Shown here one piece after another: positions 1 through 64,000 of a stretch of 64,000 bases of DNA. The translations under genes and the position numbers were made by a program. The stretch is taken from the NCBI GenBank assembly GCA_023268155.1, contig JALNKM010000004.1, positions 1 to 64,000 on the forward strand, read 5' to 3'. Source of the stretch: Candidatus Geocrenenecus huangii (lineage in GTDB: Archaea > Thermoproteota > Nitrososphaeria_A > Caldarchaeales > Wolframiiraptoraceae). The notes below the pieces were generated by a model. That model saw nothing but the letters and a program-made list of their open reading frames with translations. It was not told where the DNA came from and searched no databases. Each line of letters starts with the position of its first letter. The first letter of the stretch is position 1.

Positions 1-71
1 GACCACATTCTCTGTGCGTGAGAAGCAATCTTAAAAGTTGAGCGCTTAAATTCATTGGGAATGGGTAGGAA

Positions 72-1019
72 GTGGTGAGGCATCCCAGGCCCAAAGTGGT
101 CGTGAGCGAGTGTCTTGGCTTCAGGCCCACCAGATACGATGGTAACATTATCTACGATGAGACAGTTGAAGTCCTGAAAAAATTCGCTGATTTGATCCCA
201 GTGTGCCCTGAGGTCGGAATAGGGTTGGGAATTCCTAGGAACCCCCTAGTGCTTACGAGAAACGGGGATGATGTCTGCCTAGTGGATACTAAGACTGGGG
301 AAGATTTTTCACGCCGCATGAATGGGTTCGCCCATTCATTCATAGCCGACCTTAAGGATGTTGATGGCTTCCTCATGAAATCCAAGAGCCCATCTTGTGG
401 GGTCGGTGATGCGAAGGTCTATGGAAAGGGTTGGGCTGTTGTCGGCAGGTCCGACGGCATTTTCACAAAGCTCATGCGAGAGGCCTTCCCACTCTTGCCG
501 ATTGAAAGCGAGAAGCGTCTGCTGAAATACGAGATAAGGAGGAACTTCTTCACAAAGATCTTCTCGATAGCCGACCTCAGAGAGACCCTTTCGGGGGCCA
601 GACTGAGGGAGCTCGTAGAATTCCATCGGAGGAACAAGTACGTATTGATGCTGTATAGCCCGCATCTTCTCAAGAAGCTTGGCAGGCTGGTGGCTGAGAG
701 GGATCAGAGGGAGCAGCAGGAGTTGAAGAGAGAGTACGGTAGAGCCTTCCTAGAGGCCCTTTCCAGAAATCCGGGAAGAGGCTCATACGCAAATGTCTTC
801 ATGCATCTCTATAGCCACGTCAAGGAGAATTTGGTTGAAAAGGAGAGGAAGTACATATTAGCCCTCATAGAGGGGTATAGGATGCGGAGAGTTCTCCTGA
901 AGACGCTCATAGCGTACTTCAGGGGATTCATATACAGGTTGGGAAACGAGTATCTGGCAGAGCAGAGATTCATAGACCCGTATCCCGAGGAGCTGGAGCA
1001 AATGCGCGAGGACGAGTAA
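72..1019 (+). CDS. DUF523-DUF1722 fusion protein (TudS/YbgA-like)
   Basis: Residues 1 to about 150 match DUF523, whose characterised member TudS is a [4Fe-4S] thiouracil desulfidase. The three family cysteines are visible at C14 (SECLGF), C45 (PVCPEV) and C109 (SKSPSCGVG). Residues from about 185 to 315 resemble DUF1722 (YbgA-like), a helical domain of unknown role that is often fused to DUF523. The 315-residue length is normal for the fusion. The start is GTG, directly followed by a second GTG, with GGTAGGA just upstream. The reading frame looks richer in G+C than the genes after 1.4 kb, so recent transfer is possible. The natural substrate is unknown; desulfidation of a thiolated base is an inference from TudS. 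The family call is firm. Confidence 0.85.
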   Translation: MVRHPRPKVVVSECLGFRPTRYDGNIIYDETVEVLKKFADLIPVCPEVGIGLGIPRNPLVLTRNGDDVCLVDTKTGEDFSRRMNGFAHSFIADLKDVDGFLMKSKSPSCGVGDAKVYGKGWAVVGRSDGIFTKLMREAFPLLPIESEKRLLKYEIRRNFFTKIFSIADLRETLSGARLRELVEFHRRNKYVLMLYSPHLLKKLGRLVAERDQREQQELKREYGRAFLEALSRNPGRGSYANVFMHLYSHVKENLVEKERKYILALIEGYRMRRVLLKTLIAYFRGFIYRLGNEYLAEQRFIDPYPEELEQMREDE

Positions 1020-1438
1020 AAGCCTATATAAAGCCAAAGGTAAAGATGGCTGGAGATTCAAACATATACAGGGAAACTGTAGAAGACTATTCCAAATATT
1101 TGCTGAAGCAATTGCTAAAAAGAGAAGTATTCAATGGCCGCCAAGACTAAGAGATCAAAGGAAGTTGCTGAGGGAATTAATCTATACATTACAAGAGATA
1201 AGGGGGCCTACCTGAGAGCTGGAGCAACAACCTAGCTGGTTTGTTAACTTTTTGTGCCTCAGGTAGGTCCTCAAAGGCCTATCACGAGGTCTGTATACCT
1301 TTAGTACCAGCGGTTGCTTAGACAGCTCTTAGAGTAGGCCTTACATCCCACCACCTATATTTTTTAATTATATATGTTGGCTTTCTTAACCACCATGTTA
1401 ACCTACATTTAATCTTTAAAAGTTAAGATTCTGAGAGG
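1020..1438. other. 419-bp intergenic region with degraded-looking short ORFs
   Basis: No convincing gene is present. Two short overlapping plus-strand frames can be read: ATG 1046 to 1150 (34 codons, beginning MAGDSNIYRETVEDY) and ATG 1134 to 1235 (33 codons, beginning MAAKTKRSKEVAEG). Neither has a family I recognise, and the second starts inside the first. They could be two frames of one broken gene. An inverted repeat lies at 1207-1267. The A+T-rich stretch at 1358-1400 should hold the promoter of the next gene. Confidence 0.4.
1207..1267. repeat. 10-bp inverted repeat with 41-nt loop
   Basis: The arms CCTACCTGAG (1207-1216) and CTCAGGTAGG (1258-1267) are perfectly complementary. The loop contains a T-run (1247-1253). 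It could be an RNA hairpin, a terminator-like element or the remnant of a mobile element. No matching copy was noticed elsewhere in the window. Confidence 0.5.
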
Positions 1439-2164
1439 ATGAATGACATGGGCGAAGTTATTAGAGGTATACCTAGATCCCACATTATGATTGTTAGTTT
1501 ACTTCCATTAGTTTTAAACATTTTTCTCACTCCGTATATGATAATCTCTTTATTATCGTTGGATGAATTTCTCAGGGACCCGGTTTACTACATATATAAC
1601 TATGGACCCGTACTATGGTCAGCATATCATGTTCTCCTAACTATGTTGGTGTGGTATTTCGTTAAGAGAGAAGGAGGAGCATTTAAAGAGATTATCGGGA
1701 GTGTGAGAGGGGCTTCAACTTCAAGCATGGTCATCGTCATATCCTTGACGGCATTCTCGATGATATGGTTCCAAGTAGTTGAGCCGGCAGTAACTAATCT
1801 ATTTCTTGGAGCAGGTTACATGGAGCAGATTATAACTTCGTTCAAGAAGATGTCTTTCAGCATATTTCTATACTCGGTAATCATAACTTCATTGACCGCT
1901 GGAGTATGTGAAGAGATTATCTGGAGAGGTTATCTACAAACTAGGTTACAGCGTACGCTTGGTGGAAGACTCTATAGAGCTATAGCTATTCAAGCCTTAT
2001 TATTCGGACTATGGCATGGGCTATCTATTCACGCCATATTCACAGCTGTATTCGGATATCTGTATGGTTTTATCTACGCTAGAACTAAGAGATTAACCCC
2101 AATTATCGTGAGCCATTGGTTAGGAGACATCTTAGGATTTAACATCATGTATTACATAATGTAA
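1439..2164 (+). CDS. CPBP-family intramembrane metalloprotease (CAAX/Abi type)
   Basis: This is a polytopic membrane protein of 241 residues. It carries the three motifs of the CPBP (Rce1/Abi) family: CEEIIWRGYL with E158, E159 and R163; H193 in FGLWHGLS; and H226 in VSHWLGD. In Rce1 homologues these glutamates and histidines form the zinc-type active site inside the membrane. N-terminal hydrophobic segments lie at about 15-40 and 58-75, with more after residue 97. The start ATG follows GAGAGG closely; a second ATG lies at 1448. Prokaryotic members act in bacteriocin self-immunity or process unknown membrane substrates, and nothing in the neighbourhood shows the target here. The family assignment is solid and the role is unknown. 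Confidence 0.85.
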   Translation: MNDMGEVIRGIPRSHIMIVSLLPLVLNIFLTPYMIISLLSLDEFLRDPVYYIYNYGPVLWSAYHVLLTMLVWYFVKREGGAFKEIIGSVRGASTSSMVIVISLTAFSMIWFQVVEPAVTNLFLGAGYMEQIITSFKKMSFSIFLYSVIITSLTAGVCEEIIWRGYLQTRLQRTLGGRLYRAIAIQALLFGLWHGLSIHAIFTAVFGYLYGFIYARTKRLTPIIVSHWLGDILGFNIMYYIM

Positions 2165-2288
2165 TAAAAGAAACATTCTAAATGGAAGCTCATACACTAT
2201 TTCAATTAAATGGCTTTGGGGCTACAAGATTGATCGTTTAAATGTAGCGTCATCGACTGGGAGCACCTATATACGGGTTTTAGCATGT

Positions 2289-2804
2289 TCAAGCTGCTAT
2301 GTTCTTCTTCTCAGAGATCCTTGATATAGTAAGTGTATAGTTCTTTGGCAGTTTCTTAGAAGCTAGTTCTAATGCTTCTTTAGCTGTTTGAACCCAGTTT
2401 TCGTATGTTAATACTCTTAGGACCGGCTCACCCGATGATACTTGTGCTGCTCTACCTACTGGTTTACCGAAGGCCCTCCTCATACCCTCCTGTAGTCTAT
2501 CAGCATGTGCTCCGAAGATCATCTTGTTCTCTCTCAATACGTGATGTGGATGTGCTTTAATCTCTAAGAAGTAGTTTCCCTCTCCTGCTTTCCTAGACAA
2601 GTATTTATCTGCAGTGATTCTCGCAGATTCTAGCGATACATCTCTTATCTGCATGTCTTCTTTAGCTACTAGAAGTAGTTCATGGGTATAGTCTTCTTTA
2701 TAGACGCCCATAGCGTATCTGTTTATCCTAGAGCGGGGAGCACCATGAATATAATCACTCCTAGTGTAGGGTCTCTCTACAGATCTCCAATTCTTAGCCT
2801 TCAT
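2289..2804 (-). CDS. rpl10e: 50S ribosomal protein L10e (uL16 family)
   Basis: This is the archaeal/eukaryotic L10e, equivalent to bacterial L16. It binds 23S rRNA near the peptidyl transferase centre and the A-site tRNA. Diagnostic stretches are RPYTRSDYIHGAP, the PHHVLRENKM segment, GAHADRLQEGMRRAFGKPVG and the start of the C-terminal part. The frame can be extended to ATG 2840, but the extra 12 residues (MLKWWFSLHGLG) have no counterpart in the family. Starting at ATG 2804 (MKAKNWRSVERPYTR) fits the usual N-terminus, so I use that. The gene follows ksgA on the same strand, with its own box A overlapping the ksgA stop. Confidence 0.93.
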   Translation of the reverse strand: MKAKNWRSVERPYTRSDYIHGAPRSRINRYAMGVYKEDYTHELLLVAKEDMQIRDVSLESARITADKYLSRKAGEGNYFLEIKAHPHHVLRENKMIFGAHADRLQEGMRRAFGKPVGRAAQVSSGEPVLRVLTYENWVQTAKEALELASKKLPKNYTLTISRISEKKNIAA

Positions 2805-2871
2805 TCCAAGACCATGCAGAGAAAACCACCATTTAAGCATATGCTATGAAATGGACACTGTTCTAGTAACG

Positions 2872-2882
2872 TCTATTTAAAA
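2872..2882 (-). promoter_or_regulatory. Probable box A promoter of rpl10e
   Basis: Read on the minus strand, the sequence TTTTAAATAG lies about 36 bp upstream of ATG 2840 and 72 bp upstream of ATG 2804. This places a transcription start near 2852. A weaker CTTAAATGG at about 2830-2838 would instead place the start close to ATG 2804. Which one is used would decide the start codon. Confidence 0.45.
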
Positions 2883-3677
2883 CGTCATAAATTTATTAGA
2901 GACCGGATTGCCATTCTTCTTCAACTGGATTATCATTTCTACACATTTGTAGAGTGTATAAGGCTCTATACGAAAAACTCTTTCATTTAATAATTCTCCT
3001 GGAATACTGCCTTCTATTTCTCCAAAGTTTATTTCAAGTCTCTCTAATACTTGCTCGATAGCATTCTTCAACTTCTTCATCTTATGAGTAAACAATAACT
3101 TGACTAGACCTAATTCTTCTCCTGGTATTATTTGCTCTTCTTTCCTCTCCATAAGGATTATTACTGAATCCACTTTGGGCATAGGTTTAAACAAGTTTCT
3201 AGGAACTTCTTCAACGATCCTGCACCTATAGAATAAGTTTGCCAAGAAAGAAGTGTATACGTATTTCTTGGTTCCCGGAGGCGAGATAATCTTCTCAGCG
3301 AATTCTTTCTGTAGAGTTAATACTATTCTCTCAGGCAAATTTACTACGATCCAGTGCATAAGCTTCGTAGAGATTTGATAAGGTGGATTTGAAACGACCT
3401 TATTAAATCCCTTTACCTCATCTTTCACCTCCAATATGTCTCCATTGACTAGTTCAACATTATTATACATGTCTAGTCTCCTAGATGCTTCCTCCACCAA
3501 TTTTCGGTCTATCTCGACTGCTATGACTTTGCTGGCTCTTTCCGCTATCCTCCATGTAAGTTCTCCTGTTCCAGCCCCGACCTCTAAGACTACGTCTTTC
3601 TTTGAGATTTCTCCATACTCTACAAGTCTATCTAAAAGATGAGGATCTACTAAGAGATGCTGACCTAACTTTCTCAT
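2877..3677 (-). CDS. rsmA: 16S rRNA adenine N6-dimethyltransferase KsgA/Dim1
   Basis: This enzyme dimethylates the two adjacent adenines in the 3'-terminal hairpin of 16S rRNA, using S-adenosylmethionine, late in small-subunit assembly. The N-terminal LGQHLL motif is followed by the SAM-binding LEVGAGTGELTWRIAE, the acidic VIAVEIDRKL, NGDILEV and the catalytic SNPPYQIST. The 266-residue length is normal for archaeal Dim1. Its start overlaps the end of the DUF655 gene by 4 nt (ATGA), which implies translational coupling. It is part of the widely conserved archaeal L21e-Rpb4-DUF655-KsgA operon, which supports the call strongly. Confidence 0.95.
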   Translation of the reverse strand: MRKLGQHLLVDPHLLDRLVEYGEISKKDVVLEVGAGTGELTWRIAERASKVIAVEIDRKLVEEASRRLDMYNNVELVNGDILEVKDEVKGFNKVVSNPPYQISTKLMHWIVVNLPERIVLTLQKEFAEKIISPPGTKKYVYTSFLANLFYRCRIVEEVPRNLFKPMPKVDSVIILMERKEEQIIPGEELGLVKLLFTHKMKKLKNAIEQVLERLEINFGEIEGSIPGELLNERVFRIEPYTLYKCVEMIIQLKKNGNPVSNKFMTF

Positions 3678-4267
3678 AATTGTCTTAGTTGACTGACCGG
3701 TTCTCTAACGAACATCCTATACCTCTCCTCTGTATTCATTAACTCATACAGTATCCTATTGACCAATGCCTTAACAGGGTCTTGTAGGCCAACCCGTTTT
3801 CTTAAATCTTCGTAACTTACGAATGGTTGCACCTCTCTTTCTTCCAGAATCTTCATAGCGATCTTCTTACCTATTCCTGGGATTAGCTCTAGAGCATGCA
3901 TTCTAGGAGTTACAGGTGTAGAGTTGTTGAAGAAATCGATGAATCTGGCTTCATCTGTTTCAACTATCTTTCTAATGACGTTAGGTAACTCGTTTTTAGC
4001 ATTCTGCGTTAACTCGTCGTATCTTATTCTTCTGATTATTCTCAATATGTTTTTTGGAATATCTCTCCCAATGTATATTCTTATACTTATCATCGGTTTA
4101 TGTTTCTCGTTGATGGCGGCTTCTAGAAGTGTGAAGAATTGTTCTCCCAGTAATTGTGCAATTGATTCATGTCTGCCTATCGGTATGCCGTGCTGTAGCA
4201 GTTGACGTTGAGGTGAGAATATGTCTAATACGTATGCAAAATCCTCATACTTCTTCTGCTTATACAA
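3674..4267 (-). CDS. DUF655 helix-hairpin-helix protein
   Basis: This 197-residue archaeal DUF655 protein has an N-terminal beta-rich part (about 1-100) containing YEDFAYVLDIFSPQRQ. A helix-hairpin-helix follows at about 122-145 (LELIPGIGKKIAMKILEERE), a motif that usually binds nucleic acid backbone. It sits between rpoF and ksgA and overlaps ksgA by 4 nt. The constant position next to ribosome-maturation and transcription genes suggests an RNA-related job, but no activity is established for the family as far as I know. Confidence 0.9.
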   Translation of the reverse strand: MYKQKKYEDFAYVLDIFSPQRQLLQHGIPIGRHESIAQLLGEQFFTLLEAAINEKHKPMISIRIYIGRDIPKNILRIIRRIRYDELTQNAKNELPNVIRKIVETDEARFIDFFNNSTPVTPRMHALELIPGIGKKIAMKILEEREVQPFVSYEDLRKRVGLQDPVKALVNRILYELMNTEERYRMFVREPVSQLRQL

Positions 4268-4305
4268 ATATCCTCACATCCATCTAGATATATTCTTAAT
4301 TAAGA

Positions 4306-4665
4306 CTACTCTCTTTCTTCTTCCATAAGATACTTCTTGATTAGATTAACTATAGCTTCTAGTTTATCTTCCGAGAATAAGATAAATGATACGAGACGTT
4401 TATAGCCACTTAAAATAGAACGTAGTTCTTCTATGTTGGTTGGACATATATCTACTATCTGTACTGCTTCTTCTCGTGTTAACTCGAATTTCGACATAAG
4501 TTCTTCTATGAGCTGCCTAGCTCTACTGGGGGAAAGCTTAGAATATTTTCTAACATACTCTAAGACTCTGAGCTGCATAGCGTCTAGTCTTTCTTGTTTC
4601 TGTTCAAGAAGCTCTTTTACTTCTGGTAAAGATAAAGGCGTTTGTTGAATGATCTTCTTAGACAT
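4306..4665 (-). CDS. rpoF: DNA-directed RNA polymerase subunit Rpb4/RpoF
   Basis: This 119-residue protein matches archaeal RpoF. With RpoE (Rpb7) it forms the stalk of RNA polymerase, which helps open-complex formation and binds nascent RNA. The N-terminal LSLPEVKELLEQKQE helix, the long helices with LSPSRARQLIEELM, and the C-terminal HRDC-like part (LTREEAVQIVDICPTNIEEL) are typical. It starts 4 nt after the L21e stop, so the two are co-transcribed. The Rpb7 partner is not in the window. Confidence 0.93.
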   Translation of the reverse strand: MSKKIIQQTPLSLPEVKELLEQKQERLDAMQLRVLEYVRKYSKLSPSRARQLIEELMSKFELTREEAVQIVDICPTNIEELRSILSGYKRLVSFILFSEDKLEAIVNLIKKYLMEEERE

Positions 4666-4669
4666 TTAT

Positions 4670-4963
4670 TCACCCGCTCCACTTAACAAGATGGTCAGGT
4701 AAAACAACTATTTGTTTTAATTTTTCTTTTAATGATACAGAGACGAGATATGCTTTACCACGTTTACCAACTATCTCCCCTATTTTACCATGGTATCTTC
4801 TATGGGGGGAACCCTTATGTACTGATGGATTGATCTTTATCACTACCTTATCTCCACGCTTAAATTCTGTTAAATAGATCTCAGGGTTATAGCCTTGTCT
4901 AACCCCCCTAGGCTTAGTAAGTATACTTCTCGACTTATATCTAAATCCTTTAGATTTCGGCAT
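4670..4963 (-). CDS. rpl21e: 50S ribosomal protein L21e
   Basis: This 97-residue protein starts MPKSKGFRYKSRSILTK and contains GDKVVIKINPSVHKG, PHRRYHGKIGEIVGKRG and a basic C-terminal strand, all typical of archaeal L21e. It is a large-subunit protein near the 5S rRNA region. It is the first gene of the L21e-rpoF-DUF655-ksgA operon. Its start lies 61 bp downstream of the JAMM protease stop on the same strand, and a box A sits in that gap, so the operon probably has its own promoter. Confidence 0.95.
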   Translation of the reverse strand: MPKSKGFRYKSRSILTKPRGVRQGYNPEIYLTEFKRGDKVVIKINPSVHKGSPHRRYHGKIGEIVGKRGKAYLVSVSLKEKLKQIVVLPDHLVKWSG

Positions 4964-4993
4964 TTTTCATTCAGTTTTACAATGTTTTACTTA

Positions 4994-5001
4994 CTTAAAA
5001 A
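4994..5001 (-). promoter_or_regulatory. Probable box A promoter of the rpl21e operon
   Basis: On the minus strand TTTTTAAG lies about 35 bp before the L21e ATG. A start near 4972 would give a very short leader, as is common in archaea. It sits within the 61-bp gap behind the JAMM gene. Confidence 0.45.
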
Positions 5002-5024
5002 TCTTAAAAGTAGGGATAAAATGT

Positions 5025-5660
5025 TTACTTCTCTTGATAGAAAGGCATGAATTTATCTTTTAGCTTCTTAATTCTTTCCCCTAAACCTGAGAAACCTGTA
5101 AACTTGTAGTTTTCGGGTTCCTGCAGTTCAGGAGGTTGAATAAAGAATAGTTCCACTGTATCCATTCCCCTTATAGTACTTTCTATTACCTTCTTTCTCT
5201 GTATACCTATCGAGGCCCTCAAGGGTATTACCCTTCCCTGCTTATCTATGTGGAATACCTTAAACTTTAGATCTACAAGTTTTCTAGTCTTAGCGTATTC
5301 GAGTGGATCGATGACCATGGCGACTGCTTTGGGGAACATCATCTGATATCTCTTCTGCGTTTGTATATCTATTGTCGATAAGAAGAGGTCGAAGCCTGGA
5401 TGTGAATGATACCATCCTACAATATATAGTCCAGGTCTCTCTCTCGAAAGCCACTCGAAAGTAGCGGCCATAACTTCTTCATCTAGATATACAAATGCTG
5501 AAGAAGCTTTCTGGTTTCCTGATATAGCATCCCATATCTCTAACACATCTTGTTTCTTTTCATATCGTCCAATTAATAGTCCTGCCACTTCTCTTTCGAG
5601 ATCCATTAAAGTATACTTTACAGCCTTGCCTAATGCTAGAGGATAGATCCTCACTCTCAA
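5025..5660 (-). CDS. Rpn11-like JAMM/MPN+ metalloprotease (predicted deubiquitinase)
   Basis: This is a zinc isopeptidase of the MPN+/JAMM family with every active-site residue: E24 in EVAGLLIG, then HSHPGFDLFLSTID with H85, H87, S95 and D98 in the exact H-x-H-x7-S-x2-D spacing. Eukaryotic Rpn11 uses this site to remove ubiquitin at the proteasome lid. Residues 120-211 form a C-terminal extension resembling the region after the MPN domain in Rpn11/CSN5. It is divergent from the Ubl gene across a 319-bp spacer. The Ubl ends with four residues after its Gly-Gly, so processing the Ubl precursor and removing it from targets is the natural inference. The start is TTG 5660; GTG 5654 is an alternative. 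The protease family is certain and the substrate is inferred. Confidence 0.9.
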   Translation of the reverse strand: MRVRIYPLALGKAVKYTLMDLEREVAGLLIGRYEKKQDVLEIWDAISGNQKASSAFVYLDEEVMAATFEWLSRERPGLYIVGWYHSHPGFDLFLSTIDIQTQKRYQMMFPKAVAMVIDPLEYAKTRKLVDLKFKVFHIDKQGRVIPLRASIGIQRKKVIESTIRGMDTVELFFIQPPELQEPENYKFTGFSGLGERIKKLKDKFMPFYQEK

Positions 5661-5877
5661 CTCTTCTCTACACTCTAGGAAATGCTCTAAAATATAATTG
5701 TTATCTAATTAGCTTCTTTAACAGAGAAGGAATATGTATTTTTAGCAAATACAATCTCCTATGCACAACTCTTCTACAAGGATACATCCCTGTAAGTTAA
5801 GTGTTGATGAGTAGTAAGAAGATTCAAGGTTAGAAACCCGAGCAATCTTGTCTAATATATCTTGATTGTAGGTTCGC

Positions 5878-5923
5878 CGAGTATTTCTATAAGCATTTTC
5901 TAGGAATTCTCGTAGAATACTCG
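5878..5923. repeat. Imperfect inverted repeat upstream of the Ubl promoter
   Basis: The arms CGAGTATTTCTA (5878-5889) and TAGAATACTCG (5913-5923) pair over 11 positions with one extra T, separated by 23 nt. The repeat ends 11 bp before the Ubl box A. The position suits a regulator site or a transcript-end hairpin for a minus-strand RNA. The rest of the 319-bp spacer (5661-5979) holds no credible ORF. Confidence 0.5.
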
Positions 5924-5934
5924 AGATACAAATG

Positions 5935-5944
5935 TTTATATATA
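5935..5944 (+). promoter_or_regulatory. Box A promoter of the Ubl gene
   Basis: TTTATATATA, a near-ideal archaeal TATA box, lies 45 bp before the Ubl ATG. A start near 5965 would give a leader of about 15 nt that includes the GGAGAGAAGG ribosome-binding site at about 5966-5975. Confidence 0.7.
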
Positions 5945-5979
5945 GTGGATAAACAGAAAATTCTAGGAGAGAAGGTTTA

Positions 5980-6228
5980 ATGAAGATTAAGGTCGTTCCT
6001 GCAGTGGGTGGTGGAAGCCCGATAGAATTAGAAGTTTCACCTACAACAACTATTGGAGCTATAAGAGCAAAAGTATGCGCTATGAAGAAGCTCCCCCCTG
6101 ATACTACGAGACTTACATTCAGAGGTAGGGCACTAAAAGATACTGAGACACTTCAGGATATAGGTGTGGAAGACGGAGACAAGCTCGTATTGATAACGAG
6201 GACTGTAGGAGGAGTATATGTAGAGTAA
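5980..6228 (+). CDS. Ubiquitin-like protein with Gly-Gly and short C-terminal tail
   Basis: This 82-residue beta-grasp protein aligns along its whole length with ubiquitin. Examples are IGAIRAKVCAMKKLPPDTT (ubiquitin helix and PPDQQ turn), RLTFRGRALKDTETLQDIGV and the final strand ending TRTVGG at G77-G78. Four residues (VYVE) follow the Gly-Gly, so it is a precursor that must be trimmed before activation. By alignment, ubiquitin K48 corresponds to R50, K63 to D65 and I44 to T46; a lysine is kept at the K29 position (K31). It has a strong box A and ribosome-binding site. E2 lies downstream on the same strand and the JAMM protease is divergent. The ubiquitin-type fold is clear; conjugation to proteins is inferred. 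Confidence 0.93.
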   Translation: MKIKVVPAVGGGSPIELEVSPTTTIGAIRAKVCAMKKLPPDTTRLTFRGRALKDTETLQDIGVEDGDKLVLITRTVGGVYVE

Positions 6229-6366
6229 GATATTGAAGGACAGAACGTCTATCTAGAATAACCTCGTAAGAACGATTCACTGATGTATTAAAGTGACGTA
6301 TGAAATTCGAGAGTACTCATAGAAAACACATATTGGTAAAACATGGAAAGATGGTTACCGAATAGG

Positions 6367-6380
6367 GTATAAGTATTAAT
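6367..6380 (+). promoter_or_regulatory. Possible box A promoter of the E2-like gene
   Basis: GTATAAGTATTAAT lies about 45 bp before the E2 start codon, a suitable distance for a short-leader transcript. The 192-bp gap between Ubl and E2 and this element suggest that E2 can be transcribed separately from Ubl. Confidence 0.4.
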
Positions 6381-6420
6381 CCAGGATTGTTAAGATCTAG
6401 ATTTTAGATGGAGGGACCTA

Positions 6421-6903
6421 ATGATGGATGCTGAGCTTCCAGAGCTCCTCTGGTATAAGAGGTTGGCCCTCGAGTATAAGCTGGTACACGAGCATGAACC
6501 CCTTTTCGATGTTGTTGATGGTGATTTAACACATTATAGAGGAGTGATTATCGGTGAAGGACTATATGAAGGTGGATACTTTAAAGTAGAGATACTTATC
6601 CCTCGCACTTTCCCATATACTCCACCAGACGTCGTATGGTGGACACGTATATGGCATCCTAACTTTACAGATGAAGTTCCAGCTAGAGTATGCGAATCAA
6701 TACTGAAAGAAGATTGGTCCCCCTCTCTCCACGTGATAACGTTGATAGAGACTCTTAGAAACCTGTTAAACAATCCAAACCCCGAAGATCCTTTGAACAC
6801 TATCGCAGCGATGGAGATGAAGTTTAGACCCGATATATTCGAAGCGAGAGTTAAGCAGTATCTCGAGCTGTTCGCAAGACCTGAACAAGCCTTAACGAGA
6901 TAG
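6421..6903 (+). CDS. E2-like ubiquitin-conjugating enzyme
   Basis: This UBC-fold protein has 160 residues. The beta-sheet region (YFKVEILIPRTFPYTPPDVV, residues 53-72) precedes the HPN motif (H79-P80-N81) and the predicted catalytic C91 in ARVCESIL. The typical WSPSLHVITLIETLRNLL helix and NPNPEDPLN follow. HPN to cysteine is ten residues, two more than in most eukaryotic E2s. C91 should carry the Ubl as a thioester. The start is ATG 6421 or the next ATG at 6424, behind a good GGAGGG (6409-6414). No E1-like adenylating enzyme or RING protein is encoded next to it, unlike the compact cluster described for Ca. Caldiarchaeum; hypC follows instead. Confidence 0.92.
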   Translation: MMDAELPELLWYKRLALEYKLVHEHEPLFDVVDGDLTHYRGVIIGEGLYEGGYFKVEILIPRTFPYTPPDVVWWTRIWHPNFTDEVPARVCESILKEDWSPSLHVITLIETLRNLLNNPNPEDPLNTIAAMEMKFRPDIFEARVKQYLELFARPEQALTR

Positions 6904-7030
6904 ACCTCTGTGGTAGTTTATCTATTTCACATTTAATCCGAGATTTAGAAATAGCCAAAATAGCGTATCATCATCGCTGGAGAATGATGCTCAATTAATA
7001 AAAGGTACGATAGTGTAGGTTGTAGCTTTA

Positions 7031-7065
7031 TGTTTTTAAATTCTATCCTACAATACTTATTGTAG
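7031..7065 (+). promoter_or_regulatory. hypC promoter with palindromic operator candidate
   Basis: GTTTTTAAAT (7032-7041) is a probable box A. Just downstream, CTACAAT (7048-7054) and ATTGTAG (7059-7065) form a perfect 7-bp inverted repeat with a 4-bp spacer, covering the predicted transcription start and ending one base before the hypC ATG. This is the classic place for an archaeal repressor. NikR, encoded 10 kb downstream, is one candidate. That link is conjecture. Confidence 0.5.
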
Positions 7066-7066
7066 A

Positions 7067-7360
7067 ATGTGCTGGGGCGTCTACGGTAAAGTGCTAGAAG
7101 TGTCAGAAGAGTTTGTTAGAGTAGATTTTGGTGGAGTAGTTAAAGAGGTATTGTCAGCTATAGATGACCTCTCGCCAGGAGATTATGTAGTTGTCCACGC
7201 AGGCTTTATAATCTCTAAACTGAGTGAAGAAGAATTCCTAGAGAGCTTCAGGTATATTCGAGAAGCTGTTGAAAGACTCGTTGAAGAGGGAGAGATGTCA
7301 ACTGAAGAGCTTGAAGAAATAGATAAGGTGGTAAATAAGTGGTTAAGCAAGAAATACTAG
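7067..7360 (+). CDS. hypC: Hydrogenase maturation factor HypC
   Basis: The protein begins MCWGVYGKVLEV. C2 is the essential cysteine by which HypC, with HypD, carries the Fe(CN)2CO group and delivers it to the hydrogenase large subunit. The OB-like beta-barrel (to about residue 50, with GDYVVVHAGFIISKL) is followed by an acidic helical tail to residue 97, typical of the family. The start lies one base after the palindrome, giving a leaderless or very short leader transcript. It abuts hypE. HypA, HypB, HypD and HypF are not in the window. Confidence 0.93.
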   Translation: MCWGVYGKVLEVSEEFVRVDFGGVVKEVLSAIDDLSPGDYVVVHAGFIISKLSEEEFLESFRYIREAVERLVEEGEMSTEELEEIDKVVNKWLSKKY

Positions 7361-8404
7361 GTGGTCGATGTGGAGAAGATTACTCTAGCCCATGGGTCTG
7401 GCGGAAGAGAAATGAATCAGCTGCTTGAAGAGATAGTCTTCAGTAGACTACCCTCCTGGATGAAGCTCGTTGAAGGTGGTCTAGGATTAGATTTCCCAGA
7501 TGATGCAGCGGCCATCCCTTTAAGCGAAGACAAATACATGGTCTTAACTATCGACTCCTACACTGTTAACCCAATATTTTTCCCCGGTGGAGATATTGGG
7601 AAACTTGCTGCTTCTGGAACGATAAATGATGTACTGATGCTTGGTGGAAACCCGGTAGCTGCATTAGATTCCATAGTAGTTGAAGAGGGTTTAGAGAGAG
7701 AAACATTGGAAAAGATATTAGAATCTATGTTTGACGTATTTGCTAACCTGAGAGTAAAGCTGATCGGCGGAGACTTTAAGGTTATGCCTTATGGAGAGAT
7801 AGACAAGATAATAATCACAACGGTCGGAATCGGTATATCGGAATACTTGATAGTAGATAAGAATCTAAGGCCTGGAGACAAAATCATCGTCTCAGGGCCA
7901 GTAGCTGAACATGGAGCGGCAATATACGCTGCCCAGAAAGGTCTCATGCTTGAAGAACATGAATTAAGAAGTGACGTTAAACCTCTAACGGATTTAATGA
8001 TACCCCTCATAAAAAAGTATGGCAAGCATATTCATGCTGCCAGCGACCCTACTAGAGGAGGTCTGGCAATGACTTTGAATAATTGGGCTTCATTGTCGAA
8101 CACAACCATAATCATAGATGAGGAAAAGATACCGGTAAGAGAACCTGTAATGAGTTACTGCCAAATGCTTGGATTAGACCCGTTAACCTTAGCTTCTGAA
8201 GGAGTAGCGGTTCTAGGAGTAGAAGAAGAGTATGCAGAAGATATGCTTGAAACGATGCATAGAATAGGCTATAGGAATGCTGAGATAATCGGAGAAGTTA
8301 GAGAGAAGAAAGAAGAGATCAGTTTAGTTGTAGTGAGGACAAGTATCGGAGGCTATAGAATACTTGAACCACCAGTAGGCGAGATAGTTCCTAGAATATG
8401 CTAA
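7361..8404 (+). CDS. hypE: Hydrogenase maturation protein HypE
   Basis: HypE dehydrates the carbamoyl group made by HypF on its own C-terminal cysteine to a thiocyanate, the source of the CN ligands of [NiFe] hydrogenases. The protein (347 residues) shows ATP-binding PurM-like features: LAHGSGGREMNQLL at the N-terminus, FPDDAAAIPL, DSYTVNPIFFPGGDIGKLA and SDPTRGGLAMTLN. It ends in PRIC, with the modified cysteine as the last residue (C347). The start is GTG immediately after the hypC stop, so the two are one unit. Confidence 0.95.
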   Translation: MVDVEKITLAHGSGGREMNQLLEEIVFSRLPSWMKLVEGGLGLDFPDDAAAIPLSEDKYMVLTIDSYTVNPIFFPGGDIGKLAASGTINDVLMLGGNPVAALDSIVVEEGLERETLEKILESMFDVFANLRVKLIGGDFKVMPYGEIDKIIITTVGIGISEYLIVDKNLRPGDKIIVSGPVAEHGAAIYAAQKGLMLEEHELRSDVKPLTDLMIPLIKKYGKHIHAASDPTRGGLAMTLNNWASLSNTTIIIDEEKIPVREPVMSYCQMLGLDPLTLASEGVAVLGVEEEYAEDMLETMHRIGYRNAEIIGEVREKKEEISLVVVRTSIGGYRILEPPVGEIVPRIC

Positions 8405-8515
8405 TTAATATTCCTCTCCAGTCAAGTTAAGATATATCATGATTTTAAGCATTGTCAACTACGCGACCAGAGTATATATAGTATAGACAAATATGGTACC
8501 GCACATATTTATTCA

Positions 8516-8527
8516 TGTTATAAAAAA
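8516..8527 (+). promoter_or_regulatory. Probable promoter of the Hdr/Mvh operon
   Basis: GTTATAAAAAAT lies about 45 bp before ATG 8566 and looks like a box A. Upstream, AATATG (8490-8495) and CATATT (8504-8509) form a 6-bp inverted repeat with an 8-bp spacer, a possible regulator site. The operon starting here runs without long gaps to at least 15894. Confidence 0.4.
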
Positions 8528-8565
8528 TCTTATATCTTCCTTATACTGGTAAATACTTTCGAGGT

Positions 8566-9717
8566 ATGGAGGTCATTACTGTTTATGAGAAACCTACGAA
8601 GGTAGCTCCTGAGTTATCAGCAAGGCTCATCGAACTTGGAGCAGGAAAATTCATTAGATGTTTTAATTGTGGTAATTGTACAGCTATCTGCCCATTAACT
8701 CAAGATAATGTGTCGTATCCTAGGAAGCTTATACGTTACGCCATCATGGGTATAGAAGATAAGATAGTTTCTTCTATTGATCCATGGCTGTGCTATTATT
8801 GTGGTGAATGTAGTGATTATTGTCCTAGAGATGCTGATCCTGGAAGCTTTATGATGGCTCTTAGAAGATATCTTACAACAAAATATGATTGGACTGGCAT
8901 ATCGAGACTACTCTACCTCTCTAAGAAAGTAGAGATAATGGCAATAATGATCGTCGCAGCAATAGTAGGCTTGCTAATATACTTTCTACATGGACCCGTT
9001 GTGTTAGATAGAGTTCAGCTAGAAACTTTTGCACCGATACACATAGTTGATACAGCTGGTTTAGCAGTCTTCTTCATACTTGCCGTGCTCCTCATAACAA
9101 ACCTGTATCGGATGTATAGGTTCGTTATGAGAGACGAGTATGGGGAAAGAGTCAGGGTACCCCTAAAGTTCTTGGTCGCCGACTTCGTCAAGACCGTTCC
9201 AGTACACTTCTTTACACAGATGAAGTTTAAGCTATGTAGGGTGAGCAACTGGATAAACCATCTAATCATGGTTTACGGGTATGCTGCAGCCTTCATATTG
9301 TTTGTGCCACTCCTAAGATTTACCCAGACCAACGAGCCATTCCTCATAGTTAATCCTCTAAGCATCATCGGCATATTCTCCACATTAGCCTTGCTCTACG
9401 GAGCTTCTATATCTATCCGTGGAAGGATAAGGAGATCTCAACCTATGTGGAGCTACTCCCATCTAACAGACTGGATGTTCATAACTATGCTTCTCATAGT
9501 AACTGTTACAGGAATCCTCGTAGGAATCTTTAGATTCATCGGACTACCACTTGCAACATACGTAACATACTCGATACACTTAATGATAGTGGCCCCATTC
9601 TTATTGCTTGAAGTGCCTTTTGCTAAGTGGGCTCACTTAGCCTATAGACCATTCGCAGTATATTTTTCAGACTTGAAGAAACATTTTCAATCTAAGGGCG
9701 GTGGTATTCATGCCTAA
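8566..9717 (+). CDS. HdrC-cytochrome b fusion subunit (QmoC-like)
   Basis: This 383-residue fusion resembles QmoC of the Qmo complex of sulfate reducers. Residues 1-120 are an HdrC-type ferredoxin domain with two CxxCxxCxxxC sites (C32/C35/C38/C42 and C76/C79/C82/C86). Residues 123-365 are a NarI/HdrE-like membrane domain with about six helices (123-142, 157-180, 228-250, 259-283, 300-323, 330-350). Histidines H232, H299, H338 and H357 (the last in PFAKWAH) are likely haem b ligands. The expected role is passing electrons between the cytoplasmic Hdr/hydrogenase module and quinone in the membrane. It is the first gene of the operon; the next gene starts inside its last codons. The architecture is clear and the electron acceptor is inferred. 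Confidence 0.88.
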   Translation: MEVITVYEKPTKVAPELSARLIELGAGKFIRCFNCGNCTAICPLTQDNVSYPRKLIRYAIMGIEDKIVSSIDPWLCYYCGECSDYCPRDADPGSFMMALRRYLTTKYDWTGISRLLYLSKKVEIMAIMIVAAIVGLLIYFLHGPVVLDRVQLETFAPIHIVDTAGLAVFFILAVLLITNLYRMYRFVMRDEYGERVRVPLKFLVADFVKTVPVHFFTQMKFKLCRVSNWINHLIMVYGYAAAFILFVPLLRFTQTNEPFLIVNPLSIIGIFSTLALLYGASISIRGRIRRSQPMWSYSHLTDWMFITMLLIVTVTGILVGIFRFIGLPLATYVTYSIHLMIVAPFLLLEVPFAKWAHLAYRPFAVYFSDLKKHFQSKGGGIHA

Positions 9718-10999
9718 ATCTGTCTTGGTTATCGGTGGAGGTATTGCTGGTATACAAGCTGCTTTAGATCTAGGAGATCAAGGAGTAGAAGTGTACCTCA
9801 TCGAGAAGAGTCCGAGTATAGGTGGTAGAATGGCTCAACTAGATAAAACGTTTCCAACGCTTGATTGCTCTTCATGTATTCTTACTCCTAAGATGGTCTC
9901 TGTCGCGAGACATCCTATGGTAAGGCTCTTAACATATTCGGAGGTAGTTGAGGTTAAAGGGAAGGCGGGGGACTTCTATGTTAAGGTGCTTAAGAAGCCT
10001 AGATATGTTGATGAAGATAAATGTATAGGGTGTGGTGAATGTGCCTCCAAGTGCCCGTCAAAAGTTCCAGACGAGTTTAATCTAGGGATGAGTAATAGGA
10101 GGGCAATATACTTTCCCTTCCCTCAAGCGGTACCTCTGAAAGCAACCATAGATAGAGAACACTGTTTCTACTTTACTAAGGGGATATGCCGTGTATGTGA
10201 AAGATTCTGCCCAACCAGGGCGATAAACTTTGAGCAGAAACCTGAAACTCTAGAACTTAACGTAGCCTCGATAATCGTCGCTACGGGGTACGAATTAATG
10301 GATCCACGTATTGCTCCAACATACGGCTACGGAAAATATCCAAATGTATATACATCGCTGGAATTCGAAAGACTCTTATCATCTACTGGACCGACTGGGG
10401 GAGAGATTATGAGAAGGTCTGATAATAAGCATCCGAAAAGTATAGCCTTCATACAGTGTGTATGTTCTAGAGATGTTAAGGTTAACCCGAACTGTTCAGC
10501 TTTCTGCTGTATGGCCTCCGTTAAGCATGCAATCCTCGCTAAAGAACATCTACCAGAAGTTGACTGCACAATATTCTACATGGATCTCAGAGCATTCGGG
10601 AAAGGATATCAAGAATTCTATAATAGAGCCGTGAGAGAATTCAGGGTGAAATTCATTAGAGCTAAACCTGCGAAGATTGAAGAGGATCCCGAGACTAAAG
10701 ATTTGATAATAACGTATGAAGATACATTCACAGGCGTCAAGAAATCTATAAGAGTAGAGATGGTTGTTCTGGCCGTAGGGGTTAAACCTGTCTATCCGGA
10801 GGCATTATCTTTACCGATCGGAGAAGACGGATACATACTTTTAAAGAATCCAATTATAGAGCCTGTAGCAGCAGATATAGACGGAGTCTACGTCGTTGGC
10901 GTAGCAGCAGGTGCAAAAGATATTCCAGACTCAGTTATACAGGCTAGCTCGGCAGCGGTTAAAGCATCTATACTTGCTGAAGGTGTAGTCCATGAATGA
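9710..10999 (+). CDS. Short HdrA-type FAD/Fe-S protein (QmoA-like)
   Basis: The N-terminal FAD motif VIGGGIAGIQAA is followed by the HdrA-specific segment PTLDCSSCILTPKM (C56 and C59, numbered from GTG 9701). Two inserted cluster sites follow, C108/C111/C114/C118 and C155/C163/C166/C170, and then the second nucleotide-binding half ending in DGVYVVGVAAGAKDIPDS. At about 430 residues it lacks the N-terminal HdrA domain and the C-terminal ferredoxin pair, as QmoA does. I take ATG 9710 (MPKSVLV) as the start, behind GGCGGTGG. It overlaps the upstream stop by 8 nt, and GTG 9701 is the alternative. It overlaps the next gene by 8 nt. It is probably the internal electron carrier between hydrogenase and membrane subunit. 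Confidence 0.88.
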   Translation: MPKSVLVIGGGIAGIQAALDLGDQGVEVYLIEKSPSIGGRMAQLDKTFPTLDCSSCILTPKMVSVARHPMVRLLTYSEVVEVKGKAGDFYVKVLKKPRYVDEDKCIGCGECASKCPSKVPDEFNLGMSNRRAIYFPFPQAVPLKATIDREHCFYFTKGICRVCERFCPTRAINFEQKPETLELNVASIIVATGYELMDPRIAPTYGYGKYPNVYTSLEFERLLSSTGPTGGEIMRRSDNKHPKSIAFIQCVCSRDVKVNPNCSAFCCMASVKHAILAKEHLPEVDCTIFYMDLRAFGKGYQEFYNRAVREFRVKFIRAKPAKIEEDPETKDLIITYEDTFTGVKKSIRVEMVVLAVGVKPVYPEALSLPIGEDGYILLKNPIIEPVAADIDGVYVVGVAAGAKDIPDSVIQASSAAVKASILAEGVVHE

Positions 11000-12941
11000 G
11001 GAGCCTAGAATAGGGGTATACATCTGCCACTGTGGAGTAAACATAGCCGGCTCCGTAAACATAAAAGAAGTAGTTGAATACGTTAAGAATCTCCCACACG
11101 TTGTAGAGGTAAGAGATTACATCTTTATGTGCTCTGCTCCAGGTCAAGAAATTATTAAAGAAGGAGTAAAGAAGTATAATCTAAACAGGATTGTCGTAGC
11201 AGCATGCTCTCCAACTATGCATGAGCATACTTTTAGAAATGTTTTGATCGAAGCCGGACTAAACCCATACCTGCTAGAAATAGCAAACATTAGAGAGCAT
11301 TGTTCATGGGTTCACTCAGAGAGTAGAGAAGCTGCAACATGGAAAGCCTATACATTGATAAGAGTCGCCGTAGCTAAAGCATCATTGCTTGAACCACTTA
11401 AGGATATAACTTTCAAGGTAAACAAGAACGTTTTGATCGTGGGAGGCGGAGTAGCAGGATTATCTGCTGCCAGAGAACTGGCTCTTAAAGGCTTCAAGGT
11501 TTATCTCATTGAGAGAAGACCAGTATTAGGTGGAAATACCGCTAGGCTTGGAAGAATTGCACATACAGAATTGAAAGGAAAAGATGTAGTAGGTGAATTG
11601 TTGAAGCAAGTCGTAGACAATCCGAACATCAATATTTACGTAAATACGGAGATAATAGATGTTAGCGGGTCAGTGGGAAACTTCAAGATAAGAGTGGTTA
11701 GACAGCCAAGGCACGTTAATGAAAAATGTAATCTATGCGGTGAATGTGTTAGAGTATGTCCAGTCGAGGTATCAAACGAGTATGAGTTCGGGTTAACGAA
11801 GAGGAAAGCAATCTACCTACCGTATCTAGGAGCATACCCACCACTTTATGTCATAGACCATGAAAACTGTACTAGATGCCTCGAATGCGTTAAAGTCTGC
11901 CCGAGGAACGCTGTAAATCTTGCAGAGAAGCCTGAAGAAATAGAGTTAAACGTGGGAGCAGTAATACTTGCAGCAGGACATGAACCATATGAACCTCTGA
12001 TTGGAGAGTTCGGTTATGGTGTATCCAGTAGAGTGTTAACATTATTCCAGCTTGAAAGAATGCTTGACGAAGAGAGCCCGACGAAGGGTGAACTGAAGAT
12101 AAACGGTATACAGCCGAAGAGCATAGTATTCATAATGTGTGTAGGGTCGCTTAATATAACTCCGAATGCGTATCCATACTGTTCCCGGATGTGCTGCTCA
12201 TCCACGATAAAGAATGCTCTCGTAATCAAGGAGAGATATCCTGAAACGAACATATACATCCTTCATAAAGATATAAGAACATACAGTAGAGGAGATGAAC
12301 AACTCTATCTCAGAGCTGGAGAGAGACTGATCAGGTTTGCAAGATATAGAGAAGCTCCAAACGTTCTCGTCAACCCTGATGGAAGCATAGACGTAAGATT
12401 CTTTGAAGAAACAATCCAGGAAGAAGTATCCATCTCCGCCGACCTAGTAGTACTATCAGTGGGAATGAAGCCTCCTAAAGATATCGATAGAATTAGAACA
12501 ATAGTGAAGGTAGGATGCGGTCCAGAAGGATTCCTTAGAGAAGCTCATTTAAAACTCAGACCCGTTGAAGCCGCTACTGATGGAGTATATCTTGCGGGCA
12601 CAGTCACTGGACCGAAGAACATCGTAGAGGCGATAGATTCTGGAAGTGCTGCAGCCTCTAAAGCCTTGACATTGCTTGTAAAAGAAGAGGCAATAGTTGA
12701 ACCATTGGTAGCAGTAGTAGATGATGAGAGATGTAGTGCCTGCTCAATATGCGTGGGAATATGTCCATACAATGCTATAAGAATAAAGACCTATGAAGAT
12801 AGGAGAATTGCAGAAGTAGACCCAGCAGTATGTAAAGGTTGCGGGGCATGCGTAGCCTCATGCCCGACGGGTGTGATGCAGCAGTTCGGCTTCAAGGATG
12901 CTCAATTAAAGAGCCAAGTTCTCGCGGCTCTCTATAAGTAA
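10992..12941 (+). CDS. hdrA: Full-length HdrA (heterodisulfide reductase subunit A-like)
   Basis: This 649-residue protein has complete HdrA architecture. The N-terminal cluster domain (IGVYICHCGVNIAG, IFMCSAPGQ, VAACSPTMHEHTFRN, REHCSWVH) is followed by the FAD motif IVGGGVAGLSAA, inserted Fe-S sites (CNLCGECVRVC and CTRCLECVKVC), the second nucleotide-binding half, and a C-terminal pair of [4Fe-4S] sites (CSACSICVGIC and CKGCGACVASC). In methanogens HdrA bifurcates electrons with HdrBC; in sulfate reducers the related QmoB acts with QmoA and QmoC. Here it sits between a QmoA-like protein and mvhDGA. HdrB, the CCG-domain heterodisulfide subunit, is missing. Confidence 0.93.
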   Translation: MNEEPRIGVYICHCGVNIAGSVNIKEVVEYVKNLPHVVEVRDYIFMCSAPGQEIIKEGVKKYNLNRIVVAACSPTMHEHTFRNVLIEAGLNPYLLEIANIREHCSWVHSESREAATWKAYTLIRVAVAKASLLEPLKDITFKVNKNVLIVGGGVAGLSAARELALKGFKVYLIERRPVLGGNTARLGRIAHTELKGKDVVGELLKQVVDNPNINIYVNTEIIDVSGSVGNFKIRVVRQPRHVNEKCNLCGECVRVCPVEVSNEYEFGLTKRKAIYLPYLGAYPPLYVIDHENCTRCLECVKVCPRNAVNLAEKPEEIELNVGAVILAAGHEPYEPLIGEFGYGVSSRVLTLFQLERMLDEESPTKGELKINGIQPKSIVFIMCVGSLNITPNAYPYCSRMCCSSTIKNALVIKERYPETNIYILHKDIRTYSRGDEQLYLRAGERLIRFARYREAPNVLVNPDGSIDVRFFEETIQEEVSISADLVVLSVGMKPPKDIDRIRTIVKVGCGPEGFLREAHLKLRPVEAATDGVYLAGTVTGPKNIVEAIDSGSAAASKALTLLVKEEAIVEPLVAVVDDERCSACSICVGICPYNAIRIKTYEDRRIAEVDPAVCKGCGACVASCPTGVMQQFGFKDAQLKSQVLAALYK

Positions 12942-13001
12942 TTCTGATATCGCTAAATACTGCAAAAAAGTTAAAAAATGTGAATAATAAAGGTGGTTTA
13001 A

Positions 13002-13421
13002 GTGAGTCAAGACCTTGAGCCGAGAATAGTTGTTTTTGCATGCAACTGGTGCTCTTATGCTGCTCTAGACCTAGCTGGCGTAAGTCGTATGAAGTATCCT
13101 CCAAACTTTCTAGTAATAAAAGTCATGTGTTCAGGGAGAGTCGATCCACAATTCATTCTTGAAGCTTTTAGGAGAGGTGCCGACGGAGTCCTCGTTGCAG
13201 GATGCCATCCAGGCGACTGCCACTACATCGAGGGGAATATTAAAGCATTGAGGAGAATGACTCTCCTAAGGAGGGTTCTTGAAGGATTCGGGATAGAGAA
13301 AGAAAGATTTAGACTTGAATGGATCTCTGCATCTGAAGCAGAGAAATTCGTTAGAGTAGCGAATGAGATGTATCAGGAAATTAAGTCTCTAGGTCCACTA
13401 AAACTGCAGGAGACGGTCTAG
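13002..13421 (+). CDS. mvhD: MvhD, [2Fe-2S] link between hydrogenase and HdrA
   Basis: MvhD transfers electrons from the MvhAG hydrogenase to HdrA. The 139-residue protein has the family cysteines C14 and C17 (FACNWCSY), C43 (VMCSGRVDP), and C68 and C73 (AGCHPGDCHYIEGN). The start is GTG behind GGTGG. It is encoded between hdrA and mvhG, as in methanogens, and two bases separate it from mvhG. In QmoB and some HdrA proteins this domain is fused; here it is free-standing. Confidence 0.93.
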   Translation: MSQDLEPRIVVFACNWCSYAALDLAGVSRMKYPPNFLVIKVMCSGRVDPQFILEAFRRGADGVLVAGCHPGDCHYIEGNIKALRRMTLLRRVLEGFGIEKERFRLEWISASEAEKFVRVANEMYQEIKSLGPLKLQETV

Positions 13422-13423
13422 AT

Positions 13424-14404
13424 ATGGAGAAACCCAAGATCGCATTATACTGGTGTGCAAGTTGTGGAGGATGCGAGGAAGCGGTAGTAGACCTCGCCGA
13501 TAAGATCCTTGACGTCGTTAACCTAGTAGATATTGTGTTCTGGCCAGTGGCTATGGATTACAAAATCCAAGACGTAGAAAATTTGCCTGATGGATCGATT
13601 ACTGCAAGCTTCATAAATGGTGGAGTTAGACTTACTGAACATGAACATGTAGTAAAATTGCTTAGGAGGAAATCCAAACTGGTTATCGCTTACGGAGCAT
13701 GCTCAGCATGGGGCGGGGTCCCAGGGCTAGCAAACCTCTATAGTAGAGAAGAAATACTGAGATATGTTTATCATGAAGCACCAACAGTAGAAAACCCTGA
13801 CAAAACACGACCACAGCTAAAAACCAAAGTAGAAGAAGAGATAACACTGGAGTTGCCTGATCTTCTTCCACGACTCCTACCACTAGATCTCGTAGTAGAC
13901 GTAGATTATTATGTACCCGGCTGTCCTCCAACACCTGATGTTACGTGGAAAGCTATAGAGACGCTACTCTCAGGCAATCTTCCACCTAGAGGCTCTGTAC
14001 TAGGAGCATCCGATAAATCCCTATGCTACGATTGCCCGCTAAACGAAACCAAGCCCGATAAAGTGTTAATCAAGGATGTTAAGAGGCCACATGAAGTATT
14101 GGCAGACCCATCTAAGTGTCTTCTCACACAGGGGTTAACATGTCTTGGACCAGTGACTCGTGGAGGATGCGGTGCACTCTGTATAAAAGCAGCTATGCCG
14201 TGTACTGGATGCTTTGGCCCGCTAGACGAAGTAATAGATTACGGTGGGAAAGCGATATCATATTTTGCGAGTATAGTAGACTATGCAGACGAAGAAGAGA
14301 TCAAGAAAGTACTTGGGAAGATCCTGGACCCAATGGGCGTATTCTATAGATATTCTTTACCAGCTTCAAGGCTTAGAGGAAAGATAATATTAGCAGAGAG
14401 GTGA
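13424..14404 (+). CDS. mvhG: F420-non-reducing [NiFe] hydrogenase small subunit MvhG
   Basis: This is the electron-relay subunit of a group 3c cytoplasmic [NiFe] hydrogenase. The proximal-cluster motif (YWCASCGGCEEA, residues 9-20) is followed by GACSAWGG and PGCPPTPD. The C-terminal half carries cysteines for two further [4Fe-4S] clusters (CYDCP, CLTQGLTCLG, GGCGALC, MPCTGCFG). The 326-residue length fits. There is no twin-arginine signal, so the enzyme is cytoplasmic. The stop overlaps the GTG candidate start of mvhA (GTGA). Confidence 0.94.
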   Translation: MEKPKIALYWCASCGGCEEAVVDLADKILDVVNLVDIVFWPVAMDYKIQDVENLPDGSITASFINGGVRLTEHEHVVKLLRRKSKLVIAYGACSAWGGVPGLANLYSREEILRYVYHEAPTVENPDKTRPQLKTKVEEEITLELPDLLPRLLPLDLVVDVDYYVPGCPPTPDVTWKAIETLLSGNLPPRGSVLGASDKSLCYDCPLNETKPDKVLIKDVKRPHEVLADPSKCLLTQGLTCLGPVTRGGCGALCIKAAMPCTGCFGPLDEVIDYGGKAISYFASIVDYADEEEIKKVLGKILDPMGVFYRYSLPASRLRGKIILAER

Positions 14405-15894
14405 TAAACATGAAGGAGGTTGTGATCAATCCTATCACAAGATTGGAGGGTCACGGTAAGATAGTAATAGTGCTGGATGATGCTGGAAACTGCGTTAAAG
14501 CATATCTACAGATACCGGAGCTTAGAGGCTTCGAAAAGTTCGCTGTAGGTAGGCATGCAGAAGATATGCCTCAGATAACGCCTAGAATATGTGGTGTATG
14601 TCCAACAGCGCATCATATGGCCTCCACGAAAGCGTTGGATGACTTGTATAAGGTCGATCCGCCGGAGCCAGCCAAGAAGATTAGAGAAATGTTCTACAAC
14701 ATATTCATGGTGGAAGATCATGCTTTGCATTTCTACATTCTGGCCGGACCTGACTTCATAGTCGGGCCGAAGGCCTCCAAGGAGGAGAGAAACGTTGTAG
14801 GGGTGATCAAGAAGGTTGGAGTAGAGGTAGGTTTGAGGGTTATCCAGATGAGGAAGAAGTTGAGGAAGCTTATGGAGATGATTGGTGGAAAAACAATACA
14901 TCCAGTCTTTGGTCTACCTGGGGGAATCTCTAAGCCATTGTCTGAAGAAGCAATAGAGACAGCTAAGAAAACCTCTGACGAAGCAGTGGAATTCGCGGAA
15001 TTCACCTACAGAGTCTTCAAAGACATAGTTTTAAGCAACAAGGAGTACGTCGATCTCATAACGAGTGAAGCATACACTCATAGAACATACTACATGGGCC
15101 TCGTAGACGATAGGAATAGAGTAAACTTCTATGACGGCAGAATTAGAGTTGTCTCACCTAGAGGGACAGAATATGCAAAGTTCGACGTTCACCAATACTT
15201 GGACTATATAGCAGAACATGTAGAACCATGGACGTATATAAAATTCCCTTACCTTAGAAAGATTGGGTGGAAGGGATTTACAGATGGGGAAGACAGCGGG
15301 ATTATGAGTGTAGCGCCTCTAGCGAGGCTAAATGCCGCCGATGGAATGGCTACACCGAAAGCGCAGGAAGCATATGAGGAAATGTATGAGACACTAGGAG
15401 GAAGACCTGTACATCATACACTGGCGAACCACTGGGCAAGAGTAATAGAAATAGTCTACGCGGCTGAAAGATTCAGGGAACTAGCTTATGATCCAGATAT
15501 AGAAAGCAAGGATGTAAGAAATCTGCCCTCAGCTATTCCGGACGTAGGGATAGGTGTGGTTGAAGCGCCTAGAGGAACCTTAATACATCATTATGAGACA
15601 GATGAGAACGGAGTATTGAAGAAAGCAAACTTGCTCGTGGCAACACAACATAACGCTGCGCGGATAGCCCTCTCAGTAGATAAGGCCGCGAGATCCATAA
15701 TTAGGGCGGGGCAGATAGATGAAGGAATATTAAACATGGTGGAGATGGCTTTCAGAGCCTACGATCCATGTCATGCATGTGGGACACACAGCCTATCCGA
15801 AAGAATATCGCTTAAGTTACACCTCTACTCTTCTAAAGGCGAATTGCTGAAAATCATAGACTCAGATGAACTAGTATCAAGAATTGGGAAATAG
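14401..15894 (+). CDS. mvhA: F420-non-reducing [NiFe] hydrogenase large subunit MvhA
   Basis: This is the catalytic subunit that oxidises or makes H2. The two nickel-binding motifs are intact: RICGVCPTAHH (C64, C67) near the N-terminus and DPCHACGTH (C457, C460) near the C-terminus. About 34 residues follow H463 and should be removed by the maturation protease encoded next. The NPITRLEGHGK motif at residues 10-20 is standard. The start is GTG 14401 overlapping the mvhG stop, or ATG 14410. All cofactor residues are present, so an active enzyme is expected. The group 3c assignment rests on the MvhD/MvhG/HdrA context and is secure. Confidence 0.95.
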   Translation: MINMKEVVINPITRLEGHGKIVIVLDDAGNCVKAYLQIPELRGFEKFAVGRHAEDMPQITPRICGVCPTAHHMASTKALDDLYKVDPPEPAKKIREMFYNIFMVEDHALHFYILAGPDFIVGPKASKEERNVVGVIKKVGVEVGLRVIQMRKKLRKLMEMIGGKTIHPVFGLPGGISKPLSEEAIETAKKTSDEAVEFAEFTYRVFKDIVLSNKEYVDLITSEAYTHRTYYMGLVDDRNRVNFYDGRIRVVSPRGTEYAKFDVHQYLDYIAEHVEPWTYIKFPYLRKIGWKGFTDGEDSGIMSVAPLARLNAADGMATPKAQEAYEEMYETLGGRPVHHTLANHWARVIEIVYAAERFRELAYDPDIESKDVRNLPSAIPDVGIGVVEAPRGTLIHHYETDENGVLKKANLLVATQHNAARIALSVDKAARSIIRAGQIDEGILNMVEMAFRAYDPCHACGTHSLSERISLKLHLYSSKGELLKIIDSDELVSRIGK

Positions 15895-15896
15895 CA

Positions 15897-15998
15897 GTGA
15901 ATAAGGAATACCGAGACCATACTCAATCCAGTCACTTCATCTTAGAGATAACTGAGGACTCACACTCCATAAGGTATATAGAGTCTCCTAGAGAATAA
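15897..15998 (+). CDS. Possible 33-residue small protein between mvhA and its protease gene
   Basis: A GTG-initiated frame starts two bases after the mvhA stop and ends 9 bp before the protease gene. The peptide is polar, beginning MNKEYRDHTQSSHF and ending SPRE. I know no family for it. Position and tight fit suggest a translated linker gene, but it is too short to call with confidence. Confidence 0.25.
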   Translation: MNKEYRDHTQSSHFILEITEDSHSIRYIESPRE

Positions 15999-16007
15999 AT
16001 ATCCCGA

Positions 16008-16484
16008 ATGAACAGTAAGCCCCTCATACTTTTTATCGGAAACTACCTATTTAGAGATGATAAAGTATCTCTGCTCGTAGGAGAAAAATTAAAACCTGTA
16101 TTAGAGAATGAAGGGTTTGAAGTTGAGATCATGGATAAGTCTGGTCTCCCATTAATAGACTACATCGAAGGTAGAGAGCTCGCAATAATAGTCGACAGTG
16201 TAGTCACATCTAAGCATCCGGTTGGAGAAGTAGTAGAAGTTGACATAGATGAAGTAGGGAAACAATCTGTATGGAGCCCCCACTATATGAATCTATCTGA
16301 AACACTGAAGGTCATGAAGGAACTAGGCATACCTATGCCGAGAGAGATTCAGATTATCGGGATAGAGGTATCGGACGTCTACACGATATCTGAAGAGGTC
16401 TCAGAACAATTAAAAGAGAAGCTAGAAGAAATAACGAGAAAAGTCTATGACCTGGTAAAGAAGAAATCATTTAGACAGGCATGA
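16008..16484 (+). CDS. Hydrogenase maturation protease (HycI/HyaD, M52 family)
   Basis: This endopeptidase clips the C-terminal tail of the hydrogenase large subunit once nickel is inserted. The 158-residue protein shows the nickel-sensing residues of the family: D17 in LFRDDKVS after the IGNYL loop, D63 in IIVDSV, and H92 in WSPHYMNLS. IGIEVSDVYTISEEVSEQL is the typical C-terminal segment. It follows mvhA by about 110 bp, and MvhA has the cleavable tail. No HypA or HypB is nearby. Confidence 0.88.
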   Translation: MNSKPLILFIGNYLFRDDKVSLLVGEKLKPVLENEGFEVEIMDKSGLPLIDYIEGRELAIIVDSVVTSKHPVGEVVEVDIDEVGKQSVWSPHYMNLSETLKVMKELGIPMPREIQIIGIEVSDVYTISEEVSEQLKEKLEEITRKVYDLVKKKSFRQA

Positions 16485-16516
16485 TTCTGAGTGGAAACCT
16501 AATCTTAGATTTTCGG

Positions 16517-16882
16517 TTAAGCTGTTCTATGTAGCGTTGTATCCTTTAGTCTTTGAGTTGTTACTGGAAGTTTAGACATTATGTTCGGGATGGCTAGTAT
16601 AAGTCCCCAGATCGTGAAGATAGTCACCGTCATTAATCCTCCGGTAAACATCATTTCATGAAGCATGACTGGCACCTCTACTGGGTTAGCCATAGCTGTT
16701 AAGAAAGGTGGCCATGGAACCACTTCACCATGCCATACATGTTCTACCGCTAGAAGTATGGAACCACCCCAAAGTAACGTATTCAATATAGATAGCTTCA
16801 ATTTTTCAGCCTTCTTAATTGAAATCTTCTGAAGAAACGTAGTAACCATAGCTATAAACATGGGTGTTAAAAAGCATGCCAT
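16517..16882 (-). CDS. Small conserved-looking membrane protein with His-rich loop
   Basis: This 121-residue protein has about three hydrophobic segments (4-18, 33-48, 78-99). Between them lies a loop with EHVWHGEVVPWPPF (H48, H51, E53) and LHEMM (H75, E76), a set of residues that could bind a metal ion. The start ATG has a strong ribosome-binding site, GGAGGA. It lies between the hydrogenase protease and nikR, convergent with the protease gene and divergent from the next membrane gene. I do not recognise a named family. A role in nickel handling or in anchoring the hydrogenase is only a guess from the neighbours. Confidence 0.7.
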   Translation of the reverse strand: MACFLTPMFIAMVTTFLQKISIKKAEKLKLSILNTLLWGGSILLAVEHVWHGEVVPWPPFLTAMANPVEVPVMLHEMMFTGGLMTVTIFTIWGLILAIPNIMSKLPVTTQRLKDTTLHRTA

Positions 16883-16945
16883 GTTATCTCCTCCGGTAAC
16901 ACCAAATAGTTAAATAATTGTTACTATTAAACTTTACTGATAGAG

Positions 16946-17242
16946 ATGTGGTTAATAATACTTTTATTCTCTGCAACAATCTCTACAGCATTATGGTATG
17001 TTAAAGCTGAAGATGATAGATACATGTTGAAGTTCCTGAGTTTGATCTTTTGGGGAGCATCATTGATGATTTTCATAGATAATTTAATAGGATACTTTAC
17101 AGAAGGAGCAGAACTCTTAGAGATAACGCTTGAATCAACTATCCTAGGATTTGTCCTAGTAGTAACTGCATTAATAATATGGGAGATAGCTTTACTGATA
17201 AAAGACCCGAAACAAGTAATACATAAGAAGAAAAAAATATGA
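16946..17242 (+). CDS. Small three-helix membrane protein
   Basis: This 98-residue protein has an N-terminal helix (MWLIILLFSATISTALWYV), further helices at about 28-48 and 64-86, and a basic tail ending KKKKI. It is divergent from the His-rich membrane protein across a 63-bp gap containing TTAAATAAT (16910-16918), which could act as a box A. The opposite strand carries a 150-codon open frame over the same bases, but that frame is low-complexity and unlike any protein I know, so I call this strand. Function is unknown; the pair may work together. Confidence 0.65.
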   Translation: MWLIILLFSATISTALWYVKAEDDRYMLKFLSLIFWGASLMIFIDNLIGYFTEGAELLEITLESTILGFVLVVTALIIWEIALLIKDPKQVIHKKKKI

Positions 17243-17432
17243 GCTAATAATAGCTTGAGACATGCTTGGCATCGTACCATTTTTTCCCTAAAACTTATTC
17301 TTATGGAATCATTCAGGAAATTACCTAGATGATGGTTATCTCTAAGAGAAGTTACATTGCTGGAGCTATAATAGAGCATCTCCCAGTTAGTTATGGAGAA
17401 AATAGATATAAGACAATTCTTAGATTAATGTC

Positions 17433-17894
17433 TTGAAGAGGTTATCGGAATCTATGGGAGCGGCGAGAAAAGTTTCAAGGAATAGAAAAGTTACTGTTAA
17501 GACTGGCGTATCTTTCCCCGCTGAGCTTCTAGAAAACTTTGATAAGATATTAAGAGAGATGGGCATCGCTTCAAGATCTCAAGGCTTACAGGAGGCTATA
17601 AGAGCTTTCATAACAGTAAATAGCTGGAGGCTAAGTGGTAGAGAGAACGTAGCAGGCGTCATAATGGTACATTATTCTCATGACGTCAAAGGTCTCGAAG
17701 AAGATTTGACGGATGTACAACATGATTTTATGGATATAATACCATCAGCATTACATCTACATTTAACGGAAGAAGACTGTCTACTAGTAATAATTGTAAA
17801 AGGAGCGGCATCTAGAATTAGACATCTATCAGATAGGATTAGGAGTGTCGGAAAAGCCAAACAGGTTTTGCCGATACTTACACCAATATACTGA
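17433..17894 (+). CDS. nikR: Nickel-responsive regulator NikR (CopG family)
   Basis: The ribbon-helix-helix DNA-binding part covers residues 20-62 (VKTGVSFPAELLENFDKIL and SRSQGLQEAIRAF). The C-terminal ACT-like nickel domain has the four square-planar ligands expected for NikR: H97 in VQHDF, H108 and H110 in ALHLHL, and C116 in EEDCLLV. When nickel is plentiful, NikR binds operators and represses uptake or hydrogenase genes. The frame starts at TTG 17433; ATG 17454 (MGAARKVS) gives a more usual length and may be the true start. It lies 0.9 kb after the hydrogenase protease, which fits control of this island. Confidence 0.9.
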   Translation: MKRLSESMGAARKVSRNRKVTVKTGVSFPAELLENFDKILREMGIASRSQGLQEAIRAFITVNSWRLSGRENVAGVIMVHYSHDVKGLEEDLTDVQHDFMDIIPSALHLHLTEEDCLLVIIVKGAASRIRHLSDRIRSVGKAKQVLPILTPIY

Positions 17895-17920
17895 AGTAGC
17901 TGATCATGGTTATCCTTCTG

Positions 17921-18592
17921 CTAGACTTGGAATACTTCCCCAGGCTTCAATACAACTGCTTTTACCCCTCTGATTTTCATACGCTTTAACTCACGCTTGA
18001 ATTCTTCAGGGTCCTGTTTTATCACATTGAAAGTATTATAATGCATCGGAATAACGATTTTAGGCTTGATCAAAGCTGTCGCAAATGCTGCTTCTCTGGG
18101 TCCCATAGTATAGAATCCGCCGATCGGCAACAGAGCTATAGAAGGTTTGTATAATTGTCTGATAAGCTTCATATCGTGGAATACGGTCGTATCCCCTGCA
18201 TGGTATACACTGATTCTATCATCCGATAATATTGCCCCGCATGGATTAGAAGACGACGAATGAAGTGCAGGCGTCAGAGATATTGATAACCCATCTATCT
18301 TAACCGTCCCACCAATATTCATCCCGATACAATTCTGTACACCTTCACCACCTGCCTTATTAGCTGTCTCGTAAATTGATACAATTGTAGAGTTGTGTTT
18401 CTTCGCTATCTCCACAGAATCGCCGAAATGGTCTCCATGATCATGCGTTATAACAATAACGTCTATGTGTTGGAGATCTTCAGGCTTCAGGGGAGAAGAT
18501 GGATTCCCGCTTAAAAACGGGTCTACTAGAACTCTCTTACCCGCTATCTCTATCTCAAAGGCTGCGTGGCCCAGCCATCTAATAGAAGTCAT
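17921..18592 (-). CDS. Metallo-beta-lactamase-fold hydrolase, UPF0173 type
   Basis: This 223-residue protein has the MBL metal motif THDHGDHFGD (residues 49-58), a downstream histidine in PALHSSS, the aspartate in VYHAGDTTVF and a final histidine in IPMHYNTF. The N-terminal IRWLGHAAFEIE is typical of the UPF0173/YtkL-like branch. Members are zinc-dependent hydrolases of uncertain substrate; some act on lactones or nucleotides. Convergent with nikR and divergent from the TIP49 gene. The fold is certain and the substrate unknown. Confidence 0.9.
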   Translation of the reverse strand: MTSIRWLGHAAFEIEIAGKRVLVDPFLSGNPSSPLKPEDLQHIDVIVITHDHGDHFGDSVEIAKKHNSTIVSIYETANKAGGEGVQNCIGMNIGGTVKIDGLSISLTPALHSSSSNPCGAILSDDRISVYHAGDTTVFHDMKLIRQLYKPSIALLPIGGFYTMGPREAAFATALIKPKIVIPMHYNTFNVIKQDPEEFKRELKRMKIRGVKAVVLKPGEVFQV

Positions 18593-18713
18593 GTCTACAC
18601 ATTCATTAAAGGATTATTAATATTTTCTATATGTTAGTTCGGTTTACCTTAAAATAAAAGAAAAACATAATAGAGTGAGAGATTTATCTTACTTCTATTT
18701 TCTCTAAGATGGG

Positions 18714-20090
18714 GTGGGTAGGATGGCGTTGACAGATATTACAGAATATTCAGGTAGAAGAATAACGAGGATAGGTGCACATTCCCACATTAAAGGTCTC
18801 GGACTTGATGGTTTGAGAGCGAAACCTATAGCTGATGGATTGGTTGGACAGACCGAAGCTCGAGAAGCAGCTGGAATCGTTGTTAAGATGATCAAGGAGG
18901 GCAAGATGGCTGGTAGAGCAGTATTGTTCGCTGGTCCACCCGGTACAGGTAAGACTGCTATCGCATATGGTATTGCTAAGGAACTTGGTAAAGATGTTCC
19001 ATTCGTTGCGTTGAGCGGCTCCGAGATCTATTCGTCGGAATTAAAGAAGACTGAGGTTCTCACTCAAGCTATGAGGAAAGCGATAGGCGTTAGATTGAGA
19101 GAGCAGAGGCACGTATACGAGGGTGAAGTAACTCAGCTAGATATAAAGTCCAGAAAGCATCCTTACAACCCATACCAGGAAATTCCCGATCACGTGGTTA
19201 TCGGTCTAGCAACTAAGGATGATAAGAGGGTGTTCAGAGCGGGTCAGAGCATCGCTCTTCACATGATCCAACAGGGAGTAACAATAGGCGACATAATAAT
19301 GATAGATGCGGAGACGGGGAAAGTGACAAAGCTTGGTAGATCAGAAGAAGCAACCGAGAAATATGAGATAACTTCATGGGATGAGAAGCCTGTACCTAGA
19401 CCTAGTGGACCAGTAGAGAAGAATAAAGAATTCGTCTATGTTCTCACGCTCCACGACCTAGACCAGATATCTGCACAGCATCGGGGAGGAAGTTTATTCA
19501 GTCTACTCTTCGGTGGGCCATCGACTAAAGAGATAGACTCTGAGATAAGGAAAGAAGTTGACGAGATGGTTAAGAAGAGGCTTGAAGAAGGGACAGCGGA
19601 AATAATCCCAGGAGTACTGTTCATAGATGAAGTGCATTTACTTGATGTAGAAGCGTTCTCTTTCTTAAACGCAGCTATGGAGAGCGAGCTTGCACCGATA
19701 CTAATATTTGCAAGCAACCGTGGAGTAACAAGAGTCAGAGGAACAGATATAGAATCTCCTCACGGGATCCCCCTAGATCTCCTAGATAGATTACTGATAA
19801 TAAGTACCAGGCCCTATGCAAGAGATGAAATTAAGAAAATCCTAGAGATAAGAGCGGCTGAAGAAAAAGTAAAGATATCGAATGAAGCATTAGAAGCCTT
19901 GACAGACATAGGTGTTGAGTCAACGCTTAGATACGCTGTACAGCTTATTAGACCGAGCATGGAGATAGCGAAAGCGAACAATAGGGAAGAAATAGGGGTT
20001 GAAGACGTCTATGAGGCTAAAAAACTATTCAGCGATATAAAGAGGAGCGTACAAGAGCTTAGGAGATACGAGGAATTAATGTTGAAGTAA
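18714..20090 (+). CDS. TIP49/RuvB-like AAA+ ATPase
   Basis: This is an archaeal member of the RuvBL1/RuvBL2 (TIP49) family of hexameric AAA+ ATPases, which in eukaryotes serve chromatin remodelling and snoRNP assembly. Walker A is GPPGTGKT (74-81). The family's large inserted domain II spans about 130-295. Walker B is VLFIDEVH (301-308), and sensor residues follow in FASNRG and STLRYAVQL. The 458-residue length is standard. The start is GTG 18714 or ATG 18723; both lie next to a G-rich stretch. It is followed after one base by rnhB, so they form an operon. Its presence is another eukaryote-like feature of this lineage. Confidence 0.94.
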   Translation: MGRMALTDITEYSGRRITRIGAHSHIKGLGLDGLRAKPIADGLVGQTEAREAAGIVVKMIKEGKMAGRAVLFAGPPGTGKTAIAYGIAKELGKDVPFVALSGSEIYSSELKKTEVLTQAMRKAIGVRLREQRHVYEGEVTQLDIKSRKHPYNPYQEIPDHVVIGLATKDDKRVFRAGQSIALHMIQQGVTIGDIIMIDAETGKVTKLGRSEEATEKYEITSWDEKPVPRPSGPVEKNKEFVYVLTLHDLDQISAQHRGGSLFSLLFGGPSTKEIDSEIRKEVDEMVKKRLEEGTAEIIPGVLFIDEVHLLDVEAFSFLNAAMESELAPILIFASNRGVTRVRGTDIESPHGIPLDLLDRLLIISTRPYARDEIKKILEIRAAEEKVKISNEALEALTDIGVESTLRYAVQLIRPSMEIAKANNREEIGVEDVYEAKKLFSDIKRSVQELRRYEELMLK

Positions 20091-20091
20091 T

Positions 20092-20760
20092 ATGGGTAGA
20101 TCCGTCTGCGGCATAGATGAAGCTGGGAGAGGCTCCGTAATAGGACCGATGGTTATAGCGGGCATCTTGATAGATGAAGACAGAGTAGGAGGGTTAGTAA
20201 AACTAGGAGTTAGAGATTCGAAAGAAATCAGCCCAGAAGAAAGAGAAAGACTTTATGAAGAGATTCTGAAGTTAGCTATACGATGTAAGATAGTAATTTT
20301 AACTGCTAAGGAAGTAGACTCTGAGACTAGAAAGAACAAGATGGAGGGGATAAACAAGCTGGAAGCAAAAAAATTCGTAGAGATAATAGATGAGCTTAAA
20401 CCAGATATAGCCTACATTGATTCGCCGTTTAGAGATTCTGAAAAACTCAAGTCATTAATATCTAAAATGCTTAAACATGAATGTCACCTTGTTCTAGAAC
20501 ATAAAGCAGACAAGAACTATCCAGTAGCTTCTGCAGCGTCCATAATAGCTAAGGTAACCAGAGATAGAGAGATAAGTAAGCTTAAAGATAGATTTGGAGA
20601 TTTCGGCTCAGGTTATCCACATGACCCTAAGACTAGAAGATTTGTAAGAGAGGTATTGGCGTCGGGAAGCATAGCAAGAGAATTCATTAGATGTAGCTGG
20701 GAAACAATCGATAAAGTTATGCAGACCAGACTAGAAGAATATGGGTGTGAAGTATATTGA
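20092..20760 (+). CDS. rnhB: Ribonuclease HII
   Basis: RNase HII removes ribonucleotides and RNA primers from DNA. The catalytic acidic residues are visible: D9 and E10 in GIDEAGRG, D110 in AYIDSPF and D140 in EHKADKNYPV. SAASIIAKVTRDRE and SGYPHDPKT are family signatures. The 222 residues fit archaeal enzymes. It starts one base after the TIP49 stop and overlaps the THEP1 gene by 4 nt. Confidence 0.95.
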   Translation: MGRSVCGIDEAGRGSVIGPMVIAGILIDEDRVGGLVKLGVRDSKEISPEERERLYEEILKLAIRCKIVILTAKEVDSETRKNKMEGINKLEAKKFVEIIDELKPDIAYIDSPFRDSEKLKSLISKMLKHECHLVLEHKADKNYPVASAASIIAKVTRDREISKLKDRFGDFGSGYPHDPKTRRFVREVLASGSIAREFIRCSWETIDKVMQTRLEEYGCEVY

Positions 20761-21308
20761 GAATCCTGTATGTCTTGACAGGCCCACCCGGATGCGGTAA
20801 GACTACGGCCATACTCAAGATAAAAAACATACTGGAATCGTCGAATGTAAAGGTTGATGGAATGTACACTGAGGAGATACGGGTTTCCGGAAGACGTGTG
20901 GGGTTCAAGGTAACTAGAATAGCCACCGGCGAAAGCGAAGTAATGGCCCACGTAGACTTCACGACTTCATATCGGGTCGGAAAATACTTCGTAGACCTAG
21001 AGATTCTGGAGAACGTAGGAGTAGCCGGGATATTGAATGGCTTGAACTTTGCGGAAGTAGTAATCGTTGATGAAGTTGGACCTATGGAACTCTACAGCAG
21101 CAAATTTATTAATGCAGTTAAAAAGATTCTATCACATAGTATTCCAGCCATTCTGACAGTCCATTATAGAGCGTCTCACCCAATAGTCAATGAGGTTAAG
21201 AAGACGGTAGGTAGCAACCTAATAACTTTAAATGAAGCCAATAGAGATAGAGTCCCAAATGATATTTCAAGAAAAGTACTGGAAACATTGAGGAAGCCCG
21301 CCTCCTAG
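20757..21308 (+). CDS. THEP1-type nucleoside triphosphatase
   Basis: This 183-residue P-loop protein has Walker A GPPGCGKT at residues 9-16 and Walker B VVIVDEVGPMELYSSKF, both typical of the THEP1 family. Family members hydrolyse NTPs slowly in vitro and are related to AAA+/RecA NTPases; the biological role is unsettled, with RNA or DNA modification suggested. The start is TTG, overlapping the rnhB stop (TTGA), so translation is coupled. The family call is firm. Confidence 0.9.
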   Translation: MRILYVLTGPPGCGKTTAILKIKNILESSNVKVDGMYTEEIRVSGRRVGFKVTRIATGESEVMAHVDFTTSYRVGKYFVDLEILENVGVAGILNGLNFAEVVIVDEVGPMELYSSKFINAVKKILSHSIPAILTVHYRASHPIVNEVKKTVGSNLITLNEANRDRVPNDISRKVLETLRKPAS

Positions 21309-21376
21309 AGGTTTAGATCACCTTATTCTCGGGACATTTTTGCGTCAAGCTCAGCTGGATTATAGCTATATCATAC

Positions 21377-22252
21377 TTAGTCTTGTTTATGGAAGAGAAT
21401 GTAGGAGATTAAGTAGGCTGCATGAGATGCTGATGCTCCCTTATCGATCAATGGGTTTACTTCTGTAACATCTAGGCCGACGATTTTTTCTCTAGGTATC
21501 TTTTTGAAAAAATTAGTTATCTGTGGGAGAGTTAAACCATTCGGTGATGGGTTGGATACACCGACGTTATTCTCCAAACCTATTACATCTAGGTCTATGC
21601 TAACGTATACTTTCTCAGAGCTTTCTATTAAGTCATTGAATCTATCTAATTCCTTATCCACATCTCTTTCTACGTCTTGAGTTGAGATGAGTAAGTCAAT
21701 ATTCTTTTTAGCGTATTCCAACTCTTCCCTGGAGAAATCTCTGTAACCTATTATCGCTACCTTCTCATCAGCTCTCTTCTCCAATAATCTTCTAAGCCAT
21801 GTTGCGTGATTTATTCTAGTATCCATGAACTCGCTGCGTAAGTCGAGATGCGCATCGAAGACCAATAACATGGGCTTAACATATTCTGCGTAAGCTTTTA
21901 TTGAGCCGAGTGTTAAGGTGTGTTCCCCGCCTAGTATGATTGGCTTCTTACGGTATCCAATTATTTCCTTGACTACCCTGTAGACTCTCTTCAACATCCA
22001 CTCAACACTAAGTGTAGGGGCCAGGTCTCCTAGGTCGGCAATCTTCGAATATGCTTCATCTATGTTTGGATGATCTATATTCTCCGAGAATAGCCGGATG
22101 GCGAATGGGCCGAATCTACATCCTGGAATAAAAGTAGTAGTAGAGTCAAATGGGACTCCAAATACTATGTATTCAGCTTTTTCGTAGTCTTCTCCAACGC
22201 CGAACAAGCTCACTTTATTCTTAAGGTAGAATCGTAGAACGTCATCCTTCAT
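21377..22252 (-). CDS. speB: Agmatinase/arginase (ureohydrolase) family protein
   Basis: Ureohydrolases split agmatine or arginine with a di-manganese site. Metal motifs are present as GGEHTLTLG, FDAHLDLR and SIDLDVI, and INHATWLRR matches the family's His loop. The canonical DPxxxPG after the last metal motif is replaced by GLENNVGVSNPSPNG, so substrate preference is uncertain. In archaea agmatinase makes putrescine, the precursor for polyamines and hypusine. The 291-residue length is normal. The adjacent genes are not polyamine genes. Confidence 0.85.
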   Translation of the reverse strand: MKDDVLRFYLKNKVSLFGVGEDYEKAEYIVFGVPFDSTTTFIPGCRFGPFAIRLFSENIDHPNIDEAYSKIADLGDLAPTLSVEWMLKRVYRVVKEIIGYRKKPIILGGEHTLTLGSIKAYAEYVKPMLLVFDAHLDLRSEFMDTRINHATWLRRLLEKRADEKVAIIGYRDFSREELEYAKKNIDLLISTQDVERDVDKELDRFNDLIESSEKVYVSIDLDVIGLENNVGVSNPSPNGLTLPQITNFFKKIPREKIVGLDVTEVNPLIDKGASASHAAYLISYILFHKQD

Positions 22253-22339
22253 TGTCTCACACTCATACCATATCTTATACTATAAAGATTATGTCCACAT
22301 AATGTTTATCAGATATCTATCGTCTAAGAATGATTAGAT

Positions 22340-24586
22340 ATGGTGAATCGAAGACTTACAGCGATACTTTTATCAGCATTCATTCTACGTCTAGTCTTTT
22401 CACCTTTCTTTGGACATCCATGGGACATGTATATCTGGATCAAATCAGGAGAACTTGCGTTATCCAACATAAACATATATCTAAAGGAGAATCCAGTTGA
22501 TTATCCTTGGGGGTTCTATGCTTATCCACCCGTATGGCTCTTCTGGTTAGCCATCGTAGCTATGCTTAGAAGAATAGTTGAAAACATGTACTTCACTATT
22601 TTCATGATAAAATTGCCAATAATAATATCAGATATACTAGTGGGTTTTCTCATCTATGGAATTGTTAAGAAGCTTGGATACGGTGAGAAGAAATCATTAA
22701 TCCTTACATCTATCTGGTTATTCAATCCAATCGTGTTCTTTGTTTCATCCATCTGGGGCATGTTCGACTCTATAGCGGTGCTCTTCATGGTTGCATCTCT
22801 CTCATCAATCTTGGATAGAAAATACATGACTGCGGGTGTTCTAACAGGCATAGGCATCGCTGTTAAAATCCTGCCAGCCCTACTTATTCCACCCACGTTG
22901 GTATATCTCATTAAACTTGAGAAAGAAGACAAGAAGAAAATCTTGCTGAATCTTTTGGTGGCACCGCTCATCGTCTTCCTACTTATATCGCTACCCTTCC
23001 TAAGCACACCCCTCCAATACTTAACGCACATACTCCAGCATGCAGAAAGTGTAGGAACATTTACTTACTGGACAGCTTTATCTACGGTAATTAATACATC
23101 CATCTTCTGGTTCGTCCCTATAGTAGTCTATGTTGTGGCCTTGGCCGCTTCATTTAGAAAATTCCCAAATAATGTTAATGAGTATATTAGAATTCTCGGA
23201 GCAACCGTATTAACATTCATAGCTATGTCGCCGAAAGTCAATATACAGCATACGTTAACGTTCATTCCACTGATTTTACTATATTATGGATTCACTGGAA
23301 GTAGAGAAACATTATATAAGTTTACGCAATTCATGGTGACTGGGGTTATCTGGCTAGCTTCTTCTGTAACGATACTGTCAAATTACAGCATAGATTACAT
23401 AGGAAAGATCTACACACCTGACACTTATGACTTCGGGATTGGAGCTGTGACGCTCGTGGTCAGCTCAGTGTTAGGTGGAATATTCATGGTTAGATTAATG
23501 CTTGATTTACTCAATCTCGGAATGTTAGAATTTAAGCTAATTACTAGCAGATGGGGTATAATAGGGATTATAGTATCATTTCTTTTGGTGCTATCAATAA
23601 TGGCTACCCCCACCGGCGTAGTTCTACCGAGAACAGATATTAGAATAGGCATCCCTGAAAGTGTTGACTCAGCTTTTATTCCTAGAAATAGTGTAAGTGT
23701 CGACTCGTATCTTAAACACTATGATGTAAATTATGTTGTCTTAACTTGGTCTCCAGACTTCGTAAACACTTACGATAAACTCGATTATGGCAATGATATA
23801 ACAGAGTATACTAGATTTCGGACAGGCTCAAACAAGTGGACAGTAGGCGACGTCATATGGTTAATCAATGAACTTCATTCTAGAAATGTGAAAGTATTGT
23901 TAGGAGTCTATCTCAAGATTGAAAAAATTAAGCCACATTACAGTGTACAAGGATATTCTACGGATTGGGTTAAAAATCATCCAGAAGTAATCAGTGAATC
24001 GGGCATACTCTTATTCAATAACACGATCGAAATCGATAATGTCAGTTCACGCCTCTACTCAGAATATTTTGCTGAAAAGATCACTAGACTAATAAGAGAT
24101 ATGAATTTTGACGGCGTATATTTGATGGGTTGGAGCGGATGGAAAGAAAATATTCGAGGCACATCCCACATTCTTCCACTCATCAAAGAACTAAGAAATA
24201 GAGGAAAACTAGTATTCGTCGAAGGTCCGGAATCAACATACTGTATAGAAGAAACTATAAAACTCATAGAATCATCCGATTATGTTGTCCTGAAAACTGC
24301 TCCATGGGTCTACACAATATATTATGCTCGAACCGACAACACAACCCTAACAGACTATAAGAACTATGTTAATGAACTACTACTGAGAATAGGTGAAGAC
24401 GGTAGGAAGAAGGTTTTGTTCAGTTTATATATATTCGATTTCGTAGATGGATGGACTACCCCCGCGACTCAACTCTATGTGGAATCTAGAGAATTTTACG
24501 GCATGGGCTTAACAAGAGGATACGCACTATATTATACTAGTAGATACGTTCCATATAAGCTCTCGGTAGAACTGAATCCCTCATAG
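22340..24586 (+). CDS. GT-C-type membrane glycosyltransferase fused to an outer TIM-barrel-like domain
   Basis: Residues 1-425 form a multi-spanning (about 10-12 helices) domain resembling mannosyltransferases that use lipid-linked sugars (GT87/PIG-M-like). HPWDMYIW near residue 27, YPWGFYAYPP, and SIWGMFDSIA with VKILPALLIPP are typical loops. Residues 429-748 are a soluble, probably external domain. It contains VIWLINELHSRNVKVLLGVY, LIRDMNFDGVYLMGW, GKLVFVEGPES and KKVLFSLYIFDFVDGW, a beta/alpha pattern like glycoside-hydrolase barrels. Building and trimming or recognising a surface glycan in one polypeptide is the inference. It is a single gene with its own start, ATG after TAGAT. The GT-like domain is likely; the identity of the C-terminal domain is tentative. 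Confidence 0.65.
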   Translation: MVNRRLTAILLSAFILRLVFSPFFGHPWDMYIWIKSGELALSNINIYLKENPVDYPWGFYAYPPVWLFWLAIVAMLRRIVENMYFTIFMIKLPIIISDILVGFLIYGIVKKLGYGEKKSLILTSIWLFNPIVFFVSSIWGMFDSIAVLFMVASLSSILDRKYMTAGVLTGIGIAVKILPALLIPPTLVYLIKLEKEDKKKILLNLLVAPLIVFLLISLPFLSTPLQYLTHILQHAESVGTFTYWTALSTVINTSIFWFVPIVVYVVALAASFRKFPNNVNEYIRILGATVLTFIAMSPKVNIQHTLTFIPLILLYYGFTGSRETLYKFTQFMVTGVIWLASSVTILSNYSIDYIGKIYTPDTYDFGIGAVTLVVSSVLGGIFMVRLMLDLLNLGMLEFKLITSRWGIIGIIVSFLLVLSIMATPTGVVLPRTDIRIGIPESVDSAFIPRNSVSVDSYLKHYDVNYVVLTWSPDFVNTYDKLDYGNDITEYTRFRTGSNKWTVGDVIWLINELHSRNVKVLLGVYLKIEKIKPHYSVQGYSTDWVKNHPEVISESGILLFNNTIEIDNVSSRLYSEYFAEKITRLIRDMNFDGVYLMGWSGWKENIRGTSHILPLIKELRNRGKLVFVEGPESTYCIEETIKLIESSDYVVLKTAPWVYTIYYARTDNTTLTDYKNYVNELLLRIGEDGRKKVLFSLYIFDFVDGWTTPATQLYVESREFYGMGLTRGYALYYTSRYVPYKLSVELNPS

Positions 24587-24614
24587 TGACATAATCTTCA
24601 GCTAATCAACCATA

Positions 24615-25073
24615 TTATTCTTCAGGAATTCTTCTCCATGCCGCGACCTGAGGATAAGCTTTACCGTCTCTCGAGACTCTTGCAGATCCAAGATAAATCT
24701 TCTCTATCTTGCCTACAACGTATTTGCCATAAGAGTCGGTAGATAGTTTTACGGGTGCCCCACGCATCCATTCTCTACATTCTTCTTCACTTAATTCTAC
24801 CACATTCTTGGTTAGCTGGTCATTCAGCAGTTGACTTCCATCAATAGATAGGAAGACTTCATTTTTGCTCTTTCTATATTTTGCAACATATAATCCAATC
24901 TGCAAGACTTTTCTAATCTTTCCAGCGACCTCGACCGTTTCAAGAGTTGTTGCTCTTATCTTCCCATCCCCGCCCATGACCAAGACGAATTCTCTAAAAG
25001 CGTCTCTAACTCCATGCTGGTCGTAAAGTAGTTTCTCTAGTATTTTTCTACTAGAATGATCTAGGATCCTCAT
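24615..25073 (-). CDS. NIP7-like PUA-domain protein
   Basis: This 152-residue protein ends in a PUA-type domain (about 75-150: NVVELSEEECREWMRGAPVKL, then YVVGKIEKIYLGSARVSRDGKAYP). The N-terminal half resembles UPF0113/NIP7-type proteins. In yeast, Nip7 acts with the Nop2 methyltransferase in large-subunit maturation. Here it starts 4 bp after the NSUN-type methyltransferase, so an RNA-binding partner of that enzyme is the likely role. Confidence 0.8.
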   Translation of the reverse strand: MRILDHSSRKILEKLLYDQHGVRDAFREFVLVMGGDGKIRATTLETVEVAGKIRKVLQIGLYVAKYRKSKNEVFLSIDGSQLLNDQLTKNVVELSEEECREWMRGAPVKLSTDSYGKYVVGKIEKIYLGSARVSRDGKAYPQVAAWRRIPEE

Positions 25074-25077
25074 TTTC

Positions 25078-26013
25078 TCAACCGCTTTTCCTGATCTTTA
25101 CAATATAAAAGCCTTCAGCACTGTTATGATATGGATATATTCTTAGGCTCTTCAATAATTCTTCATTAAGCCTCAAGTTATTCCACTCTGTTAATCCTTC
25201 TTCATATCTTAAACCATCTAACTTGATCTCTTCAATATACGCATTATCTCTAGATTCAAGTAGGTTGTGGACGACAAGCTCATTTTCTTCGATGGTTAAA
25301 GTACATGTAGAGTAGACTAGAGCTCCACCAGGCTTTAAACAATCAAATGCCGACCTAAGAAGTTGTAGCTGCAGTCTAGATAACCTGTATACGTTATCCA
25401 TGGACCAGTTCTTCACTATCCGCCAGTCTTTACTCACAATTCCTAGTGAACTGCAAGGTGCATCTACGAGAACTTTATCGAAGAATTCTCCAACCATCTT
25501 TGGGAAAACCCTTCCATCCAGAGTAGTTATTACTACATTGTATACTCCAAATTTTTGAAGATTCGACGATAGTGCTTTACATCTATCTATTATTGGGTCA
25601 TTTGCAACGAGGACACCTCTACCTTGAAGTAGCTGAGATATTTGGGTGCTTTTACTTCCAGGTGCTGCACACATATCAAGTATTATGTCGCCGGGACTCG
25701 GATCTAGAGCTTCCACCGGAGCCATGGATACTGGGCCTTGAAGATAGATTAACCCAAGCATATGCTCTATCATAGTCCCAAGCTGGAACTCGGTCTCCAA
25801 GATATAGCCATACCTAGCCCATGAAATCTTCCTAAAAACAGTGTTCTTCTCCCTCAACCTCTCTAGTATGTATTCTTCTGGCAGCTTCAAAGTATTAACT
25901 CTGAAACCTTCGGGAAGAGGTTTACTCCAACAATCGAACAATAGATCAAGATCTAGGTTAGGTATCTTAATCAAATAATCTCTTAGCTCACTTCTTATAA
26001 ATGATTGAATCAT
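25078..26013 (-). CDS. NOL1/NOP2/Sun-family RNA m5C methyltransferase
   Basis: This enzyme methylates cytosine C5 in rRNA or tRNA with S-adenosylmethionine. The SAM motif ILDMCAAPGSKSTQISQLL is followed by VANDPIIDRCKAL, the catalytic-loop DAPCSSLG (motif IV cysteine) and STCTLTIEEN (motif VI cysteine, the usual nucleophile). At 311 residues it lacks an N-terminal PUA domain; the following small PUA gene may supply it. Confidence 0.93.
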   Translation of the reverse strand: MIQSFIRSELRDYLIKIPNLDLDLLFDCWSKPLPEGFRVNTLKLPEEYILERLREKNTVFRKISWARYGYILETEFQLGTMIEHMLGLIYLQGPVSMAPVEALDPSPGDIILDMCAAPGSKSTQISQLLQGRGVLVANDPIIDRCKALSSNLQKFGVYNVVITTLDGRVFPKMVGEFFDKVLVDAPCSSLGIVSKDWRIVKNWSMDNVYRLSRLQLQLLRSAFDCLKPGGALVYSTCTLTIEENELVVHNLLESRDNAYIEEIKLDGLRYEEGLTEWNNLRLNEELLKSLRIYPYHNSAEGFYIVKIRKSG

Positions 26014-26306
26014 TCCTATTAGAGTGTTGAAGAATTAGAATATAACCTTCATAAACGTCTCTAAGATAGTGTTAAACATCTTCTAGAAAATAAATACTTC
26101 ATATAGTTGTCCTTTATATACAGTCGCCTTCATGATTGCCGACGTATAAGACTCCAGTAGACCTCTTCTATGACTTGGCATGACATAACAGATTTAATGA
26201 GATCTTCAGACTCATCTCGAAGTCTTACTCTCATAATCATGCTGTTCTATCTTCTTGGAGATAAAAGGAATAGATTTATAGATGATTAAAGAACATTTTT
26301 ACGGAC
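26014..26306. other. Intergenic region between divergent genes
   Basis: This is a 293-bp A+T-rich spacer between the NSUN-type gene (minus) and the EVE-domain gene (plus). It should contain both promoters; TAGATTTATAGATG at 26269-26284 is the best box A candidate for the EVE gene. No ORF of note or RNA gene was seen. Confidence 0.4.
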
Positions 26307-26768
26307 ATGGTATCTTACTGGATACTGGTTGTAAAAGATCATAGATTGATGGATAGAATTATACCAGCTGGAGAAGTTCTGAAAGACCGTGTTAAGAACA
26401 AGTTCTGGTCTCTAAACTCACGTACGAGAAATGTTAATAATATTAAGCCTGGAGACCGTGTACTCTTCTATGTAACTGGAAAAGATGAAAGAGGATTTAA
26501 GGGATGCGGCATAGTAGCTACAGAACCCCATCCTATGACTCCGGAGCAGAGATTCCATATAATTGGTATGCCTTCAGAAGCATTCGACTACTCAGTCAAT
26601 TTCTCAGAAGCAGAAGCATGGGATAAACCCATAACTTTAGAAGAAGTAGCAGAAAAGCTATCTATATTGAAGGCTCGGCGTCATCTGAAAACGCCTTTCC
26701 GTGGAAGCATAATAAGAATAAGCGAAGAAGATTATCAAACAATACTGCAATTCAGAAAACCTAAGTGA
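26307..26768 (+). CDS. EVE-domain (PUA-like) protein
   Basis: EVE domains are small PUA-like modules that bind modified bases in DNA or RNA. The protein starts with the typical SYWILVVKDHRLMDR strand and contains FWSLNSRTRNVNNIKPGDRVLFYVTG, GCGIVATEP, and a C-terminal part with TPFRGSIIRISEEDYQTIL. It is a free-standing 153-residue domain. Its ligand cannot be read from the sequence. Confidence 0.85.
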   Translation: MVSYWILVVKDHRLMDRIIPAGEVLKDRVKNKFWSLNSRTRNVNNIKPGDRVLFYVTGKDERGFKGCGIVATEPHPMTPEQRFHIIGMPSEAFDYSVNFSEAEAWDKPITLEEVAEKLSILKARRHLKTPFRGSIIRISEEDYQTILQFRKPK

Positions 26769-26818
26769 CCATCCATATTTTATTTACGAAACCTAAAGCA
26801 GAAAATATATCTTAGTCT

Positions 26819-27625
26819 CTAGAGAATGGGTGGAATATGCTTTATCTCCAGGAGTGAGGGGGGCATCTTTCTTTTATGTTCAGTTGCATGATATCTTCTA
26901 CAAACCCATACAGCCACATCAACAGGTAGTTCTGCTTTATCTGCAGCCTCCTCCACCCCTAATCCTTTATCAAAAATATTAAACAATAGTATGTCTAGTT
27001 TACTGTAGTCTATTGGGAGCTCGCTTAATGCTGTATGACCTGGGAAGAGTCTCGGAGCTGAGGGTTTAGCATATATCCTCTTCGGGAGACCCATGTACGC
27101 TCCTAGTTCACGTAACTGCGTCTTGTATAGATGTGCGATAGGTAGGAAATCGGCTCCACCATCTCCATACTTCGTATAGTATCCTATCAAGATCTCGCTT
27201 TTATCTCCTGTTCCAGCTACTAGTCCATCTATAAGGTTTGCATAAAAATATAGAAGACTCATCCTAATCCTTGCTCTCAGATTACCGAAAGGCATCCTGT
27301 ACCTTTCATCGTCAGGATTTAGATCCAGTAGGTTCGCATAACTATCGACTACTCGATCTATCGGGATAATCTTACAGTCTATGTTAAGATGGTTAGCTAA
27401 CCACGTTGCATCTTCAACATCTTCAGGAGGAGTAAAGAATGTAGGCATAATTAATCCATGAACCTTCTTGGAGCTTAACGCTTCAACAAGCAGAGTGGCT
27501 GTAATACTACTATCCAAACCGCCGCTCAACCCGATCACTACGTCTTTACCTCCTACAATTTTTTGGATAAAATAGACTATCTCCTTAACAGCTTCTTCAA
27601 AATCAAATCTTAAATCACTGGACAA
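26819..27625 (-). CDS. nadE: NH3-dependent NAD+ synthetase
   Basis: NadE amidates deamido-NAD+ to NAD+ with ATP. The PP-loop VIGLSGGLDSSITATLL is at about residues 26-43. GTGDKSEILIGYYTKYGDGG and LPIAHLYKTQLREL are the usual substrate-binding segments. At 268 residues it lacks a glutaminase domain, so it uses free ammonia. Confidence 0.95.
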   Translation of the reverse strand: MSSDLRFDFEEAVKEIVYFIQKIVGGKDVVIGLSGGLDSSITATLLVEALSSKKVHGLIMPTFFTPPEDVEDATWLANHLNIDCKIIPIDRVVDSYANLLDLNPDDERYRMPFGNLRARIRMSLLYFYANLIDGLVAGTGDKSEILIGYYTKYGDGGADFLPIAHLYKTQLRELGAYMGLPKRIYAKPSAPRLFPGHTALSELPIDYSKLDILLFNIFDKGLGVEEAADKAELPVDVAVWVCRRYHATEHKRKMPPSLLEIKHIPPIL

Positions 27626-27660
27626 AGCCTAAACACACCTCGCATTAATTGAAAACAACG

Positions 27661-27676
27661 TTAATATTAATATTTG
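27661..27676 (+). promoter_or_regulatory. Probable box A promoter of tRNA-Arg
   Basis: TTAATATTAATATTTG lies about 55 bp before the tRNA, a spacing close to that of the TTTATATAAT element before tRNA-Met. It also lies upstream of nadE on the other strand, so it may serve both. Confidence 0.4.
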
Positions 27677-27724
27677 AAGCCTAGTCCACAAGCAATAATA
27701 AGAAGAAAAATACATAATGTATCC

Positions 27725-27812
27725 GGGCCCGTAGCCTAGAATGGATATGGCGCCGGCCTTCGGAACATTAGGAGAAAGCCGGAGGTCGAGGGTTCAAGTC
27801 CCTCCGGGCCCG
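27725..27812 (+). tRNA. tRNA-Arg (anticodon TCG) with a 13-nt intron
   Basis: A perfect 7-bp acceptor stem (GGGCCCG/CGGGCCC), a GCC/GGC D-stem, anticodon stem CCGGC/GCCGG and T-arm GAGGG-TTCAAGT-CCCTC are present. The discriminator base is G and no CCA is encoded. The anticodon loop is 20 nt, too long by 13. Removing 27764-27776 leaves CTTCGGA with anticodon TCG (27760-27762), so the intron is at the usual archaeal 37/38 site. The mature tRNA would be 75 nt. Confidence 0.93.
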
Positions 27813-28024
27813 CTCATTTGCATTTATTTAATATCTGAACATGGTAGATCTTGATGATGACCCTCCTACAGATGAAGACTGTGCCTGTATCGTTTGGTGA
27901 AAAATAGTTTCAGTTGATTTTATTAAGTATTTTTTACCATATTTCTTTCTATATTCTTCTGGGTATTATTTCTATGGTTCTAGAGATATAACGTTTATCT
28001 ATTGATTATTCAAAAGATAATCTA

Positions 28025-28768
28025 TTGGTTATGTCTACCAGTAGAAATTTTAGTAGAGAATTATTTAGTATTGATAATGGGGTTAGTCACATTGCGGTTG
28101 ATCTGCTTAAGGTTCTTAAAGATAGATATAATTATAGGAAGCTTTCTAACTTGACGGGTATTCCCGTTTCTACGCTTACAAGATATTTAACAGGTAAGAC
28201 TATCCCTAAGGGTAGTAAGGCTAGACGATTGTTAAAGAATCTTATATTGAACCTGAATACGTCATCTCTCATATCCCAGTTTACTAAAGATGGGGGTATA
28301 ATTGATGTTTCTAAGATAATGTTTAACCCGAGTATGATTAAGATTATCGGAGCACATATTGTAAACGAATTTGCCGGAATGAAAATTACGTCTTTTATGG
28401 CTTTAGACTTATTAAGTATTCCATTAACATCATATCTATCTACTATTACCTCACGTCATTTCTATATAATAACTAGAGAGCCCATACCTGCAGATAGCCA
28501 TGAATTCTTTACTATAATCTTAAATGATTCAGAATCCATATGGTCAATATGTTACTGGGTCTATTTTAACCAAATCAAGAAGAGGGAGAGCATACTTATG
28601 ATCTCAACTAATATTCCGGAGAGTGTATTCTTCGGCAAGCTTATTGAAATACTTGAAAAGAAGAATGTAGAAATAGTCGGTTTATTTTCGCTGATAGGGA
28701 GTGAAGAAGAATTTTCAAGACTACCTTTAAAATCTGGTTGCAAAAAATACTATATTCTGTCAAGGTAG
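28025..28768 (+). CDS. HTH regulator with a PRTase-like domain lacking the PRPP loop
   Basis: Residues 20-75 form an XRE-like helix-turn-helix (YNYRKLSNLTGIPVSTLTRY, followed by LTGKTIPKGSKARRLLKNL). Residues 105-245 resemble type I phosphoribosyltransferases, like archaeal regulators such as GfcR. The usual VxDDVxxTGxT phosphate-binding loop is replaced by ILMISTNIPESVFFGKLIEIL, with no acidic pair, so catalysis and normal PRPP binding seem lost. It may be a ligand-sensing or structural regulator, perhaps of purine or sugar metabolism. It is convergent with the TFS gene. Confidence 0.65.
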   Translation: MVMSTSRNFSRELFSIDNGVSHIAVDLLKVLKDRYNYRKLSNLTGIPVSTLTRYLTGKTIPKGSKARRLLKNLILNLNTSSLISQFTKDGGIIDVSKIMFNPSMIKIIGAHIVNEFAGMKITSFMALDLLSIPLTSYLSTITSRHFYIITREPIPADSHEFFTIILNDSESIWSICYWVYFNQIKKRESILMISTNIPESVFFGKLIEILEKKNVEIVGLFSLIGSEEEFSRLPLKSGCKKYYILSR

Positions 28769-28769
28769 C

Positions 28770-29099
28770 TTAGCCGTATTCTCTCCAGGTATGATTACAT
28801 TTTGTGCATCTAAAGAATAAAGTCATGGGCTCGTCGGCGGCTCTCGTTTGTATAGACCACCAATAAGCTTCTTTATTCCCACATTTAGGGCATACAACGT
28901 CACTAGTCGTTGGTAGAACTTTCTCTCCTTCACTCTCTTCTATCATGACTAGGTTAGGTTTAGAACGCTTCTTTGAAAGGTTTGTCACTATGACTTCTTC
29001 TGCTTTCTTCTCATATCCACATTTTGGACAGACCAGAATAGAGTTATTTGATTTCTTCTTTAACACCATGACTTTGCCGCACTTCGGACAGAACTCCAT
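28770..29099 (-). CDS. tfs: Transcription elongation factor TFS
   Basis: This is the archaeal TFIIS/Rpb9-like factor that stimulates transcript cleavage in paused RNA polymerase. The N-terminal zinc ribbon (MEFCPKCGKVM...CPKCGYEK) and the C-terminal ribbon (CPKCGNKEAYWWSIQTRAAD, then EPMTLFFRCTKCNHTWRE) are complete. The acidic hairpin tip (AADEP) needed for cleavage is present. The 109-residue length is typical. Confidence 0.95.
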   Translation of the reverse strand: MEFCPKCGKVMVLKKKSNNSILVCPKCGYEKKAEEVIVTNLSKKRSKPNLVMIEESEGEKVLPTTSDVVCPKCGNKEAYWWSIQTRAADEPMTLFFRCTKCNHTWREYG

Positions 29100-29242
29100 G
29101 TCCCTTCTACTAAACTATAGCTATATCCACTTATTAATTAAACTTACTGAGCATTTAAGTTAAAATTCTTCAAGATAATAATATGGATGTTCTTGATCTT
29201 GATTCTTGTATTCTAGGAATTCTATTCTGGACGAACTTCTTC

Positions 29243-29983
29243 TTAATCATATATTTTTAGATTCATTGCTTGGAACAACGTTTTAAAGAATGTATAGGAT
29301 AGGTCTCCTAGAAATATGTAGTGGATGAACCCGGCTGTAATGAATATTAGGAGCGGTATCCCGGGCGTAGCCCATACATCATCTCTATCTATCTCTGAAA
29401 GCTCTAAAGAAAATAACCCGAACTTGAATCTCCTAACATGATTTTTTTCCTCCATGATGAACCAGAATTTCTTATTCTTAGCATTCTTTAATCTTACACC
29501 GAAGAATAGTGCGAGAAATTTTCTTAGATGTGATTCACAGTCGAATCCTTCGAAGATATTTCTTCCTCTAATTAGCTGGGTTAAATTGTATATGAGAATA
29601 GCGAGAGGGAGGATTAGAGAGAATAGTAGACCGTTTGTTAGAGTTGATAAACCAGTAAATGGATGAATACTTCTACCTTGATATAATGGGAGACCTATAG
29701 ACACTAGGAGAATGGCTTTAGCGTCTGCTCCACCGTAAAATCCTAAGAAATAGAATCCGAATGCCAAACCACTTGAAAAACCTATAGAAAGTAGAGAGAG
29801 GAATAGCTTATCCGTAGACCATCCATAAAGTATGTCGAGAATCGTTAAAGCTGTAGCTATTATGCCTGATAGTATCCAGACTTTATCATCTACTTCTCGA
29901 TACTTCCAATCAAGATATGATGTGTAGAGTAGTGTTGCAGAGATCAGGCTTATCCTAGCAAATAGGAATGTTTCCCCAATCAT
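29243..29983 (-). CDS. A24-family prepilin/preflagellin peptidase-like membrane protease
   Basis: This polytopic aspartyl protease resembles archaeal PibD/FlaK. The two catalytic aspartates are D25 (SYLDWKYREVDDKVW) and D87 in the GFYGGADAKA loop, the family's GxGD-like site. About six to seven hydrophobic segments are visible. The 246 residues include a polar cytoplasmic stretch (about 140-205). Such enzymes cut the positively charged leader of type IV pilin-like proteins. No pilin or archaellin gene was seen nearby. It lies 2 bp behind the NAD(P)H-hydrate dehydratase gene on the same strand. Confidence 0.8.
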   Translation of the reverse strand: MIGETFLFARISLISATLLYTSYLDWKYREVDDKVWILSGIIATALTILDILYGWSTDKLFLSLLSIGFSSGLAFGFYFLGFYGGADAKAILLVSIGLPLYQGRSIHPFTGLSTLTNGLLFSLILPLAILIYNLTQLIRGRNIFEGFDCESHLRKFLALFFGVRLKNAKNKKFWFIMEEKNHVRRFKFGLFSLELSEIDRDDVWATPGIPLLIFITAGFIHYIFLGDLSYTFFKTLFQAMNLKIYD

Positions 29984-29985
29984 GG

Positions 29986-30849
29986 CTAGTCAACTAAAAA
30001 ATCGAAGGGCTTCATTGCCTTTGGAATATTTTCTACAACATCTGTAGCTGTTATATGTAGCCCGTATATTGAGGCGGCTTCTTCACCTGCTCTCCCATTA
30101 ATCCATGCACCTGCGGCTGCAGCCTCGAACGGTTCTGAACCTTTAGCTAGTAGAGCTGCTACGATACCCGTTAACACATCTCCTGTTCCACCGGTCGTCA
30201 TCGCCGGGGTTCCAGTCTTGTTTATGGCTATCTTCTCTCCATCCGAGATGATGTCTATCATTCCTTTCAAGAGTATAGTTACTTTATGTTCTGAAGCCTT
30301 CTCCTTTACCTTGTTGATCCGCCCATACAATTCTATACTCAATTCTTCTCTGAAGACTCTTTTAAATTCTCCTGCGTGAGGTGTCATAACAACTTTTCTC
30401 CCCGAGATTCTTTGAAGTACTCCAGAGTATAGTGCCGTAGCATCCAGGACGAGCTTCTTGTCTAGGGCCAAAGCTTCCCGAATTACATATTCTATTCCCT
30501 TCTCACTTCCTTCAGCAAGCCCAGGACCGATTACGATTGAATCAACTGATGGGAGAATATTCATTATCCTTCTCGAACTACCTCTAGTAAGCTTCAAATC
30601 TGTTAAAGGTATAACTATAACATTCGGCGATAGCGCTCTAATAGATATCGCGGTTTTTTCAGGTGTAGCTATGTAGGCTAAGTCTACTCCAGACCTTAAA
30701 GCAGCCATAGCAGATAGAAATGGCGCACCGTGATATAGCCAGCTGCCCCCAATCACCAGCACTACGCCATTCTGACCTTTATGCGATGAAGCTTTTCTAG
30801 GCTTGATAACTTTCCTAACAAATTCTTCATCGACCTCGATGACATCCAT
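29986..30849 (-). CDS. nnrD: NAD(P)H-hydrate dehydratase
   Basis: This enzyme repairs hydrated NAD(P)H with ADP or ATP. The ribokinase-like signatures are SHKGQNGVVLVIGGSWLYHG near the N-terminus, IVIGPGLAEGS, VLDATALYSG, MTPHAGEFKRVF and the phosphate-binding TGGTGDVLTGIVAALL. At 287 residues only the dehydratase half of bacterial Nnr is present; the epimerase half (YjeF N-terminal) is missing here and may be encoded elsewhere. Confidence 0.93.
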   Translation of the reverse strand: MDVIEVDEEFVRKVIKPRKASSHKGQNGVVLVIGGSWLYHGAPFLSAMAALRSGVDLAYIATPEKTAISIRALSPNVIVIPLTDLKLTRGSSRRIMNILPSVDSIVIGPGLAEGSEKGIEYVIREALALDKKLVLDATALYSGVLQRISGRKVVMTPHAGEFKRVFREELSIELYGRINKVKEKASEHKVTILLKGMIDIISDGEKIAINKTGTPAMTTGGTGDVLTGIVAALLAKGSEPFEAAAAGAWINGRAGEEAASIYGLHITATDVVENIPKAMKPFDFLVD

Positions 30850-30918
30850 AAATACATCATAAATCTTATATCGCCTCGAGTATATAAACTGACGATCGTT
30901 TTTCCTATAGTATGTCGT

Positions 30919-31359
30919 CTAAATCTTCTTCCATGTTAACGCAAGTATTCCTGAAACTAGTCCAAGGATCGCTCCTACTATGAAGCCTCGGCTACCCAAT
31001 AAGCTCAGCACTGAGAAGATGACTATTACTATCCCCCAAAGTTGTATGTTTTGAGGATGCATATAGGCCATATAACCACTTAGGAGAATCATTATTCCAG
31101 ATGCCAGAGTTAATACGATGAATGGTATAAAGAAATCCCAGTCAACCCAGCCCATCATCCATCCACACATTGGGCACCACATCGGCCTATACATCGGCTG
31201 ACCCCAGCCAACATAGGGTGTGAAGAGCCACATGAGTAAACCGTAAACGCTTACAACACTCATCAACAACCCGGATACTAATGCTAAGAGAAAAACTACT
31301 AAAGGCTTTTCAGAAGAATCTGATCCATTCATATTCTCTTGTCGGCTACGTCTCGGCAT
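30919..31359 (-). CDS. Four-helix membrane protein of unknown function
   Basis: This 146-residue protein has helices at about 20-46, 74-95, 104-120 and 124-142. The polar N-terminus (MPRRSRQENMNGSDSSEK) is probably cytoplasmic. The loop after helix 1 is aromatic and methionine-rich with a CPMCGWMMGW motif, where the two cysteines could bind metal or form a disulfide. The last two helices, with glycine spacing, look like archaeal DUF6114-type proteins, but that match is only an impression. Confidence 0.65.
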   Translation of the reverse strand: MPRRSRQENMNGSDSSEKPLVVFLLALVSGLLMSVVSVYGLLMWLFTPYVGWGQPMYRPMWCPMCGWMMGWVDWDFFIPFIVLTLASGIMILLSGYMAYMHPQNIQLWGIVIVIFSVLSLLGSRGFIVGAILGLVSGILALTWKKI

Positions 31360-31441
31360 TTAATAAATGTTCATTCTTTACCTATAAATTTTAGATATTA
31401 AAGAGAACTTTGTCAAAAATAAATAAGGTAAGGGTGGTTCT

Positions 31442-31765
31442 TTACTTCTTCTTGCTGGATGTTGAGGATGCTGTAGAAGTTGGTGGTGCTAAGACTATTT
31501 CGATGATGCTGACGTTTCTCGGTCTCCCGTCATTTCCAACTCTGCCTTCCTCTGTCCCAATCTTAACATTCTCTACTTGTGCTTCATGGATGAATCTTCT
31601 CCTAACTACTTCAACTACGTCCACAGCTTTGCTTATTGCTCTTCCACGTGCTTTTAGTACGACTTTTCTTCCTTCAGTCAATGGTAGAGTCGTTGCAAGA
31701 ACATAGTTCATGGTTGGTTTTCTTCCCACCAAGATTACGGCCTCGCCGGATGGTCCTACGCTCAT
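31442..31765 (-). CDS. albA: DNA/RNA-binding protein Alba
   Basis: Alba is a small dimeric chromatin and RNA-binding protein of archaea. The 107-residue sequence has VILVGRKPTMNYVLAT (with the lysine that is acetylated in Sulfolobus), VVLKARGRAISKAVDVVEVV, and a beta-hairpin arm around TEEGRVGNDGRPRNVSIIEI. The tail is low-complexity (PPTSTASSTSSKKK). The start ATG follows an A+T-rich leader. Confidence 0.95.
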   Translation of the reverse strand: MSVGPSGEAVILVGRKPTMNYVLATTLPLTEGRKVVLKARGRAISKAVDVVEVVRRRFIHEAQVENVKIGTEEGRVGNDGRPRNVSIIEIVLAPPTSTASSTSSKKK

Positions 31766-31921
31766 CTATTATCCCCTCAGTTATACGAGGATGTTAAGGT
31801 TAAAACTCCTAAAAAACCTTTACCTTATAAATAGTGCCTCTCATTGTTTTTGATTAATTAAATGTATGGTAAGCCTCCCAGACTCCTATAGTACTGTCTT
31901 TACACGGTTTTTTATGCTCGT

Positions 31922-32308
31922 CTAGGTTTTTTGGGATATTAGGGAGAATGGTTTACCTTCCAGCAAGATCTTCTCAGGTATTCTTGATCTCCATTTACTT
32001 AGAAAGCCTACATCTTCATTTCTTTTTCTAAGTTCGTCCGGCAGCATTCTCGGTATTTCTTCCTCTATCGGATACCATCTTCCACAATTGCTACATATTA
32101 TTATTCCATCTCTTATCTCGATGCTGTAGCATTTTGAGCAGTCTGTGGGCACGTTGCTGGAGATCTCTATGTTATGGTAAGCGCAGTATAGCTCGCATCT
32201 ACTGATCTTCTGGGGAGGCTGGATACTGGATTCTGTGAATACTTTCAGCTCGAGGGGAAACTTCTTACAGATCGGGCATGCAAGTAGATCCATCAATCTA
32301 TATTTCAT
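31922..32308 (-). CDS. Trm112-like zinc protein with extra cysteines
   Basis: Trm112 proteins are small activators of RNA and protein methyltransferases. The family zinc site is present as CPIC (C11, C14) near LMDLLACPICK and CSNC (C72, C75) in DGIIICSNCGRWYPIEEEIP. In between, a 50-residue insertion carries C38, C42, H45, C57 and C60, enough for a second metal site. At 128 residues it is larger than bacterial Trm112. The partner methyltransferase is not identifiable here. The family call is good; the second zinc site is an inference. Confidence 0.8.
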   Translation of the reverse strand: MKYRLMDLLACPICKKFPLELKVFTESSIQPPQKISRCELYCAYHNIEISSNVPTDCSKCYSIEIRDGIIICSNCGRWYPIEEEIPRMLPDELRKRNEDVGFLSKWRSRIPEKILLEGKPFSLISQKT

Positions 32309-32398
32309 AGTTATTCACTAAGAATCTTATTTTAGTTTTCTAATTAAGTTTTCCAATGTAATGGTTTTTATTCTTGACCTTACCTAGTTACGATTGAG

Positions 32399-33256
32399 TT
32401 GGAGACTGCTAGGATAAGTAATTTATTGAACTATGTCCCCGTCCTGTTTACAATATGTTTAACATGGTTCTTCTCATATATTGTGCACTCTCTCAATGTT
32501 AAGCCTGATAGACCATTTATTACACCCCTAGAAGAGCCTGAGCCTACAGTGCCTCCTTCTGAAGCCTTAGTAAATCCTGCACCATACCTCAATACCCTGT
32601 TAATAATGGTCATCATATCCATAGCTGGAGTGGTTCTACTATACATTGCTAGGAAGATGCCTAAACTATTTAAGAGCTTGTTATACGTTTTGATATGGAT
32701 CGTGTCTTTCGGGATATCGATGCTGTACCTGTTCTTAGGCATGGTGTTTTTCGGAATCTCTGTAAGTGAGGCTTTACTCGTCTATTCGGTTATCTTAGCA
32801 TCATTGATCACATACTTTACATTGAAGGGAGGGGAGCTCAAGTCATCTATTTCAGCTTCATTTATCGCTTCGGGCGCAGGCTGCATACTAGGCGTAAGCA
32901 TACCATACTGGACATTCCTGATACTTATCATTGGTATCTCTATATATGATGTAGTCGCAGTCTTCAAGGGTCATCTATCATCTATTTCTAAGTCTGATGC
33001 ACCATTACTGAGAGGACTGGTTGTCGAGGTAGGTGATATAGCTCTAGGGCTTGGAGATCTCTTCTTCTACTCTCTCACGATATCAGCGATACTCTTCAAT
33101 TACGGAATCGCTTCTGCGATTACTTCGACAGCCTCGATTCTAGTAGGATACATCATAGTGCTGTACACGCTAAACAAGAGGAGGCAACTGCCCGGACTAC
33201 CAATACCTCTAATTCTAGCACTCACAGCAGCCTTAATAATTCATTATATCCTTTAG
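32399..33256 (+). CDS. Presenilin/signal peptide peptidase-like intramembrane aspartyl protease
   Basis: This 285-residue polytopic protein has all three signatures of the A22 family: Y183-D184 (SIYDVVAVFKGH), GLGD with D220 (ALGLGDLFFYS) and the PAL-type LPGLPIP at 264-270. About nine hydrophobic segments are seen, with a proline-rich loop near residues 38-60 after the first. Archaeal homologues (PSH/MCMJR1-like) cut transmembrane helices. The start is TTG 32399; no in-frame ATG precedes the first helix. It is divergent from the Trm112-like gene. Confidence 0.88.
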   Translation: METARISNLLNYVPVLFTICLTWFFSYIVHSLNVKPDRPFITPLEEPEPTVPPSEALVNPAPYLNTLLIMVIISIAGVVLLYIARKMPKLFKSLLYVLIWIVSFGISMLYLFLGMVFFGISVSEALLVYSVILASLITYFTLKGGELKSSISASFIASGAGCILGVSIPYWTFLILIIGISIYDVVAVFKGHLSSISKSDAPLLRGLVVEVGDIALGLGDLFFYSLTISAILFNYGIASAITSTASILVGYIIVLYTLNKRRQLPGLPIPLILALTAALIIHYIL

Positions 33257-33670
33257 TTTATACGACTAGTTTCACATAATATTTTTTTACAAACGATAGT
33301 GAAATCGATTCAAGCTAACAAAATTAGGTTAAATGAAACATCGATGCATTGATGATTTATAATTATCCATTATATAGGTTAGTCAACATGTGAGGCAAAA
33401 ACCGCAGCCATGTATGTAGAATTGATTGTGGTGTCGCTTCCATTGAAGGAGCCTTTAAACAACCATTGCGGCCTTATACTAAGTGTCTTCTATCCTATTC
33501 CTAGGTTTGGGCCTTTTCTTGAAGTCTATTCCCCAGTTAGTTCATAATTTAATTAATCTTCTGGACGGCCATAGATAAAGGAGAGTCCGAGGACTCGGGG
33601 AATTTAGAAACTTCTAGGACTTAATACGTGAGTAAAGAGTTTTTGAGGAAGAATGTGGTAAGTATGATAG
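33257..33670. other. 414-bp intergenic region with a compact palindrome
   Basis: No ORF with recognisable features is present. GAGTCC-GA-GGACTC forms a near-perfect palindrome at 33583-33596, overlapped by CCGAG-GA-CTCGG at 33587-33598. It lies about 75-85 bp before rpiA and stands out as G+C-rich against its surroundings. It may be a regulator site or an RNA hairpin in the rpiA leader. TGATGA at 33350-33355 resembles a C box, but no D box partner was found. Confidence 0.4.
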
Positions 33671-34384
33671 ATGATCTCAGAAGAAGTGAAGAAAGCTAGA
33701 GAGGCATCTATCCTAAAAGCTTTAGAGTATATTGAAGATGGAATGGTTATAGCTTTTGGAACTGGTACAACCATGGCTCAAGCGGTTGGCTACATCAAGA
33801 AGAAAGTTCAGGAGAAAGAGATGGACCTTATCTTTATACCAACGTCTCTTCAGTCTAGACAGCTCCTCTTGGAGAATGGACTTCGAGTCTCCAGCCTTTA
33901 CGAGTATCCGCAACCTGACTTAACCATAGATAGCTTCGACCAATCGGATAAGGATGGAAACGTTATCAAGGGAGGTGGTGGAGCGATGTTGATGGAGAAG
34001 GTAGTTGCACAGGCATCCAAAAAAGTGATCTTCGTAGCAGACTACCTAAAACTCGTAGAAAGATTAAGTATCCCAGTACCCCTCGAGATACTGAAAGAAG
34101 CCTATCCTCACGTTAACAGGGTTCTAACTCAGATGAAGCTTATTCTAAAACTAAGAGAATCAACTGGTAAGATCGGCCCAGTGATAAGTGAGAATGGAAA
34201 CTTGTTGGGGGATGTAGATGCAGGAGAGATAGAAGATCCGGAAGGACTAGACAATCTTCTAAGATCTATAGCTGGAATACTCGAGACAGGCTTATTCCCC
34301 AAACTAGCAGACAAGATCATAATCGGTGAAAAAGACAATAGCATAAAAGAGATAAACATCGCGAGAAAGAAGTTAAAACTTTAG
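33671..34384 (+). CDS. rpiA: Ribose-5-phosphate isomerase A
   Basis: This enzyme interconverts ribose 5-phosphate and ribulose 5-phosphate. Signature segments are the phosphate-binding IAFGTGTTMAQAV, PTSLQSRQLL, the acidic TIDSFDQSDKDGNVIKGGGGA (catalytic aspartates), and VADYLKLVERL. The 237 residues and overall order match archaeal RpiA. The gene stands alone between two long spacers. Confidence 0.94.
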   Translation: MISEEVKKAREASILKALEYIEDGMVIAFGTGTTMAQAVGYIKKKVQEKEMDLIFIPTSLQSRQLLLENGLRVSSLYEYPQPDLTIDSFDQSDKDGNVIKGGGGAMLMEKVVAQASKKVIFVADYLKLVERLSIPVPLEILKEAYPHVNRVLTQMKLILKLRESTGKIGPVISENGNLLGDVDAGEIEDPEGLDNLLRSIAGILETGLFPKLADKIIIGEKDNSIKEINIARKKLKL

Positions 34385-34686
34385 GGGCGATCAAAATATA
34401 GGATAAACAAATATTAAAGCAATAATATCGTCTTATATCATGGGTAGACTGATTTTTTCCATTAAGAGCCACACATACGGAGGAGAAAGAGACATCATAG
34501 AAAGGTAAACATTCATTTTTCCAATTGTATCTCGCGTTAATAATTCATCATGCATTCTCGAGAATGTCATAATAATTTTAATAAACAAGTTTTCTATTAT
34601 GAGGTCGTTCAAATGGTAGTGCTTCTTAATATGGACTTATCAGTACTTGTATTTTAATAAGCTTTATTTACCAGTCTCCCTAGTCT
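34385..34686. other. 302-bp spacer before the ABC transporter operon
   Basis: This is an A+T-rich spacer. GTATTTTAATAAG (34648-34660) and TTTATTTACC (34664-34673) are candidate box A elements for the binding-protein gene. A 22-codon frame at 34440-34508 is probably chance. No RNA gene was seen. Confidence 0.35.
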
Positions 34687-37299
34687 ATGATTGAAATGAA
34701 GAAGTTTCTCTTGATAGGAGTATTGCTAGTATTAATGCTGACGGTATCACCGGTGATAACGTATGCAGAGGTTCATCAACCTACTTTGAGTGAATATGTT
34801 CCGCCTCACACGAAACCTGGACCTGCATCTGAAACATTAATCTACAAATCTATAGCTCTCGATGTCGCTCCAGCTGCTCTAGAAGCAGGAGAAATCGATG
34901 CCTACCTTTTCGGACTACGTTCCACCGTCGCTGCAGAACTAGCGGGGAAGCCTGAAATAAAAATGATTAGTGCACCATCTGGATCATATAGTATCGTATT
35001 GAATCCTGCGCCTGCGCCTTCAGGACAATTGAATCCATTATCTATTCCAGAAGTGAGGATCGGGCTACAATATATTGTTAACAGAGAGTATATAACTAAA
35101 GAGATATTCAAAGGGTTTGCTGCACCGATGGTTACATTCTTGAGTGCTTATGATCCAGATTACATAACAATCTTCGACATAGTTAAGAACTATGATTTTA
35201 GATATGACCCAGAATATGCGAAGAAACTAGTTGCAGAAGCTATGACGAAAGCAGGAGCGGTAATGAGGGAAGGTAAATGGTATTATGGAGACCAGCCAGT
35301 TAAGTTAAAGTTTATAATAAGAATCGAAGATGAAAGAAGACAGATAGGAGATGCGATTGCTACAGACTTAGAAAAACTAGGCTTCGAGGTTGAAAGACTC
35401 TATCATCCATTCGGTGTAGCGATAGAGAAAGTGTACTTGACAGATCCTAAAGATTTCGAATGGCATCTATATACAGAAGCTTGGGGCAAAGGCGCACCGG
35501 AGAAATATGATTCTTCAACGATAAACCAGATGTGTGCACCATGGTTTGGATATATGCCTGGATGGCAAGACCCCTCGTACTGGAACTATGTTAACGATGA
35601 GATAGATGCTCTAGGGAAGAAGATATCTCTAAGCGAGTTCCAAGATCTTGAAACTAGGAATAAATTTTATAGAGAGGCGACCGAGCTGTGTATCCATGAC
35701 TCTGTGAGACTCTGGGTTGCAACACGTCTTGATGCATATATCCTTAACCCGAAGATAGGAGGTGTAACGAATGATGTTGGAACAGGTCTAAGAGGAACGT
35801 GGAATATGAGGGAGGCATGGATTCCTGGAAAGGATACATTAGTATTTGGGCATCTATGGGTCTGGACCGAAACGACTACATGGAACTGGATTGGAGGATT
35901 CCAAGATGTCTACAGCGTGGATGTAAGAAAAGCAACCCATGACTCACCCATCTATAGACATCCTTTCACAGGTCTACCAATACCGTTTAGAGCAAGTTAT
36001 GAAGTTGAGACAGCTGGCCCATTCGGTAAGCTAATAGTACCTGAAGGAACCTATACTTGGGATGCTAAAGAAGATAGATGGGTATCTGTTGCAGGTAAGG
36101 AGGCCACGAGCAAGGTTACGTGGGACCTGAGTAGGTACTTTAACTCGAAGTGGCATCATGGACAACCGATAACTGTCGCCGACGTGCTATTCTATATAGC
36201 GTCAATGATAGAAAATACGTATGATGAAGATAAAGCTGCGATGGAGAGCGCGATAGCCGAAACCGTAAAAGTTACACTTGACAAGTTTGTCGGCATAAGG
36301 ATTGTTGACGAGAAAACTGTGGAGACATATGTAAACTTCTGGCACTTTGACACGAACTACATTGCTGAATTCGGCTCCCCGCTTGGCATAGACTACTCAA
36401 TTTATTATAGCGAGACACCGCCCTGGGAGCTTATGGCCGCCATGAACGAGCTTGTATTCACTAAGAAGCAAGCTGCATACGGTCAGACAACTGCTGAAAA
36501 GCTCGGCGTCCCATGGCTTTCAGTCGTTTTAAGAGATCATGCTGAGATGATAAAAAATGTACTGGATGAATTTGTACAGAAGGATTACTTTCCCGAGAAC
36601 TACTTCAAGCTTGGAGACAAAGTATATGCTACCAAGAGCGAGGCAATATCTAGATATCGTGCAGCGATATCATGGTTCAACGAGCATGGACACATGCAGA
36701 TAAGCAATGGACCATACTATCTAAACAAGTTTGATTCTGCAGCCCAGTACGCTGAATTAAAAGCTTTCAGAGACCCAACATACCCATTCAAGCCTGGAGA
36801 CTGGTACTATGGAGAACCGGAGAAAATAGAAATAATAGATGTCAAGGTAGGCGATGTAAGAGCTGGAGATGAAGTAACGTTCACCGCGGAGCTAGCAGGA
36901 CCTGGGACACTTGGAGCAAAATATCTAGTAGTTAACCCATCTACGGGGCAAGTCCTACTATTTGGTGAGGCGGAAAAGGTATCCCCAACAACTTTCAAGA
37001 TTAAGCTATCTAAAGGATTTACGTGGGAGACAGGCCCAGGAACATACAACCTAATAGTGGGAGCATACAGTGATCAAGTAGCATTTGTCTCGGAAGCTAT
37101 TGAATCGTTTAACATATTAAAATATGAAGTAGCTCCTGCAACCGTTACTAAAACAGTCGTAGAAACAACATCAATAGTATCAACCGTGGCGACAACACCT
37201 GTAGAGGTCATCGGCGTATTTGCGGTCATACTCATTGTTGCGGTAGCTCTAACAGCAATATTCTCTAGAAGAATGAAGCCTATTGGTCAACCCAAGTAA
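34687..37299 (+). CDS. Peptide-type ABC transporter binding protein, apparently circularly permuted
   Basis: This secreted, membrane-tethered solute-binding protein has 870 residues. The signal peptide is at 1-27 (MKKFLLIGVLLVLMLTV start), and a T/S/V-rich linker and C-terminal helix (about 842-862) anchor it outside the cell. It resembles family 5 peptide/nickel/opine binding proteins, but the order is unusual. Segments that normally come late (GEIDAYLFGL at 68-77, QYIVNREYITKEIFKGF at 128-144, YDPEYAKKLVAEA at 173-185) precede those normally found first (KWHHGQPITVADVLFY at 488-503, NGPYYLNKFD near 684). An Ig-like domain follows at about 715-825. It is the first gene of a five-gene operon. 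The substrate is unknown; peptides are likely. Confidence 0.85.
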   Translation: MIEMKKFLLIGVLLVLMLTVSPVITYAEVHQPTLSEYVPPHTKPGPASETLIYKSIALDVAPAALEAGEIDAYLFGLRSTVAAELAGKPEIKMISAPSGSYSIVLNPAPAPSGQLNPLSIPEVRIGLQYIVNREYITKEIFKGFAAPMVTFLSAYDPDYITIFDIVKNYDFRYDPEYAKKLVAEAMTKAGAVMREGKWYYGDQPVKLKFIIRIEDERRQIGDAIATDLEKLGFEVERLYHPFGVAIEKVYLTDPKDFEWHLYTEAWGKGAPEKYDSSTINQMCAPWFGYMPGWQDPSYWNYVNDEIDALGKKISLSEFQDLETRNKFYREATELCIHDSVRLWVATRLDAYILNPKIGGVTNDVGTGLRGTWNMREAWIPGKDTLVFGHLWVWTETTTWNWIGGFQDVYSVDVRKATHDSPIYRHPFTGLPIPFRASYEVETAGPFGKLIVPEGTYTWDAKEDRWVSVAGKEATSKVTWDLSRYFNSKWHHGQPITVADVLFYIASMIENTYDEDKAAMESAIAETVKVTLDKFVGIRIVDEKTVETYVNFWHFDTNYIAEFGSPLGIDYSIYYSETPPWELMAAMNELVFTKKQAAYGQTTAEKLGVPWLSVVLRDHAEMIKNVLDEFVQKDYFPENYFKLGDKVYATKSEAISRYRAAISWFNEHGHMQISNGPYYLNKFDSAAQYAELKAFRDPTYPFKPGDWYYGEPEKIEIIDVKVGDVRAGDEVTFTAELAGPGTLGAKYLVVNPSTGQVLLFGEAEKVSPTTFKIKLSKGFTWETGPGTYNLIVGAYSDQVAFVSEAIESFNILKYEVAPATVTKTVVETTSIVSTVATTPVEVIGVFAVILIVAVALTAIFSRRMKPIGQPK

Positions 37300-37385
37300 T
37301 GAATACTAGAACAAACTAAAATCTCTCACTTATTTTTTATCTTGAACACTTATTAGATTGTCCAAGGTATTAGGCGGTAGCCGAA

Positions 37386-38432
37386 ATGGGATTAGCTAGA
37401 ACACTATCTATGCGAGCGCTGACGCTTGTCGCTGTACTCGTACTAGTCGTCTTTTTCATGGTCATAATACTTGGAGCAACAGGGACCTCGGATAAGATTC
37501 TCCAAGCAATGGTTAATGAAGAAGTAATGATGCTGAGGCAGTCTCTAGCTAAAACAATTAAAGACCCACAAGAACTTGAAAGAGTTATCAATATAAGAAA
37601 ACAAGAATTAATGGAGTTCTATGGTCTAACTAAGCCATGGTATGTACGTTTACCGGATATGGCTTGGAGAGTGTTAACCCTAGACTTGGGTAAAGCGAGA
37701 ACTTTGAAAACTTTCGCAGGTGGGAACAAGGTCTCAGACATAGTTATAGAAAGGCTCACCAATACAATAATTCTCGTAACTTCCGCAACTATTATCAGCG
37801 CTTTAATAGGTCTAGTACTAGGTGTAAGAATAGCTACAAAAGTTGGGGGAATCCTAGATAGGATATCTTCGTACATGTCAGCTATCTCGTACGCTATCCC
37901 TACTTGGTGGATAGGGATAATACTGATAATGGTGTTCTCCTTCCTTCTCAAATTATTTCCATTCGGAGGTCTATATAGTGCGCCACCACCATCAGACCCC
38001 TACCTGAGATTCCTTGACCTGCTCTGGCACTCAGTCCTTCCAGTAACAACACTAGTAATAGCCTCCGTCGGAGTATGGATATACACTACTAGGACAATAG
38101 TCTTAAACACGGCTCAAGAAGATTTTGTAAATGCTGCCAGAGCTAGAGGTCTACCAGAAGAACTAGTTAGAAGAAGATACATAATGAGAGTAGCAGCTCC
38201 ACCAATATTAACGAATGTAATCTTGGGTCTGGCGACATCTATCTCTGGAGCGATCTTAACGGAGACAGTCTTTAACTGGCCAGGGCTAGGTAGATTGTTC
38301 TACGACGCCGTACTGGTAATGGATGAAGTAGTAGTTATCGCATTAACATACATATTCACGTTAGTCTATGTGGTTGCTAGGTTCCTTCTCGAAGTCTTAT
38401 ACGTAACTCTAGATCCTAGGGTGAGATATTGA
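37386..38432 (+). CDS. Peptide-type ABC transporter permease (DppB-like)
   Basis: This inner-membrane permease has 348 residues. The first helix (12-30) is followed by an external part (about 40-100) and then the conserved permease core with VSDIVIERLTNTIIL and the EAA-type coupling loop EDFVNAARARGLPEELVRRR, ending in TLDPRVRY. GGCGGTAG lies just before the ATG. It overlaps the next permease by 4 nt. It works as a heterodimer with the DppC-like protein. Confidence 0.92.
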   Translation: MGLARTLSMRALTLVAVLVLVVFFMVIILGATGTSDKILQAMVNEEVMMLRQSLAKTIKDPQELERVINIRKQELMEFYGLTKPWYVRLPDMAWRVLTLDLGKARTLKTFAGGNKVSDIVIERLTNTIILVTSATIISALIGLVLGVRIATKVGGILDRISSYMSAISYAIPTWWIGIILIMVFSFLLKLFPFGGLYSAPPPSDPYLRFLDLLWHSVLPVTTLVIASVGVWIYTTRTIVLNTAQEDFVNAARARGLPEELVRRRYIMRVAAPPILTNVILGLATSISGAILTETVFNWPGLGRLFYDAVLVMDEVVVIALTYIFTLVYVVARFLLEVLYVTLDPRVRY

Positions 38433-39868
38433 TGTTGGTGAGGTTTAGAGAAGCTTTCCAGGAATTCTGGAGACTAAAAGTCTCAAAAGTAGGAGTAGTC
38501 TTCTTAATGATACTAGTATTCTTAAGCGTGTATGTCGTCACATCATATCCACTCGACTTCGGAGTAAGATACTGGAACAATCCTGCATACTGGGCGGATT
38601 ACCCTAAATCAGCTCCTCCAAGCTGGGTCAACTACTTCTCAGATCAGAAGCTCCCCGAACACCACGTATTCATATATAACAAACCCTCTGATATAATATC
38701 TACAGAATCTGGCAGAACTCTTCTCTACGTATTCAGACTTGATTTCCAGGCAGATAAGTCTCCCACATTCATCTCTTTCACTCTAGAAAACTTAACCTAT
38801 TACAGTGACCCGCTGGTGGCTCGTTTAAATGTTACGAGACCTGACGGGAAGAACATCGAGCTATACAGATACATCGCTCCAGCTCCTTACGCTGGGGAAT
38901 CTCCACCCTACAAGAGATTTTATGATTCTCCTAAGAGAATCTCGATAACTGGAGATATATCGGTGGCCAGCGTATTAGCAAGATTCTTGTTGAGGGAATA
39001 CAATGTATCAATCAAGCCAAGCGAGATTAATTCGATAGGTCAACATACAATAGTGTTCAGCATACCTGGACCGGATAAAGAATTCTACGTATTGAAGGGA
39101 GAATACATCTTCATGGTCTCGATAAATACGTATGATTCTAGGGATTATGTTGGAGAAGTAAAACTGGTTATCGGGGGAAACGTATACGGATTCATGGGGA
39201 CGGATTCTCTTGGAAGAGATTTATCAATCGGTTTACTTTTCGGTTTCCCGATAGCTTTGTTCATAGGGATTGTAACGTCAACGATAACAACGCTGCTTGG
39301 AGCAGGATTAGGTATAGTCGGCGGCTACGTCGGTGGAAAGGTAGATGAGGTTATACAGAGAGCGGCAGACTTTGTTAACAACATCCCTCTCCTCCCCCTC
39401 CTAATATTCTTAGCATTCATACTTGGACAGAACATGTGGATTCTCGTATTCCTGTTAGTTGCATTCGGTTGGCCTACACTAACAATAATTGTTAGATCCA
39501 TGGTCCTGCAATTAAAGTCTAGCCAGTTTATAGAAGCTGCAATCTCTCTAGGAGCACCTAGATTATGGATAATGTTTAGACATATTTTCCCCCAAGTCGC
39601 TCCCTTCATATTCGCTCAACTAATATTCTTTACACCTACCTTCATCTTGCTGGAAGCAGCACTAAGTTTCCTCGGGTTAGGTGACCCGACCATGCCTACA
39701 TGGGGTCAGATACTCGAATACGGTTTTAGAAGTGGAGGAATATATGTAGGGTTATGGTGGTGGATAATACCTCCAGGTCTCCTAATAATATGGACGGCTA
39801 TAACCTTCGTATTAATAGCATTGGGGATGGAGCCCGTAGTAAATCCGAGGCTTAGAAGAATGAAGTAA
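38429..39868 (+). CDS. Peptide-type ABC transporter permease (DppC-like) with large external insertion
   Basis: At 479 residues this is about 180 longer than ordinary DppC. After the first helix (about 20-38) a hydrophilic stretch to about residue 250 contains beta-rich sequence and an N-glycosylation-like NLTYYS. It ends at GTDSLGRDLSIGLLFG, the usual DppC start of the core. The EAA loop is SQFIEAAISLGAPRLWIMFR. The insertion lies outside the membrane and may contact the equally large binding protein. Tight coupling with dppB-like (4-nt overlap). Confidence 0.9.
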   Translation: MMLVRFREAFQEFWRLKVSKVGVVFLMILVFLSVYVVTSYPLDFGVRYWNNPAYWADYPKSAPPSWVNYFSDQKLPEHHVFIYNKPSDIISTESGRTLLYVFRLDFQADKSPTFISFTLENLTYYSDPLVARLNVTRPDGKNIELYRYIAPAPYAGESPPYKRFYDSPKRISITGDISVASVLARFLLREYNVSIKPSEINSIGQHTIVFSIPGPDKEFYVLKGEYIFMVSINTYDSRDYVGEVKLVIGGNVYGFMGTDSLGRDLSIGLLFGFPIALFIGIVTSTITTLLGAGLGIVGGYVGGKVDEVIQRAADFVNNIPLLPLLIFLAFILGQNMWILVFLLVAFGWPTLTIIVRSMVLQLKSSQFIEAAISLGAPRLWIMFRHIFPQVAPFIFAQLIFFTPTFILLEAALSFLGLGDPTMPTWGQILEYGFRSGGIYVGLWWWIIPPGLLIIWTAITFVLIALGMEPVVNPRLRRMK

Positions 39869-39880
39869 AGGTGTAGTCAC

Positions 39881-40843
39881 ATGGCGTTGCTGGAGATCAA
39901 CCAACTGAAGCTTTATTATAAAACGCTCAGAGGTATCGTTAAAGCTGTAGATAACGTAAGTTTCGATGTTGAAGCAGGTGAAGCTATAGGAGTTGTAGGT
40001 GAATCCGGGTGTGGTAAGACAAGCATGGCTAACGCGATCATAAAAATGCTTCCCAGCAACGTATCTCTATACCAGGGAAGGATAATCCTAGATGGAATAA
40101 ATATCGTTGATCTGCCCGAGGATGAGGTAAGAAGAAAGATTAGGTGGAGGCAGATCTCGATCGTCTTCCAAGGAGCGATGAACGTATTAAACCCCGTCAT
40201 AAGAATTGGTCATCAGATTGCGGAACCACTGGTGATCCATGCAGAGATGGAGAAGGAGGAAGCATACAGGATAGCTAAAGAGAAGATGATGCTTGTAGGC
40301 TTACATGAAGAAGTGTTCGACAGGTATCCACATGAGCTAAGCGGAGGCATGAAGCAGAGGGTAGTCATAGCCATGGCCTTGGTCATGAATCCGAAGATAA
40401 TCATACTAGACGAACCGACATCTGCACTTGATGTAAGTATACAAGCCCAGATAATGAATCTCCTAAAGAAGCTGAAGAAAGATCTCAACATCTCTATGAT
40501 CTTCATAACCCACGACATAGCTTTGTCAAGCGATATAAGCGACAAGATAGCTGTAATGTATGCTGGACAGATAGTTGAGATAGGCTCAGCTGAGCAGGTC
40601 TTACTATCACCAAAACATCCCTACACTCAGAAACTATTGAAGGCAACTCCAAAGCTGATAAGTGAAGAAAAACCGGAATTCATACCTGGTGCACCTCCAG
40701 ACTTGATAAACCCGCCTAATGGATGTAGATTTCATCCAAGATGCTCTTACGTAATGGATATCTGTAAAGAGGTAGAACCTAAAATATTCGAGCCTGAAAA
40801 AAACCAGAAAGTAATGTGCTGGCTGTACGGTGATAAAACATGA
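39881..40843 (+). CDS. Peptide-type ABC transporter ATPase (DppD-like)
   Basis: The cytoplasmic ATPase has Walker A GESGCGKTS, Q-loop VFQGAMNVLNP, signature LSGGMKQRVVIAMAL, Walker B IIILDEPTSALD and H-loop FITHDIALS. The C-terminal FHPRCSYVMDICKEVEP cysteine motif is the Oligo/dipeptide-transporter extension, which can bind a [4Fe-4S] cluster in related proteins. AAAGGTG precedes the ATG. It overlaps the next ATPase gene by 4 nt. Confidence 0.94.
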   Translation: MALLEINQLKLYYKTLRGIVKAVDNVSFDVEAGEAIGVVGESGCGKTSMANAIIKMLPSNVSLYQGRIILDGINIVDLPEDEVRRKIRWRQISIVFQGAMNVLNPVIRIGHQIAEPLVIHAEMEKEEAYRIAKEKMMLVGLHEEVFDRYPHELSGGMKQRVVIAMALVMNPKIIILDEPTSALDVSIQAQIMNLLKKLKKDLNISMIFITHDIALSSDISDKIAVMYAGQIVEIGSAEQVLLSPKHPYTQKLLKATPKLISEEKPEFIPGAPPDLINPPNGCRFHPRCSYVMDICKEVEPKIFEPEKNQKVMCWLYGDKT

Positions 40844-41808
40844 GTAGCGAGCTTCTCAAAATAGAAGATGTAAGGATGTATTTCGAGTTTAGGGTCGGCT
40901 TATTCAAGACTATACCAGTAAAAGCAGTAGACGGAGTCAATCTAGAAATATCGAGAGGAGAAACCCTAGCTCTTGTGGGAGAGTCTGGATGCGGAAAAAC
41001 GACGCTCGGTAGACTCTCGTTAAGATTACTGAAACCAACACATGGTAGAATAGTATTCGACGGATTAGATATAACCGATAAAGAAGAGAAAGAACTAAAA
41101 TGGTTTAGAAGGCGCGCTCAAGCAGTATTCCAAGACCCGTACTCAAGCATAAACCCGTTCATGACTGTGAAAGAAATACTTGAGGAACCGCTCATCCTCC
41201 ATCAAGTGGGAGACACCGAGGAGAGGCTGGAGATGATTATTAAAGCTTTAACAGATGTGAAACTTACGCCAGTTGAAGAATTCGTGGGGAAGTATCCGCA
41301 TATGCTGAGTGGAGGGCAGAGGCAGAGAGTTGGGATCGCTCGTGCATTAATTCTTAGACCTGAATATATCGTCGCCGACGAGCCGGTCTCAATGATAGAT
41401 GCCTCCAGCAGAGCAGAAATCCTTTATCTTCTAAAAGAGCTCCAAGAAAAATACAAGATTTCATTCCTATACATCACACACGATATTGCTACAGCTAGAC
41501 ACTTCAGCGATAAGGTAGCAGTAATGTATCTTGGGAAGATTGTCGAGCTGGCAGAAGCTAGAGAACTAGTTAGAGAACCATTACATCCATACACCAAAGC
41601 ATTGATAGAAGCGGTACCAGAACCAGACCCATCCAATAGGTTGAAAGAAAGAAAAGTTATACCAGGTGAACCTCCAAGCCCAGTTAATCCTCCAGCCGGC
41701 TGCCGATTCCATCCAAGATGCCCATATAGATTTGAGCCATGTGATAAAAATGAACCTGAACTAAAAGAAGTTAAAGCGGATCATCATGTTTCATGCTATT
41801 TATACTAG
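40840..41808 (+). CDS. Peptide-type ABC transporter ATPase (DppF-like)
   Basis: This is the second ATPase of the transporter, with Walker A GESGCGKTT, Q-loop VFQDPYSSINP, signature LSGGQRQRVGIARAL, Walker B IVADEPVSMID and H-loop YITHDIATA. The C-terminal extension carries FHPRCPYRFEPCDKNEPEL. The start overlaps the upstream stop (ATGA). It is the last clear gene of the operon; the spacing to the next small gene is about 140 bp. Confidence 0.94.
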   Translation: MSSELLKIEDVRMYFEFRVGLFKTIPVKAVDGVNLEISRGETLALVGESGCGKTTLGRLSLRLLKPTHGRIVFDGLDITDKEEKELKWFRRRAQAVFQDPYSSINPFMTVKEILEEPLILHQVGDTEERLEMIIKALTDVKLTPVEEFVGKYPHMLSGGQRQRVGIARALILRPEYIVADEPVSMIDASSRAEILYLLKELQEKYKISFLYITHDIATARHFSDKVAVMYLGKIVELAEARELVREPLHPYTKALIEAVPEPDPSNRLKERKVIPGEPPSPVNPPAGCRFHPRCPYRFEPCDKNEPELKEVKADHHVSCYLY

Positions 41809-41945
41809 AATATGTCGGATAAATCTTGATCGGTAGATTAAATGCGCATCATTAGACAATATCACATCTACAGATTATACAGGGTGAAGAAGGTCGGCTA
41901 GTTCAGGGAGAAACTATTAATAAGTACATAAGCATAGCTAATCTT

Positions 41946-42233
41946 GTGAGCGAGCTACTATCGCTTATCTCAGCAATGCTTATCACAGTATTCATAGCAA
42001 CTACTTTATTCTTCATCTCGGTATACTACAAGACCTTGAAATATCTTGAGAAAAGTATTATCAAGCAGCCGTCTCAAAAGGAGCTCGACTCAGAGACCCT
42101 AGAAAGATTAAAGAATAAGTTAATAGATGATGAGGAAGTAAAGAATCTCGAAGAAATGATTTATAGGATGCAGACTCTGAGAAGAGAAGCAGAAGAAATT
42201 TTGAATGACTCTGAAAAAAGTCAGGGAAGTTAA
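41946..42233 (+). CDS. Small membrane-anchored coiled-coil protein
   Basis: This 95-residue protein has one N-terminal helix (about 5-27, LLSLISAMLITVFIATTLFF) followed by a charged, probably coiled-coil region (about 40-90, rich in Glu/Lys with heptad-like leucines). The start is GTG. I know no named family. It may be a membrane scaffold. It overlaps a possible 53-codon frame at its 3' end. Confidence 0.5.
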   Translation: MSELLSLISAMLITVFIATTLFFISVYYKTLKYLEKSIIKQPSQKELDSETLERLKNKLIDDEEVKNLEEMIYRMQTLRREAEEILNDSEKSQGS

Positions 42234-42366
42234 ACAGGATATTGTCTTGAGGATTCTACAATATACTCAAGATGGAATCATACTCGGAGTATTCGGGATG
42301 TGCACGGTACAAAGCTTATACAACAAGATATTAATGAGGAGAACAGACACAGGATCGGAAAGATAA
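42205..42366 (+). CDS. Possible 53-residue small protein
   Basis: An ATG frame overlaps the coiled-coil gene by 29 nt and encodes a basic N-terminus (MTLKKVREVKQDIVLRILQY), a hydrophobic middle (GIILGVFGMC) and a basic tail. No ribosome-binding site stands out and no family is recognised. It is noted because it fills an otherwise empty spacer. Confidence 0.25.
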   Translation: MTLKKVREVKQDIVLRILQYTQDGIILGVFGMCTVQSLYNKILMRRTDTGSER

Positions 42367-42497
42367 ATCTAGATAGAAAGAAGCTTTAAAACAATTATTC
42401 TGAGAGAACATGTCTTGGAGCTTTAAAGTGTTCCTCTAGATCAAAAACCTAATAAATAACATGGTAGTTCTGAGTAAGTGTCTTCAGGGTTGGAAGT

Positions 42498-43001
42498 ATG
42501 AAGAAGATGAGTCAGGAAAATCTAAAGAATGCTTTTGCAGGTGAAAGCCAAGCATACATGAAATACGTAATCTTTGCTAAGAAAGCTGAAGAGGACGGAT
42601 TCAGGAATATAGCTAGATTATTTAGAGCCATAGCTTTCGCTGAGCAGATCCATGCATCCAACCATCTTCAAGCATTAGGGTTGATATCAACAACATCTGA
42701 TAACATAAAGAATGCGATAGAAGGGGAAAGATACGAAGTTGAAGAGATGTACCCATCGTACCATGCTGTAGCAAAACTACAAGGAGAGGTAGAAGTGGAG
42801 AGAACAACGAACTGGGCACTCCAAGCAGAAAAAATCCATTTAACCATGTATCAGAAAGCATTAAAAGCAGTAGAAGAAAAGAAGGACATAGAATTAGGCA
42901 ACGTATACATTTGTGAGAAATGCGGTTATACGGTTGAAGGAGAGCCACCTGATAGATGCCCTATCTGCGGTGCACCGAAAGAAAGATTCAAGATCTTCTA
43001 A
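42498..43001 (+). CDS. Rubrerythrin
   Basis: This is a peroxide-reducing protein of anaerobes. The diiron four-helix bundle shows E15 in AGESQAYMKY, EQIH near residue 49, E-x-E in EVEVERTT and EKIH. The C-terminal rubredoxin-like domain has CEKCGYTVEG and CPICGAPKERF. The 167-residue length is typical. No reductase partner is adjacent, though ferredoxin-linked enzymes follow after the tRNA. Confidence 0.94.
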   Translation: MKKMSQENLKNAFAGESQAYMKYVIFAKKAEEDGFRNIARLFRAIAFAEQIHASNHLQALGLISTTSDNIKNAIEGERYEVEEMYPSYHAVAKLQGEVEVERTTNWALQAEKIHLTMYQKALKAVEEKKDIELGNVYICEKCGYTVEGEPPDRCPICGAPKERFKIF

Positions 43002-43100
43002 AAATCTCCGAGAACTTATTCCTACCATTAACGTTAATACGGTTCTAGAGACCAATGCCTTAACATGTTATAGAAAAATCGTAAATATCGCTGTAAAGAG

Positions 43101-43110
43101 TTTATATAAT
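43101..43110 (+). promoter_or_regulatory. Box A promoter of tRNA-Met
   Basis: TTTATATAAT is a good archaeal TATA box, 43 bp before the tRNA. A transcript start near 43133 leaves a short 5' leader for RNase P. Confidence 0.55.
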
Positions 43111-43152
43111 CGTTATAAGATACTCGAATAATTGGAAGACATGGCATCACAT

Positions 43153-43247
43153 GCCGGGGTAACTCAGCCTGGTTAGAGTGCGGGGCTCATAATCCTGTCA
43201 ACGAGGATGCAACCCCGAAGTCGAGGGTTCGAATCCCTCCCCCGGCA
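43153..43247 (+). tRNA. tRNA-Met (anticodon CAT), probably elongator, with a 20-nt intron
   Basis: The acceptor stem GCCGGGG/CCCCGGC, D-stem ACTC/GAGT, anticodon stem CGGGG/CCCCG, and T-arm GAGGG-TTCGAAT-CCCTC are all perfect. The discriminator is A and no CCA is encoded. The anticodon loop holds 27 nt. Removing 43192-43211 leaves CTCATAA with CAT at 43188-43190. The intron has its own ATCCT/AGGAT stem, as expected for a bulge-helix-bulge substrate. G1-C72 argues against an initiator; a tRNA-Ile2 with modified C34 cannot be excluded. Confidence 0.92.
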
Positions 43248-43388
43248 CATACCCTTAAACCTATATCTCTTTTCTCCGATCTCATCTAAAAACTAATCAA
43301 GAGTATAAGAAGAGAGTATGTTAGTAGCTTCTCCGATTATTATCTTCTTATGTTTCTTCTAATTTGGTGATTCTTGGAGCTTGGTTTT

Positions 43389-45155
43389 CTAGTCTGATGT
43401 ATTTATTTTGTATTCAATGAGTTCAGCGTAATGTTGGAGTGCTTTCTCTACATAGTCTCTCCTGAGTAGTCCATGCGGTGTAGATGTCTCGAAGACTCTA
43501 CTAGGTATCTTAAGTTCTCTAGGATTAAATCCCAGCTCTATCTTCAGCTTTTGCTTCTCAAGGTATATTTCTTCTCCTAGCTTTTTTAACTCATCTTCTG
43601 TGCAGTCGTAGCCTAATGGTTTAAGCGCATCGACTACATTCTCAACAGTGTATATTGTTCTTGCGAATAAGCATATTACAAGACTTGTTAAAACCTGTCT
43701 CCACTCTTCTTCTTTTATTAGCATCTCAACATACTCTTCGGGAGAGGGCGGCTCCTTAATGGTTTGATCCACTCTATAGCCTGCGCAATCTAGGTGGCTG
43801 TGCCTTGAGCCGATGGAGTATCCAATGATAGCTCCGTATCCAGTATGGTATCCAGGCATCTCGTTTCCACCGAAGTTTAATGCAAATTCTTGTCCACCAT
43901 AATGTTTTGAAGCTTCTCTCGTCCCCTTAGCAAGCGTGGTGTAGAAGTGGTTCGGCTGCTCGACGATATATTTTATTGCCTCAATATAGTTTTCTACGTT
44001 TCCCCAATCTAGTTCAACTAGTGTTTCATTGATAGTTACTATACCTCTCTTATATGCTTCCGTGGCCCATGCTAGAGATACCCCTGCACTTATTGCATCT
44101 AACCCAAAGGCCTCAACGATATCGATTAATCTAAGAACATTGTCTATCTTCTTTACACCCAGCATTGATCCTAGAGAATAGATTAGTTCGTGGTCGTATG
44201 AGATGAAGGTTGTCTTATAGAAGTATGGTTCATCAGGATATGGTTCTCTAATACTGGCAATATGGATGCATGCTACTGGGCAATGTGCACAGGCGATCCT
44301 CCTAGCAAGCTTTTTCTCGGCTATGTTCTCTCCACTTATTTCTTCAGCCCCCTCAAACCTGCTAGAATTAAGATTCCGTGTTGGAAGGGCTCCGATATAG
44401 TTTAATGGTAATATGTTCATCGCGGTACCTATATCATGGTATCGCTTCATAGCATCAGATTCTACTGAAAGCTTGTAGAGTCTATCATATACTTCTCTAT
44501 ATTTTTTCTTGTCTTCTACAGGTATCGTATGCTTACCGTATATGATTATTCCCTTAACTTTCTTTGAACCTAAGACTGCACCTAAACCCAGCCTACCGAA
44601 GTGTCTATACGTTTCCGTCATAACAGCTGCATATGATACAAGTTTTTCACCCGCCTTCCCTATCCTCATTATGGTTCTTACTCCTTGACCTGGAGCTGTT
44701 TCTCTCAATATTCTTCCAACCGTTATAGCGTTAGATACGCCCCACAATGCTGAAGCATCTCTAAACTCTACTTCTTCCTCTTTAATGACTAGGTATACGG
44801 GTAGCTGGGAGGCACCCTTGATTACCGTTGCTCCATAGCCTGCAAGCCTTAGAGCGATAGCACTTCTTCCACCTGCATGGCTTTCACCTAGGTTACCTGT
44901 AAGAGGACTCTTGAAAATAGCGATTGTCTTGGAGGCAAGTGGGTAGAGTGACGTCAATGGTCCCACAGAGAAGATCACCGGGTTTTCTGGAGATAGAGGA
45001 TCGACGTTCTTCGAAGCCTCTTCTTTAAAGAGCTGTACCGCTACGCCCACTCCTCCAAGCCATCTTTCAAATAAGTCTTCTCTTTCATCTATCCAGAAAC
45101 TCTTCTTCGACAAATCGATGTATAGTACTCTTTTCAGAGGTTCTCTCGGATTCAT
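43389..45155 (-). CDS. Aldehyde:ferredoxin oxidoreductase (tungsten enzyme family)
   Basis: This enzyme oxidises aldehydes to acids with a tungsten-bis(pterin) cofactor. It has 588 residues, near the family norm. The N-terminal GGVGVAVQLF and SKTIAIFKSPLTGNLGESHA segments bind pterin. The [4Fe-4S] site is CAHCPVACIH (C289, C292, C296) plus C in LVICLFA further on. GLDAISAGVSLAW is conserved. It overlaps the ferredoxin gene upstream by 4 nt. The pairing with a four-cluster ferredoxin resembles WOR5-type AORs. The preferred aldehyde cannot be told. Confidence 0.92.
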   Translation of the reverse strand: MNPREPLKRVLYIDLSKKSFWIDEREDLFERWLGGVGVAVQLFKEEASKNVDPLSPENPVIFSVGPLTSLYPLASKTIAIFKSPLTGNLGESHAGGRSAIALRLAGYGATVIKGASQLPVYLVIKEEEVEFRDASALWGVSNAITVGRILRETAPGQGVRTIMRIGKAGEKLVSYAAVMTETYRHFGRLGLGAVLGSKKVKGIIIYGKHTIPVEDKKKYREVYDRLYKLSVESDAMKRYHDIGTAMNILPLNYIGALPTRNLNSSRFEGAEEISGENIAEKKLARRIACAHCPVACIHIASIREPYPDEPYFYKTTFISYDHELIYSLGSMLGVKKIDNVLRLIDIVEAFGLDAISAGVSLAWATEAYKRGIVTINETLVELDWGNVENYIEAIKYIVEQPNHFYTTLAKGTREASKHYGGQEFALNFGGNEMPGYHTGYGAIIGYSIGSRHSHLDCAGYRVDQTIKEPPSPEEYVEMLIKEEEWRQVLTSLVICLFARTIYTVENVVDALKPLGYDCTEDELKKLGEEIYLEKQKLKIELGFNPRELKIPSRVFETSTPHGLLRRDYVEKALQHYAELIEYKINTSD

Positions 45156-45595
45156 TTTATCTTCTCAACCCCTATAACTTTATAGTGGCAGAAACGTGAA
45201 CAGTAACCACAATGAACACATATTATCGGCTTATTTGTTTCATCATCCCAGAAGACTGCTCCTATATCGCATGCCCTTACACAATTACCGCATCCTATAC
45301 ATTTACTTGAGTCGAAGATTACTCCTCCATGTTTTCTCTGTCCTAAAGCATCCGTTGGGCAGACTCTAGCACATGGAGGATTTTCACATGCTCTACAAAC
45401 GATAACTGTTAATCCCTTCTCAATTCCTCCTACACTCCTAACTAAGATAGCTGATTTAGCAAGCCCCCCTTCCCCGAACCTTCTACTACATGCAAACATG
45501 CAGAGCTGACATCCAACACATCTTTCTGAATCAAGCACAGCAAGCCTCTTGACCTCATGCACTAGAGTGGACATATTCTTTTCAAAGCATTCCAT
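45152..45595 (-). CDS. Four-cluster ferredoxin-like partner of the AOR
   Basis: This 147-residue iron-sulfur protein has four cysteine sets: CVGCQLCMFAC, CRACENPPCARVC, CIGCGNCVRAC and CVHCGYCSRFC. They can hold four [4Fe-4S] clusters, as in HycB/DmsB-type electron-transfer subunits. It is translated first and overlaps the AOR start, so it is almost certainly its electron acceptor. An earlier M1 and M8 are both possible starts. Confidence 0.9.
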   Translation of the reverse strand: MECFEKNMSTLVHEVKRLAVLDSERCVGCQLCMFACSRRFGEGGLAKSAILVRSVGGIEKGLTVIVCRACENPPCARVCPTDALGQRKHGGVIFDSSKCIGCGNCVRACDIGAVFWDDETNKPIICVHCGYCSRFCHYKVIGVEKIK

Positions 45596-45740
45596 TTTTC
45601 TCCACGATAAAAACTTAAAAGACTTCAGTGGATGCTATTATGTCTTCATCTATAGCTTAACTCTATCATAATCTTTATTTGTGGAGACGATAGCTGAATA
45701 GAGTTAAATATAGTCTGGATAAAAATATTATGAATTATTC

Positions 45741-47528
45741 ATGGATGATCCTTCGCATCATGCTCAGAGTAGAAAAGGAGATAGGGTTAACATCTTTCTC
45801 GATGATCTGAATCTTGAGGGGTATTCTTTAGAACCTGTAGCCGTCGCCCTCTACTCTAATGGTTTTAAAGTAATTGGTAGAAGTAAAAAACTGTATAGGC
45901 CTAGAGGATTCTACAGTCTGGAACCCGAAGATAGGTTGCTATTGACAAGGATCGGAGACGAGTATCTGAATCCATGTGAAGTATATTGTAGAGATGGTCA
46001 GAAGATAGAGCTAAGCCTCTCAACCCCATTCTTGGTTAAATTTTTCTCACCATTCCTCAATGGATACTTTCAACATAGAAGACTGTTAAGAAATAGGTTT
46101 CTATGGAGGCTGGCAGTTGACAAGATCAGGCAATTCGCAAATCATCCGGATATAAGAACTGTAAAGACCGTCAAGGCTGTAAAGACCATCCAGCTCGAAT
46201 CAGATGTTGTTATAATTGGGGGAGGTCTAGCGGGGCTGACAGCAGCATATACGGTTAGCCAGCTCGGCTTAAGAACCCTCTTGATAGATAAATCTCTACA
46301 GCTTGGAGGCAGGCTAAGATATGATTACTTAGATGTTCCAGGGATTTCGATGCCCAGAGAGCAACTTTTAGAAAATATTATCAGCAGGATTTCTTTATTA
46401 AAGAATTTATCGATTCTTACTAAGACTGTCTTTGCAGGGTTCTTCGAAGATTATCCCATAGCTTACTCTCAGGAAGAAAGATCCCTCTACATCTTGAAGG
46501 CTAAAGCATATATTATTGCAACTGGGCAGATTGATATACCATGTGTCTTCAGAAATAATGATTTGCCAGGAATATTCTCCGGCTCAACCGTATTAGAGAT
46601 GGTTAATATGTATGGAGTAAAACCAGGGGAAAGAGGCTTAGTAATAGGGTTCAATCAGAACAGTCTAAGAGTTGCTGAACAATTGAAACAACTAGGTATA
46701 AACGTCGCATTGGTAGACTATTCCGAACCTGAGAAAATACAGTATAGTTTATCAAGTATCGGAGAATGTTTTGGAAACGTAGAAGAAATCGAGGCGTTAG
46801 GGAAGACATGCGTAAAGAATGTAAAAATAGTGCATGATGGTAGGAGAGACGAGTTAAAAGCTGATTTCATAGTTTGCTCAGCTTTTCCCAGCCCAGATGT
46901 AAGAATTCTAAATCAGTTGAATTCTAAGATGGTATTCATAGATGGTGTAGGCTTCGTGCCCGTACATGATGAATACATGAGGCTAAAAGATAACATCTTC
47001 ATAGCTGGAGGTGCTTCAGGCACCCCCTACAGCATCCTACACATGAAGGAGGGAGAGATATCGGCTTTATCAGCTGCATACATGCTGGGAGTGAAAGAAG
47101 CTGAATCAGCAACCGATGAAAAAATCAGAGAATATAAAGAAAAGTTAAGAGAGATGAATGTAGGATGGAAGAGTGTTGTATTCGAGTTTTCGAGAGGTAA
47201 GCCTATAGGTGATCATGTGTCGAATCGTCCACCTACACTATTCATCGAGAAGCCGAGGAAAGACGCATTCATATGCTTCTGCGAGGATATAACTGCTGAG
47301 GACGTTTCGAGGACAGTCTACGAGAAAGGATACGTGTTACTTGAACTGGTTAAGAGAAGTTTAGGTGTTTGTACTGGGAGGTGTCAGGGAAGGTTATGTA
47401 TGGTTAATACCGCTCTGTATGTTTCATACTTGTCTAAGCTAGACCCTAACAGGGTTGGGCTGTCAAGGGCTAGAGCACCTACGACGCCGATCCCGTTATA
47501 TGCGTTCATTGGAGGTGGAGATGAGTGA
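45741..47528 (+). CDS. Sarcosine oxidase/proline dehydrogenase alpha-type flavoprotein
   Basis: This 595-residue protein matches alpha subunits of heteromeric amino-acid dehydrogenases. The N-terminal domain (about 10-100) has the GRSKKLYRPRG loop of the sarcosine oxidase alpha ferredoxin-like domain but no cluster cysteines. An FAD/NAD-binding disulfide-reductase module follows from about 152 (VVIIGGGLAGLTAA). A BFD-like [2Fe-2S] motif (CFCEDITAEDV, then VCTGRCQGRLC) is near residues 515-555. It passes electrons from the beta subunit to a carrier. It overlaps the beta gene by 4 nt. Confidence 0.85.
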   Translation: MDDPSHHAQSRKGDRVNIFLDDLNLEGYSLEPVAVALYSNGFKVIGRSKKLYRPRGFYSLEPEDRLLLTRIGDEYLNPCEVYCRDGQKIELSLSTPFLVKFFSPFLNGYFQHRRLLRNRFLWRLAVDKIRQFANHPDIRTVKTVKAVKTIQLESDVVIIGGGLAGLTAAYTVSQLGLRTLLIDKSLQLGGRLRYDYLDVPGISMPREQLLENIISRISLLKNLSILTKTVFAGFFEDYPIAYSQEERSLYILKAKAYIIATGQIDIPCVFRNNDLPGIFSGSTVLEMVNMYGVKPGERGLVIGFNQNSLRVAEQLKQLGINVALVDYSEPEKIQYSLSSIGECFGNVEEIEALGKTCVKNVKIVHDGRRDELKADFIVCSAFPSPDVRILNQLNSKMVFIDGVGFVPVHDEYMRLKDNIFIAGGASGTPYSILHMKEGEISALSAAYMLGVKEAESATDEKIREYKEKLREMNVGWKSVVFEFSRGKPIGDHVSNRPPTLFIEKPRKDAFICFCEDITAEDVSRTVYEKGYVLLELVKRSLGVCTGRCQGRLCMVNTALYVSYLSKLDPNRVGLSRARAPTTPIPLYAFIGGGDE

Positions 47529-48661
47529 AGATCGCAGTCGTAGGTGGAGGGATAAGCGGGTTATCGATAGCATGGAATCTAGCTATAAGAAATGAAGGAG
47601 AAATACACCTGTTTGAGAAGAATTGGATAACGTATGGGTCGAGTACAAGGTCTGGAGCGAGGTTCCGAGTACATTTCTGGGCTGAAGAAAATAGTAGATT
47701 TGCACTGGAATCTATAAGAAGGCTTGAGAAGCTTGCGAGGAGAATGGATTGGAATCCGATAATACATAGGGGAGGATATCTCTGGCTATTGCTTCATGAA
47801 CAACATATAGATAGATTTAGAGAAGCTAACAAGATGTGGAGTAAGCTAGGTGTTCAAGGAGTCTTCCTAGATCCAGGCATGGTCAAGGAAAGGTACCCAT
47901 ACATAAATGCTGATGATGTTTTGGAAGCGTTCTTCGGCCCCCAAGACGGTAGCCTACATCACGATTATGTATGCTTCGGGTACTATTCTCTTGCGAAAAA
48001 GCTAGGAGTAATATTTCATGAATTGACCCCTGTACACAATATAATTATCGAGAACAAAAAAGTTAAACAATTGAAGACAGCGAAGGGTCTAGTGGATGTA
48101 GACGTAATAGTGTTATCAGCCGGTGCATGGACGAATGAACTGCTTGAGAATATAGGGATACGTCTTCCAACCGAGCCTGTAAGAAAAGAAATGTGTTTGA
48201 CTGAGCCTTACCACTATTTTATCGATCCCCTAATCATAGATACGGGTTCAGGAGCATTTGTGGGTCAAACCTTGAAGGGAGAGATCCTCGGCTCATTAGA
48301 TTATCCGACTACGCCAGGCCTGATACAGCTTGAGACTAAATTTGACTTCGTAGTTAGATGGGCAAGAGCCATCACAAAGAGAATCCCTGTATTGAAGAAT
48401 GCTAGAATAATGAGGACCTGGGCAGGCTACTACATGATGTCTTCTGACTGTAGCCATATTATGGGTAGAGATCCTGAATGGCCTGAAGGGTTATATGTAG
48501 CATACGGATATAGTGGGCACGGTTTTATGATGGCTCCATTGGTAGGAGAACTGTTAGCGGAAAACATTTTGACGGGAAAAATACCTGAATTGATGAAGCC
48601 TTTCCTACCTACAAGATTCAAAGAAAACAAGCTAATACAAGAGAAAATGGTAATCGGCTAA
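47525..48661 (+). CDS. FAD-dependent amino-acid dehydrogenase beta subunit (DAO/SoxB type)
   Basis: This is the catalytic subunit: FAD motif VVGGGISGLSIAWNLA at the N-terminus, RSGARFRVHFWAEEN, VIVLSAGAWTNELL, and the C-terminal GLYVAYGYSGHGFMMAP with the family's SGHGF. It is 378 residues long, in the range of sarcosine oxidase beta and dye-linked L-proline dehydrogenase beta. The start is GTG in the GTGA overlap with the alpha gene. The substrate is an imino or N-methyl amino acid by family; proline or sarcosine are most likely. Confidence 0.88.
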   Translation: MKIAVVGGGISGLSIAWNLAIRNEGEIHLFEKNWITYGSSTRSGARFRVHFWAEENSRFALESIRRLEKLARRMDWNPIIHRGGYLWLLLHEQHIDRFREANKMWSKLGVQGVFLDPGMVKERYPYINADDVLEAFFGPQDGSLHHDYVCFGYYSLAKKLGVIFHELTPVHNIIIENKKVKQLKTAKGLVDVDVIVLSAGAWTNELLENIGIRLPTEPVRKEMCLTEPYHYFIDPLIIDTGSGAFVGQTLKGEILGSLDYPTTPGLIQLETKFDFVVRWARAITKRIPVLKNARIMRTWAGYYMMSSDCSHIMGRDPEWPEGLYVAYGYSGHGFMMAPLVGELLAENILTGKIPELMKPFLPTRFKENKLIQEKMVIG

Positions 48662-49020
48662 GAGAAGATTATCTAGATGCTTGTGTCTCCCCAGTTGATA
48701 ATGTATAATATCATTAATGAAAGATGAAGAAACTCATACTTCCACACTAAATATATGGAATGCATTGAGTTAAAGGATACTGTGATCATGAAGTTATAGC
48801 ATCTTTATAAGCCTAATAATCTTAGTTCCCCGGTTACCGAGTTTTACTCTATATCGGGATTGGTAGATCTAGTTGTCTGTAACACGTTTAGGCTTAAAGG
48901 TATAATCAACATGTAAGCAGAAGAATCAAGTAGAATAGAACAATCTTGTTGAAGCTTTTCAATATGTTAACCATGAAGATGACTGTGAATCATTCTTCTC
49001 TACCGAAATAGTGATGCCTT
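48662..49020. other. 359-bp spacer between convergent genes
   Basis: A+T-rich, with no ORF of note and no recognisable RNA gene. AGCATCTTTATAAGC (48799-48813) looks like a box A without an identifiable gene behind it, so a small non-coding transcript cannot be excluded. Confidence 0.35.
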
Positions 49021-50085
49021 TCAGTAGGTCTTGGTTAAGCCTAGCCTCTGCATCACACTCATTAATTCATCTATCAACTCACTAGCTTTGACAACTTCTC
49101 TGAGATTCCAATACAACAATCTATCTGAGAGAATCTTTATTGCCGAGGCTTCTCTCCTGATCTTCTCTAATTCTTCTTCGACGGCTACAGCTATAACTTT
49201 TTGGACAGCTATATCTTGAGAGGCCTTCATCAAGTTGACTAGTAAGGAATCAATACTCCCTTTAACATGAACCTCGAATACGTATTTCAACTCACCTAGG
49301 TTTCCTATCTTTGTAGACCAGATAACATCTACTCTTGTACCCGTTGCTAATGGGACCTCTCTTGAAACATCGAAGCCAAGTCCTTTCCCAATATTCAATA
49401 CCATGTTAATGATTTCTTCATGGTCTACCTCTTCATCAAGAGTATCGCTTAGCTCCGCGATATAGTATAGGAAATAATGAACATCGAGTAGATCAGGATT
49501 CGGAAGAGCTTTCTCATCTCTTAAGTGGTAAGCTATCTCTTTGAGAGTTTTTATCAGTGCTTCATATTCTCTACCTGAAAGCCTGCTAATACCTACTCTA
49601 CTAATATCTAAGTTTGCTCCAAGCTGGTTTACTCCAATCTTTAGTAATGCTTCTCTAACTCTCTTATTCCATATACAGTATTCTCTGGGATTGAAGTATG
49701 TTAACATCTCTGTAATCATCGCTACTCCGATTCCTTTAACGTTCTTTCTGAACGAATCAAATCTATCGGCTAAGCTACGGTCTGAATAGAGCAGTTCTAC
49801 TAGATTTTTTCTCAACTTGTCTAATCCACCAGCACCTTTAATCCAATAATCAACCAGGTATTCTTTTCTAGTCCACCATATGAAGGCGTAGAGATTGTTA
49901 GCTAATCTTAGAAGGCCTGTTTCATCAAGATTTTCCAATTCATCTATCCTGAGTATACTATTAACTTCTTCTACGTGTTGTCTCCTTTCTCTTTCAAACC
50001 CCTCACCTTCTTCCCCATTTCTATATTCGAGGTACTTCTTCTTAATCCTCAGAATATTGTCTATCACATTTCTCGGCAGAACCAA
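49021..50085 (-). CDS. PD-(D/E)XK nuclease-like protein with helical N-terminus
   Basis: This 354-residue protein is not a named family to me. The N-terminal two thirds are helical and include KGIGVAMITEMLTYFNPREY (about 117-136), which looks like a helix-hairpin-helix/DNA-glycosylase-type element. The C-terminal part (about 238-320) shows GLGFDVSREVPLATGTRVDVIW, then YVFEVHVKGSIDSLLVNLMKA and QKVIAVAVEEELEK. The D, E-V-H and K spacing is that of a PD-(D/E)XK restriction-like core. A DNA repair or defence nuclease is possible. No methylase or other defence gene is adjacent. Confidence 0.55.
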   Translation of the reverse strand: MVLPRNVIDNILRIKKKYLEYRNGEEGEGFERERRQHVEEVNSILRIDELENLDETGLLRLANNLYAFIWWTRKEYLVDYWIKGAGGLDKLRKNLVELLYSDRSLADRFDSFRKNVKGIGVAMITEMLTYFNPREYCIWNKRVREALLKIGVNQLGANLDISRVGISRLSGREYEALIKTLKEIAYHLRDEKALPNPDLLDVHYFLYYIAELSDTLDEEVDHEEIINMVLNIGKGLGFDVSREVPLATGTRVDVIWSTKIGNLGELKYVFEVHVKGSIDSLLVNLMKASQDIAVQKVIAVAVEEELEKIRREASAIKILSDRLLYWNLREVVKASELIDELMSVMQRLGLTKTY

Positions 50086-50176
50086 GACGGTGCACCTACC
50101 TGAATCCTATGCTATCACAATCATATATATCTCTTAAGATCCATCAGGAAACATTAAAGGTCTTGCGGTGATGTAG

Positions 50177-51139
50177 ATGGTTCTCATCGGTTGCGCGAAA
50201 GATTTATCTCGAAGATGCGATAGTTTTCTTGAGCAAATGAAGATTGTGCCTAAGGATAAAGGAGTATATAGTTTTAGCAGATTTCATAAGCCTGTGGAGT
50301 ATGTTGATTTGGGTGAGACCATTATACTTGAAACTGAGGATGCTGTCGGAGGGCAGGTTAGGAGCGAGGGCACTCCTCTGGAAAAGATTGATTGGAGGAG
50401 CGTCAATAAAGCCACGGGTCCAATATACATTAATGGAGTAGAGAGGGGAGATACGCTTATCGTAGACATTCTTGACATAGACGTGGCCTCCGAAGGCGTG
50501 ATCCTAGTTGTTCCAGGCGCTGGAGCACTTGCTCAACGAGACTTTAAGCCTAAAGCGAAGATAATCAAGATTAAAGATTGTATCGCATTATTCAATGATG
50601 TCCCTCTTATAGTTAGGCCAATGATAGGGACGATAGGTGTAGCACCTGAGGGAGATGATGTTCCGACAGGCGTACCCTACAAACATGGAGGGAACCTCGA
50701 CTGCGTAGAAGTATGTAGGGGTGCTAGACTATATCTACCGGTAGCCGTTGATGGGGCATTGTTCGCGGCGGGAGATCTTCACGCTGTTCAAGCCGACGGA
50801 GAACTATGTGTTTCATCAATAGAAGTTGAAGGCAGGATACTTTTAAGATTCAATGCGATAAAAGGGATGAAGCCTGAATGGCCGATCGTTGAACTCGGAG
50901 ACCACTACTCAATCCTTACAGCTGACGAGGATATGGATAGAGCTGTTGAAATAGCTACGGAGTACGCGGTTCAGGCATTGATGAAATCGAGGAAGTGGAG
51001 TTTCGAGGAAGCTTACATGTTTGGTAGTCTAGTGGTAGACATAGCTGTAAACCAAGTAGTCGACCCAAAGAAAGGTGTTAGAGCAACCATACCTAAAAAC
51101 TTTATCTCAATCCATGATCTACTTAATTCAAGCGTGTAG
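50177..51139 (+). CDS. Acetamidase/formamidase family protein
   Basis: These amidases hydrolyse formamide or acetamide to ammonia and the acid. The family pattern is clear: ETEDAVGGQVRSEG near the N-terminus, ATGPIYINGVERGDTLIVDI, PMIGTIGVAPEGDDVPTGVP, HGGNLDCVEV and the metal/active-site AAGDLHAVQADGELC. The 320 residues fit. It is divergent from the nuclease-like gene. A small nucleotidyltransferase fragment follows. Confidence 0.9.
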   Translation: MVLIGCAKDLSRRCDSFLEQMKIVPKDKGVYSFSRFHKPVEYVDLGETIILETEDAVGGQVRSEGTPLEKIDWRSVNKATGPIYINGVERGDTLIVDILDIDVASEGVILVVPGAGALAQRDFKPKAKIIKIKDCIALFNDVPLIVRPMIGTIGVAPEGDDVPTGVPYKHGGNLDCVEVCRGARLYLPVAVDGALFAAGDLHAVQADGELCVSSIEVEGRILLRFNAIKGMKPEWPIVELGDHYSILTADEDMDRAVEIATEYAVQALMKSRKWSFEEAYMFGSLVVDIAVNQVVDPKKGVRATIPKNFISIHDLLNSSV

Positions 51140-51153
51140 GTCGATGTAGGTGT

Positions 51154-51336
51154 ATGAGGTCGGTAAGCTTATCCGATGAGGAAATAATCTCCGAAGCAAT
51201 AAAAATAGTTGAGGTAGCGGAAAAGAAGGAGATAATCCTGAGAACACTTGGGGCATTAGCTATAAGAATACATCCTAGAGGCTTAGAAGATGCATATAAA
51301 TTTAGTGAAAATTCTACAATACCTCGATATAAATAG
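51154..51336 (+). pseudogene. Truncated nucleotidyltransferase-like fragment
   Basis: The 60-residue frame begins like archaeal nucleotidyltransferases that carry a ...LRLLGGLAxRLH... start: here it reads EEIISEAIKIVEVAEKKEII followed by LRTLGALAIRIHPRGLEDAY. It then stops after PRYK, before the catalytic GS-x-D-x-D region. No matching downstream part was found in any frame of the next 300 bp. It looks like the remnant of a longer gene, though the family identification rests on a short stretch. Confidence 0.45.
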
Positions 51337-51653
51337 ACCATGTATTCCATGTTAGTCTCCCAGCCTAATTCTTGCGCTGTAAACATGCGGTATCTAATAC
51401 ATTGTAGGGAACAAGACGGAGGCCACAGTTAATATAGTATCTTTTCGAGTTTAACAGAAGTCAGAAATAGAATAGCCTACGCGACTTCTATAACTGGCTT
51501 AGAGTTTTCATGAGTAATATTGGTATACTTATTAACAGGATGGTCTGATTCATATCTAGAAAAGGTTAAGAATGTAGATAAGGTAAAAAGATTATCTATG
51601 CGTGGGTTGGACGTGAAGTAGGTATTCTAGAGGGGTAATTGAGGTGTTAATCC
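51337..51653. other. 317-bp spacer before ABCE1
   Basis: Holds no clear gene. It may contain decayed remains of the nucleotidyltransferase, and near its end the ABCE1 promoter and GAGGTG ribosome-binding site (51639-51644). No RNA gene was seen. Confidence 0.35.
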
Positions 51654-53444
51654 TTGTCTACTCTGAGGGTTGCTGTTCTTGATAGAGAGAAATGCGATTC
51701 CCGTAAATGCGGGATACCATGTATTAGGTTCTGCCCTCCAGTAAGAAATGATATTGAAGCTATAAAGATGGGTGACGACAGCTACCCAGTCATAGTTGAA
51801 CCCTTATGCATTGGGTGTGGTATCTGTGCTAACAAGTGCCCATTTAAAGCCATATATATCGTTAATCTCCCACAAGAGTTAACCGAAGACCTAGTACATC
51901 AATACGGTGTTAATGCTTTCAGACTATACAGGCTTCCATACCTTGAGAAGAACGTAGTGGTAGGATTGATAGGGAAAAATGGGATCGGGAAGACTACCGC
52001 AACCCAGATACTTGCAGGACAACTTAAACCCAACCTAGGCAGACTTGATTCATCTAATGTTGATCTATTAGAAGTTGCAAGATATTTTAGAGGCTCATTG
52101 ATCCAAGAATACTTAACTCTCCTTTATCAAGGAAAGACACGGGTAAGCTATAAACCTCAATATATAGATAAAATACCTAAAGTTGTTAAAGGAAAGGTCG
52201 GGGAACTTCTGAGAAAAGTGGTATCGCCTGACAAGATAGAAAAGATAATTGAGTTATTTGAATTATCCCATCTGCTAGATAGAGACGTATCTGTTCTGAG
52301 TGGGGGAGAGCTCCAGCGTCTTGCAATCGCAGCCTGTTTTGGGAGAGATGCAGATACATTCTTAGTCGATGAGCCGAGCGCATACCTGGATATCAAGCAG
52401 AGATTTAAGATAGCTTCTCTCATTAGAGACTCATGCAGTGAGAATTCTAGAATACTCGTAGTAGACCACGACCTCGCAGTTTTAGATTATTTAGCCGACA
52501 AGATATTCGTACTGTATGGGAAACCATCAGTATACGGTGTCGTTTCAGGCCCATTCAGTGCTAGGGAGGGTATAAACATATTTCTTCAGGGATACATCCC
52601 TTCCGAGAATGTTAAGTTTAGGCAAGATAAGATAATCTTCCAAGTTAGACCACCTTCATCAGATTTAGAAGCTGAGGGCTCTGAACCTCTATACTGGCCT
52701 AGCATGTCTAAAACCTACGGAGGCTTCAAGCTTGAAGTTAGAGAGGGTAAAGTGTATAGAGGTGAAGTAGTAGGTATAGTGGGAGCAAACGGTATAGGGA
52801 AGACAACATTCATAGAATTGCTTGCAGGATTGGAGGAGAGCGATGAAGGTTTCAAGCTTTCATATAAATCTATAAGCTATAAACCTCAGTATCCTATACC
52901 TAGAGACGCTATTGTTGAGCAAGTCTTAAGGGAAGCCGCTGGAAAACACTTCGACTCGGATCTTTATAGAGAAGAAATTCTAGAACCTCTGGGGCTGGCA
53001 AGGATGATTGACAAAAACTTACTAGAGCTAAGTGGCGGCGAGCTCCAGAAGGTTGTGATCGCTGAAGCATTGTCTAGAGATGCGGAGGTGTATCTTTTCG
53101 ATGAGCCGAGCGCTTATCTAGACGTTGAAGAAAGATACGCTATATCAAAGATCCTGAAGAGGATTACGAGAGAGAAAAAAGCATACACGTTCCTCGTTGA
53201 ACACGACTTAATGGTTCTAGATTTCTCATCAAGTAAGTTGATGGTCTTCACAGGTGAGCCTGGAAGATATGGTGTGGCTAATCCTCCAATAGATCTACAT
53301 ACGGGATTTAACGAATTTCTTAAAGAAATGAATATAACGTTTAGAAGAGACCCGGAGACAGGTAGACCTAGAGCGAACAAGCCCGGCTCTCAGCTAGATA
53401 AAATACAGAAAGAGGTTGGAGAATACTATTATCTAGCAGCCTAA
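51654..53444 (+). CDS. abcE1: Ribosome recycling ATPase ABCE1
   Basis: ABCE1 (Rli1) splits terminated ribosomes. The 596-residue protein has the N-terminal Fe-S domain with CDSRKCGIPCIRFCP and CIGCGICANKCP, then two ABC domains. The first has Walker A GKNGIGKTT and signature LSGGELQRLAI; the second has GANGIGKTT and LSGGELQKVVI. Both Walker B motifs end in DEPSAYLD, which is family-specific. The start is TTG, behind GAGGTG. Confidence 0.96.
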   Translation: MSTLRVAVLDREKCDSRKCGIPCIRFCPPVRNDIEAIKMGDDSYPVIVEPLCIGCGICANKCPFKAIYIVNLPQELTEDLVHQYGVNAFRLYRLPYLEKNVVVGLIGKNGIGKTTATQILAGQLKPNLGRLDSSNVDLLEVARYFRGSLIQEYLTLLYQGKTRVSYKPQYIDKIPKVVKGKVGELLRKVVSPDKIEKIIELFELSHLLDRDVSVLSGGELQRLAIAACFGRDADTFLVDEPSAYLDIKQRFKIASLIRDSCSENSRILVVDHDLAVLDYLADKIFVLYGKPSVYGVVSGPFSAREGINIFLQGYIPSENVKFRQDKIIFQVRPPSSDLEAEGSEPLYWPSMSKTYGGFKLEVREGKVYRGEVVGIVGANGIGKTTFIELLAGLEESDEGFKLSYKSISYKPQYPIPRDAIVEQVLREAAGKHFDSDLYREEILEPLGLARMIDKNLLELSGGELQKVVIAEALSRDAEVYLFDEPSAYLDVEERYAISKILKRITREKKAYTFLVEHDLMVLDFSSSKLMVFTGEPGRYGVANPPIDLHTGFNEFLKEMNITFRRDPETGRPRANKPGSQLDKIQKEVGEYYYLAA

Positions 53445-53472
53445 AACATATTTGCATAGTGCAGGTTAGACA

Positions 53473-54102
53473 TTACTTGATAATCTTGAATAATTCTGTT
53501 ATATCGCTAAGATAGAAGTCTGGTTCACCGTTTCTAGAATGGACGAGCACAGTAATCATGCCGAGCTCTTTAGCTGGCTTTACTTCAACTTCCCATCTAT
53601 CTCCTACATACAGTATTCTGTTGAAAGGAGTCCCTAGAAGTTTTGATAAGAGTATGTATCCATCCTTAAGTGGTTTAGGAGGGGCATCATCACTCGTCAC
53701 AACTACATCAAAGTCGGATGCATGGATGCCTAACGCTTCTGACACTTTTAAGAATAGGCTTCTCCCAGAATTAGTGTGGCATCCAATCTTGATTCCAGCC
53801 TTCTTAAGCTCTTGTAGAAGTTTCTTAACTTCAGGTCTAGGTTTAATGTATTTTGAGGGGTCGATTCTCTCAGCGAGAAGATCGTAAAACCTTCTTCTAT
53901 CAACCCCCATCATCTCAACACTTAAACTGACTGTCTTAGTCTTCTTCTTAACTGCTTTAAGCTTCTCAGCCGCTCTAAGATAGTCTATCCCTAAGAGTTC
54001 TCCTAATACTCTGTGAATACTCTCCCTCAGATGGGCCTCATACCTCCTAGACCTGTACATTGTACCATCTACATCGAAGACTACAGCATCTACTTCAACC
54101 AT
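53473..54102 (-). CDS. HAD-superfamily phosphatase (phosphoglycolate phosphatase-like)
   Basis: HAD motifs are complete: FDVDGTMY (D10 and D12), motif II T in CHTNSGRS, a lysine in PPKPLKDGY and motif IV VGDRWEVEVKPA. The helical cap sits between motifs I and II (about 15-85). The substrate is probably a small phosphate ester. It is divergent from the antiporter gene. The class is firm and the substrate is not. Confidence 0.88.
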   Translation of the reverse strand: MVEVDAVVFDVDGTMYRSRRYEAHLRESIHRVLGELLGIDYLRAAEKLKAVKKKTKTVSLSVEMMGVDRRRFYDLLAERIDPSKYIKPRPEVKKLLQELKKAGIKIGCHTNSGRSLFLKVSEALGIHASDFDVVVTSDDAPPKPLKDGYILLSKLLGTPFNRILYVGDRWEVEVKPAKELGMITVLVHSRNGEPDFYLSDITELFKIIK

Positions 54103-54242
54103 GGTCTACATTCTTAACCTCCAAACCATCTCAGACTCTGGCACGTATTTTAATTTTCAATGCATGAGGTTACTGTGGATCGATAGGTATTTGTAAGCTA
54201 TATTTATGAATAGCTTTAAATGAGATTTTGGGGAGATTAATA

Positions 54243-55451
54243 ATGATGTCTGTAAGCAGTATGGATCCTATAATGAGAGCGATAGTAACCATAAGCGTCT
54301 TGGTGTTTTTCGCGAAGGTGTTGGGAGGAGTATTCTCCAGCTTTAAGCTCCCCTCAATTATAGGCGAACTTTTGGCTGGGATAATTCTCGGCCCCTCAAT
54401 GCTTGGCACAGCAATAGTTATCTTCGGGGAGCCACTAGTAGTCCTTAACGAGTTCGTTGAAGCATTTGCAGAGATAGGAGCTATAATGATTCTATTCTCC
54501 GCCGGATTGGAGATGGGTGCTACTAGCTTGAGGAGAGCCGGAATATGGGCTTTCATAGTAGCATCCGGCGGAGCACTTCTACCCTTCATTGGGGGATACT
54601 ATTTCTACTCATGGCTAGGCTACCCAGAGGGCTCTGCTCTGATGACCGGAGCAATAATGGTTGCAACAAGCCTCGCTATAACAGTTAGAGTAATGGAAGA
54701 CTTTGGAGCACTAGGCACTGATGAAAGCATATTACTATTGAACGCTGCGGTGGTTGACGATGTTATAGGTGTATCAATACTTGCAGTAGTTTCCTCAGCA
54801 TTATCAGCGCCTCAGGGAAGACTAGATTTAATGAGCGCATTGAGGACTACCTCAATATTCTTCATCACCTGGTTCCTGATGCTCATAGTAGGAGTCTACG
54901 TGATCCCTAGATTTATTGAGCGTGCATTATTGATTAAAGCTGAGGGAGCTGTCGAAGCAGCTGCTATAGGCTCAGCATTCATAATGTCGGCGATAGCTGC
55001 CGGCCTAGGGCTTTCACCCATCATAGGCTCGTATGCTGCAGGTTTATCTGTCGCGGAATCGAAAGCGTTAGTAAGAGTTAAGGATTTTATTAAACATCTA
55101 AACCAGGTTTTCAGCCCCCTATTCTTTACATTTGTGGGCGCGAGAATGGATGTAACCTTGTTTAGTGAAAACGTCATGCTCGGTCTACTAATTCTTACTG
55201 GAATAGCATTCGCTACAAAGTTTCTAGGCTCAGCTCTAACCTCGTTACCGAAACTTAGAAACTGGATTAAGGCTGTAAGAGTAGGGGTTGGAATGGTTCC
55301 TAGAGGTGAACTCGGGCTAGTGATAGCAAGTCTAGGACTTAGCAGAGGTTTAATAAGCCAAACTATTTATATTCAGGCTGTCGGAATGGTGATCCTGACA
55401 TCATTCATAACACCTATAATCCTCTCAAGACTGTATAGAGAAACAACTTAA
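54243..55451 (+). CDS. Cation/proton antiporter, CPA2 (KefB/NapA-like) family
   Basis: This membrane antiporter has 12-13 helices. Family landmarks are KLPSIIGELLAGIILGPS in an early helix, LFSAGLEMG, and the ion-site region LLLNAAVVDDVIGVSILAVV with the paired aspartates of electrogenic CPA2 exchangers. A late glycine-rich helix follows (VGVGMVPRGELGLVIASLG). I choose ATG 54243 (MMSVSSMDPIMRAI), placed behind GGGGAG; TTG 54228 is upstream in frame. There is no C-terminal TrkA domain. It probably exchanges Na+ for H+. Confidence 0.9.
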   Translation: MMSVSSMDPIMRAIVTISVLVFFAKVLGGVFSSFKLPSIIGELLAGIILGPSMLGTAIVIFGEPLVVLNEFVEAFAEIGAIMILFSAGLEMGATSLRRAGIWAFIVASGGALLPFIGGYYFYSWLGYPEGSALMTGAIMVATSLAITVRVMEDFGALGTDESILLLNAAVVDDVIGVSILAVVSSALSAPQGRLDLMSALRTTSIFFITWFLMLIVGVYVIPRFIERALLIKAEGAVEAAAIGSAFIMSAIAAGLGLSPIIGSYAAGLSVAESKALVRVKDFIKHLNQVFSPLFFTFVGARMDVTLFSENVMLGLLILTGIAFATKFLGSALTSLPKLRNWIKAVRVGVGMVPRGELGLVIASLGLSRGLISQTIYIQAVGMVILTSFITPIILSRLYRETT

Positions 55452-55493
55452 CACAATCTGTACCTAAAACCTAAATTAACCCTCCTTGTTAAT

Positions 55494-55763
55494 ATGTATA
55501 TGAGTCCGAGAATAACCTTTAGAGCGGCACTCTTCTATGTTATGGTTATCTTAGGGATAGCAGTTCTTATAACTGGGTTGATTCTATATGTATGGCCTAG
55601 AGGACCGCAATCTGGTAGATTAGAGTTCCTTAGTCTAAGGAAAGATGATTGGAGAGACCTCCACATGCAGATATCCATCTTCTTAACGATTGTACTAATC
55701 GTCCATCTACTTGAGAACAGGTATTGTGTAAAAACATACGTTAAGACTACTCTAGGAGGGTAG
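55494..55763 (+). CDS. Small DUF4405-like membrane protein
   Basis: This 89-residue protein has two helices (about 9-33 and 55-72). Histidines in WRDLHMQISIFLTIVLIVHL resemble the haem-type histidine spacing of DUF4405/cytochrome b-like proteins. The ITGLILYVWPRGP segment is typical of that family. It follows the antiporter by about 40 bp and may be co-transcribed. Function is unknown. Confidence 0.65.
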   Translation: MYMSPRITFRAALFYVMVILGIAVLITGLILYVWPRGPQSGRLEFLSLRKDDWRDLHMQISIFLTIVLIVHLLENRYCVKTYVKTTLGG

Positions 55764-55993
55764 ACAAAAAAGAGGACTCGACCATCGCTACGGCCTTCTA
55801 ACAAGACAACGTATTTTATCTTCGGAGAACTCTGTAAGCTCCTAAAAAGATAATAATGAGGATATGACAATATGGTGGTCTCCCTTCACGTAGATTTCCA
55901 ACTAACAAGTACTAGCTATAGCTCAACTAGGTAGGCAGGTTCTCGAATTTACGACTTCTCCCAACAGTGATTATAACGCTCTTGACCTGTTTT

Positions 55994-57331
55994 TCACGGA
56001 GTTGCCTCCTGGTCAGCTATCTTTAATGCCTCATCTAATGCTTCTACACCCTTGTCTATATCTTCCCTCACAGCTATTAGAGGTGGAGCAACTAGTATAT
56101 TATTTATCCAGCCGATGACAAATACTCCTTGCTCAAATGCCTTTGAAGCTACTTTCTCAACGATGATAGGCTTACCGTACAGTTTGTCTTTAGGATTATT
56201 CATCGGTTTTCTAGTTTTTCTATCTTTTGTAAGGTCTACCGCCCAGAATAATCCAAGCCCTCTTACCTCACCTATACTTGGATGCTTTTCTTCAAGTTCC
56301 CTCAGCCTCCTACCTAAGTATTCTCCAACCTTCTTAACGTTCTCCTTAATTCCCAGTTTATGGTATTCGTTTATGGTAGCTATACCTGCAGCAAGTGTTA
56401 CCGGATGTGCTTCATATGTATGTCCATGAGCGAATAGATGTTCTTCAAAATAGTCTGATATTTCTTTAGATACGCCTGTAACCCCTAGAGGTAGATAACC
56501 TGAAGTAACACCTTTAGCCGTCGTTATAATGTCTGGCTCAACTCTCCAGTGTTGAACAGCAAACCATTCACCTGTCCTGAGCCACCCAGACATAACCTCG
56601 TCAGCTATCAACAGTACATTATACTCTCTAGTTATCTCTCTTAGACGAGGCAGGTACTCGGGTGGAGGTACAAGTACGCCGTTCGTGCCAACCACTGGTT
56701 CAACTATTACTGCGGCTACATCATCTTCATGCTGTAGCATATAGTCTATGTATTCGGCGCATGTTATGCCGCAACTTGGATAGTTTAACTTGAATGGGCA
56801 TCTATAACAATAGCATTCTGGTGCAAACTGTGTTCCTGGAACAGTATGATATCCTTCGACGGGTATTCTACGCCACTCACCAGTTATAGATATCGAAGCT
56901 GCAGTGGCTCCATGATAGCTTTTGTAGCGTGAGATTACTTTATGCTTCCTAGTGTACATCCTCGCGATCTTTAATGCAGCCTCTACGGCCTCAGTGCCAG
57001 AAGTAGAATAGAAGAATTTAACAATATTATTAGGCATGATCTCGAGAAGCATCCTGCTGAGCTCTGCTCTAACATCGCATGTAAACGCTGGGCTGAGATA
57101 CTGGAGCCTCTTCATGTATTGATAAATCGCATCGATTATATTCTTGTTTCCGTGACCTATGTTTATGCATATCAGTTGTGAAGAGAAATCCAGATATCTT
57201 CTTCCATTCGAATCTGTAAAGTAGCATCCTTCAGCAGAGACGATATTTACAGGCTTCCAGGTTTTCTGAATCCTCCATGTTCCGAATACATGTCTTCTCG
57301 ATAAGTCGATAATATCCTCAGACATATTCAA
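55994..57331 (-). CDS. Class III PLP-dependent aminotransferase
   Basis: This 445-residue aminotransferase has the fold type I signature: STSGTEAVEAALKIAR, YKSYHGATAASIS, LLIADEVMSGWLRTG and the PLP lysine in TTAKGVTSGYLPLG. The Cys-rich ECYCYRCPFKLNYPSCGITC is common in omega-aminotransferases of this class. The substrate is probably an omega-amino acid such as 4-aminobutyrate, beta-alanine or taurine; it cannot be told from the sequence. Confidence 0.9.
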   Translation of the reverse strand: MNMSEDIIDLSRRHVFGTWRIQKTWKPVNIVSAEGCYFTDSNGRRYLDFSSQLICINIGHGNKNIIDAIYQYMKRLQYLSPAFTCDVRAELSRMLLEIMPNNIVKFFYSTSGTEAVEAALKIARMYTRKHKVISRYKSYHGATAASISITGEWRRIPVEGYHTVPGTQFAPECYCYRCPFKLNYPSCGITCAEYIDYMLQHEDDVAAVIVEPVVGTNGVLVPPPEYLPRLREITREYNVLLIADEVMSGWLRTGEWFAVQHWRVEPDIITTAKGVTSGYLPLGVTGVSKEISDYFEEHLFAHGHTYEAHPVTLAAGIATINEYHKLGIKENVKKVGEYLGRRLRELEEKHPSIGEVRGLGLFWAVDLTKDRKTRKPMNNPKDKLYGKPIIVEKVASKAFEQGVFVIGWINNILVAPPLIAVREDIDKGVEALDEALKIADQEATP

Positions 57332-57475
57332 TACCTATGAATTAATAATAGATAACTTTTTTGCTGGATGATGCTTGAATAAGTGTTCTTGCATCTTCAT
57401 GAATTTACAGTATAATTGTAGAGCATTAACAAGTTAGGAATAAGTTTAGTTTTTAGAATCTCTACTGCATGCAAG

Positions 57476-57868
57476 CTAGCTTCTCTTAAATTCGCCTCGT
57501 CCCCTCAATGTGCCAACGAATATGGGAATCCCCTTACTCACCGCCTCTCTATATATGGGGTTAACCTCAACCTCTTCCCAAGTGGCCAAGTGTATTTGGA
57601 AGGAGTGATATAGTGGTAGGTTAGCCTCCTCCTCTATCTTAGCTATCAATTCTCCTCTCACTCTAAAATCTCCAGGTAGATTATCAGCAACTATCAGCAC
57701 ATCTACATCGCTTCCACCTGTTACACGCTCCTTAACAACACTCCCAAAGACGTAAAGATTACATGAACCTAAAACCTCGTAGGCGGCTTTAGCTATAGCC
57801 TCAGACCAAGAACGCCACTGGCGGGTAATCTGACTAATCCTAAGCTTGGCCTTTAGTAGACTCAACAA
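57476..57868 (-). CDS. Minimal nucleotidyltransferase (MNT), HEPN partner
   Basis: This 130-residue protein contains the pol-beta-type motif FGSVVKERVTGGSDVDVLIV with G42-S43 and D54/D56. In MNT/HEPN pairs it acts as antitoxin by AMPylating or otherwise modifying the HEPN ribonuclease. A third catalytic acid may lie in HLATWEEVEV. The start is TTG, 29 nt inside the HEPN gene, so they are one transcript. Confidence 0.85.
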   Translation of the reverse strand: MLSLLKAKLRISQITRQWRSWSEAIAKAAYEVLGSCNLYVFGSVVKERVTGGSDVDVLIVADNLPGDFRVRGELIAKIEEEANLPLYHSFQIHLATWEEVEVNPIYREAVSKGIPIFVGTLRGRGEFKRS

Positions 57869-58238
57869 ACTCTATCACCTTCTCAGCAAAATTCAAGAGC
57901 TCTTCAGCTTCTTCTCTATCATAGTTTCTCGGCATATAGCGTGAACTTATATAAGCTTCTTCAAGCCTTATAAGCAAACTTCTGTTTTCTCGAACGAACT
58001 CATCAAAAATATTTGGATTTCCCATAAGGTCCTTTAGGATGTTCATCAGCTGCCTAACAGCATGAACTCGAGGCACCTCACCAGTTAACTCGAATATTAC
58101 TGACTTCAGGTATAGTTGAACAGATTGATCAGCCATGAAGGCGGCAACATCATAGTCTCCTTCAAGTAGACTTCTCTTTCCTGATCTAAGCATTCTTAAC
58201 GCTCTATCTCTGAGTAGAGAAACTTCACTATAGCTCAA
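57840..58238 (-). CDS. HEPN-domain protein, probable toxin partner of MNT
   Basis: This 132-residue four-helix HEPN protein shows LLEGDYDVAAFMADQSVQLYLKSVIFEL, PRVHAVRQLMNIL and ISSRYMPRNYDREEAEELL, the usual order for HEPN proteins beside MNTs. HEPN proteins of this class are often RNases, but the R-x4-6-H motif is not evident, so activity is uncertain. It is encoded first in the pair. Confidence 0.82.
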   Translation of the reverse strand: MSYSEVSLLRDRALRMLRSGKRSLLEGDYDVAAFMADQSVQLYLKSVIFELTGEVPRVHAVRQLMNILKDLMGNPNIFDEFVRENRSLLIRLEEAYISSRYMPRNYDREEAEELLNFAEKVIEFVESTKGQA

Positions 58239-58487
58239 AGCTCACGCATTCAACACATACATTATTAAACTATTTAAGTATTCCAAAAAACATTAGCTTC
58301 ACGCTTAGAACCTAGACATTATCCACCTATTACCTTGTCCTCGTAGAACTCGGCCTTCATCGAATACTAGACCGTATTCCACGTAAAGCTCTAGCTTGCC
58401 TGGATATATCTCCTGTTAAGAAGGTAAGTTTATTGCATACCAAGGAGAGATTATGAGATGTAGCTAGTCGAGAGAGTTGGTTAAGAT
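58239..58487. other. Intergenic region with an unexplained open stretch on the minus strand
   Basis: On the minus strand 58412-58305 can be read for 36 codons to a stop (beginning EIYPGKLELYVEYGLVFD) with no start codon at its upstream end. The composition is protein-like, so it may be the 3' remnant of a lost gene. On the plus strand the lutC promoter should lie at the end of the region. No RNA gene was seen. Confidence 0.35.
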
Positions 58488-59036
58488 ATGCAGCCAGATA
58501 CCTTAAAGCTCTTCATCAGTAGGCTAGAAGATCTTGGAGCAAAAGCATATGTGTGTCATAGTATGCAAGACTTGTTTCAGACTATATATAATCTAGTTAA
58601 GAACGTGGAAAAGGAGATACTCATAGTCGGCTCCGAGACCGATTACAGGAAAGAGCTTATTGAAAGATTAGAAGGAGAAGGTGTGAGCATAAGGATCGTA
58701 AGAGCTGATTCTATTACCCCGATAACTGATGTCGAGTTATCTATAGGTTTCCCTGAACTGGGTATAGCAAGTACAGGCACAGTCATCTACACGGCTTCTT
58801 CAGGAATAGAAGAAGCATCAATATACTTTCCAGAAACCCATATCTCAATAATATCTGCAGATAGGATTGTATACGATCTCGATGACGTAGAAAGATCATT
58901 TAATGACTTTCTTAGAAATGGTGTATCCATCTATCTCGTTACAGGTCCGAGCAGTACTGCAGACATTGAAGGAGAGATAGTCAAAGGCGTTCACGGTCCC
59001 AGGAGATTCTACGTATCTGTCTTGGACATCCATTAA
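58488..59036 (+). CDS. lutC: LutC-like LUD-domain protein
   Basis: The LUD domain of LutC/YkgG works with LutA and LutB in L-lactate oxidation to pyruvate. The 182-residue protein contains IASTGTVIYTASSG, SIYFPETHISIISADRIV, VTGPSSTADIEGEIVKGVHGP and a short C-terminus, all typical. It lies 2 kb before the LutB-LutA fusion, with one minus-strand gene between them. Confidence 0.88.
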   Translation: MQPDTLKLFISRLEDLGAKAYVCHSMQDLFQTIYNLVKNVEKEILIVGSETDYRKELIERLEGEGVSIRIVRADSITPITDVELSIGFPELGIASTGTVIYTASSGIEEASIYFPETHISIISADRIVYDLDDVERSFNDFLRNGVSIYLVTGPSSTADIEGEIVKGVHGPRRFYVSVLDIH

Positions 59037-59153
59037 AAATAATCCAACATAAATTCTCATTCTAGTAAAGAGATGAACAATATGTATTCCTCTTAATCGA
59101 GTGTTACCTGTTTTTTCTATGTGAGGATTAATCCTAAAGATTGTTAATTGCAA

Positions 59154-60776
59154 TTATGGAGGTGGTGGAGGAGGCAATGGACGAGACCAGATTGTGATCT
59201 TGAGGATAAAGAAGACTGCAACAATGGCAACAACGGCGATGATGCCAATAATTGCGTATTCTTGAGCTCCCCAACCAGTCTCAGATATAGTCACAGTTTG
59301 AGTGGAGATCACCGATGTGGACTCAGCAGCCGTTAATTTCTCCGCTGTGGTTATTTGAGTCGTAGGTAGCTTAGAAGTTGTAGTCTTTGTAGTAGGTATA
59401 GTATAGATGCTTGTCTGAGTGGAAGTCTGAATTACAGTGATAGGTCGCAGTGGAGACGTATATTTCCAAATCTCTATACCATTCTCAGAGTCATAGATAT
59501 ACATGTAGAGATGATTGTTGAACTCAACTATTCCTCCACCTATGTGAGTCTTGCTAGTAATCTCTTCTTTAAATATTATCTCCCAGTTTAAACTATCTCT
59601 AGACTTCCATACTTCGAGCCCATCTACTGTATTTGTTGTCGAGACGTAAAGACAGCCATCCGATAGTAAAGATATACCAGCTCCATGGTTATTCTTATTA
59701 CCGAATCCTGTCAAGCCTAATTGCGTCCAATTCTTGCCATCGTTAGATCTCCATATCTGGAAAGCTCCAACTGTTGGTGTACTAAAAGTACTTAGATAAA
59801 GTGCCCCGTTGATCTCCGTCAAGACCCCGAACATGTTTTTATATTCTCCAGCCCTAAAACCATTCTCCACTACTTTCTCCCAGTTCTTGCCATCATATGT
59901 CCTAAATACATTTAGCCCTTTCAGGTTAAAAGTAACGACATATAATTGGTCTCTGAATATTCGCATATTAGCGATAGCAATGTTGCCTGTATCGTTAAAT
60001 CCGTTATCAATAATTCTTTCCCAGTTTACACCATCCTTGCTTCTCCAGATCTCCGCACCATTCGGATTATAAGTTCCTAGAAATACGTGTTCATTAAAGG
60101 TTGTGGCCTCGAACCCGATGAATTTGTGGTCTTTAAAGACCTGAGGGAAGAAGTATATTAAGAAGTTCGATCTATCCCCCAACCCATCTTTCACATTCCT
60201 TCGGAAATGCTCGCCATCTTCAGATGCCCAGATCTCAGCCCCATCTCTTAGAGATCTAAGATTTCCATTCTGTACAGGGACTAGTAACTTATCATTGAAT
60301 ATTATCGGTAACCCCACGCCGACATTATCTTTATCACCTAGTCCGCCTGAAACTAATTTTTTAAAGTTTATTCCATCATGGGAAAACCATATTTCTGCTC
60401 CGTCTTCATTATTATTTGTACCAGCATAGAGCTTATCTCTAAAAACGAACAATGTTATTTCGTGATTATTCGGGTTTCCTAATCCGTCAGGGCCTATCTT
60501 CTCCCAGTTATCACCATCCTGAGTCCTCCATATTTCTCCACCTTTTTCAGAGTTAATTACACCTATGTATCGGTATCCTTTAAAATCGACGAAATTGGTT
60601 ATACCCACATTATTTGTATCGTTAAAACCTCCTGAGACAACTTTCACCCACCCCTCCGTTAAACTTGATATATCAGATTGTGAAGGAGTGGGAAAAGCAG
60701 CTATAGCATTTTCCAAGACTAATACTCCCAATATCAATACTATCAACGCTGAGAAGAATTTATTGTAGTATTTCAT
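59154..60776 (-). CDS. Exported, membrane-anchored beta-propeller protein
   Basis: This 540-residue protein has a signal peptide (1-27), about eight repeats of a sheet unit, a Thr/Ser-rich linker (about 450-497), one transmembrane helix (about 508-530) and six C-terminal prolines. Each repeat contains a G-x-E-I-W-R-S-x-D-G-x-x-W core followed by G-F/L-x-N/D, starting at about residues 80, 127, 183, 241, 289, 338, 387 and 432. Seven or eight propeller blades are likely. It faces the cell exterior and may bind ligands or other cells. It lies between the two lactate-oxidation genes on the opposite strand. The function is unknown. Confidence 0.8.
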   Translation of the reverse strand: MKYYNKFFSALIVLILGVLVLENAIAAFPTPSQSDISSLTEGWVKVVSGGFNDTNNVGITNFVDFKGYRYIGVINSEKGGEIWRTQDGDNWEKIGPDGLGNPNNHEITLFVFRDKLYAGTNNNEDGAEIWFSHDGINFKKLVSGGLGDKDNVGVGLPIIFNDKLLVPVQNGNLRSLRDGAEIWASEDGEHFRRNVKDGLGDRSNFLIYFFPQVFKDHKFIGFEATTFNEHVFLGTYNPNGAEIWRSKDGVNWERIIDNGFNDTGNIAIANMRIFRDQLYVVTFNLKGLNVFRTYDGKNWEKVVENGFRAGEYKNMFGVLTEINGALYLSTFSTPTVGAFQIWRSNDGKNWTQLGLTGFGNKNNHGAGISLLSDGCLYVSTTNTVDGLEVWKSRDSLNWEIIFKEEITSKTHIGGGIVEFNNHLYMYIYDSENGIEIWKYTSPLRPITVIQTSTQTSIYTIPTTKTTTSKLPTTQITTAEKLTAAESTSVISTQTVTISETGWGAQEYAIIGIIAVVAIVAVFFILKITIWSRPLPPPPPP

Positions 60777-61017
60777 GAACTACTATCTTTTATCTATTAT
60801 ATAAATATTCCCGGAACATTACTGCCTCCTTCTTACGTATTGATAATGGTGGAAATTGAGCAGATCTGTAATTTGATGTCTCGAGAAGTTAATAAATAAT
60901 CGTAAACTCTAAGAAATTATGTGTTCCAAATCATCAAGAATGCCTTCAAACATCTTAGAATCTTGTCTTGTATTTAATTAATACTGTTTGAGTAAGATTT
61001 GCGACATATCAGGATAA

Positions 61018-61026
61018 TTTATATAT
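61018..61026 (+). promoter_or_regulatory. Box A promoter of the LutB-LutA gene
   Basis: ATTTATATA (61018-61026) is a strong TATA-type element. It overlaps the most upstream ATG (61025), which therefore cannot lie in the transcript from this promoter. The next in-frame ATG, 61058, would sit about 10 nt into the transcript. Confidence 0.6.
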
Positions 61027-61057
61027 GTGCAGTTTGATTGCTTTACAGATCCGGGAA

Positions 61058-63166
61058 ATGGGGAAAAATGATAAAAGAGCATTGCCTGAGGATGTTTTAG
61101 TGAAGATCTCTATCTTCAAAGATAATTGGCCTATGTTAAGAAATAATCTTAGGATTAGAGAGAGAAAGGAGAAAGTATTACATGAGATAAGCGACGATAT
61201 ACTAAGAGAAGCTAGAAAGATTAAAGAAGAGGCTGTAGAGAAATTGGAAGAGAATATTGAAAAGCTGAGAAGAGCTTTAGAGAGTAGAGGTGCTGAGCTA
61301 AAAATCGCTAAAGATGGGTTAGAAGCTTCAAGAATGGTTCTAAAACTATGCAAAGAGCACAATGTTAAGCTTGTAGTAAAATCTAAATCTCTTACAACCG
61401 AGGAGATAGAGTTAAACAGGCTTCTAGAATCGGAAGGTGTAGAAGTGATCGAGACAGACTTAGGGGAGAGAATAGTCCAGCTTGCAGGTCAGAGGCCTTC
61501 ACATATACTTGGCCCCGCCTTCCACATGACTAGGAATGAAGTAGCAGAAGTATTCTCGAGATACTATGGTAGAACAGTTCCCCCAGATCCTCATCAAATA
61601 GTCTTAGAGGTAAGAAGAGAATTTAGAGAGAAGTATCAGAAGGCTGGGATGGCTGTTACTGGAGCAAACTTTATCATTGCAGAGAACGGTGCCACGGTTC
61701 TAGTGACGAATGAAGGAAACGATAGACTGGCATTAGCCTTCGCTCCAATCCATGTAGTTATAGCAGGTGTAGAGAAGATTGTATCCTCAACTACGGACGT
61801 ATTGAAGATTTTGAAGATCTTGCCTAGAAACGCTACTGGACAGAGATTAAGCTCATACGTATCATTCCATATCCCGATGATGAATACTTACCCTAGAGAC
61901 GACGCAGCTGCACCTCGCAAAACAATCTACATACTGATAGATAATGGTAGACTTCAAGCTAGACAAGATAAAGAAATTAAAGAAATACTATACTGCATTA
62001 GATGCGCTTCATGCCTTCAGGTCTGCCCACCCTACAATATTGTCGGAGGCCACGTCTTCGGATATATATACAGTGGACCGATGGGGATAGCTTGGACGAT
62101 GATAGCTCACGGCTTAGACAAGACAGTTTTTGCTCAATTGTGCAATACATGTGGACTATGTAGAGAAGCCTGCCCGCTAGACATAGACCTTCCCTACCTG
62201 AACTCCATAGTAAAAGAAAGGTACGGTAAGAAGTACGGCTACCCATCTATAAACAAGTCTTTGAAAAAATATGAATCATTGATTACTTTAGCAAGTAGGG
62301 CTCCGAGCTTATCAAGTAAATTGTTAAACTCTAGTTTTGTCAGAAAATCAATAGAGAAGTTTATAGGAATAGATTCTAGGAGACCTCTACCTAGGCTTGC
62401 CGAGAAGAATCTAGGAGAGATCTTCACAGAGATAGGTTCAGCCGAGAAAGGCAGCATAGCATTATTCACAGAAGCATTAATATATTATGTATATCCAGAT
62501 TGGGCTATTAAAGCAGCTAAGATCTTGTCAGCTCTAGGATACAGAGTCATAATACCCTCCCTGAAGAGTAGCGGGATGCCCCTCATCCAATATGGATTCC
62601 TAGATGAAGCTAGAGAAATAGCTCAATACAACGTAGAGAATCTATACGATTTGATCGACAAAGGCTATAAAGTTGTATCCTTAGAACCTACAGCGCAAGA
62701 ATGTTTAACAAACTATTATCCTAAACTTTTACATGGTGAAAAATCTAGAAAAGTAGCTGAGAACAGCTACGGATATTTCGAGTTCTTAAAAATGATAGGT
62801 TGGAGAGAAGTTACAAGAGTATTAAAAAATCTAGAAGGGTTATATGTCACGTATCATCTACCATGCCATTCTAAGACTAGAGATGGGAGCATAGTTGTAA
62901 AGGAGTTTCTCGAAGCACTAGGCGCGAAGGTCTACTTCAAGAGGATTGGGTGCTGTGGTCTTGCTGGGACGTGGGGGATGAAGAAGGATGGGCATGGATA
63001 TGATATCAGTGTAGAGATTGGTAGATATCTAGTAGGAGAGTACGAGAAACTAGGTGGAGAATTCATCGTAACAGAATGTAGCGCGTGTCTTTTTCAATTC
63101 CAGCATCTCTCAACTCTGCCGAGCAGACACCCTCTCCAGATGATACAGCTAATTTCAAGCGAGTAG
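61058..63166 (+). CDS. lutB: LutB-LutA fusion (lactate oxidation iron-sulfur protein)
   Basis: Numbered from ATG 61025, a helical start (35-90) leads into a LUD domain (about 90-320, with VTGANFIIAENGATVLV and ATGQRLSSYVSFH). Two [4Fe-4S] sites follow (C324/C327/C330/C334 and C373/C376/C379/C383), then a LutA/GlpC-like CCG region. The second CCG motif is intact (C614, C643-C644, C685, C688), but the first is degenerate, with SSG at 515-517 in place of CCG. Normally LutB and LutA are separate; here they are fused. I prefer ATG 61058 because the promoter covers ATG 61025. With LutC it should oxidise lactate. Confidence 0.88.
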   Translation: MGKNDKRALPEDVLVKISIFKDNWPMLRNNLRIRERKEKVLHEISDDILREARKIKEEAVEKLEENIEKLRRALESRGAELKIAKDGLEASRMVLKLCKEHNVKLVVKSKSLTTEEIELNRLLESEGVEVIETDLGERIVQLAGQRPSHILGPAFHMTRNEVAEVFSRYYGRTVPPDPHQIVLEVRREFREKYQKAGMAVTGANFIIAENGATVLVTNEGNDRLALAFAPIHVVIAGVEKIVSSTTDVLKILKILPRNATGQRLSSYVSFHIPMMNTYPRDDAAAPRKTIYILIDNGRLQARQDKEIKEILYCIRCASCLQVCPPYNIVGGHVFGYIYSGPMGIAWTMIAHGLDKTVFAQLCNTCGLCREACPLDIDLPYLNSIVKERYGKKYGYPSINKSLKKYESLITLASRAPSLSSKLLNSSFVRKSIEKFIGIDSRRPLPRLAEKNLGEIFTEIGSAEKGSIALFTEALIYYVYPDWAIKAAKILSALGYRVIIPSLKSSGMPLIQYGFLDEAREIAQYNVENLYDLIDKGYKVVSLEPTAQECLTNYYPKLLHGEKSRKVAENSYGYFEFLKMIGWREVTRVLKNLEGLYVTYHLPCHSKTRDGSIVVKEFLEALGAKVYFKRIGCCGLAGTWGMKKDGHGYDISVEIGRYLVGEYEKLGGEFIVTECSACLFQFQHLSTLPSRHPLQMIQLISSE

Positions 63167-63198
63167 AAAGCAGGTTATGTAAAGATTGAAATCAGACC

Positions 63199-63765
63199 AT
63201 GATAATAAAAATTCAGATGAGCGATATGACGAAGTATGGCAGAGGAGACAAGGGTGAAACGTACCTCCTATCTGGTGAGAAAGTCTGGAAAGATGATCTT
63301 CGACTTGAAGTCATCGGCGGCCTCGACGAGCTCTCATCCTTCATAGGGTTGGCGAGATCGATTATTGAAGAAGAAAATATTTGCATGATCTTAGAAACAC
63401 TTCAAGAACACTTGTTCATTATAGGTTACCGGATCCAATTACAGCATGAAGACCCGATTATACGCGAGATGGTCAAGAGGTCTCTAGAAAGCTTAGAGGC
63501 CTGGGTCATGGAGTACGAAGCTAAACTACCTACTCTTAGAAGATTTATATTTCCAGGGGGCCACGAATCTGCTGCGATACTACATGTTTCAAGGTCAATA
63601 GCTAGAAGAATAGAACGTAGATTAACAACTCTATCAAGAAGAGAATCTATTCAGCCAGAAGTCTTGGCTTACGTAAATAGGATCTCAACACTACTATTCC
63701 TACTGGCTAGATACATCAACTTGGAGAAAGGGTACAAGGAGAAAGAATGGACTATGAAACCTTAA
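63199..63765 (+). CDS. pduO: ATP:cob(I)alamin adenosyltransferase, PduO type
   Basis: This enzyme makes adenosylcobalamin. The 188-residue protein has the ATP-binding TKYGRGDKGETYLLSGEKV near the N-terminus, EVIGGLDELSSFIGLARS, and RRFIFPGGHESAAILHVSRS with ARRIERRLTTL, all PduO signatures. It starts 32 bp after the LutB-LutA stop and may be co-transcribed. The frame has an earlier methionine cluster (MIIKIQMSDM), so M7 or M10 are alternative starts. Confidence 0.92.
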   Translation: MIIKIQMSDMTKYGRGDKGETYLLSGEKVWKDDLRLEVIGGLDELSSFIGLARSIIEEENICMILETLQEHLFIIGYRIQLQHEDPIIREMVKRSLESLEAWVMEYEAKLPTLRRFIFPGGHESAAILHVSRSIARRIERRLTTLSRRESIQPEVLAYVNRISTLLFLLARYINLEKGYKEKEWTMKP

Positions 63766-63851
63766 TGAAATGAAATTGATAATCTTGGAATACAGGAGAG
63801 TGAAAGACAAAACTCTTTTAGTCTCTATTGACGATCATATAGATAGGTATC

Positions 63852-64000
63852 ATGGAAGAAGAGTATAGGCGGTTGATGGCGAGGATCCTCAAAGCAGTTC
63901 CAGGCTTAACTATCGATGAATTAGAGGCACTTGTAAATGAGAAAGTCAAGACTCATCCCTACTTGAATAAAGTTGGTGCGATACTGCTAGTAGCTGAAGA
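63852..64000 (+). CDS. Partial gene, N-terminus resembling an archaeal RPA/OB-fold protein
   Basis: A frame from ATG 63852 runs off the window. The 49 residues seen (MEEEYRRLMARILKAVPGL, then TIDELEALVNEKV and YLNKVGAILLVAE) have the helical start that often precedes the OB-folds of archaeal single-stranded DNA-binding RPA proteins (pattern with ...GAxLLVAxELG...). The OB-fold itself is outside the window, so the identity is tentative. Confidence 0.45.
   Translation, partial: MEEEYRRLMARILKAVPGLTIDELEALVNEKVKTHPYLNKVGAILLVAE

Follow-up and report, generated by a model that had tools for sequence, protein, structure and literature searches.

The stretch of DNA under study, hereafter the window, is 64,000 nucleotides long and lies at the start of contig C16 (156 kb) in the genome of the hot-spring archaeon Candidatus Geocrenenecus huangii (G000; 1.70 Mb, 21 contigs, 96.5% complete). 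The genus belongs to the family Wolframiiraptoraceae of the order Caldarchaeales (formerly Aigarchaeota), and the nearest named relatives of the window species, as judged from E2 identity, are Ca. Geocrenenecus arthurdayi (G026, 96%) and Ca. G. dongiae (G027, 94%). Positions 5025-6903 encode three components of a eukaryote-like ubiquitin system, namely an Rpn11-type JAMM deubiquitinase, the divergently transcribed precursor of a ubiquitin-like modifier (Ubl) and an E2 ubiquitin-conjugating enzyme (Table 1); all three genes are intact and lie where an earlier sequence-only reading had placed them. The JAMM protein has the Rpn11 of Ca. Caldiarchaeum subterraneum as its top PDB match (6fju, E 2.9e-62) and an intact metal site, with the catalytic E24 located further N-terminal than the H85/H87/S95/D98 motif. 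The modifier matches the Pfam ubiquitin family at 2.7e-15 as against 0.11 for ThiS, the latter under the cut-off, and its top single-domain match is C. subterraneum ubiquitin (2mqj, E 6.1e-40). The E2, clearly a UBC-fold enzyme and matching E2-25K/UBE2K (1.1e-23), is the sole E2 match across the genome, and its H79-P80-N81 motif and C91 are invariant in an alignment of 35 sequences. Beyond the JAMM gene lie those of L21e and Rpb4, and the E2 gene is followed by hypC, a hydrogenase-maturation gene ancestrally paired with hypD; as had also been noted, no E1 or RING gene adjoins the JAMM, Ubl and E2 genes of the window. The locus is not a chance assemblage, since the four families concerned occur in essentially all 44 genomes of the order.

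Table 1. Features of the ubiquitin-like system in the window, on contig C20 of the same genome and in related genomes
Feature	Location	Strand	Evidence or remark
Rpn11-type JAMM deubiquitinase, 211 aa, TTG start	5025..5660	-	Pfam JAB 1.1e-17; divergent from Ubl gene
JAMM metal-site motif H85-S-H87-x7-S95-x2-D98	5367..5408	-	from translation
Ubl precursor, 82 aa	5980..6228	+	Pfam ubiquitin 2.7e-15
Gly77-Gly78 and pro-peptide VYVE; Ubl end TRTVGG-VYVE	6208..6225	+	from translation
E2 ubiquitin-conjugating enzyme, 160 aa	6421..6903	+	UQ_con 2.5e-28
Codon of E2 active-site Cys91	6691..6693	+	invariant, 35 sequences
Rearrangement junction, E1 (ancestral neighbour) to hypC	6904..7066	+	gene-order comparison, 44 genomes
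hypC, in place of E1; ancestrally beside hypD	7067..7360	+	HupF_HypC 5.7e-19
hypE, relocated along with hypC	7361..8404	+	AIRS/AIRS_C; same order in G026, G028, G029, G027
E1, 395 aa	C20:26950-28137		ThiF 2e-60; ubiquitin-family domain at residues 324-374
RING1, small RING	C20:28213-28473 (L013:11213-11473)		zf-RING_2 1.3e-11
RING2, second RING protein	C20:30163-30894 (L013:13163-13894)		1.7 kb further on
Second-system loci of genus g11	G010 C2:193231-194449; G011 C29:11551-12868; G012 C59; G013 C28 (L140, L143, L142, L144)

The sequence-only reading had left two possibilities for the activation of this modifier, namely an E1 encoded elsewhere or a different adenylating enzyme, and the genome as a whole bears out the first and makes the second unnecessary. 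A genome-wide search for ThiF domains gave three strong matches, one of which is an intact E1 on contig C20, directly preceded by hypD and followed by an intact small RING gene (RING1) that starts 75 bp past the E1 stop. In this E1 an insert-bearing ThiF domain is joined to a C-terminal ubiquitin-fold domain, and the AlphaFold model of the protein (pLDDT 83) matches, from end to end, human UBA3, the catalytic subunit of the NEDD8 E1. The catalytic cysteine of Uba1 is that of its CTLR motif, and Cys186 of the C20 protein, invariant in 27 sequences, aligns with it. Both E1 and E2 are single-copy in this genome. Upstream of the E1 gene, a 27-nt block (C20:26891-26917) is shared by G000 with G028 and, in part, with G026, in spacers that are otherwise poorly alignable; it may be the promoter from which E1 is transcribed at its new site.

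The two remaining ThiF proteins deserve consideration, as it could be argued that the window Ubl is activated by one of them and that the E1-RING pair serves something else; indeed, the activation of SAMPs in other archaea is the work of MoeB-like enzymes (PMC11354881). However, both are of the ordinary MoeB/ThiF type and have a ThiS/MoaD-like partner of their own, the gene on C12 standing directly behind such a gene and the one on C15 within 2 kb of another, and both lack the C-terminal ubiquitin-fold domain of the E1. The C20-type E1, on the other hand, adjoins E2 in 39 of the 44 genomes and has remained under purifying selection after the two were separated. A non-canonical E1 for the window Ubl was thus set aside, and we regard this explanation as very improbable.

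How E1 and E2 came to be apart is evident from gene order across the order. Five genomes lack the E2-E1 adjacency: G000, G026 and G028, in which the genes are split, G012, which is 57% complete, and G042, in which separation by rearrangement was rejected given that a contig ends there and truncates the E2. The join of E2 to hypC is found only in G000, G026 and G028. The ancestral arrangement is preserved on a single contig (C18) of Aigarchaeota SKYB24 (G029), which reads L21e< Rpn11< Ubl> E2> E1> RING1> ... RING2> ... <hypE <hypC <hypD, the E2/E1 and hypD/hypC junctions lying about 17-18 kb apart and in opposite directions. Inverting the piece between these two junctions yields exactly the E2>hypC>hypE and hypD>E1>RING1 orders, and both reciprocal joins are present in G000 and G028. 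In G026 the first is direct and an acylphosphatase-like gene stands between hypD and E1, a trace of which is retained in the hypD-E1 spacer of G000, while G027 keeps both ancestral adjacencies, including hypD-hypC, on separate contigs. In a tree of E1, E2 and Rpn11 the three split genomes group together (SH-aLRT 98); G029 branches off next to this group and G027 before that, and the split accordingly requires one change: it arose once, within the window's sub-clade of Geocrenenecus. The genes of the interval between the breakpoints in G029 are distributed over two contigs in G000, which indicates further rearrangements; the inversion need not have matched this interval in size and may have taken more than one step.

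No repeat or mobile element common to the E2-hypC and hypD-E1 spacers of G000 was found, and G026 is the sole genome with IS-like repeats on the flanks of E1, those of G028 lying at contig ends. In G026 a transposase gene that looks IS110-like on visual inspection (C76:18739-19653) follows E1 immediately, at the site expected for RING1, short related repeats stand on either side of E1, and the assembly yielded no RING1. The cluster has been broken at other boundaries as well, given that Rpn11 is separated from Ubl in both g8 (Pelearchaeum) and g11, E1 from the RING pair in the Calditenuaceae (f3) and Ubl from E2 in G020; clustering is therefore frequent without being required. Within the window species, Ubl and E2 are separated by a spacer of 192 bp (6229-6420), whereas in G026, G028 and G029 the two genes abut or overlap, and E2 may thus have its own promoter here.

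Two further explanations can be weighed against this history, and both are even less probable than activation by a MoeB/ThiF protein. According to the first, the pathway is decaying, E1 and RING1 being relics of the split and Rpn11, Ubl and E2 being kept for another purpose. The loss of the operon neighbours of E1, the transposase gene beside E1 and the missing RING1 in G026, and the growth of the Ubl-E2 spacer in G000 would fit such a course. However, E1 and RING1 retain all catalytic and zinc residues, 43 of the 44 genomes have an ortholog of this E1, as many as have one of Rpn11, and the dN/dS values measured after the split against G026 and/or G028 are low throughout (E1 0.07-0.10, RING1 0.06, E2 0.01-0.02, Ubl 0.05-0.06, Rpn11 0.04-0.07), although synonymous sites are near saturation and these figures are rough, to be read as orders of magnitude only. 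The second explanation, a chimeric E2-hypC or hypD-E1 join, could be entertained for a draft genome in 21 contigs whose relatives have contigs ending in repeats near these genes, and an E1 or RING gene just outside a misassembled join had been named as what would overturn the sequence-only reading, but misassembly was rejected, as both joins are internal to contigs of 156 and 64 kb and each order recurs in the same three separately assembled species with differing spacer sequences, which are hence not copies of one error.

Contig C20 carries, in addition to the small RING, a second RING protein (RING2) with a rather different architecture. A profile search recovered RING2 in 41 of the 44 genomes of the order, each time as one gene and mostly close to that of the small RING; the three genomes without a match have short contigs ending near E1 or RING1, and extending the search to the class added no genomes beyond the order. 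Four membrane segments are predicted from hydropathy in all six species checked. The AlphaFold model displays, with high confidence, four long helices (residues 5-31, 52-74, 78-111 and 119-140), followed by a disordered linker (147-181) and a C-terminal C4HC3 RING whose zinc ligands C197, C200, C212, C215, H220, C223, C234 and C237 are invariant (n = 22). The RING domain matches those of Arkadia, RNF165, RNF38 and the ER membrane ligases synoviolin and AMFR; comparison of the membrane part with the claudin/TARP fold offers a weak lead only (best E 1e-3; TM 0.35-0.44 by query length). The interval from the small RING to the membrane RING also encodes two coiled-coil proteins (C20:28586-28978 and 28968-29834), which occupy the same place in G027 and G029. 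As to the small RING, it was assigned to the C3H2C3 type in PMC5654768, where it was remarked that H4 is misplaced and that there is an extra cysteine, C3B. In our alignment (n=28) the extra cysteine is always kept, while the presumed H4 position is occupied by H, Y, N or F, and an invariant cysteine next to a variable histidine makes C4HC3 the better reading.

From these features we tentatively propose, as a serious possibility, that the ubiquitin system of the order has two dedicated ligase branches which predate the split, a soluble one with the small RING and a membrane-anchored one with the four-helix RING2, whose retention parallels that of E1 and the small RING. RING2 would then be an archaeal membrane-protein ubiquitin ligase, with a layout analogous to that of Hrd1 or gp78, and in the split genomes the E1-RING half of the pathway could come under a regulation separate from that of the Ubl-E2 half. 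The ligase role assigned to RING2 is a prediction from its RING domain.

A distinct picture emerges for the C-terminus of the modifier, where the core is conserved through TRTVGG and the tail that follows is variable. Its length is zero in 14 of the 37 species that could be read directly, comprising g2, all eight of g5 (Wolframiiraptor) and four of the Calditenuaceae, and the remaining species carry 1-20 unrelated residues, a distribution that requires at least three changes on the tree. In C. subterraneum full-length pro-ubiquitin undergoes no activation until it is cut (PMC5654768). Tailless species thus skip that step, yet they retain Rpn11, which in many species cannot therefore be kept for precursor processing; presumably, their Rpn11 is kept for deconjugation.

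Taken together, these results make it very probable that the ubiquitin system of the window species is complete and of the Caldiarchaeum type, its gene cluster having been divided by an inversion between the E2/E1 and hypD/hypC junctions. The cascade would thus operate in trans from two loci, with no need for an alternative adenylating enzyme. In the scheme that we envisage, the ancestral order Rpn11< Ubl> E2> E1> RING1> ... RING2> would have been broken by an inversion in one Geocrenenecus sub-clade, leaving E2>hypC>hypE in the window and hypD>E1>RING1 on C20. Rpn11 would trim VYVE and expose Gly78, after which the C20 E1 would adenylate ubiquitin and bind it as a thioester on Cys186; the C-terminal ubiquitin-fold domain of E1 would recruit E2, ubiquitin would pass to Cys91, and its transfer to substrates would be promoted by the soluble RING1 or the membrane-anchored RING2, Rpn11 finally taking ubiquitin off the substrates again. 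The presence and intactness of the genes, the conservation of their catalytic residues, the single copies of E1 and E2 and the gene-order history are direct observations, and the reactions and their order are deduced from homology with the C. subterraneum system. For the proteins of that organism, and in vitro only, Rpn11 processing and E1-, E2- and RING-dependent ubiquitylation have been reconstituted, with an E1-to-E2 thioester relay and RING-stimulated conjugation (PMC5654768, PMC6043591). The genome of the window species also encodes two proteasome-family proteins and two further JAB proteins.

A possible exception is thereby removed, in the sense that the ubiquitin pathway of the window species calls for no novel E1 chemistry. 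An ordinary rearrangement accounts for what was striking in the original observation; most worth following are the membrane RING and the lability of the tail. The clade moreover provides a natural experiment, as the cascade is encoded at two loci in three species and at one in their sisters, which makes it possible to ask whether E1 and E2 need to be co-expressed. A conserved membrane-anchored RING beside a soluble one, together with a labile pro-peptide, is also relevant to the origin of the eukaryotic system. The E2/E1 split, the conservation of RING2 as a membrane protein with four helices and the labile ubiquitin pro-peptide look new or under-described: we found no published description of the split or of the membrane RING, although supplementary files or Nunoura 2011 may hold an earlier mention; the accessible parts of the literature on C. 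subterraneum do not mention a membrane anchor of the second RING, and ubiquitin goes unmentioned in the main text of the Wolframiiraptoraceae paper of 2022.

With respect to known systems, a much more distant comparison is with the Asgard archaea (Heimdall-, Hermod-, Baldr- and Odinarchaeota), whose E2s are 38-52% identical to that of the window and whose E2 loci are described as ubiquitin operons in PMC5654768. SAMP/Urm1 systems, which pair a ThiS/MoaD-like modifier with a MoeB-like E1, are represented by two such sets in the same genome. The window Ubl is not one of them: unlike these modifiers it belongs to the ubiquitin family, its ThiS match falling under the cut-off, and it has a cognate E2 and an E1 with a ubiquitin-fold domain. 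A second, diverged system is observed in genus g11 (Calditenuis and kin, f3), where a fusion protein of ~273 aa joins an N-terminal ubiquitin-like domain ending in GG to an E2-like domain and is followed by a second JAMM gene; an E1-like ThiF gene lies no more than about 2 kb away, or about 17 kb in the case of G010, and a pilin-like gene is found alongside in some.

Among the closest systems is that of SKYB24 (JANXDW010000020), of the same genus, which has all core genes at 73-94% identity in the ancestral order on one contig, with the cluster and hypD-hypC unbroken and, unlike the window species, a VDSVCRAP pro-peptide. The operon of C. subterraneum (Rpn11, Ub, E2, E1, srfp; Csub_C1473 onwards) comprises the same five orthologous families as are found here, so that all Caldiarchaeum-type components are accounted for, from the GG-ending modifier and Rpn11-like JAMM protease to the E2, the single-chain E1 and the small RING. 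Shared with it are the divergent Rpn11, the Ubl-E2 order, a pro-peptide after GG, an E1 with ThiF, Cys region and ubiquitin-fold domain, and a small RING of the same type. The differences reside in a pro-peptide of 4 rather than 9 residues, the Ubl-E2 gap and, above all, the layout, since instead of one operon beside Rpn11 the window species has E2 followed by hypC, and E1 and both RINGs behind hypD on another contig. The likeness to Caldiarchaeum drawn in the sequence-only reading was thus apt: given the orthology of all parts and the ancestral order in a sister species, the window species derives from the same gene order, and its one-operon layout was secondarily lost through one rearrangement.
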